Source of the DNA: Candidatus Daviesbacteria bacterium
GTDB taxonomy: Bacteria; Patescibacteriota; Microgenomatia; Daviesbacterales; UBA10151
Length of the DNA stretch: 33,416 bases
Reading direction: 5' to 3'
NCBI GenBank assembly: GCA_016184225.1
Contig: JACPDA010000004.1
Coordinates: 736,316 to 769,731, forward strand
The notes under the pieces were generated by a model that was not told where the DNA came from, did no database searches, and saw nothing but the letters and a program-made list of their open reading frames with translations. Both the position numbers and the translations under genes were made by a program. This document shows positions 1 to 33,416 of the stretch, piece after piece. The first letter of the stretch is position 1; the number at the start of each line of letters is the position of its first letter.

Positions 1-483
1 CGACCGATTATAGCTAAAGTTTCTAATCTGGCCCGGGCTGGTTTAGCACTTTATGGTTTCTCCTCAACAACTTTTGACAAGAATCTAAAACCTGCTTTAA
101 CCTTAAAAACTAAACTCATCCAGATAAAGAAAGTTTTAAAGGGAGAGAAATTAGGTTATGACGGCACTTACACTGCCAAAACTGACCTAACAGTTGGCGT
201 GATACCAATCGGTTATTATGATGGGGTAGACCGCAGGCTATCTAATAAAGGAGTATTTTTAGTGGATAATATCGAATGTCCAATATTAGGCAGAGTCAGC
301 ATGAACATAAATATAATTAATATAAGTAAAATCCCAAATCCAAAAGTAGGACAAGAAGTTGTAGTATATTCCAATAATCCGGAAGATAAGAACTCAATAG
401 CAAACTGCGCTAAAATTTGTAACACTATTTCTTATGATCTTCTGGTAAATTTAGCGGAAACAACAAAGAGGGTGATTGTATGA
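1..483 (+). CDS. alr: Alanine racemase, C-terminal part (cut by window start)
   Basis: PLP enzyme that interconverts L- and D-alanine for peptidoglycan. The frame is open from base 1, so the start lies outside the window. Visible are RAGLALYGF, the GYDGTYTAK segment whose Tyr (157-159) matches the catalytic tyrosine of the C-terminal beta-barrel domain, IPIGYYDGVDRRLSNKG, and GRVSMN in place of the usual GR(I/V)CMD. The ATG at 199 is internal and is not a start. The stop overlaps the ddl start as ATGA, so alr and ddl form a D-alanine operon. Family assignment is firm; the Cys-to-Ser and Asp-to-Asn changes in GRVSMN are mild oddities. Confidence 0.93.
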   Translation, partial: RPIIAKVSNLARAGLALYGFSSTTFDKNLKPALTLKTKLIQIKKVLKGEKLGYDGTYTAKTDLTVGVIPIGYYDGVDRRLSNKGVFLVDNIECPILGRVSMNINIINISKIPNPKVGQEVVVYSNNPEDKNSIANCAKICNTISYDLLVNLAETTKRVIV

Positions 484-1394
484 AAGTATTAGTCATAACT
501 GGCGGAGTCACTTCGGAACGGCGCATTTCCTTAATGTCGGCCCGTGAAGTTAAAAAGGGGCTGGAGAAAACAGGTCACAGAGTTAAATTATATGATTTTA
601 AAAAGGGTAAAATCTCAAAAAACTTAGTCAAGGATTTTGATGTAATCTTTCCGCTAATCCATGGCAAACAAGGGGAAGACGGCAGTTTATATGGATCATT
701 AATAAAGCTGGGCAAACCTTTTGTAGGCTGTAGTCCACAATCAACTAAAAAAGCTTTTGACAAAATTCTTTCCAACCGCATATTTGACCAAGATAACTTT
801 CCCAGACCCAGATGGAAAATAGTAAAAAATGTTAGAGATATTAAAAAATTCGGCTTTCCTTGTGTTTTAAAAGCTGCCTCAGGAGGTTCATCTAAGGAAA
901 TAGTGATTTTGCATTCTGAAAAAGATCTTAAAAAGGCTTTAGTCAAGAGAATTTTATCTCTTAAGGATAAGTTTCTAGTTGAGCAACTCATTAAAGGAAC
1001 AGAAATAACAGTGCCTGTACTTTTTAATCAGGCTCTGCCGGTAATAGAAATTATTCCTCCGGAGAACGGCTGGTTTGATTATAAAAATAAATATAGCGGA
1101 CAGAGCCAAGAAATTGTCGACGCTCCTTCAGTTGATAAAAGAATTAAAGGCTATGCTCAAAAAATTGCCTTAGAAATTCATAGAAACTTAAATCTTTCTC
1201 CTTATTCCAGAACTGATTTTATTGTGGCAGACAATACTCCTTTTGTTTTAGAAGTAAATCCAGCTTGCGGAGTAGGATTAACTTCAGAGTCTTTATTTCC
1301 CAAAGCAGCCAAAGCAGTTGGCCTAACTTTTCCTAGACTTTTAGATCAAATAGTTAAATTCGCTTATGCAGACAAAATTTCTAAAACCAAATAA
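480..1394 (+). CDS. ddl: D-alanine--D-alanine ligase
   Basis: ATP-grasp ligase that makes D-Ala-D-Ala for the peptidoglycan stem peptide in the cytoplasm. The 304 residues match the usual family length. In order: GGVTSERRISLMSA (N-terminal binding motif), PLIHGKQGEDGSLYG (family LHGxxGEDG), KPFVGCSPQSTKKAFDK, VLKAASGGSSKEI (ATP-grasp loop), VEQLIKGTEITVPVL, and a C-terminal RTDF followed by LEVNPACGVGLTSES. The last motif stands where most Ddl have EVNTxPGxT, so the Mg-binding Glu and Asn are kept but the Pro-Gly turn is altered. ATGA overlap with alr. Its last 29 nt overlap the start of def in another frame. Confidence 0.93.
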   Translation: MKVLVITGGVTSERRISLMSAREVKKGLEKTGHRVKLYDFKKGKISKNLVKDFDVIFPLIHGKQGEDGSLYGSLIKLGKPFVGCSPQSTKKAFDKILSNRIFDQDNFPRPRWKIVKNVRDIKKFGFPCVLKAASGGSSKEIVILHSEKDLKKALVKRILSLKDKFLVEQLIKGTEITVPVLFNQALPVIEIIPPENGWFDYKNKYSGQSQEIVDAPSVDKRIKGYAQKIALEIHRNLNLSPYSRTDFIVADNTPFVLEVNPACGVGLTSESLFPKAAKAVGLTFPRLLDQIVKFAYADKISKTK

Positions 1395-1995
1395 TCCGCT
1401 GCTTAAGAAAATTGCTGAAGAAATCTCTCCCAACCAGATTAATTCACCCGACACCAGAAATGCAGTTAAGCCCATGCTAAAAGTGGCTTATGGGGAACAA
1501 AAAGACAGCAGCAAACCCATTATGGTGGGGTTAGCAGCACCTCAGCTCGGCATCCCTAAAAGAATTATTTTAGTAGACACTAAGGCGGATGGAGAGGGGA
1601 AGGTTGGGGATTTGAAAATCTACATCAACCCAAAAATTGTCTGGCAATCTAAAAGAAAAGGGGAGTGGTATGAAGGTTGCTACTCCACCGGCAGAGTTTG
1701 CGGCATAGTCTCCCGTCCAATCTCCATCAAAATCCAAGCTTTGAACCTACACTCCAGGAGTGTCAATTCAAATTCACTCCTGGAGTGGAAAGCTAAACTT
1801 GTAGAAGAAAAATGGTCAGGGTATATAGCTAGAATTTTTCAGCATGAGATAGACCATCTGGATGGAAAATTATTTTATGACCATATTAAAAATCCCGACC
1901 ATTTACATTGGGTAGAAGATAATGAATTTCCGTTATACAGAAACAGGAAGGCCTGGCGCAATTGGCCCAAAAAGTACCCCTTGCCCCTTGCTTAA
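1366..1995 (+). CDS. def: Peptide deformylase
   Basis: Metalloenzyme that removes the formyl group from nascent N-terminal methionine. All three family motifs are present: GLAAPQ (residues 55-60), EGCYS (103-107, metal-binding Cys105) and QHEIDHLDG (His160, Glu161, His164). Motif II continues as EGCYSTGRVCG instead of the usual EGCLSVPG. Residues about 129-142 are encoded by a pair of palindromes (1750-1787) and look like an in-frame insertion in the stretch before the HEIDH helix, where length varies between deformylases. The ATG start overlaps ddl by 29 nt; no clear Shine-Dalgarno is seen. A hairpin with a T-run follows at 2022. 209 residues is slightly long for the family. Confidence 0.92.
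   Translation: MQTKFLKPNNPLLKKIAEEISPNQINSPDTRNAVKPMLKVAYGEQKDSSKPIMVGLAAPQLGIPKRIILVDTKADGEGKVGDLKIYINPKIVWQSKRKGEWYEGCYSTGRVCGIVSRPISIKIQALNLHSRSVNSNSLLEWKAKLVEEKWSGYIARIFQHEIDHLDGKLFYDHIKNPDHLHWVEDNEFPLYRNRKAWRNWPKKYPLPLA
1750..1787. repeat. Paired palindromes inside def
   Basis: CACTCCAGGAGTG (1750-1762) and CACTCCTGGAGTG (1775-1787) are exact reverse complements of each other, and each is also a palindrome around one central base. The 12-nt loop is AT-rich. The whole is read in frame in def. It resembles the CCTCCCAGG palindromes in the rluD-like gene (27658-27729) in style but not in exact sequence. Confidence 0.8.
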
Positions 1996-2017
1996 AGAAG
2001 GCCAAAAAAGGTATAAT
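1988..2017 (+). promoter_or_regulatory. Putative gyrA promoter
   Basis: TTGCTT (1988-1993), an 18-nt spacer and a perfect TATAAT (2012-2017). Transcription would start near 2024, inside the hairpin at 2022-2042, leaving a leader of about 33 nt before gyrA. No Shine-Dalgarno is visible before ATG 2057. Confidence 0.5.
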
Positions 2018-2021
2018 TTAG

Positions 2022-2042
2022 ATGGCTAAAAAGCCATTTTTT
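2022..2042 (+). terminator. Hairpin with T-run between def and gyrA
   Basis: ATGGCT, an AAAA loop, AGCCAT, then TTTTT. The 6-bp stem and U-tract fit a rho-independent terminator for the alr-ddl-def operon. Because it overlaps the predicted gyrA transcription start, it could also be a 5' leader hairpin. Confidence 0.6.
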
Positions 2043-2056
2043 AATGTCTCCATCAC

Positions 2057-4606
2057 ATGAGTAACATTGGCAAAATCCAACCAGCACCTATTATCGAAGA
2101 AATGCAAAAGTCGTACCTCGACTATGCCATGTCAGTTATTGTTTCCCGGGCCCTGCCGGATGTCCGTGACGGACTAAAACCGGTCCAGAGGAGGATTATT
2201 TATGCCATGCACCAACAGGGCCTGCACCACACTTCCCGTTTCCAAAAATCGGCCGCTGTGGTCGGAGAAGTCTTAAAAAACTTCCATCCTCACGGCGACG
2301 CCCCGGTTTATGAAGCCATGGTCAGGATGGCTCAAAACTTTTCCATGAGATATATGCTGGTAGACGGCCAGGGAAACTTTGGCTCAATTGACGGGGATTC
2401 CCCTGCTGCCATGAGGTATACCGAAGCCAGGCTTTCTGCCATCTCCGAAGAACTGCTGCGGGACATCAACAAAAACACGGTTGAATTTATAGACAATTAT
2501 TCCGGCACTACCCAGGAACCGGTATTGCTGCCATCTGTTATACCAGATCTGCTCTTAAACGGCGCCTCCGGTATCGCCGTGGGCATGGCCACCCAAATCC
2601 CGCCTCATAATTTAGGGGAGGTCTGTGATGCATTGGTTTACATGATAGAACACCCAACGAAAGAGTCTAGAGTCAAGAGTCAAGAGTCAAGTGAAGAAAA
2701 TTCTAGACTCTCGACTCTAGCGACTAGTCACTCTTTCCAATCTGATGCTACTGTTGAAGACCTGATTCAATTTGTCAAAGGCCCGGATTTTCCAACAGGC
2801 GCTTCCATTTACGACCAAACCGAAATCCTGGCCGCTTATGGAACCGGAAAAGGCCGGATTGTCATGCGGGCCAAAGCAGAGATAGATGAAACCCCACAGG
2901 GAAAAATGCAGATTATTGTTTCAGAGCTGCCTTACCAGGTTAACAAGGCTACCCTGATTGCCAGAATTGCCGAGCTGGTCAAAGACAAAAAATTGGACGG
3001 CATTGCCGACCTTAGGGATGAATCAGACCGTAAACAAATGGTCAGGATTGTTTTTGACTTAAAAAGAGACGGAAAACCCCAAGCCATTTTAAACAATCTC
3101 TACAAACACACTGCCATGCAATCGGTTTTTAATGTTAATTTAGTCGCCCTCTCAGACGGCGTTCCGCATCTTTTAACCCTAAAGCGCATCCTGGAAGAAT
3201 TTATCCACCACCGGCAGGTAGTTGTCCGGAAACGTTCGGAATTTGAACTGGCAGAAGCAAAAGCCCGCGAGCATATTTTAGAAGGCCTGAAAATTGCCGT
3301 TGATAATATCGATGCGGTTATTGAAACCATTAAGAAATCCAAAGACGCCGATGCTGCCAAAGTGAATTTGATGGCTAAATTCAAACTAACCGAGATCCAG
3401 GCCCTGGCCATCCTGGACATGCAGCTGAGACGTTTGGCTGCGCTGGAACGGCAAAAAATTGAAGATGAGCTGAAGATGGTCCGGGAAACCATTACTTATC
3501 TGGAAGATTTGCTGAGTCATCCGGAGAAAATCTTAAAAGTTATCAAAGGAGAACTGGAAAAAATTAAGGAAAAATACGGCGATGACAGAAGAACCCGGGT
3601 TTATAAACAAAAAATAGGGGAGTTTAATGAGGAAGACTTAGTGCCGAATGAGGTGACCATTGCCACCATCACTGAAGGCGGCTATGTCAAGCGTCAATCG
3701 CCCATGTCTTTTAGGACCCAACAACGGGGTGGTAAAGGCGTCATGGGTATCTCCACCAAAGAAACCGATGCTGTGTCTCACATTTTCTATACCCAAACCC
3801 ACGACAGCATCCTCTTTTTTACTGACAAGGGCAGAGTTTTTCAAATCAAGGTTTGGGAAATTCCGGAAACACAGCGTGCTGCCAAAGGCCAGGCGATTGT
3901 TAATTTAATTAATGTGGAACAAGGAGAAAAAGTGACGGCTGTCCTGACCACCCGCCAAAAAGGGGAAAGCACTCAGTTTTTCTTCATGTGTACCCAAAAG
4001 GGTACTGTCAAAAAAACTTCCCTGACCGAATATGCCAATATCAGAAAAAGTGGTTTGGTGGCAATTAAGCTGGATTCCGGAGATGAACTAGGGTGGGTGG
4101 CTGCTACCTCCGGCAAAGACGACCTGATTATTGTCTCAAGAGCCGGCAAATCAATCCGCTTCTCTGAAACCCAGGTTAAGCCAACCCACCGGGACACCTC
4201 CGGGGTAAGAGGCATCAGACTTAGCAAAGATGACGAAGTAGTCTCATTAAATATTGTCCAAAAAGATGCCCAGCTTCTGGTAATCATGGAAAACGGTTTG
4301 GGCAAAAAGACTGAATTCTCAGCCTGGAGCAGGCAGGGCCGGGGAGGGCAGGGGGTTAAAGCTGCCCAGGTGACAGCCAAAACCGGGCAAATTGTGACAG
4401 CCCAGGCAATTGATGGCAAAATGGATACCTTGGTATTAACTTCCACCAAAGGACAACTAATCAAAATGGGTCTGGCGGAAGTACCGACACTGCAACGCCA
4501 AACTCAGGGAGTCATTTTAATGCGTGTTAGGCCGGGAGAAAAAGTAGTAGCAGCAACTGTTGTAGCGTCTAAAGAAAAAACCGAACAGGCAAAATCTAAA
4601 GTATGA
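2057..4606 (+). CDS. gyrA: DNA gyrase subunit A
   Basis: Breakage-reunion subunit of the type IIA topoisomerase that introduces negative supercoils with GyrB. Clear features: [20 protein letters not shown] near the N-terminus, HPHGD, the active-site tyrosine in [10 protein letters not shown] (Tyr121), PDFPTG, a coiled-coil tower region, and a C-terminal beta-pinwheel. The GyrA-box-like QQRGGKG at residues 555-561 argues for GyrA over ParC. 849 residues is a normal length. Residues about 203-226 are read from a heptad-repeat insertion (2662-2734) and give a Ser-rich stretch with RVKSQES before the conserved [15 protein letters not shown]. The stop overlaps the next gene as ATGA. Confidence 0.97.
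2662..2734. repeat. Heptad-repeat hairpin inserted in gyrA
   Basis: Left arm AGAGTCT, AGAGTCA, AGAGTCA, AGAGTCA (2662-2689), an A-rich loop, then right arm AGACTCT, CGACTCT, AGCGACT, AGTCACT (2705-2732). The arms are imperfect reverse complements. The element is read without a stop and adds about 25 residues to GyrA. Same sequence family as 10690-10760 and 21287-21324. Confidence 0.85.
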
Positions 4607-4812
4607 AAAAATCTGCTTGGATTTCAACCATTGGAGTCATCTACTTTATGGCCGGGTTTATCTTTGCCATAGCTTTTGCTATCTATTACCGCTGGCCTTA
4701 TCTTTCTTTTCTATCCCCGGGATTTTATAGTGTGATTTTAACCTGGCCCTTCCAGGCAATCGGCCTTGTAAGAGACCTCCTAATCTACGGCCTCGCCGGC
4801 AAGCCAATATAG
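4603..4812 (+). CDS. Small membrane protein, unknown function
   Basis: 69 residues with two likely membrane segments (about 8-28 and 35-60) and several aromatic residues. The start overlaps the gyrA stop as ATGA, so it is probably co-translated with gyrase. I do not recognise a family. The tight coupling and a plausible membrane protein composition support a real gene. Confidence 0.65.
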
Positions 4813-4825
4813 AACCACCCTATAG

Positions 4826-4854
4826 TTGACTTTATGTCGTTAGTATGGTAGATT
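4826..4854 (+). promoter_or_regulatory. Sigma70-type promoter, leaderless mRNA likely
   Basis: TTGACT (4826-4831), a 17-nt spacer and TAGATT (4849-4854). Only 7 nt separate the -10 box from the ATG at 4862, so transcription should begin at or next to the start codon. Confidence 0.65.
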
Positions 4855-4861
4855 ACACTCC

Positions 4862-5257
4862 ATGGCTGGACAACCTGAAAGAAATCTTGCTGAACAAGAC
4901 CAAATCTTTTATGCACTCCAAAAGATAGCAGATGCCGAATTAATAGCTAATAGGGATCATAAAGATTATACCCAGGGATATCATAACAGACCTAGATTCG
5001 ATGCTATTGAACTCTTAGATACAGCATTAGAAGTATTAAGACCTCTTGGAGGTGTCGAGATTCCTACAGCCAGAGCGCTTGAGGTATATGGAGATGTGGT
5101 ACCTGAGGTTGTTGGAAGTCAAAGACTACTTGAACCCTTAGAGTATTATCTGAAAGCTCTTAGTGTTCTTAAGACTGCTCCTGATCTAGCAGCGGTGACA
5201 GATCCTATCATTAGAATTACTCAAAAGATCAATAGAAAACCTACCCCAAATCCTTAA
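4862..5257 (+). CDS. Hypothetical helical protein
   Basis: 131 residues, soluble and mostly helical by composition, with no signal peptide or membrane segment. The segment FDAIELLDTALEVLRPLGG and the later LLEPLEYYLKALSVLKTAP have the spacing of TPR-like helix pairs, but no TPR consensus is clear. I do not recognise a family. It has its own promoter 7 nt upstream of the ATG and lies just before the TrpR-like regulator, with no overlap. A partner role is possible but not shown. Confidence 0.6.
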   Translation: MAGQPERNLAEQDQIFYALQKIADAELIANRDHKDYTQGYHNRPRFDAIELLDTALEVLRPLGGVEIPTARALEVYGDVVPEVVGSQRLLEPLEYYLKALSVLKTAPDLAAVTDPIIRITQKINRKPTPNP

Positions 5258-5272
5258 CTATACTTGTTTTGT

Positions 5273-5294
5273 TATGATAAACTAGTTTATCATA
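5273..5294. promoter_or_regulatory. Perfect 22-bp palindrome, likely operator
   Basis: TATGATA, AACTAGTT, TATCATA: a perfect palindrome with a central CTAG, ending 6 nt before the ATG of the TrpR-like gene. It covers the probable -10 box (TATCAT, 5288-5293; -35-like TTGTTT at 5264-5269). Classical TrpR operators are built on CTAG-containing half-sites, so autoregulation is a reasonable inference. Confidence 0.7.
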
Positions 5295-5300
5295 GTATTA

Positions 5301-5771
5301 ATGCCCAAGTTATCCATCTATACTGATCCAAAGAAACTATCAATATTTATCCATAGATTTTGGGATGCTATTACTTTAATAGAGGATAGAGGAGAGGCTA
5401 TCACTTTTTTAAAAGATTTGCTGACACCAACTGAAATCAGAATGCTGGCTAAAAGATTACAGATTGCTGATATGTTGGCTAAAGGCTATAAATACGAAGA
5501 CATCAAAACCCATGTCAGGGTAACTGTGCAAACTATTTCTCACGTCAACAATAAACTTAATTTTGGAGACGATGGCTTAATCAAAATATTACAGAAACTG
5601 GAGAAAATTGATAAGTCAAGACAAGATCGGCTGGAAGGTAAAAGAGGTATATTTGCTCAGCCTCCGGGATTGGGACGAGCTGCATCTAATTTGGCAGTCT
5701 TAGGACTTGCTAAAGCAGTCCGCCATCACAAGAAGGTAAGTAGTATCAAATCCTCAAGAGAAAAGTTATGA
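5301..5771 (+). CDS. TrpR/YerC-YecD family DNA-binding regulator
   Basis: 156 residues. The first 100 match the TrpR-like fold of the YerC/YecD group: FWDAITLIEDRGEAITFLKDLLTPTEIRMLAKRL, then the helix-turn-helix IADMLAKGYKYEDIKTHVRVTVQTISHVNNKL, where the usual TrpR-superfamily pattern (TPTE, IAxxL, Y/IxxI, vSxaTIsrv) can be followed. The last 50 residues are basic and low in complexity, which makes the protein longer than typical family members. Palindromes with the same core (TATGATA NN CTAG NN TATCATA) sit just before the start and over the stop codon. The ligand is unknown; a tryptophan repressor role should not be assumed. Confidence 0.85.
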   Translation: MPKLSIYTDPKKLSIFIHRFWDAITLIEDRGEAITFLKDLLTPTEIRMLAKRLQIADMLAKGYKYEDIKTHVRVTVQTISHVNNKLNFGDDGLIKILQKLEKIDKSRQDRLEGKRGIFAQPPGLGRAASNLAVLGLAKAVRHHKKVSSIKSSREKL

Positions 5772-5790
5772 TACTCTAGTGTATCATAAC
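5765..5790. promoter_or_regulatory. Second palindrome with the same core, over the stop codon
   Basis: GTTATGATAC, TCTAGT, GTATCATAAC: 10-bp perfect arms around CTAG. It matches the 5273 palindrome in both outer heptamers and in the CTAG centre. The regulator's TGA stop (5769-5771) is inside it. There is no T-run, so a second operator fits better than a terminator, though it also separates convergent genes. Confidence 0.65.
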
Positions 5791-5805
5791 GAACATCAAG
5801 TCGCA

Positions 5806-6081
5806 CTACTTACTTCCCAAAAATTTCTGCACCAAGTCATTAAGATAGTTTGACAGACGGGCAATGATAAGGGCTGATAGGAGAAATTCCCAGAAAGGGC
5901 TTCTGATTTCTGTTCCCAAGAGGACATTGAATAAACTTACCTGGAAAGCAAAAGTCAGTAAAATTGCAGTTGCTAAAGATAGTAGGGGAATATAGGGCTT
6001 CAAAGCTTGAATACTACCTACCAGATACTCAATCACAGCCTCATTTAATGTAGTGAAAATCAAAACCACCAACCAACTCAT
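5806..6081 (-). CDS. Small membrane protein, holin-like
   Basis: 91 residues with three predicted membrane segments (about 3-22, 28-52, 62-82) and a basic C-terminus. The pattern of NEAVIEYL at the front and LLSALIIARLSNYLNDLVQKF at the end resembles small holin-like membrane proteins of Gram-positive phages and their chromosomal relatives, but I cannot confirm a family. Its ATG overlaps the stop of the upstream coiled-coil gene by 4 nt, so the two are one operon. Convergent with the TrpR-like gene. Confidence 0.6.
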   Translation of the reverse strand: MSWLVVLIFTTLNEAVIEYLVGSIQALKPYIPLLSLATAILLTFAFQVSLFNVLLGTEIRSPFWEFLLSALIIARLSNYLNDLVQKFLGSK

Positions 6082-6380
6082 GCGACCTTTCCGGGCGGGA
6101 AGAAGAATTTGTACAGGTTAATCAAGATACCTACTATTGTCAAGGTATTATCAGCATGCGGTTTTACCTCTTCTGCGGGTTTAGACTCCACCAACCGTAT
6201 TTCCAGATCTTTTATTCTTTCGTCTCTTTCTTGAATGGTCTCCTGCAAGATTATCACCTGCTGGTTTAATGATGCCAAAGTTGTCTGCAGGCTTTCAACT
6301 TGGGTCTGTAAATCACCAGTGGATGAGGATGCTGGCCCCGATCGAATCGGAACTGGAGCGTTAAAAACTATTTCAGACAT
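6078..6380 (-). CDS. Coiled-coil protein with C-terminal hydrophobic segment
   Basis: 100 residues. A short Pro/Ser-rich start is followed by a clear coiled coil (about 24-68: LQTQVESLQTTLASLNQQVI and onward) and a hydrophobic tail (TIVGILINLYKFFFP) that could anchor it. No known family recognised. It overlaps the downstream holin-like gene by 4 nt, suggesting that they work together at the membrane. Codons near the start carry CCCCGATCGAATCG (6336-6349), 13 of 14 bases identical to part of the operator-like palindrome at 9326-9350. Confidence 0.6.
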   Translation of the reverse strand: MSEIVFNAPVPIRSGPASSSTGDLQTQVESLQTTLASLNQQVIILQETIQERDERIKDLEIRLVESKPAEEVKPHADNTLTIVGILINLYKFFFPPGKVA

Positions 6381-6440
6381 AAAGGTATGAGGCAGTGTGC
6401 CCTAAATACTACAAGAGCTTGCTCTCACTGTCAATCTAAT

Positions 6441-8750
6441 TTAGATTTTAAAGAGAGATCTTAAAGGGGGTAGTGTAATGATTAATAGTTGAATTGCCAG
6501 GATAATCACCACTGAAACAAAAAGCTTTTTGTTAGACAAGATAGAGTGATGCCTTCTCATCACAAAAGGCAAAACCATCTGCAAAACTACCATGACGGTA
6601 AAAGTAACAGCCCGGGATATCTGCAGGCCTAAATTAGTATAGAGAAAATAAAAGATTAATAAACAAATTAAGGCAATAATAAACCCTCCGGACAGGATAA
6701 AACGCAGGGAATCTCTGCTTAATAACCCCCGGCGCTTAGCCGGGGAAACCTGCATTAGGTGGGAAGAAGCATTATCAAAACCTAAGGCCAGCGCCGGCGG
6801 ACCATCTGTCACAAAATTAATCCATAAAATCTGAATAGGGAGGAGAGGAGCCGGCAAACCTAAAACTGCACCGCCACCAATAAGGAGCATTTCTGATAAG
6901 TTGCCGGTAAGTAAAAATTTAACTACTTTTATGATATTACTGTAAATCAGCCGGCCTTGTTCAACAGCCGCAACCAGTGTCGCGAAATTATCATCCAGCA
7001 AAATTATATCGGATGCTTCTTTGCTGACATCGGTGCCGATTTTACCCATGGACACCCCGACTTCTGCCTGTTTTAGAGCCAGGGCATCATTAACTCCGTC
7101 TCCGGTTACTGCCACCACTTCTCCTAAACTTTGATAGGCTTTAACAATCCGGAATTTTTCCTCCGGAGTAATCCGGGCAAAGATTTTTACCTGACCGATT
7201 CTTTGTAAAAGCTCTTCGTCGTTTAGATTATTTAATTGACTGCCGGTTAAAATCTCATCGCCTTCCGATAGCAGTCCGATTTTTTCTCCCACGGCTTTGG
7301 CTGTTAACTCATTATCACCTGTTACCATGACCACTTTGATACCGGCTTTTCTGGTTAAATTAAGGGCCTCTTTTACCTCAGGACGAACTTCATCAGCAAT
7401 TCCCATCAGGCCTAAAAATTCTTTATCTTTGGAAAAAGCCAATACCCGCAAACCCTTTTTGGCCATTTTCTGATATTCTACGTCCCATTTTTTTCGCTGG
7501 TCTTCTGATAATTTAGATTCCGGAATTAATACTTCCGGAGCGCCTTTGGTAAACTCGCTTTTTTCGCTGTCTTGCCAGATCACAGTCATTTTTCTTTTTT
7601 CCAGATTAAAGGGAATTTCTTCTATTAATTTGCCCTCTGACTTCATTAAATCAATATCAATACCCTGATCTCTGGCGTAAAGGAGAAGAGCTCCCTCAGT
7701 AGTATCACCCAAAACGTCAAAGCCGCCTCCATCTTCTTTTAAGACTAAGCCGGCGCTGTTACATAAAACTGCGCATTTTAACAGGTCAGCTTTTCGTAAA
7801 TCATGAAGACTGACTTCCTGCACCCGCATCTCATTTTTAGTTAAAGTACCGGTTTTATCCGTACAGATGATGGTGGCAGAGCCCAGTGATTCAACTGCCA
7901 CCATTCTTCTGACCAAAGCTTTTTTGCGGTACATTTTTTGCATACCCAAAGCCAAGACAATGGTGACCACAGCCGGTAAGCCCTCCGGTACCACTGCCAC
8001 CATAAAAGCAATGCTGGAGATGGCTATGGAAGAAAGATCATAGCCTTGCCCCAGGCGCAACAGAAAGATAAATACGGCTGCAACCAGCGCACCCAGCCCC
8101 AGCATCCGGCTTAAATTTGTCAGGGTTTTTTCAAAGGGAGTCGGTTCCGGCTGAACACTTGCTAAACTCTCGGCCAAGGAACCGAACTTAGTCCTGGCTC
8201 CGGTCTGTAAAACCCCAACTTTGGCCCGGCCGGCTGTAACAGTTGTGCCAAAAAATACCAGGTTCTCATCTTTTTTAGTAGTCTTTTTAACCGGTAAAGA
8301 TTCACCGGTTAGAATTGATTCATTAACTTCCAGGGCATAACTTTCCAAAATCTCTCCGTCTGCCGGAATCCTGTCTCCGGACTCTAGAATCGCTAAATCA
8401 CCCGGGACAATCTCGGAGGCCCTAATCTCAATCTGTTTCCCACCCCTTTCCACCCGGCAGTATTCAACTTCCAGTTTTCGCAAAGTTTCCAGTTCTTTTG
8501 AAGCTTTGTATTCCTGCCAGAAACCCAGGAAGGTATTTAAAATCAAGATGGCCGCAATTAAAAAACCATCCAGGCTGTCACCTATGATAAAAGATAAAAT
8601 AATGGCCCCCAAAAGCAAAAAAGAGAGGGGATTTTGCAACTGCTTAATCAAAACCTTTAGGGCAGAAGTTTGCTGTTTTAACGGCAGTTGGTTTAAACCA
8701 TATTTAGCTAAGGCTTCTTTGGCTTGTTGAGTTGTTAATCCGTATTTCAT
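6441..8750 (-). CDS. P-type Ca2+-transporting ATPase (P2A, SERCA/PMR1-like)
   Basis: Membrane pump that exports a divalent cation, probably Ca2+, by ATP hydrolysis. 769 residues. Order: N-terminal cation-ATPase domain (GLTTQQAKEALAKYGLNQLP), TM1-2, actuator with LTGES (about 147-151), TM4 motif VPEGLPA (Glu256, matching the SERCA Ca-site glutamate), phosphorylation site DKTGTLT (Asp298), KGAPE (402-406), MVTGDN (475-480), GDGVND (550-555), TM6 NFVTDGPPA (Asn645 and Asp649, both Ca-ligand positions in SERCA), and a six-helix C-terminal domain. All catalytic residues are intact. It is compact because the nucleotide domain is short. Overlaps the upstream membrane gene by 4 nt. Confidence 0.94.
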   Translation of the reverse strand: MKYGLTTQQAKEALAKYGLNQLPLKQQTSALKVLIKQLQNPLSFLLLGAIILSFIIGDSLDGFLIAAILILNTFLGFWQEYKASKELETLRKLEVEYCRVERGGKQIEIRASEIVPGDLAILESGDRIPADGEILESYALEVNESILTGESLPVKKTTKKDENLVFFGTTVTAGRAKVGVLQTGARTKFGSLAESLASVQPEPTPFEKTLTNLSRMLGLGALVAAVFIFLLRLGQGYDLSSIAISSIAFMVAVVPEGLPAVVTIVLALGMQKMYRKKALVRRMVAVESLGSATIICTDKTGTLTKNEMRVQEVSLHDLRKADLLKCAVLCNSAGLVLKEDGGGFDVLGDTTEGALLLYARDQGIDIDLMKSEGKLIEEIPFNLEKRKMTVIWQDSEKSEFTKGAPEVLIPESKLSEDQRKKWDVEYQKMAKKGLRVLAFSKDKEFLGLMGIADEVRPEVKEALNLTRKAGIKVVMVTGDNELTAKAVGEKIGLLSEGDEILTGSQLNNLNDEELLQRIGQVKIFARITPEEKFRIVKAYQSLGEVVAVTGDGVNDALALKQAEVGVSMGKIGTDVSKEASDIILLDDNFATLVAAVEQGRLIYSNIIKVVKFLLTGNLSEMLLIGGGAVLGLPAPLLPIQILWINFVTDGPPALALGFDNASSHLMQVSPAKRRGLLSRDSLRFILSGGFIIALICLLIFYFLYTNLGLQISRAVTFTVMVVLQMVLPFVMRRHHSILSNKKLFVSVVIILAIQLLIITLPPLRSLFKI

Positions 8751-9301
8751 GAAATTAAGTTAATCGGTAAAACTATCAGCAGGATCCCGGCAGTGTTTAA
8801 TATGTAAGTTAAGAAGGCGATTTCCTGATACCTGAGCTTCGATACGCCCAACATCATCAAACCTAACTCATCCGGAAAAGGGGAAGCCACAATAATAGCT
8901 CCTATAAGCGGCACAATAAAATCCAGATGGAGCAATTGCAAAAGCTTATTAATCTGTAAAAGCCGCAGCGGTCCGGAAACCAAATGCAAATTTGATGATA
9001 ATTCTTTTCTAAAAAAACGGACCATGAATAAATCTGCTGAGGCTGCACCGAGCCCTGCCAGTAAAGCAGTGATAATCGGATTATTATCCTGAGCCAAAAC
9101 TATCAGCATGGCTACCGAAATAGGGGAAGTTAAAAATGAAGTATATAAAACACCGGCCAGGATTTGTGAAAGTATTCTAAAAGGCAAAACCGTATCAATT
9201 AACCCCTGTAAGTATCCGGCTTTAACTAGCCACCAGGCAAGACTTAAGGATAAAATAAAAACACCGGTTCTTAAAATCAGTTTCTTTAGCTTTGGGTCCA
9301 T
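8747..9301 (-). CDS. Integral membrane protein, operon partner of the Ca2+ ATPase
   Basis: 184 residues with about five membrane segments. Glycine- and Pro-containing loops such as PLIGAIIVASPFPDELGLMMLG are reminiscent of DedA/TVP38 (VTT) proteins, but the similarity is too weak for a firm call. The ATPase start overlaps its stop (ATGA), so it is probably co-expressed. An extended -10 (TG C TAAACT, 9308-9316 on the complement) ends 6 nt before the ATG, predicting a nearly leaderless mRNA. Function unknown. Confidence 0.7.
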   Translation of the reverse strand: MDPKLKKLILRTGVFILSLSLAWWLVKAGYLQGLIDTVLPFRILSQILAGVLYTSFLTSPISVAMLIVLAQDNNPIITALLAGLGAASADLFMVRFFRKELSSNLHLVSGPLRLLQINKLLQLLHLDFIVPLIGAIIVASPFPDELGLMMLGVSKLRYQEIAFLTYILNTAGILLIVLPINLIS

Positions 9302-9307
9302 TATTTC

Positions 9308-9355
9308 AGTTTAGCAGAAACATTGACCCCGATCCAATCGAGATCGGGGTTGACA
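9308..9355. promoter_or_regulatory. Divergent promoters sharing a palindrome
   Basis: A perfect inverted repeat, ACCCCGATC (9326-9334), 7 nt, GATCGGGGT (9342-9350), lies between divergent genes. Leftward: TTGGAT (9332-9337) and TAAACT (9308-9313), 18 nt apart, for the 9301 gene. Rightward: TTGACA (9350-9355) with a poorly spaced TATAAA (9376-9381). The palindrome overlaps both -35 boxes, as an operator would. Confidence 0.5.
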
Positions 9356-9402
9356 TATTCAAAAAAATGCTTCAATATAAATTAGAGGGGAGGTGAGTAA
9401 CT

Positions 9403-9759
9403 TTGCAAATTATTATAGCCTTGGTCCTAAACGCACTAGCCCTTATTGTCACAGCCTACATTGTTCCTGGAATCCAGGTAGTTGATTTCACAACAGCTTT
9501 ACTGGCTGCAATAGTCTTGGGAGTGGTTAATACTTTCATAAAACCAATTCTCAGCTTTATAACAGCACCTTTAACAATAGTCACACTGGGTCTTTTTACC
9601 TTTGTGATAAACGCTGTGGTCTTATTTATAGTTTCGGCAGTGGTGCCGGGAGTAACGATTGCCGGCTGGACACCGGCAATACTGGGGGCAATTGTCTTAT
9701 CAATTGTCTCAACAGTCCTAAATTCCATGCTTAAGGATTTGGGTAAGCTGAAGAAATAA
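9403..9759 (+). CDS. YvlD-like membrane protein (phage holin family 4 type)
   Basis: 118 residues with four membrane segments in two similar halves (VTAYIVPGIQVVDFTTALLAAIVLGVVNTFIKPIL and VSAVVPGVTIAGWTPAILGAIVLSIVSTVLNSML). This is the layout of the small membrane family named after phage holins (PF04020) and seen in chromosomal YvlD; most members are not proven holins. The start is TTG at 9403, chosen because a strong Shine-Dalgarno (GGGGAGGTGA) ends about 7 nt upstream, one of few good ones here. Convergent with the recombinase gene, 8 nt apart. Confidence 0.85.
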   Translation: MQIIIALVLNALALIVTAYIVPGIQVVDFTTALLAAIVLGVVNTFIKPILSFITAPLTIVTLGLFTFVINAVVLFIVSAVVPGVTIAGWTPAILGAIVLSIVSTVLNSMLKDLGKLKK

Positions 9760-9767
9760 CAGGAATG

Positions 9768-10685
9768 TTATTTATTACCCGAGTGAAACGCCTTATGCAC
9801 GTCTTTTAGGTGGGCATTGGTGACGTGAGTATAGATTTGGGTGGTGGCAATGTTTGAATGGCCCAGCATCTCCTGAACCGAGCGGATATCAGCACCATTG
9901 ATCAGTAAATCCGTGGCAAAGGAGTGGCGCAAGGTATGAGGAGTAGCTTTAACAGAAAGACCTAAGACTTTGACATATTTTTCTACAATCCGCTCAATCG
10001 ATCGGGGGGTCAACCTCATAGCTTCACCATTATCTGTAGGATCTACCTTCCCCTGAAACCGCACAAAAAGGGGCTTGAAAGTGTCTTTCCGAGCTGTTAA
10101 ATATTTACCCAGCCACTCAGAGGCCGAATCGGAGAGAAACACAATCCGCTCCTTTTGTCCTTTGCCTACAATAGAAAATTCCCGCCGGCTTAAATTAATG
10201 CTATCCCGGTTTAAAGAAGCTGCCTCAGAAACCCGCAGTCCCGTAGAAAAAAGCAGTTCCAAAATAGCCTTATCCCGCATGCCGCCTTTTATAGAAACAT
10301 CAGGAGCTTCCAGTAAGTTCTTTAAGGCCGTTTCATCCAAAACCTTAAGCGGCCTGGCCTCTGCTTCACCCAGCTCCACTTTCTCCGGAGATAAAGTTTC
10401 TATATCCACTCGGGCCAGGTAGCGAAGAAATGCCCTAAGCGCTATCATAAAGTAATTCTGGGTGATCCTTTTCAAAGGCTTGTTATGTTTAGGATCTGTC
10501 CACCTGGATAAATACAACCTGTACTTTCTGACTAAATTTAAATCTATGTCTTTAGGGTTAATATCTTTGGCAAATTCCAGAAATCGTTTTAGGTAGTGGT
10601 CATAATTGCGGATGGTCAGTTGTGAAGCGTTACGTTCCAGTTCCAGGTATTCCAGAAAATCAGTGATAAGAGCAGATAAAGTCAT
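9768..10685 (-). CDS. Tyrosine recombinase, XerC/XerD type
   Basis: 305 residues, the usual Xer size. The N-terminal SAM-like core-binding domain (FLEYLELERNASQLTIRNYDHYLKRFLEFA) is followed by the catalytic domain with TGLRVSE (Arg151), a VGKGQKE hairpin Lys, HTLRHSFAT (His250, Arg253), GH (His276) and the nucleophile in TTQIYTH (Tyr285). This is probably the housekeeping enzyme that resolves chromosome dimers at dif, since the second recombinase at 17794 is more divergent and sits in a candidate mobile element. A heptad-repeat hairpin lies immediately upstream of its start. Confidence 0.92.
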   Translation of the reverse strand: MTLSALITDFLEYLELERNASQLTIRNYDHYLKRFLEFAKDINPKDIDLNLVRKYRLYLSRWTDPKHNKPLKRITQNYFMIALRAFLRYLARVDIETLSPEKVELGEAEARPLKVLDETALKNLLEAPDVSIKGGMRDKAILELLFSTGLRVSEAASLNRDSINLSRREFSIVGKGQKERIVFLSDSASEWLGKYLTARKDTFKPLFVRFQGKVDPTDNGEAMRLTPRSIERIVEKYVKVLGLSVKATPHTLRHSFATDLLINGADIRSVQEMLGHSNIATTQIYTHVTNAHLKDVHKAFHSGNK

Positions 10686-10689
10686 AGTT

Positions 10690-10760
10690 AGAGTCTAGTC
10701 GCTAGAATCTAGAGTCTAGGAATTTTAAGTCTAGACTCTTGACTCTCGACTCTAGCCACT
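10690..10760. repeat. Intergenic heptad-repeat hairpin
   Basis: Left arm AGAGTCT, AGTCGCT, AGAATCT, AGAGTCT (10690-10717), loop near GAATTTTA, right arm AGACTCT, TGACTCT, CGACTCT, AGCCACT (10733-10760). Four 7-nt units per arm. It shares AGTCGCT and NGACTCT units with the gyrA and yebC copies. It fills nearly all the space between the Xer gene and the cohesin-like gene. Confidence 0.85.
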
Positions 10761-11542
10761 TAAAGTAGTGCCAGTCCTAAAATTCCCAAGATGGTTAAAA
10801 CCGATCCAATAATAGCTAGCGTAAGGGTAAGCTCCTTCGTCCCTCCCTCCGGTAAGCTCTTAAGCGGGACATAAGTTGTAGGCGGATTATAGGCAGAAGG
10901 GGTAGACACATAACCTGCTCCTTGCCCTCCGGTATTTGGCATGACCACAAATCCAGATCCGGGAGATGTTCCTGCTTGGGTCGGAGCCGCGCTGGCAACC
11001 GGCTGGGCGCCACAGACCCCGGTCCCTATAACAAAGCTGCCGTTTAATACCGAATCCAGCATATCCACAACTACCCCTCCCACTACCCCAGAAACATTGG
11101 AATCACGGGTTTCATCCTTTTTTTGGGGATTAAAGTCAAAGCTAATTTGGGTTGTCCCCGTAGCAGCACTGTTTGGAACCGTAAAATTTATACCGGCAAA
11201 GACACCTGAACCGGTAAAAGGCGAACCCACGGAAGCGATGGCAGAAATGGCAATCCTGCCGGTAGCGCTGTCTATATTATTTATCGGATAATCGGGAAAA
11301 ATTGTGCCTTTGGTAATGGAATTGGCAGTCAACCTGGAGGAATCATAAATAATAATGGCATCAACTCCCTCGGTGGCAGCTCCGCCTGTTTTAAGTTGGA
11401 TATTTAGGGAAAAACTGCATCCTCTGTTAAAAGTGCCGTTGGCCGGATCCAGCTCCAAGGAAGTGGTCTGGGCCAACACCCCGGCAGGAAAGAAAAGAGC
11501 AAAAAGGCTAAGGATCAAGAGTAGGGCAAGAAACTTTTTCAT
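10760..11542 (-). CDS. Exported cohesin-domain protein with C-terminal membrane anchor
   Basis: 260 residues. Signal peptide at 1-24 (MKKFLALLLILSLFALFFPA, ending VLAQ), then a cohesin-like beta-sandwich at about 28-170: SLELDPANGTFNRGCSFSLNI, VDAIIIYDSSRLTA, IFPDYPINNIDSATGRIAISAI, GSGVFAGINFTVPNSAATG. The rest is a Pro/Ser/Gly-rich linker and a C-terminal hydrophobic helix after LPEGG. That tail loosely recalls a sortase signal but lacks the basic end, so simple membrane anchoring is likelier. Its start overlaps the next cohesin gene by 4 nt. It probably displays a cohesin on the cell surface. Confidence 0.8.
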   Translation of the reverse strand: MKKFLALLLILSLFALFFPAGVLAQTTSLELDPANGTFNRGCSFSLNIQLKTGGAATEGVDAIIIYDSSRLTANSITKGTIFPDYPINNIDSATGRIAISAIASVGSPFTGSGVFAGINFTVPNSAATGTTQISFDFNPQKKDETRDSNVSGVVGGVVVDMLDSVLNGSFVIGTGVCGAQPVASAAPTQAGTSPGSGFVVMPNTGGQGAGYVSTPSAYNPPTTYVPLKSLPEGGTKELTLTLAIIGSVLTILGILGLALL

Positions 11543-12141
11543 TCGATTGTAATTTCCAAATTATCAACTTCTTCTAAAATGTTTTTGGATGTATTTGCCT
11601 CCACTAAATTAGAGGCTGTAGTGGTATCTTTCTCAAAGTTAATTGTCAAAGATGTATTTGCAGTCTGTTTAGCTTTGAAATTCAGAGTGGCAAATTCACC
11701 TTTACCCGCAAAACCGCCGCCTAAGCTGCTGATCCCGGAGATGGAAACTAAACCGCTGCCGGAATCCACAGACATCAGCGGATATTCATCCAGGATGTTA
11801 CCCTTGCTTAACCCTGCTTTGGTAATTTCCAAAATTTCCGGGTCATACCGGACTATCAAATCAACTCCGGAAATGGTCTTCAAACCACTGTCGAGTATGA
11901 CGGAAACAGGTATTAAATCACCGACCTGAAAGCTTTGTTGAGGGGCAGTTAAAGAAATCCTTGCTGTTGACCGCTCCGTAGTCCCAGCAACAGGTGGGGA
12001 AGTGGTGCCGGATTTGGGAAACAGGGTCCATCCGGCATAAATTATCTCTACAACCAGCACCACCCCTAAAACAATAAAAATAATTTTAAGGACTGAAAAC
12101 TTCTTCGGCAGATTATCTGTTGTTACATTAAAATTATCCAT
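11539..12141 (-). CDS. Membrane-anchored cohesin-domain protein
   Basis: 200 residues: a short cytoplasmic start, one membrane helix (about 18-42), a Ser/Thr/Pro linker and a cohesin-like domain (about 60-198). The domain shows ISLTAPQQSFQVGDLIPVSVIL, ISGVDLIVRYDPEILEI, GNILDEYPLMSVDSGSGLVSISG and GKGEFATLNFKAK, the usual order of cohesin strands. It overlaps the downstream cohesin gene by 4 nt and follows the dockerin-ended giant 42 nt away, so receptor and ligand are encoded together. Its upstream region carries TATATTTTGTACTACA (12143-12158), a degenerate relative of the 14-bp repeat at 17232. Confidence 0.82.
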   Translation of the reverse strand: MDNFNVTTDNLPKKFSVLKIIFIVLGVVLVVEIIYAGWTLFPKSGTTSPPVAGTTERSTARISLTAPQQSFQVGDLIPVSVILDSGLKTISGVDLIVRYDPEILEITKAGLSKGNILDEYPLMSVDSGSGLVSISGISSLGGGFAGKGEFATLNFKAKQTANTSLTINFEKDTTTASNLVEANTSKNILEEVDNLEITIE

Positions 12142-12183
12142 ATATATTTTGTACTACAATCAACAACTTTTTGCCACCCTGCA

Positions 12184-15100
12184 TTACGTTCCTGGTGATG
12201 CACTTGGGCTGGGACTGGCAGTTGGACTGGCAGAAGGGGAAGAGGTGGGACGGGGGGAGATCACCTGAGGTAACCCCGGAACTGCTTCCGGATCGCCGCT
12301 GCGGCCATTGGCATCTTTCATAGAAAAGCTCATACAGGCCCAGTCTATAGAATTAACCCGGCTGTCCTGGTTAAAATCCCCAGACCTACCTTTGGCATCA
12401 CCGGAAACAATCCATTGTCGGTTTAGTTCTGCTTTATCCGCACCATTGATTAATCCGTCTCCGCCATCTGCCGGGAAAATATCTCCCACCCACAGAACAA
12501 AATCAGAGAGATTAGTAGTCCCTGGTCCTGCAGTAAAGGTGGTGGTTTTTCTTAAGGCTTTCGGGGCTTTAATTGACAGGTTGTATTGCCTGCCTTCTTC
12601 CAACCTTTGGGTGATACCCTGAACCACACCATCTTTATCAATGCTGACTTTCTCTCTGACCAGCCGGCCGCTCGGGATGGCTTCTGCCAAAGTCAAATTC
12701 ACATTATCTGTCTGGTGCAAAGAAGGCTGCCGGCAGAAAACCCTGGCTCCTAGAGCTAGCTGAGAAAGAGAACTGCAGCTAACATCAACACTTTGCCCGT
12801 CTGCAGTTGTCAGAACAACATTCAGGTTTTGCCCGATGGGAGCGCTTGGCCAATCAACTTGTACATTATTATCACTCCACTGCCTAATTCGCCGGGCAGT
12901 AGTACCGGTGGCAGCTGTTCCTTGAGTCGACCCAAAGTTTCTCCCGCTAATATTCAAAATAGCCATGCTTCCATCTGTTCCTAAGGAACAGTTTCTTTTT
13001 TCAGGGGCATCTCCTAAAAGCCTGATTTGGATGTTGCGCTGCTCTATCTTACCCTTGGAATCTCTAAACTCCACCCAGATAAACTTTGGCCCGGCAGTTT
13101 TATCTTTAAATTCAAAATTGTCAATCCTAGTCGGCTCAGCTGTATAAGGTTGCCATCCTTTGTTTGGATCAGCAACAAAATCAGCCCGTGTTTCGGTAAT
13201 CCTGAAATCCGTTGTCACCACCGGAGCCGGGCTGGGGGAGGGGGAAGGTGAAGGTGAAGGGCTGGGTGGAGCCAGCAGTTCTATTTGGGCACTAACCGTT
13301 TCTTTCTCATCAGTGGTAGTATCCCAAAACTGGACAAAGATAGTTTTTGTACCGGGATCAATATTCCTAAATGTATAGTTACGCAGTGTTCCTGGGCCGG
13401 TGTAATCCTCCCAAACCGCTGAATCCAGATTTAAGCTATTTTCTTCAGCCACCCTAAATCTTATCTTAGAAGTCGGATTCTCTGAAACAATTCTCAAGGC
13501 TTTACTACAATTTGCATTAGATAGCGATGACAATCCAAATTGGTCAATAAAGTAACCGTTGACCTGCATATTGACTGGTTTCTTGTTGCCCCAATTTAAA
13601 TCCGGCTTATCAAAATCAGTAAAGTTAAAAACAGAAGCCAGGCTTTTTGCGCCAGAGCCGGCCGGCTTGTCAATTACCAAGGGAGACCCGCCGTTTGGAC
13701 ACTGGCGCGCTGTTTCCGCTGCATCAACTACAGAGACAATCCCTTGTTGGCAAATAATCTTGGTGTCATTATCCCGATTGTAAAAAGCGTAGCGGAAATT
13801 AGCCAGCTTTGCTTCACTGGCAGTAGAGGTAATTGTTACTTGACCCCCTACAGGAACTATATCAGAGGAAACAACTGTCGAAACGCACAAATCCCGCCTG
13901 ACCGGGGTCGAAGGATTAGATGGCCCGCCAGTCCCTGGACCCGGATTAGGCAGGCTGCCGCCACAAGAGGTTGCACAAACGCCGGTCTTTAATTCATTGC
14001 ACTGCCTGGCCGCTTCCGCACCAAAGCCGTTACACCACTTATTCAATATCTTCTGGTCACTACAGCCACTGTAGTTACTGGTTCCCTTTTTGATGATAGA
14101 GATGACACTTGGAACATTAGTGGGGGAGGTTTTAGTACTCAAACAGGCTGCACAAGTGGGACCTAAATCCGGGGACTGGTCATCAATATTACTACAAGTT
14201 CCGGTATCGCCACCAACACCGCCTCCGGTACCTGTATGCTGCAGTTGAATACAACGGTTGCCTTCGGTAAATTCATAACACCAATTGCTGGTGGAAGCTC
14301 TAACGTTAGAAGGATCAGAAGTGTTTTGTGGACAAACGGCATGGGCAGCAGCAGCATCAGCACCGCCGCAGGCATTATTTGCCCCAAACCTGGCAGTATC
14401 TATTGCCGGCGCGCCTCCTGTACCGGGCGGGATTAATACCCACTTATAAGATGAGTTCGGAACCGGGGCGCATTTTTCGCAAGTCGGTGGTGTGGTGTTT
14501 TGGGAAACCTTACAAACAGTCCCATCACTGCACTTGGAAGAAACGCTTCCGCCAGCCGGCGTCCCTCCGGTTGGCGTACCTCCCGCAGGAGGAGCAACTC
14601 CAACATTGCCGGGTGTTCCCCCGGAAGGAACACAATTATTACTACAGTAATCCTGACCACCAAAGTTACATTCATACTTGGTCCAGTTCGTACCGCCGGA
14701 ACATGAACCGTTAGTTACACCTACAGTACACTCAAAAAATCCTGCCTCTTCACAATAATTGTTGCCACCACCGGATGTTATAGTACCCGGTTGCGGCCCA
14801 CCAGAACTACTGTTTGATATACAATTTCCTTGACCATCACAGATCTTCCCGTCTCCACAAAAAGTGCCTTCACTAAAATTATTTCCCCAGACACCCCTGC
14901 AGGGATTAGAAGTATCACCAGTTGTTGACCTACAATTTCCCTGACCGTCACATATCTGTCCATCTCCACAAAAAGTGCCTGCCCTAGTAGGATTACCTTC
15001 CGTATCCGTACAGGACACAGTTTGGGCAGGTGTACCTCCGCTGGCTATACAATTTCCTAGCCCATCGCACTCCCCTCCATCCCCACAGGGAGTACCTCTG

Positions 15101-15330
15101 GCAATATTATTATAAGGAGAAGGGCCTTCACCAACACAGTCGTTAGGAAAACTGTCACCTCCTGGTGCATTATTGGGTGGTGCATTATTGGTTTGAGCTG
15201 CCCTGGATTTTAATATCTGCTGCTGCTGGACTAGCTTCACAGTCACCGGAATGGCTAAAATCAAAATTCCTATTAATATAATCTTTACTAAAGTACTCAT
15301 CACAAATCCTTTTTCTCCCAGTACTTTCAT
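12184..15330 (-). CDS. Large surface protein with Cys-rich repeats and C-terminal dockerin
   Basis: 1048 residues. N-terminal helix (about 14-33) followed by QQQQILKSRAA, the anchor motif shared with two neighbours. Next come Cys-rich units of the form G(T)xCGDGxxCDGxGNC (at least three), more Cys-rich sequence, beta domains split by a Ser-Pro linker, an IPT-like stretch (ILNISGRNFGSTQG), and near the end a dockerin-like pair: DGGDGLINGADKAEL and DFNQDSRVNSIDWACM, both with the DxNxD-type Ca loop. A Pro/Ser tail follows. ATG 15330 gives a pilin-like KGF start; ATG 15300 (residue 11) has a better Shine-Dalgarno (AAAGGA) and is an alternative. Confidence 0.85.
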   Translation of the reverse strand: MKVLGEKGFVMSTLVKIILIGILILAIPVTVKLVQQQQILKSRAAQTNNAPPNNAPGGDSFPNDCVGEGPSPYNNIARGTPCGDGGECDGLGNCIASGGTPAQTVSCTDTEGNPTRAGTFCGDGQICDGQGNCRSTTGDTSNPCRGVWGNNFSEGTFCGDGKICDGQGNCISNSSSGGPQPGTITSGGGNNYCEEAGFFECTVGVTNGSCSGGTNWTKYECNFGGQDYCSNNCVPSGGTPGNVGVAPPAGGTPTGGTPAGGSVSSKCSDGTVCKVSQNTTPPTCEKCAPVPNSSYKWVLIPPGTGGAPAIDTARFGANNACGGADAAAAHAVCPQNTSDPSNVRASTSNWCYEFTEGNRCIQLQHTGTGGGVGGDTGTCSNIDDQSPDLGPTCAACLSTKTSPTNVPSVISIIKKGTSNYSGCSDQKILNKWCNGFGAEAARQCNELKTGVCATSCGGSLPNPGPGTGGPSNPSTPVRRDLCVSTVVSSDIVPVGGQVTITSTASEAKLANFRYAFYNRDNDTKIICQQGIVSVVDAAETARQCPNGGSPLVIDKPAGSGAKSLASVFNFTDFDKPDLNWGNKKPVNMQVNGYFIDQFGLSSLSNANCSKALRIVSENPTSKIRFRVAEENSLNLDSAVWEDYTGPGTLRNYTFRNIDPGTKTIFVQFWDTTTDEKETVSAQIELLAPPSPSPSPSPSPSPAPVVTTDFRITETRADFVADPNKGWQPYTAEPTRIDNFEFKDKTAGPKFIWVEFRDSKGKIEQRNIQIRLLGDAPEKRNCSLGTDGSMAILNISGRNFGSTQGTAATGTTARRIRQWSDNNVQVDWPSAPIGQNLNVVLTTADGQSVDVSCSSLSQLALGARVFCRQPSLHQTDNVNLTLAEAIPSGRLVREKVSIDKDGVVQGITQRLEEGRQYNLSIKAPKALRKTTTFTAGPGTTNLSDFVLWVGDIFPADGGDGLINGADKAELNRQWIVSGDAKGRSGDFNQDSRVNSIDWACMSFSMKDANGRSGDPEAVPGLPQVISPRPTSSPSASPTASPSPSASPGT

Positions 15331-15332
15331 TA

Positions 15333-15656
15333 TTACTTATACCTACTTTCTTCAGACAGATTAGTGCCGTTCCCGAACATCGCTCCCCAGCCGGTAGAGC
15401 TGTCAAAGTTCCAATATTTGCCATAAGCAGTAATGGATTCAGTCTTCTTACCGTCTTTTACTAACATAGTTCTGCTGTCAAAAGTGCAGGTAGTTTGACC
15501 GCTACAGGGCCCACTAGCATATCTATCTACAGAAGTTAAACTAGAGCCACTCCCGGACATTACTTCCCATCCGCCGCTGGTTGGACTCCTGAAATTCCAG
15601 TATCTGCCATAAGCTGTAATAGATTCAATCCTTGAACCATCAGTTTCATAATACAT
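15333..15656 (-). CDS. Tandem-repeat surface protein, last segment after a frame break
   Basis: 107 residues in a third frame. It encodes the repeat ESITAYGRYWNFRSP, MSGSGSSLTSVDRYASGPC, CTFDSRTML, ESITAYGKYWNFD, then the stop. Upstream the frame meets TAG right at the junction 15665/15666, so ATG 15656 is an artefact of the break and not a natural start. I read it as the C-terminal end of the gene that starts at 16893. The dockerin gene begins 2 nt after its stop, so the order of an intact operon is preserved. The repeat family is not recognised; it looks like a secreted Trp/Tyr-rich beta repeat. Confidence 0.6.
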   Translation of the reverse strand: MYYETDGSRIESITAYGRYWNFRSPTSGGWEVMSGSGSSLTSVDRYASGPCSGQTTCTFDSRTMLVKDGKKTESITAYGKYWNFDSSTGWGAMFGNGTNLSEESRYK

Positions 15657-16012
15657 GGTTCTGGTCTACAGGGCCCACTAGCATATCTATCTACAGAAGT
15701 TAAACTAGAGCCACTCCCGGACATGGCAGCCCAACCATTGGCACCATCAAAATTCCAGTATTTACCATTAGCAGTGATCGTTTCAATTCTTTTTCCGTCT
15801 GACTGAACAAACATATTCCTGGTATCAAAAGTGCAGATAGATTGACCACTGCATGGGCCATTGGCATAACGGGGAATAGTAGTCAGGTAATCACCGCTTT
15901 TCTCCAGTGTAATCCATCCGCCGCTGGTTGGACTCCTGAAATTCCAGTATCTGCCATAAGCTGTAATAGATTCAATCCTTGAACCATCAGTTTCATAATA
16001 CATGGTTCTGGT
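15502..16012. repeat. Interleaved long direct repeats in the surface gene
   Basis: A 99-bp block is identical at 15567-15665 and 15914-16012 (offset 347). A 59-bp block is identical at 15502-15560 and 15666-15724 (offset 164). The junction 15665/15666 is exactly where one block ends and the other begins, and it is also where the frame breaks. This is the signature of recombination between repeats, or of a short-read assembly jump. Confidence 0.9.
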
Positions 16013-16018
16013 GTACAA
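15560..16018 (-). CDS. Tandem-repeat surface protein, middle segment in a shifted frame
   Basis: Meaningful coding runs from about 16022 to 15666: TRTMYYETDGSRIESITAYG, RYANGPCSGQSICTFDTRNM, ETITANGKYWNFDGANGWAA, SLTSVDRYASGPC. After 15666 this frame reads out-of-phase sequence and stops. It is linked to the preceding segment by adding one C to the 7-C run (16023-16029, G on the given strand), and to the following segment by restoring about 25 nt lost at 15665/15666. The TTG at 16018 is not convincing as a start. Probably part of one broken gene. Confidence 0.5.
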   Translation of the reverse strand: MYTRTMYYETDGSRIESITAYGRYWNFRSPTSGGWITLEKSGDYLTTIPRYANGPCSGQSICTFDTRNMFVQSDGKRIETITANGKYWNFDGANGWAAMSGSGSSLTSVDRYASGPCRPEPCIMKLMVQGLNLLQLMADTGISGVQPAADGK

Positions 16019-16893
16019 GGCAGGGGGGGATTAACTGTTACCGCAACACTAACTCTGGCTGAGTTAGCTGCTCCGCCTACGCCTTCACAGCGCATATTAT
16101 AAGTGGTTGTCTCCGTCGGAGAAAACGTATCTGAACCCGAGGCATCTACAGTTTTAAAGACTCCCGGGGGATTGAGAATACATTTCACGGCATTTGTACT
16201 TGACCAGGTCAGCGTTGTTGATTGACCTGCAGTAATAGTAGTTGGACTGGCAGTAAATGAAACAGTGGGTGTAGCAGGAGCTACTTGCCTGGTACAGGTA
16301 AAGGAACCCTCTGCCGCGCCGGTACTGCAACCTGAGGCATTACAGGCAAAAACAAACCACTGGTAAGTAGCTCCGGGGATCCTGCCGGTTAAAGATTTAG
16401 AGGTAGAAGTCAGCGGTTCACAGAAATTAGGCGGGGTACAAGCATTTCCCCCGGACTCTGTCGATCCCCAGACCAACGCCGGATCAGCAGTATTGTGGAC
16501 ATACAAATCATAGCGGGTGGCACCGCTAACACCTGTCCAGCTAAACTTAGCCGCAGTCCCGGGATCAGGACAAGATGCAGAGGGATTGGTAGGGGTAGAG
16601 GGGACTGAAGCGGGCGGTGTAGGGGTTGGGGTATTCCCGGAACCTAATCTGGAAGTAAGTTTCAAGGTAATCGGCTGGTCTGCCCTTAAAGCTACCCAGC
16701 TGTTTCCCCTTCGCTCAACATTATTTCCGCTGAATTCAATCGGCTCGCCGGCAGCCCGGGACTTAAAGATTTGCTGTTGGGTAATCAAAAATATGCCCAC
16801 AGGAAGGGTTAAAACCAACACTGCTAATATAATAAGGTTTCTCTTGTTTTGGAAAAATTCCGAATTTCTTAAATTATCTAAAAATTCTCTCAT
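15883..16893 (-). CDS. Surface protein with FN3- and Ig-like domains, frameshifted C-terminus
   Basis: 336 residues as read; true coding in this frame ends near 16023. A membrane helix (about 19-38) and QQQIFKSRAAGEPI form the N-terminal anchor. A Pro/Thr linker follows, then a fibronectin-III-like domain (AKFSWTGVSGATRYDLYVHN, ATYQWFVFAC) and an Ig-like domain (VSFTASPTTITAGQSTTLTW, TTTYNMRCEGVGG, SVAVTVNPP). The last 45 residues (PEPCIMKL onward) are the Trp-repeat DNA read in the wrong frame. One extra C in the 7-C run would join it to the repeat segment as VNPPPALYTRTMYYE. The start overlaps the upstream gene stop by 4 nt. Confidence 0.75.
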   Translation of the reverse strand: MREFLDNLRNSEFFQNKRNLIILAVLVLTLPVGIFLITQQQIFKSRAAGEPIEFSGNNVERRGNSWVALRADQPITLKLTSRLGSGNTPTPTPPASVPSTPTNPSASCPDPGTAAKFSWTGVSGATRYDLYVHNTADPALVWGSTESGGNACTPPNFCEPLTSTSKSLTGRIPGATYQWFVFACNASGCSTGAAEGSFTCTRQVAPATPTVSFTASPTTITAGQSTTLTWSSTNAVKCILNPPGVFKTVDASGSDTFSPTETTTYNMRCEGVGGAANSARVSVAVTVNPPLPCTPEPCIMKLMVQGLNLLQLMADTGISGVQPAADGLHWRKAVIT

Positions 16894-17171
16894 TCATTAG
16901 CTCCTTTAGGCGGACCCAAAGGAGAAGTAAGCTCTATGGAAATTTTGGCATCTTTCCTGGCTACCCATTCTAAAGTTCCGTCCGGCTTAGTTTTTTGAAA
17001 TACATCTTTTGTCTCTTGGATTACAATTGGTTCTCCGGCAGCCCGGGATTTAAAAATTTGCTGCTGCTTGATTAAATTTATGCCTAAAGGAACTGCCAAA
17101 ATTAGTATCCCTAATATAAGTAGGGTAATAAGGGTTTTTTTCTGTTTAAAAAGTTCTGAAAATTCTCCCAT
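16890..17171 (-). CDS. Short anchor protein with QQQIFKSRAA motif
   Basis: 93 residues: a basic start, a membrane helix (about 13-34), then QQQIFKSRAAGEPI and a short external tail (DVFQKTKPDGTLEWVARKDA). Residues 36-48 are identical to the matching stretch of the next protein (QQQIFKSRAAGEP), so one probably arose from the other by duplication. It overlaps the next start by 4 nt and is the first gene of the surface operon. TTGACA (complement, 17217-17222) lies upstream, but no -10 box at good spacing is seen. Function beyond anchoring unknown. Confidence 0.7.
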   Translation of the reverse strand: MGEFSELFKQKKTLITLLILGILILAVPLGINLIKQQQIFKSRAAGEPIVIQETKDVFQKTKPDGTLEWVARKDAKISIELTSPLGPPKGANE

Positions 17172-17231
17172 CGGAAAAGGGCTCTTCCTCTATACTTTCA
17201 CCTTTTGATATAGTTTGTCAATAGTAAAGAA

Positions 17232-17245
17232 TATATTGTACGACA
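17232..17245. repeat. Left 14-bp direct repeat (attL-like)
   Basis: TATATTGTACGACA, identical to 19297-19310. The following base completes TTGT ACG ACAA, a small inverted repeat. It lies 61 nt upstream of the first surface gene (17171), so a role in that promoter region is an alternative. Confidence 0.65.
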
Positions 17246-17254
17246 AACGGGATT

Positions 17255-17797
17255 TCAGGTTAATCGTAGCTTAGCATTTTCCCGATTTAGAAACTCCTGT
17301 TTATACTTGATATATTTAAAAAAGCGTGGTTTAGCTACAAACAGAAAAACCTGCACGTCAGCTGAATGAGGATAAGGCAAGATCAGCATCTTTTCTGCAG
17401 TGGGAAGAATAAGGTATTTTTCAAGTTTTAAAGCATTTGTATCTCCGCATTCAGCTGGAAATCGTAAGTCCTTATCAATAACATCTACCTTAAAACCTAT
17501 CAGTGGATACTCATAACGAATATCTTGATCAGATATATTACAATTCTGGATTAGAAAATCTCTAGCAAATGATTTTAAAGCTAGATGGCCGTAACTTTCA
17601 CCGCTTTTAACGAGTCCGCTTTCAGGGTCTTTTACTATATCTATTTTCCTGATAAATTCATCTTTTGAGGCAATTGTTTTGGCAGACACAGTAAATAACC
17701 CTTCCTGATACATCCAGGTAATCTCATCTATATTCGCCCAATCAATATTCGGACTAAAATTACTGTAAAAGATCTTTAAGAAATCTTCACTTGTCAT
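17255..17797 (-). CDS. PD-(D/E)XK nuclease-like protein paired with a recombinase
   Basis: 180 residues, no signal peptide. The helix GHLALKSFARDFLI (about 70-83) is followed by YEYPLIGFKVDVIDKDLRFPAECGDTNALKLEKYL. Asp105, the Glu of AECG (Glu116) and Lys124 fit the PD-(D/E)XK fold, where families with VDV...(A/V)ECGxTxxxKL are known; the Lys of a strict ExK is replaced by Gly118. Activity is therefore uncertain. Its ATG overlaps the stop of the recombinase by 4 nt, so both are made from one transcript and may act in one process such as site cleavage, element control or defence. Not recognised beyond the fold level. Confidence 0.65.
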   Translation of the reverse strand: MTSEDFLKIFYSNFSPNIDWANIDEITWMYQEGLFTVSAKTIASKDEFIRKIDIVKDPESGLVKSGESYGHLALKSFARDFLIQNCNISDQDIRYEYPLIGFKVDVIDKDLRFPAECGDTNALKLEKYLILPTAEKMLILPYPHSADVQVFLFVAKPRFFKYIKYKQEFLNRENAKLRLT

Positions 17798-18798
17798 TTA
17801 GATTTTTCTGCTAAAGGATGATACTTCCGGTGAGTTTCCTGAGCAAATTTATCTGACGCGTTAATATACCTTGTTGTTGTGTTAAGAGATTCATGCCCAA
17901 GCAAAATCTGAACTGCAGCTGGAGAAGCCCCTTCTTCTGTTAAATAAGTTGCAAAACCATGCCTCAAAGAATGAGCACTGGTAGGAATATTAATTCTTAA
18001 TTTTTCCCTATATCTTTTAATCCTTTCTTGAAGGTAATTAGTTGAAATCCGTCTTTGGGATTTTGTTATATTTTTACCTTTAGTCGGTACAAATAGCGCT
18101 TGTTGTGTATCGTTTCTAAAGCTAAGATACTGTTCTAAGTAGGCCTGTGCCCGTTCGGTCAGATATACAAACCTTTGTTTTCGTCCTTTGCCAGTGATAA
18201 AAATCCGACCGCTACCATCTATATCCCTCCTGTTCAGGTTAAGCAGCTCGGAAATCCTCATTCCAGTTGCAAATAATATTTCAAGCATAGCTCTATTCCT
18301 GCTAGATATTTCTGGGTCTTTTTCCAAAGTAGAAGGAGCTTCAATTAAAGAAATTAATTCATTAAGTTCTGCAATATTGGCATGCGGACGCTCTCTTTTA
18401 ACCATCTTAAACTGATCAGGTACAACAGGACAATCATATTCCTGGTCAATAAGAAAAAGGATATAAGCTCGAACTGCTGACAAGCACCTATTGATACTTG
18501 CGGATGAGAGCCGCACACTCGCTTCTTGTCGATTTGTAGGAGTCTCCCGCTCATCAGATGAGAGATAAGCCTTAAATTCAAAAATTAATCTCTTATTCAT
18601 ATCTTTTATATAAATATTTCTGGATTTCAGAAAATTATCGAAGTGGAGTAAATCCTTTTTATAGTTATAGATTGTTTCAGGGGAGTAATTGTTGGTTTGA
18701 AGGAAAAGAAAGAAGTCATCAATCAAATCTAAATTAGTATAACGAGTATAAGACTGATCATTTTTTTTATTTTGAGCCTTGGGCGAGCGTGAGTCCAT
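17794..18798 (-). CDS. Tyrosine recombinase/integrase of the candidate element
   Basis: 334 residues from ATG 18798 (343 from ATG 18825). In 343-residue numbering: core-binding domain about 30-130, then TGMRISE (Arg190), TGKGRKQR (Lys213), HSLRHGFAT (His285, Arg288), GH (His311) and nucleophile TTTRYIN (Tyr320). All catalytic residues are present. I prefer the 18798 start because the best -10 (TATTAT, 18824-18829, complement) overlaps the 18825 ATG, which would then not be transcribed. An 8-bp inverted repeat between that -10 and the start suggests autoregulation. It differs from the Xer gene at 9768 and overlaps a nuclease-like gene, as an element integrase might. Confidence 0.88.
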   Translation of the reverse strand: MDSRSPKAQNKKNDQSYTRYTNLDLIDDFFLFLQTNNYSPETIYNYKKDLLHFDNFLKSRNIYIKDMNKRLIFEFKAYLSSDERETPTNRQEASVRLSSASINRCLSAVRAYILFLIDQEYDCPVVPDQFKMVKRERPHANIAELNELISLIEAPSTLEKDPEISSRNRAMLEILFATGMRISELLNLNRRDIDGSGRIFITGKGRKQRFVYLTERAQAYLEQYLSFRNDTQQALFVPTKGKNITKSQRRISTNYLQERIKRYREKLRINIPTSAHSLRHGFATYLTEEGASPAAVQILLGHESLNTTTRYINASDKFAQETHRKYHPLAEKSK

Positions 18799-18801
18799 AC
18801 T

Positions 18802-18853
18802 GAGTATAAGGTTGATTATACTCATAATAATAGGTTCAGGCAGGCTTTGTCAA
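18802..18853 (-). promoter_or_regulatory. Recombinase promoter with operator-like inverted repeat
   Basis: On the complement: TTGACA (18848-18853), 18-nt spacer, TATTAT (18824-18829). Just downstream, GAGTATAA (18802-18809) and TTATACTC (18816-18823) form a perfect 8-bp inverted repeat with a 6-nt centre, covering the expected transcription start. Confidence 0.55.
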
Positions 18854-18861
18854 GCATCTAA

Positions 18862-18890
18862 TTGAGTCTAAGCTTACGATAAGCTAGGTA
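18862..18890 (+). promoter_or_regulatory. Promoter-like site reading into the gene-free stretch
   Basis: TTGAGT (18862-18867), a 17-nt spacer and TAGGTA (18885-18890). The spacer holds the inverted repeat AGCTTA CGA TAAGCT (18871-18885). It would start an RNA near 18897, divergent from the recombinase. Confidence 0.35.
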
Positions 18891-18994
18891 AACTATTAGG
18901 ATTTCCATTGCTTGCTGAGAAGCAACCTGTGCGAAGAATAAACAAAAGTCTAACAAAGAAAGCATACTACACAAACAAGGAAGCGTACCTAAAA

Positions 18995-19043
18995 CGCTGT
19001 CTATACTAGCTATTTTCAGCTCTTTTAAGGCTAGTTAGACACG
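18995..19043. other. Long imperfect hairpin with two single-base bulges
   Basis: CG, bulge C, TGTCTA, bulge T, ACTAGC (18995-19010) pairs with GCTAGTTAGACACG (19030-19043): 14 base pairs, a 19-nt loop, both bulges on the left arm. GTTAGAC (19034-19040) fits the GTTRRRY consensus of integron attC sites, and extrahelical bases on one arm are also an attC trait. The paired RYYYAAC box is not in the stem, so an attC call is not justified. Confidence 0.7.
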
Positions 19044-19247
19044 AGGCCTTGGAAGGCCCCAAAAACGGCTTTCTAGGGGATAAGACGTAGGATAGGTCAT
19101 CTATAGTTTAGATTGTTACAGAAACCTAAACCTATGTGTTAAGTGGCAATAAATTGAAAAGGAAAAATGACAGAAAATTTAGACGGGAACTATTGTTTTT
19201 AAATTTAAATAATTTTTCTTTAATTCTTCTTAGTTTTACATCAGTTT

Positions 19248-19288
19248 GAAGTTCGCCTTAGCGACAAAGGCCACTTCTCCGATTTTTT
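19248..19288 (+). terminator. Rho-independent terminator
   Basis: GAAGT (19248-19252) pairs with ACTTC (19273-19277) and GCCTT (19255-19259) with AAGGC (19267-19271). The stem is followed by TCCGA and TTTTTT (19283-19288). There is no gene on this strand for several kb upstream, so it implies an untranslated transcript. Confidence 0.6.
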
Positions 19289-19296
19289 CCTGTTTC

Positions 19297-19310
19297 TATA
19301 TTGTACGACA
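19297..19310. repeat. Right 14-bp direct repeat (attR-like)
   Basis: TATATTGTACGACA, identical to 17232-17245. Together with its flanks it forms CTATATT, 13 nt, AATATAG (19296-19322), a 27-bp imperfect palindrome of the size of a dif or att core. Confidence 0.65.
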
Positions 19311-19349
19311 TCAATAATATAGGGAAGGATGACTAAAGAGAGAAATAAG

Positions 19350-19417
19350 GGATATTAGGATATTGGGATATTTATTAAGGATACAGGGTCTTTCTATATC
19401 GTAATATTCTTATATCC
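19350..19417. repeat. Heptad-like hairpin in gene-poor DNA
   Basis: Left arm (19350-19371) is built from GGATATT units. Right arm (19396-19417) is its imperfect reverse complement, with units CGATAT, AATATT and GGATAT when read on the other strand. The 24-nt loop is AT-rich. Same architecture as the other heptad hairpins, with a different unit. Confidence 0.65.
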
Positions 19418-19646
19418 ATACTCAAAGAGAGCGGCCCTCTTCTCTCCCTACCTTCGGGTATTATTTAGCAGTTATCCACAGAGCATGCCAGAAATAAGCA
19501 CATATAGGCCCCATAGTTTTCCACTTTCGTGCCTATTATCTATATCACACTATATCATCCGTAGTTTTCACGAAATATCCCATAATTTTTCACGAGCAGT
19601 ATTTTTTCTAACTTTTCCCTTTGCACTTTTCACTTTACACTTATCT
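19418..19646. other. Gene-free stretch with one DnaA-box match
   Basis: No gene seen. It holds one exact DnaA-box consensus TTATCCACA (19472-19480), a small TACC TTCG GGTA hairpin (19450-19461), and two TTTTCACGA copies 22 bp apart (19565-19573, 19587-19595). One box is too little to call an origin. Confidence 0.4.
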
Positions 19647-20429
19647 CTACCCTGTCCATGATGTTGCAAAAAAGCTGACCAAAAGCACAGCCGCACCTAT
19701 CCCTATATATTCCCATACCACTCTCCTATTTATCCTGCCTCTTAAAACATGGGTAGTTAAGCCTAAAAGAACATACATTGCAGACGATAGAGACAATGAC
19801 CAAATTATGGCAATACTGGGCCAAAACGAAAAGCTTAAAGCAAGCTCCCCCAAAATCAAACTAAGTATTAAACTTTGTATCAGGACAGCCGCTCCCATTT
19901 TATCCTCCATTGCAATTGTCCAAAGTGCCTGTAGGATTAACGGAAAGCTGACTAATAAGACTATTACCCCATTCCAAAAAGCCGATAAATGAAGGGCAAA
20001 GATAACCACATATATAAAAAAGGCTGAAAGCAGGGTAAATAAGAAACTGGCTGTTGATGCTGCCCGATATAGTGGAATGGTCCGTAAACTTGCCACATTA
20101 AACACATTCTGGGCTAAAAGCAGTAAATAAAATGTCAAACCAAACATAAAAGCCACCGGCAGCCTGGTCAGCCACCTGACAGGCAAGAGAAAATAAAAGC
20201 TGGCAACGGCCACCGTAAAAAGGGTGGGTAAAATCAGGAGCACAACAGCTTTTGTCAGGTTTAACCCCTCCCAAAGGGACCAGAGGGAAAGGGCGTATGA
20301 AAAAACCGCCAGGCCGCCCAAGAATCTAAACCTTAAATCAAAATTCACCAACTGGGTTGAAAGAAGCCCTATAGTTAATAAGGCTGAGCTGATAATTATT
20401 TTATGTCTTTTGTTTAGGTTAAAGTCCAT
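19647..20429 (-). CDS. Polytopic membrane protein, unknown function
   Basis: 260 residues with about eight hydrophobic helices and short loops; a basic N-terminus (MDFNLNKRHK) suggests an inside start. No motif that I recognise. It follows ruvC by 25 nt on the same strand and probably belongs to the yebC-ruvC transcript. The ATG is the first in frame and lacks a clear Shine-Dalgarno. Confidence 0.7.
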   Translation of the reverse strand: MDFNLNKRHKIIISSALLTIGLLSTQLVNFDLRFRFLGGLAVFSYALSLWSLWEGLNLTKAVVLLILPTLFTVAVASFYFLLPVRWLTRLPVAFMFGLTFYLLLLAQNVFNVASLRTIPLYRAASTASFLFTLLSAFFIYVVIFALHLSAFWNGVIVLLVSFPLILQALWTIAMEDKMGAAVLIQSLILSLILGELALSFSFWPSIAIIWSLSLSSAMYVLLGLTTHVLRGRINRRVVWEYIGIGAAVLLVSFFATSWTG

Positions 20430-20454
20430 ATCATTTCAGGGATGACACTACGTG

Positions 20455-20988
20455 TCACTTGGCCACCATTTTTAGCACATGACAAATGGCTATTGCCAGC
20501 GCGTCTGTGGCATCATCCAAATGCCCGCCTTTCCAGTTTACTTTCAGTCTATTCCTCTTTCGCCCGTTAGTTCCCAGAAACTTCCTTACTCCATCATGGA
20601 CTTGATTCTTGTCAGCCCTACCAGAGCCGGCCACCATCAATTTTACCTGTAAACCAGTATAGTCCTGGAAGGGAATCTTATACTGGGCAGCGGTCAGCAT
20701 GATTACTCCCCTAGCCTGTCCTACCATAATGGCCGTCCTGGTATTGGCTCCAAAAAATAACATCTCGCAAACCATCTGATCAGGCCGGTATTTTTCAATT
20801 ACTCCTGATAACTGCCCGTGTATCATATGTAAGCGGTCTTGCATTAACTTTTCTTTGGGGGTGCTGATATTGCCATAAGAAATCAGTTCAATATCATATT
20901 TAAACTCCCTGCCTAGGATATCATCAGGGATTTTTATAACTCCATAACCGGTTGTCGCAGTCCCGGGATCAATTCCTAAAATTATCAT
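20455..20988 (-). CDS. ruvC: Crossover junction endodeoxyribonuclease RuvC
   Basis: Holliday junction resolvase that acts with RuvAB in recombination. 177 residues, normal length. The catalytic acidic set is complete: Asp7 in LGIDPGTATTGYG, Glu75 in VCEMLFFGANTRTA (RuvC often has E in xxExxFF), and Asp159/Asp162 in HLDDATDALAIAICH. GQARGV is also conserved. ATGA overlap with yebC upstream; yebC-ruvC is a common bacterial gene order. Confidence 0.95.
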   Translation of the reverse strand: MIILGIDPGTATTGYGVIKIPDDILGREFKYDIELISYGNISTPKEKLMQDRLHMIHGQLSGVIEKYRPDQMVCEMLFFGANTRTAIMVGQARGVIMLTAAQYKIPFQDYTGLQVKLMVAGSGRADKNQVHDGVRKFLGTNGRKRNRLKVNWKGGHLDDATDALAIAICHVLKMVAK

Positions 20989-21746
20989 AAAAGGCTTTCT
21001 TCTATATCAAAATTTGCATAAACTTTTTGTATATCATCCAGTTCCTCTAACTTCTCTGTAAATTCCAGGACTTTTTTGGCTGTTTCCGGATCTTTTATTT
21101 CCACTAAAGTGTTTGGTTTATAGGTAAGCTCCTGCGACTCTACCCCAAAACCAGCCTGAGTAATTTTATTACCCATAGTATTTAATTCTGAGCTCTGTGT
21201 ATATACTAAATACTTTCGTATTCCGTCTTCAATAAACTCTTCCACATCTTCTGCTCCCAAATCTATCAATTCCAGCATTTCATCTTCTAGACTCTTGACT
21301 CTAGACTCTTGACTCTTGACTCTCATCTCCCCATACCTTCCAAACATATACGCCACACTACCCTGCCCGGCTAGACTGCCGCCATTTCTTTCAAAAATAT
21401 TTTTAACTTCCTGAAGGGTCCGAAGCTTATTATCAGTGACACCTTCCACCAAAAATGCTACTTTACCGGGCCCAAAACCCTCATAAGTCACTTCCTCTAA
21501 AGTCTGTCCTGGCAACTTACCCAAACCTCTGTCAATTGCCCGCTGGACATTCTCTTTGGGCATATTGACGGCTTTTGCAGCCTCTGCAGCCATTCTAAGC
21601 CTGGGATTAGATTCCGGATCCCCTGAACCGCCTACTTTAACAGCAATAGTGATAGCATTGGCAATTTTGGTAAAAGTTAAGCCACGCTTGATATCCGCCG
21701 CCCCTTTTTGTCTTTTGATTGTCGACCACTTAGAATGTCCTGACAT
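20985..21746 (-). CDS. yebC: YebC/PmpR family protein (TACO1-like)
   Basis: 253 residues. The diagnostic start MSGHSKWSTIKRQKGAADIKRG is followed by NPRLRMAAEAAKAVNMPKENVQRAIDRGLG and YEGFGPGKVAFLVEGVTDNK. Members act as transcription regulators or, as shown for some YebC and TACO1, help translation of difficult peptide stretches. A run of five 7-nt repeats (21287-21324) is translated in the middle as RVKSQESRVKSLE, an insertion absent from normal family members and identical in part to one in GyrA here. An extended -10 (TG C TAGAAT, 21754-21762 complement) ends 7 nt before the ATG. Confidence 0.94.
   Translation of the reverse strand: MSGHSKWSTIKRQKGAADIKRGLTFTKIANAITIAVKVGGSGDPESNPRLRMAAEAAKAVNMPKENVQRAIDRGLGKLPGQTLEEVTYEGFGPGKVAFLVEGVTDNKLRTLQEVKNIFERNGGSLAGQGSVAYMFGRYGEMRVKSQESRVKSLEDEMLELIDLGAEDVEEFIEDGIRKYLVYTQSSELNTMGNKITQAGFGVESQELTYKPNTLVEIKDPETAKKVLEFTEKLEELDDIQKVYANFDIEESLL
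21287..21324. repeat. Single-arm heptad array inside yebC
   Basis: AGACTCT, TGACTCT, AGACTCT, TGACTCT, TGACTCT (21289-21323): five units with no inverted partner. Read in frame as RVKSQESRVKS. Same unit family as gyrA (2662) and the 10690 hairpin. Confidence 0.85.
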
Positions 21747-21753
21747 GAAAGAT

Positions 21754-21762
21754 ATTCTAGCA
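21754..21762 (-). promoter_or_regulatory. yebC-ruvC extended -10 promoter
   Basis: TG C TAGAAT on the complement, 7 nt before the yebC ATG; no good -35. The transcript is expected to be leaderless or nearly so. Confidence 0.5.
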
Positions 21763-21792
21763 TAAATCCAAGAGCTAATATAACACGAAACA

Positions 21793-21822
21793 TTGACAAT
21801 TACTCCCTTTTCTATCTATACT
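21793..21822 (+). promoter_or_regulatory. Strong sigma70-type promoter
   Basis: Perfect TTGACA (21793-21798), an 18-nt spacer and TATACT (21817-21822). 11 nt separate it from ATG 21834, giving a leader of only about 4 nt. Confidence 0.65.
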
Positions 21823-21833
21823 TTCTCACTTAG

Positions 21834-22562
21834 ATGGACGACTCCACCTCACCCCCCAGCCTTTCCCAGCAAGCAATAGATACAGCCCTAGATTCTAAGT
21901 GGGAAGAAGCCATTAAGATCAATAAAAAAATAGTTAAGTTGGACCCGCAGAATATTGACGCCCTCAATCGCTTGGCAAAAGCTAATATGGAACTTGGCAA
22001 ATCCAATTTGGTCAAAAAATACTACTCTGAGGTTTTAAGAATTGACCCTTACAACCCTATTGCCCTAAAAAACCTTAAGATTATGAAATCCTTTAAACCT
22101 AACGGCCAAAGCTTTACCTCAAATTGCCACAGCAGGCTTTCCCCCTCCCTTTTTTTACAAGAACCTGGCAAGACTAAAATGGTGAATCTTCTAAAAGTAG
22201 CCGAGCCCCAAAAGCTGTCTCATGCTTTTTGCGGGATGAAAGTCATGATGGCTGTTAAAAATCGCAAAATCACAATTATCGATTTAAATGGAGACTACCT
22301 GGGGGTTTTACCTGACGATATCAGCCACCACCTGCTGCGGCTTTACAAAGGAGGCAATAAATACGAACTCTACATAAAATCCATCAGGGTAAATAGCTTG
22401 TCTGTAATTATTAAAGAAACCTTCCGCAGCAAAAGGTTTAAAAACCAACCCTCATTTTTAGAAAGCTCAGGGTCAACAGCTGCCACAAACATCTTAACCT
22501 CCCTGGATAGAACAAGCGCTGATGAGGATTCAGAAGAAACCGAAGAAGAACAGGAAGTTTAG
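21834..22562 (+). CDS. TPR protein with conserved C-terminal beta domain
   Basis: 242 residues. Two TPR units lie at about 10-78: ALDSKWEEAIKINKKIVKLDPQNIDALNRLAKANMELG, then YSEVLRIDPYNPIALKNL. A second domain (about 118-190: VNLLKVAEPQKLSHAFCGMKV, ITIIDLNGDYLGVLPDDISHHLLRLYKGG) has a beta-rich pattern that I do not recognise, and the tail is acidic (EDSEETEEEQE). Probably an adaptor. Its stop overlaps the stop of the convergent gene 22559-23260 by 4 nt. It is transcribed divergently from yebC-ruvC. Confidence 0.78.
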   Translation: MDDSTSPPSLSQQAIDTALDSKWEEAIKINKKIVKLDPQNIDALNRLAKANMELGKSNLVKKYYSEVLRIDPYNPIALKNLKIMKSFKPNGQSFTSNCHSRLSPSLFLQEPGKTKMVNLLKVAEPQKLSHAFCGMKVMMAVKNRKITIIDLNGDYLGVLPDDISHHLLRLYKGGNKYELYIKSIRVNSLSVIIKETFRSKRFKNQPSFLESSGSTAATNILTSLDRTSADEDSEETEEEQEV

Positions 22563-23260
22563 ACCTTCAAAAGACGTATTACTGCCTCCGTGTCCAAAAC
22601 CGGCCCGCTGCTGTCTTTTCCCAGGCTCCGGAGTCTATAAAAATCCATCATTTGTTCTGTAGAAAAAGGTTTTGGGACCTTGATCAAACTGCCTGCCTGT
22701 AAATTCTCAAACAAAGGCACCAATACTTTCCTCCTGAGAGGGTCTTTGGAATAAACTACCGCCCTGATTTGGGTCTGAAAAACTATTGTTTCCTTGATTT
22801 TCTTTGCCCCCAACACCAGTTGCCAAAAAAATTGCTCATCAGCGCCTAAGCGAGAAATGTTTTCAAAAACAGTATTAACGCTCTGATGGCCGGTTTCTCT
22901 GACACCCATTTCCCAGACAGCAACCTCACTGCTGCTATAACCCTCCGTATAGTCCTCAAGCTCCAAAAGGCTTAAACTTTCCATAAATTGATCAAGCATC
23001 CTTTTGGGACCAAATATAGTCAGGGCAGCCTGGCTCCCTTTAAAAAGCCTCTCTAAACTGATGATTAAGCCGTCAACCAGCATGGCTTTCCCAATATGAT
23101 CCAGGATTTGGGCGCTAAAATTGCCCGGTTGGCGAATTAAGAATAAACCATATTCTTCCTTTTTTCTTTGGGGGATGTCCTGGTAATCTCTCATTGACCG
23201 AAGGGCCAACACAAAAGAGATAGCCACCACCAGTAAAAAAAGCGCTATCCACAAAATCAT
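22559..23260 (-). CDS. Single-pass membrane protein, unknown function
   Basis: 233 residues: an N-terminal helix (1-20) and a cytoplasmic or external mixed alpha/beta domain (GLFLIRQPGNFSAQILDHIG, TIFGPKRMLDQFMESLSLLEL, FSTEQMMDFYRLRSLG). No catalytic motif recognised. It lies 6 nt downstream of the LCP-like gene on the same strand, so it may share a cell-envelope role. Stops of this gene and the convergent TPR gene overlap. Confidence 0.68.
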   Translation of the reverse strand: MILWIALFLLVVAISFVLALRSMRDYQDIPQRKKEEYGLFLIRQPGNFSAQILDHIGKAMLVDGLIISLERLFKGSQAALTIFGPKRMLDQFMESLSLLELEDYTEGYSSSEVAVWEMGVRETGHQSVNTVFENISRLGADEQFFWQLVLGAKKIKETIVFQTQIRAVVYSKDPLRRKVLVPLFENLQAGSLIKVPKPFSTEQMMDFYRLRSLGKDSSGPVLDTEAVIRLLKV

Positions 23261-23266
23261 AGTTTG

Positions 23267-24301
23267 TTATTTATCAAAATCTTCCCCTAAAAACAAATTT
23301 ACCTCCGCGCGGGACGCAGTATCGGCGCTTGACGAGCTAATTTTATCATCTAAATTAAATATCTGCTTGAGCCTTTTCAAAGTGGCTGATTTTTCCCCTG
23401 CCACTTGGGTTTTTTTAAGCCGCTCCCCGGCGTTTGCCGTGATAATTACGTTACCGCCTAAATTCGTTATCAACCTGGCCGCCTTCTGAGCAAGCTGCGG
23501 GCGGTCTGTGGCATTAAAAACTGCGATAGTTTTGTGCTCCTCCGTAATAGCCGGGTCTGCCAAATCCGATAACACACTATCCAGCTTAACCGGATCTGCC
23601 GTAAAAACAGGAGTCCCGTCAGGCAGGGTTTCATTCTCGAGTACGCCAAATTTATCCAGGCTGATACTCTTTACCTTATCAAACCTAATGCCAGCAATGC
23701 TGAATTTAAGCCTTAGAATCTCCCACATAGTCAAGTTGGTCTTCAAACCGGATAAAAGGTTAAAACCCGAAAAGGGATTTTTCCTTAGGGTTTCTACCAC
23801 CTCGAGGCTAGACTTAGCCGGTTTTTGGGCGCTAAAATCCAAGTACCCGTCAATCGGGATGGCAAGAAAGACCTGCAGGGAGTCTACCAGTAATTTATGC
23901 CCACCTACCTGTTTTTGGGACTGCCCCAGTTCATATACCGCCCTAAGCTGCCAAAAGTTAAAACCGTGTGGTACTTCCAGGAAAACCTCATCGGGGATAT
24001 TAATAATTACAATTCTGCCCTGTTTAGGATTTAAAGAGACTACTGAAATATTTTTGGAGCGGAAAAGCAAATTAATATTAAACTGTGTATCCCAAATATA
24101 GTTTCTTTTTATGTTGGTATGAGTTTTCCAGGGGGTAAACAGGCTTTGGGTAAAACTGATAACCCAAGAGAGAATTAAAAGCCCCACCACCAGACCCAAA
24201 ACTCCCAGGGCCAACTTTGTCCGCCTGCTTCTTTTGAGCTTAGATTGGACATCTTTCCAACTTTTTTTCCCTGATTTAGTTGGCCGGTGTTTGGCGGGCA
24301 T
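23267..24301 (-). CDS. LytR-CpsA-Psr (LCP)-like protein with LytR_C domain
   Basis: 344 residues from ATG 24301. Basic N-terminus, one membrane helix (about 30-52), an LCP-like region (ISVVSLNPKQGRIVIINIPDEV, YELGQ, GGHKLLVDSLQVFLAIPIDGYLDF) and a C-terminal LytR_C-type domain (TIAVFNATDRPQLAQKAARLI, EVNLFLGEDF). LCP enzymes attach glycopolymers to peptidoglycan; the Arg-rich lipid-binding motif is poorly kept, so activity is uncertain. The in-frame TTG 24337 and ATG 24316 are alternatives. I chose 24301 because TTGCGC (24332-24337) and TACACT (24308-24313) on the complement form a promoter 6 nt before it. Confidence 0.72.
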   Translation of the reverse strand: MPAKHRPTKSGKKSWKDVQSKLKRSRRTKLALGVLGLVVGLLILSWVISFTQSLFTPWKTHTNIKRNYIWDTQFNINLLFRSKNISVVSLNPKQGRIVIINIPDEVFLEVPHGFNFWQLRAVYELGQSQKQVGGHKLLVDSLQVFLAIPIDGYLDFSAQKPAKSSLEVVETLRKNPFSGFNLLSGLKTNLTMWEILRLKFSIAGIRFDKVKSISLDKFGVLENETLPDGTPVFTADPVKLDSVLSDLADPAITEEHKTIAVFNATDRPQLAQKAARLITNLGGNVIITANAGERLKKTQVAGEKSATLKRLKQIFNLDDKISSSSADTASRAEVNLFLGEDFDK

Positions 24302-24307
24302 ACTCCC

Positions 24308-24355
24308 AGTGTACATAAGAAGGGCTTGACCGCGCAACTGGTTACAGGATACACT
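24308..24355. promoter_or_regulatory. Overlapping divergent promoters
   Basis: Rightward: TTGACC (24326-24331), 18 nt, TACACT (24350-24355), for the 24382 gene. Leftward: TTGCGC (24332-24337 complement), 18 nt, TACACT (24308-24313 complement), for the LCP-like gene. The -35 boxes are adjacent, so the polymerases should compete. Confidence 0.5.
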
Positions 24356-24381
24356 TTAAAAGAGAGGGGGTGAATTTTTTA

Positions 24382-24669
24382 ATGGACGATCAAAATAATA
24401 ATGCGGGCGGCAGTGCTCCGTCTGAGCCGGCTGCACCGGTAACAGAACCGGCTGCTGAACCTGTTATGCCGGCGGCACCGGTCACAGAACCTGTACAGCC
24501 GACCGCAGAGGGCGTAGCCCAACCACAGACCCAGCAACAGTGTGCAACCTGTGGAAATACAGCTTCGGACGGTAATTGTGTCGCTTGTGCACAAGGAGAA
24601 GCCAATTGTACTTGTCCCCCGGCGGCGCCTAGCGGAGAAGTCGGCGGCCAAAGCGCACCTGTAGTTTAA
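24382..24669 (+). CDS. Small acidic Pro/Ala protein with Cys cluster
   Basis: 95 residues from ATG 24382, chosen over GTG 24370 because GAGAGGGGGTGA sits at good Shine-Dalgarno distance. The first 50 residues are Pro/Ala/Glu-rich (repeats of APVTEPA). The end has QQCATCGNTASDGNCVACAQ and NCTCPP: CxxC, CxxC and CxC, which could hold zinc or a metal cluster. No signal peptide, so probably cytoplasmic. No known family recognised. It has a proper promoter and RBS and is likely well expressed. Confidence 0.65.
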   Translation: MDDQNNNAGGSAPSEPAAPVTEPAAEPVMPAAPVTEPVQPTAEGVAQPQTQQQCATCGNTASDGNCVACAQGEANCTCPPAAPSGEVGGQSAPVV

Positions 24670-24682
24670 GCTAGTAAATTAT

Positions 24683-24738
24683 ATGGGTATATGAGGTATG
24701 CAAATTAAAATTGTGTACCTCATAACTCATACTCCATG
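24683..24738. repeat. Heptad-type hairpin at the end of the tgt fragment
   Basis: Right arm ACCTCAT, AACTCAT, ACTCCAT (24717-24737); left arm ATGGGTAT, ATGAGGT, ATGC (24683-24700); AT-rich loop. Three units per arm. The tgt stop (24727-24729) and last codons lie within the right arm. Confidence 0.65.
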
Positions 24739-25020
24739 GTTTTTCTTCAGATTTTTAAAATTCCCCTTAATAATTGCTCTCCTAATAGTTTTCATCAAGT
24801 TGGTAATAAAATAGACATTATGGTATGTAGCCAGTTGGTGGTATAAAATCTCATTTGCCAGATATAAATGACGCAGATAACTCCTACTAAAATTCAAGCA
24901 TGTATAACAGCCGCATTCTGGATCAACTGGTTTTTTATCAGAAATAAACCTGCTCTGCCTGATACTGAGGGTAAAATTATTTTGCTTGTTGCCAACTGAA
25001 TAAATCCTCCACCTCTCCAA
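24727..25020 (-). CDS. tgt: tRNA-guanine transglycosylase, C-terminal fragment
   Basis: The part RFISDKKPVDPECGCYTCLNFSRSYLRHLYLANEILYHQ, with YHNVYFITNLMKTIRRAI, is the C-terminal zinc-binding end of Tgt: Cys-x-Cys-x2-Cys and the later His are all kept. The frame begins at a TTG (25020) or a few codons upstream, but Tgt-like sequence starts only near RIYSVGN (about 25010). The family's middle third, including the catalytic Asp, is missing between this piece and 25157. Same strand and order as the N-terminal piece, so it is one gene interrupted by replacement or by an assembly fault. Confidence 0.8.
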   Translation of the reverse strand: MERWRIYSVGNKQNNFTLSIRQSRFISDKKPVDPECGCYTCLNFSRSYLRHLYLANEILYHQLATYHNVYFITNLMKTIRRAIIKGNFKNLKKNHGV

Positions 25021-25156
25021 TGCCCAGAAGATGCCTAGGTTTATCCTCAGAATGTAGCTACATTTCCACCCTCCAGGTGGATTAGCTTGGCACCTATCCT
25101 TTTTTTATACTCTGCCAGGCTGCGGAGACCCCACCTTTCAGTCAGTTCTACGGATT
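25021..25156. other. Unrelated sequence replacing the tgt core
   Basis: 136 nt between the two tgt pieces. The tgt frames are closed on both sides. It contains a perfect 14-bp palindrome AATGTAGCTACATT (25052-25065) and a CCACC/GGTGG pair. One frame on the complement is open for 38 codons after an ATG (start [20 protein letters not shown]) but matches nothing I know. No intron core motifs found. Confidence 0.6.
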
Positions 25157-27256
<2,100 letters not shown>

Positions 27257-27264
<8 letters not shown>

Positions 27265-28111
27265 CTAATTTTTCCAGTGCTTCTTTCAAATCCTCCGGCA
27301 ATGGGCTTTCAAATTCCATCCATTCTTTTGAAACCGGATGCTTAAACCCTATCTTTGCCGCATGCAAAAAAATCCTGGGGCACCACCTGCTGTCCAGTCG
27401 CGATACTTTACGGCCACCATACTTTTCATCCGAAACAATCGGATGATTGATATATTTTAAATGTACCCTAATTTGATGTGTCCGTCCAGTCTTTGGCTTG
27501 CACCGGAGTAGAGTAAACAGGTTGTAGTGGGCAGTGTACAGTTTGCGCATCTGAATCTTATTAAAATTTGAAAAGATGTCCTGTAACCCTCCCCTTCGGG
27601 GGCCCGCTGTAACCTGTAACCTTTCCAATGGCTCATATTCCGTCACTGCCTCACGTCCACCTCCCAGGAGTCCATTCGGCCACCTGGGAGGTGTGCTCTG
27701 TTCCAACGGACGCGCTCTCCTCCCAGGTGAAACAACTGTAAATTTCTCCCGGTTTACTGGGTTTCTCATAATTGCTGCATCCACTCTACCTGGCTCAGCC
27801 ACTAAACCATGAACAAGCGCCAAATATTCCTTTTTTACCACTCTATCTTTAAATTGGTGCTGCAGGTTCTCTAGTGCTGGTTGGGTCTTGCCAACTAAAA
27901 GTATCCCTGAGGTATCCTTATCCAATCTATGAACCAAACCCATTCTCTCAGGGACATCTTCACTATGATACTCTTTTTCTTCATAGTAAGCTTGCAGCCA
28001 ATCCATTAAAGTCTTACCCTTAACAGTTTCTGCCTGATCTACCACCAACCCGGGGGGTTTATCCAACACTAGGAGATAATTGTCTTGGTAAATTATCCGG
28101 GGAGTTGTCAT
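27257..28111 (-). CDS. RluA/RluD-family pseudouridine synthase with two in-frame insertions
   Basis: 284 residues. Catalytic motif GLVHRLDKDTSG (Asp64), VKKEYLALVHG, CKPKTGRTHQIRVHL and HPIVSDEKYGG are typical. There is no N-terminal S4 domain. Compared with the family, the stretch from NREKFTVVS to LLRCKPKTG is swollen by two insertions: RRARPLEQSTPPRWPNGLLG, read from palindromes at 27658-27729, and a segment from about QVTAGPRRGG to YTAHYN, read from heptad repeats at 27512-27620. GREAVTEYEPLERL, normally continuous with both sides, lies between them. Activity may survive since both sit on a surface hairpin. Overlaps the response regulator by 4 nt. Confidence 0.9.
27512..27620. repeat. Heptad-repeat insertion in the rluD-like gene
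   Basis: Left arm: AG recurs every 7 nt from 27512 to 27541 (AGGTTGT, AGTGGGC, AGTGTAC, AGTTTGC). Right side: CTGTAAC at 27581, 27607 and 27614. The arms are roughly inverted (GTTACAG against AGGTTGT). A CCCC TTCG GGGG hairpin sits in the right side. Read in frame. Confidence 0.6.
27658..27729. repeat. CCTCCCAGG palindromes in the rluD-like gene
   Basis: CACCTCCCAGG (27658-27668) and CCTGGGAGGTG (27683-27693) are exact inverted repeats; a third copy, CCTCCCAGGTG, lies at 27719-27729. Read in frame. Similar style to the def insertion. Confidence 0.8.
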
Positions 28112-28497
28112 GAACTCTTCTGCAAATAGCTTTTTATTTCCGTCAATACCTGGTCGGGGTTTAAAGCAGATTTTATTAGATACCCATCTGCACCTAAATT
28201 AAAACATTCCTTAATAACCGTATCTTGTCCCAAGTTAGTTAAAACAACGATCGGAGTATTTGATGACTTGGCAGGAGCTACCTTCAGGTCCTTTAGAATT
28301 TGCACCCCGTCTTTTTTAGGAAGCATCAAGTCTAAAAGGATTAAACTATAATCATTGTTTTGGATTTTACTTAAACCAATCTCTCCGTCCGCTGCCGTAT
28401 CTACATTATAGCCTTCCGCTACCAGCAGTTCCTGATAAAATTCCCTTAAAAACTGATCATCTTCCACTATAAGAATCTTTTTCTGTTGATTATCCAT
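28108..28497 (-). CDS. Receiver-only response regulator
   Basis: 129 residues, a single CheY-like receiver: ILIVEDD (acidic pocket), LILLDLMLPKKDG with the phospho-acceptor Asp56, VVLTN (switch Thr) and GYLIKSAL with the conserved Lys. No output domain, so it acts through protein contacts or passes phosphate on. The histidine kinase lies directly upstream on the same strand, separated by an 81-nt stretch that is almost all heptad hairpin. It overlaps the pseudouridine synthase by 4 nt. Confidence 0.93.
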   Translation of the reverse strand: MDNQQKKILIVEDDQFLREFYQELLVAEGYNVDTAADGEIGLSKIQNNDYSLILLDLMLPKKDGVQILKDLKVAPAKSSNTPIVVLTNLGQDTVIKECFNLGADGYLIKSALNPDQVLTEIKSYLQKSS

Positions 28498-28503
28498 AAT
28501 GTC

Positions 28504-28576
28504 AGGGTATAGGGACTAGGGTATAGGGTTTAGAGAAAAAAATCAACTATTCCCTAACCCCTAGACCCTAAACCCT
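28504..28576. repeat. AGGGNNT heptad hairpin between kinase and regulator
   Basis: Left arm AGGGTAT, AGGGACT, AGGGTAT, AGGGTTT (28504-28531); A-rich loop; right arm ATTCCCT, AACCCCT, AGACCCT, AAACCCT (28549-28576). Four units per arm with inverted G-rich/C-rich character. It could slow or terminate the kinase transcript. Confidence 0.85.
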
Positions 28577-28578
28577 TC

Positions 28579-29550
28579 CTAAATCGCCACCGGCTCCAAG
28601 CCTTTGGCTTCACCCTTAGGCTTTATTCGGAAACTGTCTATATTTTTTAAAGTCTCCGGCGTTGCAACCGGCACAGACACAATAAATACAGAGCCTTTGT
28701 TTATTCCTTGCGAATAAGCCCTAATTTTTCCATGCATAAGCTCAATTAAACTTTTGGAAACATAAAGACCCAAGCCTGTCCCGCCTGAGGTGGCAGTTGC
28801 AGTATAAGAATTATCCAGCCTGCCAAATTTATGGAATAATTTACTTAAATCATCTTTGGATATTCCTATCCCGGTATCTAAAACAGCAATCTCCACTGTT
28901 TTACCATCACAGAAGAAGTCAAAAGAAATCTTCCCTCCGTCAGGGGTAAATTTCAAAGAATTTCCCACCAAATTTAAAAATACTTGCCGCAGTTTCTCCG
29001 GATCGGCAAATATTTTGGGACACTGCTTTTCCAAAATTTCAAATTCAATCTTTTTCTCCTCGGATTTAGAATAATACACTTCATCAACAATGTCTTTGAT
29101 GAGTAGAAGCGGATCAATTGGTTCAGGGTTAATTTCAATTTTACCGGCTTCAATCCGGGAAACGTTTAACATATCATTAACTAAATTAATCAACCTCTCG
29201 GTTGACACTAAAACCCTGACGATGTATTTTTCCAGGGTTTTCGATAAAGGGACATCACTGCGGTGCAGCGCCATCCAGGCATAGGAGCGGATGGCTGTCA
29301 TCGGGGTCCGCAGTTCGTGCGAAGCAATAGATACAAAATCATCTTTGAGCCGATCAAGCTCTTTTAATCTGTCATTGGCTTTTGCCAGCAAAGACAAAGT
29401 ATTACGCAGCTGCTGGTTCACTTCCGTATTTTCCTGTGTTAAAACTACCAGTCTTTTATTGCGTTCCTCCAAATCCTTGGTTTTCTGATTGTAGAAAAAG
29501 TTGATTATTAAAATGATTGCTAGAAGGCCAACGCTAACCAGGATGATCAT
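28579..29550 (-). CDS. Membrane sensor histidine kinase
   Basis: 323 residues. One N-terminal helix (1-20), a coiled coil (25-68), then HisKA with FVSIASHELRTP (phospho-acceptor His78) and HATPase with N box NLVGNSLKFTPDGG, G1 DTGIGIS, F box and G2 GGTGLGLYVSKSL. There is no extracellular sensor domain, so it may sense through the membrane helix or a partner. An extended -10 (TG G TATAAT, 29559-29567 complement) ends 8 nt before the ATG. It is the natural partner of the receiver protein downstream. Confidence 0.94.
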   Translation of the reverse strand: MIILVSVGLLAIILIINFFYNQKTKDLEERNKRLVVLTQENTEVNQQLRNTLSLLAKANDRLKELDRLKDDFVSIASHELRTPMTAIRSYAWMALHRSDVPLSKTLEKYIVRVLVSTERLINLVNDMLNVSRIEAGKIEINPEPIDPLLLIKDIVDEVYYSKSEEKKIEFEILEKQCPKIFADPEKLRQVFLNLVGNSLKFTPDGGKISFDFFCDGKTVEIAVLDTGIGISKDDLSKLFHKFGRLDNSYTATATSGGTGLGLYVSKSLIELMHGKIRAYSQGINKGSVFIVSVPVATPETLKNIDSFRIKPKGEAKGLEPVAI

Positions 29551-29558
29551 TTACTTAG

Positions 29559-29567
29559 ATTATACCA
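29559..29567 (-). promoter_or_regulatory. Histidine kinase promoter (extended -10)
   Basis: TGG then a perfect TATAAT on the complement; 8 nt to the ATG at 29550. No strong -35. Short or absent leader expected. Confidence 0.6.
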
Positions 29568-29701
29568 ACAAAGTTAACTGAAATTAAACCCCATTTTATT
29601 AAAAAAGTTGCAATCGTTTTTAGAACTTGCGCAACAAAAGAGGGCGGCACAATTAATATAACTACCTTCTATAACAATTCCCCAAAATAAATCCATTCTC
29701 A

Positions 29702-29731
29702 TTGACTTTTAATACTCCTCTTACTTATTAT
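29702..29731 (+). promoter_or_regulatory. Promoter for the 29738 gene
   Basis: TTGACT (29702-29707), an 18-nt spacer and TATTAT (29726-29731). 6 nt to the ATG, so a leaderless transcript is likely. Confidence 0.55.
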
Positions 29732-29737
29732 TAAAGT

Positions 29738-30337
29738 ATGCCCACGTTTTGGCAAAAACCCGTTTTTTGGGGAGTATTGTTTGTAGTGCTAACAGTAATT
29801 CTGATTCCCCTATCTTTTTATCTTTTTAAAGGTCCTATTCTATCCAGTCTTCCTCTCAATCTTATTGGTAAATCCAACCCCAATCCACCTTCAGCACAAC
29901 CATCTACTCAACTAACAATCGGTTGTCCCGTGCCAAAAGAATTCTGCCAAAAGGGCAGTTATATAACTTACCAGGGAAAGACAATTGGTTTAGGGTTTAC
30001 TCTACCTGCTAATACCTCTCTAACAGCAGTTTTCCCCGGTACGCTGGAAAATGGCTCAGAATCAGGAGGAATCTTTAAGATTAAATCTCATCCTGTCAGA
30101 TGGCTTCATGGTAAAGGAAAATTCGAAGGACTTATTGCCAGTTACAGTTTCTTTGGAGAAGCTGTTTCATCTTTTGGGGCGGACAAGTTAGTCAAACCTT
30201 TTACCGAAGGAGAAACTATTGCCACAACTTCCGCAGATACTTTCCCTACTGAGGCTCCATTTAATGAGGTAAATCTAATCTTCTCTGTCACTAAAGGAGA
30301 TAGGTTTGGCATTCCGGTTGATTTCTCATTTAAATAA
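29738..30337 (+). CDS. Exported or membrane-anchored protein, unknown function
   Basis: 199 residues. N-terminal helix (about 8-30) that could anchor or be cleaved, a Pro/Ser linker, then a beta-rich domain: CPVPKEFCQKGSYITYQGKTIGLGF, LPANTSLTAVFPGTLENG, FNEVNLIFSVTKGDRFGIPVDFSF. The GLGF...LPANT...AVFPG pattern faintly recalls the beta barrel of M23-type domains, but no metal-binding HxH is present. Two cysteines (Cys69 and Cys75 region) may form a disulfide. Function not assignable. Confidence 0.68.
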   Translation: MPTFWQKPVFWGVLFVVLTVILIPLSFYLFKGPILSSLPLNLIGKSNPNPPSAQPSTQLTIGCPVPKEFCQKGSYITYQGKTIGLGFTLPANTSLTAVFPGTLENGSESGGIFKIKSHPVRWLHGKGKFEGLIASYSFFGEAVSSFGADKLVKPFTEGETIATTSADTFPTEAPFNEVNLIFSVTKGDRFGIPVDFSFK

Positions 30338-30399
30338 TCTCTTCTTAATTTAACTCTTAATTTAACAAGCCACAAGTAACCCAAAACTCCGCCAAATTA

Positions 30400-30408
30400 T
30401 GGTATAAT
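30400..30408 (+). promoter_or_regulatory. Extended -10 promoter
   Basis: TGG then TATAAT (30403-30408), no clear -35. It lies 24 nt before ATG 30433, giving a leader of about 17 nt. Confidence 0.5.
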
Positions 30409-30432
30409 AAACTTAATAAAAAGACCACAATT

Positions 30433-31341
30433 ATGGAAACCCGTACACCAGAACATGTATCACATATTCCCCATATACCCCTACCGGATATTAGGGGTGG
30501 ATTAAGATGGGCCAGAAATCATTGGCAACCGGTTGGGATATCTTTAGCTATAATGGCTGGAGGCGTGTATCTCATAGCTGTCCATGACAGAGGTCCACAG
30601 AGTTCAGTAAGGCCAACTACCGAAGCTTCAGATCCCTTCAATCCTGTTGAACCTGTAGGTGTAATTATACCTGCTATGCCGATAGAAACACCTACCCATA
30701 TTGCTACTGCACCACCAACTCCGGAACCAACTACTCCAGAACCTGTTAAAACTGTTAAAGATGTGATCAATAACCAAACTCCCAATTTAGTTGATTTACC
30801 TCCCAATGAAGTCCAAAAAATAGTGGATGAGGCCAAAGCCAAGGGAGAAACTGTTATTGCCTTACCTGACTTAGTCAAGAGTGATGGCGTAGAGGTAACT
30901 CAGTTCAAATCTAAAAAGGTAGGCACACAAGGCTTAGTCATTACAGCGCCAAGCGGAAAATATGAATTGCCAGCCTTAACAGGAGGAAAAGTTTCAGTTC
31001 TTATAGTCGGCCCAAATAATACTGTCAACGAGATTGCCATTAGCGTTGGAAATGACCAAGATTGGTTTATTATCATACCTCCTTCTGCCACAAGCACCCT
31101 TAAGGTAGGCCAGGAAGTTACTGCAGGTCAAACTCTACTTAGTTTTGACCATGATCCTGAATCAAAAGCTGGCCAAATCTTTCAAAATTTCCTACAGGGC
31201 CAAATTACTACAAACCCAAATAATACCATGGCGCTTGTTGGACTCGCTAAAACCGGCAATATTAATTCTGGAGTAAACTTAGGTTTCCAACAACTAGCCA
31301 AGGATAACCAGAATAACGTTGCTGTTATTTCCAATAAATAG
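30433..31341 (+). CDS. Membrane-anchored extracytoplasmic protein, unknown function
   Basis: 302 residues. Cytoplasmic start, membrane helix (about 33-51), a Pro/Thr-rich linker (EPTTPEPVKTVK) and an external domain: LPPNEVQKIVDEAKAKGETVI, APSGKYELPALTGGKVSVLI, DQDWFIIIPPSATSTLKVGQEVTAGQTLLSFD. The phrase KVGQEVTAGQTLLSFD is typical of lipoyl/M23-like barrel edges, but no catalytic His residues are seen. Downstream of the 29738 gene in the same direction, with its own promoter, so a paired role at the envelope is possible. Confidence 0.68.
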   Translation: METRTPEHVSHIPHIPLPDIRGGLRWARNHWQPVGISLAIMAGGVYLIAVHDRGPQSSVRPTTEASDPFNPVEPVGVIIPAMPIETPTHIATAPPTPEPTTPEPVKTVKDVINNQTPNLVDLPPNEVQKIVDEAKAKGETVIALPDLVKSDGVEVTQFKSKKVGTQGLVITAPSGKYELPALTGGKVSVLIVGPNNTVNEIAISVGNDQDWFIIIPPSATSTLKVGQEVTAGQTLLSFDHDPESKAGQIFQNFLQGQITTNPNNTMALVGLAKTGNINSGVNLGFQQLAKDNQNNVAVISNK

Positions 31342-31364
31342 ACACAGATTGATCTCTCCTCTTA

Positions 31365-31393
31365 TTGTCTGTTTTATCCCTTTATGCTACATT
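31365..31393 (+). promoter_or_regulatory. Promoter for the Cys-rich secreted protein
   Basis: TTGTCT (31365-31370), a 17-nt spacer and TACATT (31388-31393), followed by a GAGGT Shine-Dalgarno (31402-31406) about 6 nt before GTG 31413. Confidence 0.5.
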
Positions 31394-31412
31394 AAAAGTG
31401 TGAGGTAAAAAT

Positions 31413-33416
31413 GTGAGAACTGCCATTAAAATATTGGCTTTAGTGCCTATATTAATCATCGTCTGGATATTTTCTTCTCCTGTTTTTGCAGCCCCCCAAT
31501 ACTATGACCAAAACGGTGGAGGCTATAGTTCTCCTCCATCTGATCCGTATTTTATCTGGGACCCAACAACTGGTTCATCAAGTTGTCCGTTTGGTTCTAT
31601 CACTACGCCAAACCTGAGCCCTTGCCAAGGAAGTATTGGCGGCTATAGCAACGCTTGCTGTACCTCTGGTGGTGGCTGTACTGCCGGAGATGGTTCCCGG
31701 ATTAATCTGTGGGATTACAATTATGTGAGTGGATGTACGGCTACACCGATCGGATTTGGAGATTGCAACTTCTCTTATAACTACCAAACTCAAACCTGCG
31801 GGGCAACTGATACCTGTCAATCCTCCCCTTACCTTTATGCCGGAGCTTGTAACCCTGCCTGTACAGGCCAAACATCCTGTACAGGGACTAGTGCCTGTAC
31901 TATAGGAGGACTATATAAAACCTGTTGCAATTCAGATGGAACTGTTGACGGAAGCTGTAATGGCGGCCAGTTTACCGGCACTTGCCCATCAGGTACTACT
32001 ACTGTAATTTGTGGTGTTTCCAGCTGTAGCGGCATTGGCGGTAATTGTACTACAGCTGCCTGTGGAGCACCTGCCTGTGCAACCCTGGCTCCTTCCACTC
32101 CCAACTGCAATAGTGGTATTTCCTGCTCCGGCTCCTGCAGCGCTACTTCCTCCAATACCTGTGCCAATAATGGTACACAGGGTAGCTGTGTTTACACCAC
32201 CTACAGCAGCGGAGGATCCTGTACTCAGGTAGCTGCTCCCAACCAAACTTGCAGTGTAGACAATTGTTCTGCCGGAAATACCTGCCAAAATGGCACTTGT
32301 ACTGTTTCTGGTGGTGGAGGCGGTGGTGGAGGTGGTGGAGGATCTCAAGTTTGTGAACCATATTCCCAGGGCCCGGTCTGTGATACTGCATATTGTGCCT
32401 CAGATTATGCTGTCTGTGCCCAGGGCCACCAATATTGCCTGTGGGATGGCAGCGGCTATGGAGAATGTTCAGAAGAAGTCAACAACTGTGCCAGCCAATG
32501 TACTGATCCCTGTCCGGGTGGAAACTGTACCCCTCAAGCCAGGTATGCATGTAGCGGCACTTCATGTATCCGTGATGACGTAAACGGCAGCTATACCACC
32601 TCAAATTGTAATAATGCCTGTTCTATCGGTCCTTCCCCTTCTCCCAGCCCTTCCCCGAAAAACCCCAAACCCCTGCCTAGCTTAACCTGTAATGAGTTTG
32701 TCAGTGCAGATGGAGGCACTACCTGGTCAAAGACTGTGTCTGCCCAGGCCGGAGGGCAGGTTAAATTCAAGATGGAAATTAGAAATACCGGAGATGGCAT
32801 AGACTGGTTTGCCATCAGGAATAAATTTGATGAGATTATTGGAGGATATACCAATATCTGGCAAAACAGTGTTGATCCTTTAGGCGGGGTGTTTTGGCTG
32901 ATCCGGAGCAACAGCCTGCCCGGGATCTCCTGGGATGCAAATTACGCAGATTACGGCGGTTTTGGAACCGGGTTGGTTGATACCACTACCTGGACCAATA
33001 CCTTAAACCCCAATCCCCAAACCTTTAAAAACACCGGCTATGCCGCCTACTCCGGCTATGCCCGGCCCTGGCAGTTCCAGGGTAATTTTAATGACCGCTG
33101 CTGGCAGGATCCGGACAGCGGCGGACAAACCTGTCTGCAGATTGTCCCGGCTTCGGATGGCGGCCGCTGCAACCCCAGCTGGGAGTGGTGCCCGTACAAC
33201 ATCAGCTTCCAGTGCAACACTGTCACTGTCAGTACTGGTACTCCTACCCCTACTGTTTCTGTCAATAACAGCTGTACCCCGGCAAATACAGCTGACCTGG
33301 TTACCATCTCCTGGACAAATATCCCCGGCGTCCCCCCGGTTACCTGGGCCAATATCAGTACTGACCCTAAGTTCCAGGGTTACTTTCACAAAGATGTCTC
33401 CGGCACTACCCGGAGC
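31413..33416 (+). CDS. Very Cys-rich secreted surface protein (cut by window end)
   Basis: The frame is open for 668 codons from GTG 31413 to the last base. The start is supported by GAGGT upstream; an ATG at 31411 runs into TGA. A signal peptide (about 1-26) ends SSPVFAAPQ. Residues about 50-410 are packed with cysteines at 5-10 residue spacing, split by a run of ten glycines (encoded near 32309-32338). A Ser-Pro linker (PSPSPSPSPK) leads to a Trp-rich domain with NTGDGIDWFAIRNKFD and further beta sequence, and a second Thr-Pro linker. The even cysteine spacing suggests many disulfides, hence an oxidising exterior. No named family recognised. Many antisense frames here are compositional shadows. 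Confidence 0.85.
   Translation, partial: MRTAIKILALVPILIIVWIFSSPVFAAPQYYDQNGGGYSSPPSDPYFIWDPTTGSSSCPFGSITTPNLSPCQGSIGGYSNACCTSGGGCTAGDGSRINLWDYNYVSGCTATPIGFGDCNFSYNYQTQTCGATDTCQSSPYLYAGACNPACTGQTSCTGTSACTIGGLYKTCCNSDGTVDGSCNGGQFTGTCPSGTTTVICGVSSCSGIGGNCTTAACGAPACATLAPSTPNCNSGISCSGSCSATSSNTCANNGTQGSCVYTTYSSGGSCTQVAAPNQTCSVDNCSAGNTCQNGTCTVSGGGGGGGGGGGSQVCEPYSQGPVCDTAYCASDYAVCAQGHQYCLWDGSGYGECSEEVNNCASQCTDPCPGGNCTPQARYACSGTSCIRDDVNGSYTTSNCNNACSIGPSPSPSPSPKNPKPLPSLTCNEFVSADGGTTWSKTVSAQAGGQVKFKMEIRNTGDGIDWFAIRNKFDEIIGGYTNIWQNSVDPLGGVFWLIRSNSLPGISWDANYADYGGFGTGLVDTTTWTNTLNPNPQTFKNTGYAAYSGYARPWQFQGNFNDRCWQDPDSGGQTCLQIVPASDGGRCNPSWEWCPYNISFQCNTVTVSTGTPTPTVSVNNSCTPANTADLVTISWTNIPGVPPVTWANISTDPKFQGYFHKDVSGTTRS

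Follow-up and report, generated by a model that had tools for sequence, protein, structure and literature searches.

Little is known about the way in which CPR cells, with their reduced walls and membranes, retain large proteins at the surface. A group of three genes in Candidatus Daviesbacteria, a CPR lineage, offers a compact and conserved candidate mechanism. Within the 33,416 nucleotides of DNA that were analysed (the window), three open reading frames lie between positions 10760 and 15330, all on the minus strand. In the order of transcription they encode an exported protein of 1048 residues (12184-15330), the 200-residue protein CohA (11539-12141) and the 260-residue protein CohB (10760-11542). 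The stop codon of CohA and the start codon of CohB overlap in an ATGA (11539-11542, minus strand), and the corresponding computed gap of -3 is present in 29 of 34 CohA-CohB pairs. A tandem repeat scan of positions 9500-19500 gave a single short array, and the signals of a promoter and terminator scan of positions 9300-17300 were close to the shuffle mean and thus uninformative. A sequence-only reading of the locus had proposed that two membrane-tied cohesin-like proteins stand beside a 1048-residue neighbour, encoded directly upstream, which ends in a dockerin-like Ca-loop pair and, lacking a glycosidase domain, does not belong to a cellulosome. As possible roles it had suggested a self-assembling surface layer or a device for host attachment.

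The 1048-residue protein consists of an N-terminal hydrophobic segment ending in LVQQQQILKSRAA, a Cys-rich and beta-rich middle part, an X-module-dockerin dyad and a Ser/Pro-rich tail. The dyad (residues 854-1016; 12283-12771, minus strand) was modelled by AF2 with a pLDDT of 93.3 and a pTM of 0.85. When the model was compared with known structures, the top eight matches were all type II X-dockerin chains (Z 13.2-14.3 over 141-146 aligned residues), the next fold reaching only Z 8.8. According to the model, the structure comparison and a profile alignment to the CipA X-dockerin spanning profile positions 61-156, the all-beta X module covers approximately residues 854-948 (12487-12771, minus strand; boundary approximate). 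The dockerin itself comprises two Ca-binding loop-helix repeats (residues 943-1015; 12286-12504, minus strand). The sequence-only reading had placed it correctly at about residues 945-1010 but had missed the X module ahead of it.

Taken alone, the Pfam match of this segment is weak. Dockerin_1 (PF00404) covers residues 957-999 with an E-value of 0.0031 and 18.1 bits (cut-off 22.9); a search of the single genome gave 23.0 bits, barely above the cut-off, and the Pfam scan of the family's dockerin proteins returned no Dockerin_1 match to this protein at E 0.001. The low score is probably due to a 4-residue insertion in loop 1 (GDIFPADGGDGLINGAD), which is absent from some relatives (L069, L080, L081). 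In 36 aligned segments of related proteins, however, the Ca positions are kept, with D112 and D132 invariant and D97, D105, N109, N134, D136, N140 and D143 conserved in at least 90%. Furthermore, a PDB search with the profile of the X-dockerin family gave 26 matching sequences, almost exclusively dockerins, with a best E-value of 3.7e-8. Thus, family conservation, the PDB profile matches and the X-dockerin fold over the whole length establish the Ca-loop pair as a true dockerin within an X-module-dockerin dyad, and a chance EF-hand is ruled out by the profile and fold matches.

CohA combines an N-terminal signal anchor, seen as a predicted helix of hydrophobic sequence at residues 15-40 (12022-12099, minus strand), with one cohesin domain (residues 59-200; 11542-11967, minus strand), which was identified by Pfam (PF00963, 4e-11, 43.7 bits, cut-off 24.1), by its AF2 model (pLDDT 88.6) and by structure comparison (best cohesin match Z 17.5, rmsd 2.0, 132 residues aligned). 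The best matches of its sequence profile in the PDB are cohesins of scaffoldin adaptor and anchoring proteins, several of them titled type II. By fold the best matches are a mixture of type I and type II with Z values within about 3 of each other, the highest not being type II, and fold alone does not decide the type of CohA. For CohB, alignment of the orthologues and reading of the sequence suggest a signal peptide, one cohesin domain (residues 36-144; 11111-11437, minus strand), a linker, an LPEGG motif and a C-terminal hydrophobic segment at about residues 236-260 (10763-10837, minus strand), the signal peptide and the hydrophobic C-terminus being assigned by eye. Its cohesin domain is predicted by Pfam (PF00963, 1e-10, 42.4 bits, cut-off 24.1), and a search of the PDB sequences with the CohB profile gave no match at E 0.001. 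An LPxx[GAS] motif, to which the LPEGG of the window corresponds, lies 31 residues before the end in 17 of 33 CohB proteins, most of which have no charged tail. The source genome contains two sortase genes, ruling out that the cohesins stand in for an absent sortase. The proposal of two membrane-tied cohesins beside a protein with a dockerin is therefore borne out, by fold for the dockerin segment and CohA and by Pfam for CohB.

Gene order, for which the sequence-only reading had suggested a comparison with relatives, turned out to be conserved. CohA and CohB are adjacent in all 34 loci examined in the Daviesbacteria family, and the X-dockerin protein is encoded directly upstream in 32 of them; one of the two loci lacking it there (L092) ends at a contig edge. 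On the other side of the operon, a domain search identified an Xer-like tyrosine recombinase (9768-10685, minus strand), which adjoins CohB in 33 of the 34 loci, the exception (L088) lying at a contig edge. It is a constant neighbour and at most a candidate for a part in the cohesin-dockerin system. A repeat gene that is apparently frameshifted lies upstream. Across the phylum, a survey of 285 genomes found cohesins in 87 and dockerins in 111, with both present in 59 as compared to 33.9 expected (Fisher p 8e-11, uncorrected for kinship). Of the 43 genomes that have both modules and for which the place of the dockerin was listed, 26 carry a dockerin at most 5 kb from a cohesin, against a random expectation of 1.4.

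These data bear on the possibility that the cohesin fold is reused here for another ligand, that the neighbouring dockerin binds something else and that their pairing is coincidental. In support of such a reading, cohesin-dockerin binding at this locus is a prediction, and four of 45 family genomes (G013, G024, G038, G040) have dockerins while no cohesin was detected in them by Pfam or the CohB profile. The four are drafts of 83-92% completeness in which the X-dockerin matches lie on open reading frames of 300-344 residues or are weak and limited to the dockerin, and the operon may be missing from them as a whole. Among the 80 cohesin-bearing relatives outside the family, 10 gave no dockerin at E 0.001. 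The conservation of the operon in 32 of 34 loci as well as the co-occurrence and proximity of both modules across the phylum nevertheless argue against coincidence, as does the fit between the X-dockerin type and the kind of cohesin: in solved complexes, judging from PDB titles, X-dockerin dyads partner type II cohesins. We therefore regard a coincidental pairing as very unlikely.

Cohesins and dockerins in Microgenomates have already been published and were taken as a cellulosome (PMC9123182, excerpts). Following what the available part of that paper proposes for a Shapirobacterales MAG, the locus could represent a reduced cellulosome, with carbohydrate enzymes that bear dockerins being held at the surface by the cohesins. 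The module types are indeed the same, a GH39 gene (PF01229, 1.1e-33) is present in the same gene row of a relative from the class (L081), and one of 80 dockerin proteins of the family (82 found, minus two fragments) carries a pectate-lyase-like beta helix. However, the scan of these 80 proteins gave no match to any glycoside hydrolase family (E 0.001), and the GH39 protein is devoid of a dockerin in the Pfam scan. The anchoring proteins of the window have one cohesin each and do not form a scaffoldin array. They account for both Pfam cohesins of the source genome (about 97% complete), which encodes exactly three dockerins, and no Pfam glycosidase domain was found on any of the three dockerin proteins, the 1048-residue ligand included. 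The single cohesins and the lack of glycoside hydrolase families among the 80 proteins rule out a cellulosome identity, as the sequence-only reading had anticipated, and make its reduced form very unlikely. A cellulosome should thus not be read from the presence of cohesin and dockerin genes in a CPR genome; the probable function of the modules described here is to keep surface proteins attached, not to break down cellulose.

What the dockerin serves for is indicated by a domain exchange at one orthologous locus. The second dockerin protein of the source genome is encoded directly after pilN-pilO, identified by PF05137 (3e-7) and PF04350 (3.4e-7), respectively, both over the cut-off; for PilO, the score of T2SSM_b is slightly higher than that of PF04350. 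A protein of this Fn3 type adjoins pilO in 85 of 95 relatives (45/45 within the family, 40/50 outside) and ends in a dockerin in all ten family members that were read. Elsewhere in the class, none of the 22 orthologues from other families has a dockerin; 20 of these were scored and two read by eye. Instead, 19 of the 20 scored proteins have a C-terminal 19-residue stretch with a hydropathy over 1.6, the exception (L197) ending in a Trp-rich C-terminus with a value of 1.04. The presence of a membrane segment outside and a dockerin inside the family at the same locus points to a replacement of the C-terminal membrane anchor by the dockerin, as judged from these C-termini. In two other families of the class (L081, L178), a cohesin gene is located within about 5 kb of pilN-pilO.

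Alongside the directly computed folds, the conserved operon, the co-occurrence of the cohesin and dockerin families and the exchange of membrane segment and dockerin in the pilO-linked protein, we propose as the probable explanation a non-cellulosomal display system, in which cohesins fixed in the membrane would catch exported proteins that bear a dockerin, among them one linked to the pilus. CohA and CohB would be sockets in the cell membrane, each exposing one cohesin to the outside, and we infer that exported proteins ending in or carrying a dockerin would plug into them in a Ca-dependent manner and so be retained on the cell surface. The X-dockerin protein would be the operon's own principal ligand, and dockerin proteins from other loci, chiefly that of the pilN-pilO operon, would use the same sockets. 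As the conserved residues of the second dockerin repeat differ (VNSxDWACM in the X-dockerin, VDQKDLDL in the pilus-linked protein), a given socket may not accept every plug. Because the two cohesin proteins have a single cohesin apiece and lack a dockerin, and the ligand has one dockerin, the arrangement corresponds by its anatomy to plug-and-socket anchoring and not to a polymer; chains are possible in a few relatives in which single proteins carry both modules (such as L017, L117, L120 and L182).

The N-terminus of the ligand bears on whether socket and plug belong to the same cell. By our reading of the sequences, 12 of 29 X-dockerin proteins begin with an ordinary signal peptide that can be cleaved off, and their mature form would be released if it were not captured. 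In 16 of the 29, including that of the window, a hydrophobic helix followed by Q..SRA is kept, and the window's own ligand, its segment being of uncertain cleavage, may itself be membrane-bound. Ligand and socket could then reside on different cells, or in the same membrane by means of this helix, and their binding would glue cells together or build a lattice, for which the proteins with both modules could provide chains. The ordinary signal peptides argue against such an assembly, the SRA/A ending fits cleavage by signal peptidase, and the exchange of anchor for dockerin suggests that the protein is attached to the cell that makes it. Assembly between cells or into a layer therefore appears unlikely. 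Within the display reading, we would guess that the proteins held in this way serve as adhesins, either to a host or to surfaces. More speculatively, CPR of this class might use a few membrane cohesins as shared sockets for dockerins that are interchangeable with membrane anchors. In Daviesbacteria this would extend to the type IV pilus at its base: there the PilNO-linked protein would have swapped its membrane segment for a dockerin, placing the pilus and a large variable surface protein on the same sockets, maybe as one attachment apparatus.

The nearest known attachment is that of the Clostridium thermocellum type II cohesin to the X-dockerin, as in SdbA with CipA (PDB 2b59, 3kcp, 5g5d, 5m0y, 5k39). 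In both cases a surface-anchored cohesin holds a large exported protein by its C-terminal X-module-dockerin, the binding being predicted here, and the dyad of the window aligns to the type II complexes over 141-146 residues with Z 13-14. In contrast to SdbA, which carries SLH domains, the anchors here are transmembrane segments. The ligand has neither a cohesin array nor an enzyme, and its dockerin has the insertion in loop 1. The genome as a whole also differs in having two cohesins, CohA not being typed by fold, and three dockerins. Non-cellulosomal cohesins and dockerins were reportedly described by Peer et al. in 2009. CohA matches the Archaeoglobus cohesin 2xdh at Z 15.8. According to excerpts of PMC9012536, ANME archaea have cohesins and dockerins without cellulose degradation; the ligand-socket-socket operon, the X module and the dockerin encoded together with type IV pilus genes set the present system apart from the non-cellulosomal cases in the excerpted text. 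Candidatus Shapirobacterales (Microgenomates), which share the wider lineage, are reported to express genes for cohesins of types I and II and for type III dockerins. These genes were interpreted as a cellulosome, the operon, pilus link and anchor exchange not being described in the available part of that paper (PMC9123182). More generally, searches of the open-licence PMC literature on cohesins and dockerins in CPR and outside cellulosomes showed no description of a CohA-CohB-X-dockerin operon or of a pilus-linked dockerin. In the accessible text on SEML1_0315, an essential envelope dockerin protein of the epibiont Southlakia epibionticum for which the authors suggest host glycan targeting, the word cohesin does not occur (PMC10633639, in part). 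By this description SEML1_0315 resembles the proteins presented here as a dockerin protein of a CPR envelope, and our results should provide a lead to its role in this cultured epibiont.

The three genes considered here form a row on the minus strand (window positions 15330 to 10760) in the order 1048-aa exported protein (the ligand, 12184-15330), CohA (200 aa, 11539-12141) and CohB (260 aa, 10760-11542), the CohA stop codon overlapping the CohB start codon in the bases ATGA. Pfam cohesin matches well above the cut-off were obtained for both CohA (4e-11) and CohB (1e-10), which are the only cohesins in the whole 942-kb genome; three dockerins were detected by Pfam. CohA was modelled by AF2 (pLDDT 88.6) as a helix (residues 15-40) and a beta sandwich starting at about residue 60. 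Cohesin modules occupy nearly all of the best 50 rows of structural matches (top 4uyq_A, Z 17.5, rmsd 2.0), the clear exception being 9ifr at rank 48, and the CohA profile matches cohesins of scaffoldin adaptor and anchoring proteins (best 3.8e-10). The CohB profile gave no match to PDB sequences at E 0.001, and its identity as a cohesin thus rests on Pfam and on conserved cohesin-like motifs. The membrane anchor of CohA is N-terminal; CohB begins with a signal peptide and is hydrophobic at its C-terminus. The proposal of two membrane-tied cohesins, made in the sequence-only reading, is therefore borne out by Pfam for both proteins, by fold match and N-terminal helix for CohA, and by the hydrophobic C-terminus for CohB. 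Because an LPxx[GAS] motif precedes this C-terminus in 17 of 33 orthologues and the genome encodes two sortases, processing of CohB by sortase may occur in some members. In two CohB-like proteins of class relatives, LPKTG (L083 5929-6579) and LPATA (L080 3794-4471) stand before the C-terminal hydrophobic segment, which suggests sortase anchoring.

The dockerin match of the ligand is borderline in Pfam (E 0.0031, 18.1 bits versus a cut-off of 22.9; 23.0 bits in a single-genome search). Across 36 aligned homologous segments, both loops keep their Ca positions, and loop 1 has a 4-residue insertion in most. Against the PDB, the X-dockerin profile hits 26 sequences, which with few exceptions are dockerins; where it aligns to CipA-type X-dockerins, the match also reaches into the module preceding the dockerin. 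An AF2 model of ligand residues 854-1016 (pLDDT 93.3, pTM 0.85) shows an all-beta module with two helices after it. When the best 1000 Foldseek chains were compared by VIA-align, each of the top eight was an X-dockerin chain from a type II complex (Z 13.2-14.3, 141-146 residues), the next fold reaching Z 8.8 over 81 residues. Since the model best matches these chains, the ligand closes with an X-module-dockerin dyad and then a Ser/Pro tail. Conserved Ca positions, PDB profile matches and predicted fold thus agree that the Ca-loop pair noticed earlier is a dockerin.

Manual reading of the N-termini of 29 X-dockerin proteins showed a hydrophobic helix with Q..SRA or the like after it in 16 and an ordinary signal peptide in 12, the start of one (L093) being ambiguous; automatic sorting gave 15, 7 and 7 unsorted. 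A ligand with an ordinary signal peptide would stay free unless captured. A lineage-typical N-terminus, a hydrophobic helix followed by LVxxQQxxKSRAA, occurs at window 12184-15330 and 15883-16893, in many loci and in many exported proteins of the family (the screened ORFs gave 65 pattern matches, of which some are spurious); it may be a signal peptide whose c-region is long. Upstream of the ligand, a gene (15333-16893, minus strand) is split into three overlapping frames. Its RIESITAYGRYWNF...GPC-type repeats break off at points where a repeat lacks a piece, and it contains two 108-nt stretches that are 98% identical; it may be a pseudogene or an assembly collapse. A second Xer-like recombinase and a 180-aa partner (17255-18825, minus strand), present in only some related loci, are adjoined by variable surface genes.

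Gene order was compared in relatives, as the sequence-only reading had proposed, using the window and 33 of the 40 other cohesin-bearing loci of the Daviesbacteria family (n=34). CohA and CohB are adjacent in all 34 loci (gap -3 in 29), the X-dockerin protein lies upstream in 32 and a Xer-like recombinase downstream in 33; YebC, DUF5656, a holin-like gene, a P-type ATPase and gyrA recur as flanks in many. Named CohB relatives are mostly from Candidatus Daviesbacteria (Microgenomates, CPR). Among the 45 family genomes, cohesins were found in 41 and dockerins in 45, four drafts having dockerins with no cohesin detected. Several further families of the phylum also have a dockerin gene before the cohesin row, in loci that had partly been selected for having both. 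In a phylum sample of 285 genomes, both domain families occur together in 59 versus 33.9 expected, uncorrected for kinship. With dockerin places taken among the matches listed and 16 of these 59 genomes left out, cohesin and dockerin lie within 5 kb in 26 of 43 testable genomes versus 1.4 expected. Counting against the pairing are the four drafts above, ten relatives in which a cohesin but no dockerin was detected at E 0.001, nine with the reverse, and six with neither.

Of the two further dockerin proteins in this genome, one, a 331-aa protein with an Fn3-like domain and a C-terminal dockerin, is encoded after pilN and pilO (L105:9366-10361). Scored with profiles of this protein and of PilO, the two genes are adjacent in 85 of 95 relatives (45/45 in the family, 40/50 outside). 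In the family, the best profile match extends through the dockerin, to position 306 of 312 at least, in 42 of 45 genomes; in two more the dockerin half is a separate match (split in G011, at a contig end in G016), and in G013 the match ends at 285. Outside the family, the profile match ends before the dockerin, and none of the 22 proteins read contains one. Their C-terminus is hydrophobic in 19 of 20 scored (hydropathy >1.6) and Trp-rich in one; the endings of L167 and L178, judged by eye, are similar. Two outside proteins contain a single stray, unpaired EF-like pattern far from the end. All ten family members read have a C-terminal dockerin and no hydrophobic stretch. The simplest account of these sequences would be that, in the family, a dockerin replaced the membrane segment of the pilO-linked protein, a direction that we infer from the membrane form being the more widespread. 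Such an exchange makes sense only if the dockerin's partner is itself membrane-held, which fits CohA and CohB. As a further result against, the X-dockerin and the pilus-linked dockerin differ in their recognition stretches.

The last of the three dockerins is encoded on a 4.5-kb contig beside a GAPDH gene, its 5' end cut off (L106, G000:C2, 3568-4473). It bears a RYWNF-type repeat, as does the broken gene of the window, and the contig break may lie inside this repeat. Another conserved dockerin protein (about 290 aa), of which none was found in this genome, has a C-terminal GYWxWxP, matches the X-dockerin profile along its length and adjoins ribosomal genes and a flippase-like gene in several relatives (L108, L109, L111, L113, L115, L117, L123). 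In four relatives (L017, L117, L120, L182) one protein carries both cohesin and dockerin; such proteins could in principle form chains. In one class relative, a GH39-type gene (L081 3783-5165; PF01229, 1.1e-33) shares a gene row with X-dockerin and cohesin genes.

Most likely, the membrane cohesins would hold exported dockerin proteins at the cell surface. The displayed parts comprise Fn3-like, TIG, lectin-like, Ig-like and Cys-rich regions, which look like binding or structural modules rather than enzymes. From the lineage and the pilus link, a role in adhesion, to a host or otherwise, may be guessed.

Searches of open-licence PMC papers on cohesins and dockerins in CPR bacteria yielded no account of this operon or of a dockerin linked to the pilus. 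Microgenomates cohesins and dockerins have been published as a cellulosome (PMC9123182); in a cultured CPR epibiont, one dockerin protein is essential (PMC10633639). The present system is very probably not a cellulosome, as had been supposed from the sequence: none of the 80 dockerin proteins scanned from the family matches a glycoside hydrolase family at E 0.001, and no scaffoldin was found. Like type II cellulosome attachment, it combines an anchor cohesin with an X-dockerin; unlike it, it would operate with no cellulosome. By its modelled fold it belongs to the cohesin-dockerin kind, whose partners would presumably bind each other here too.
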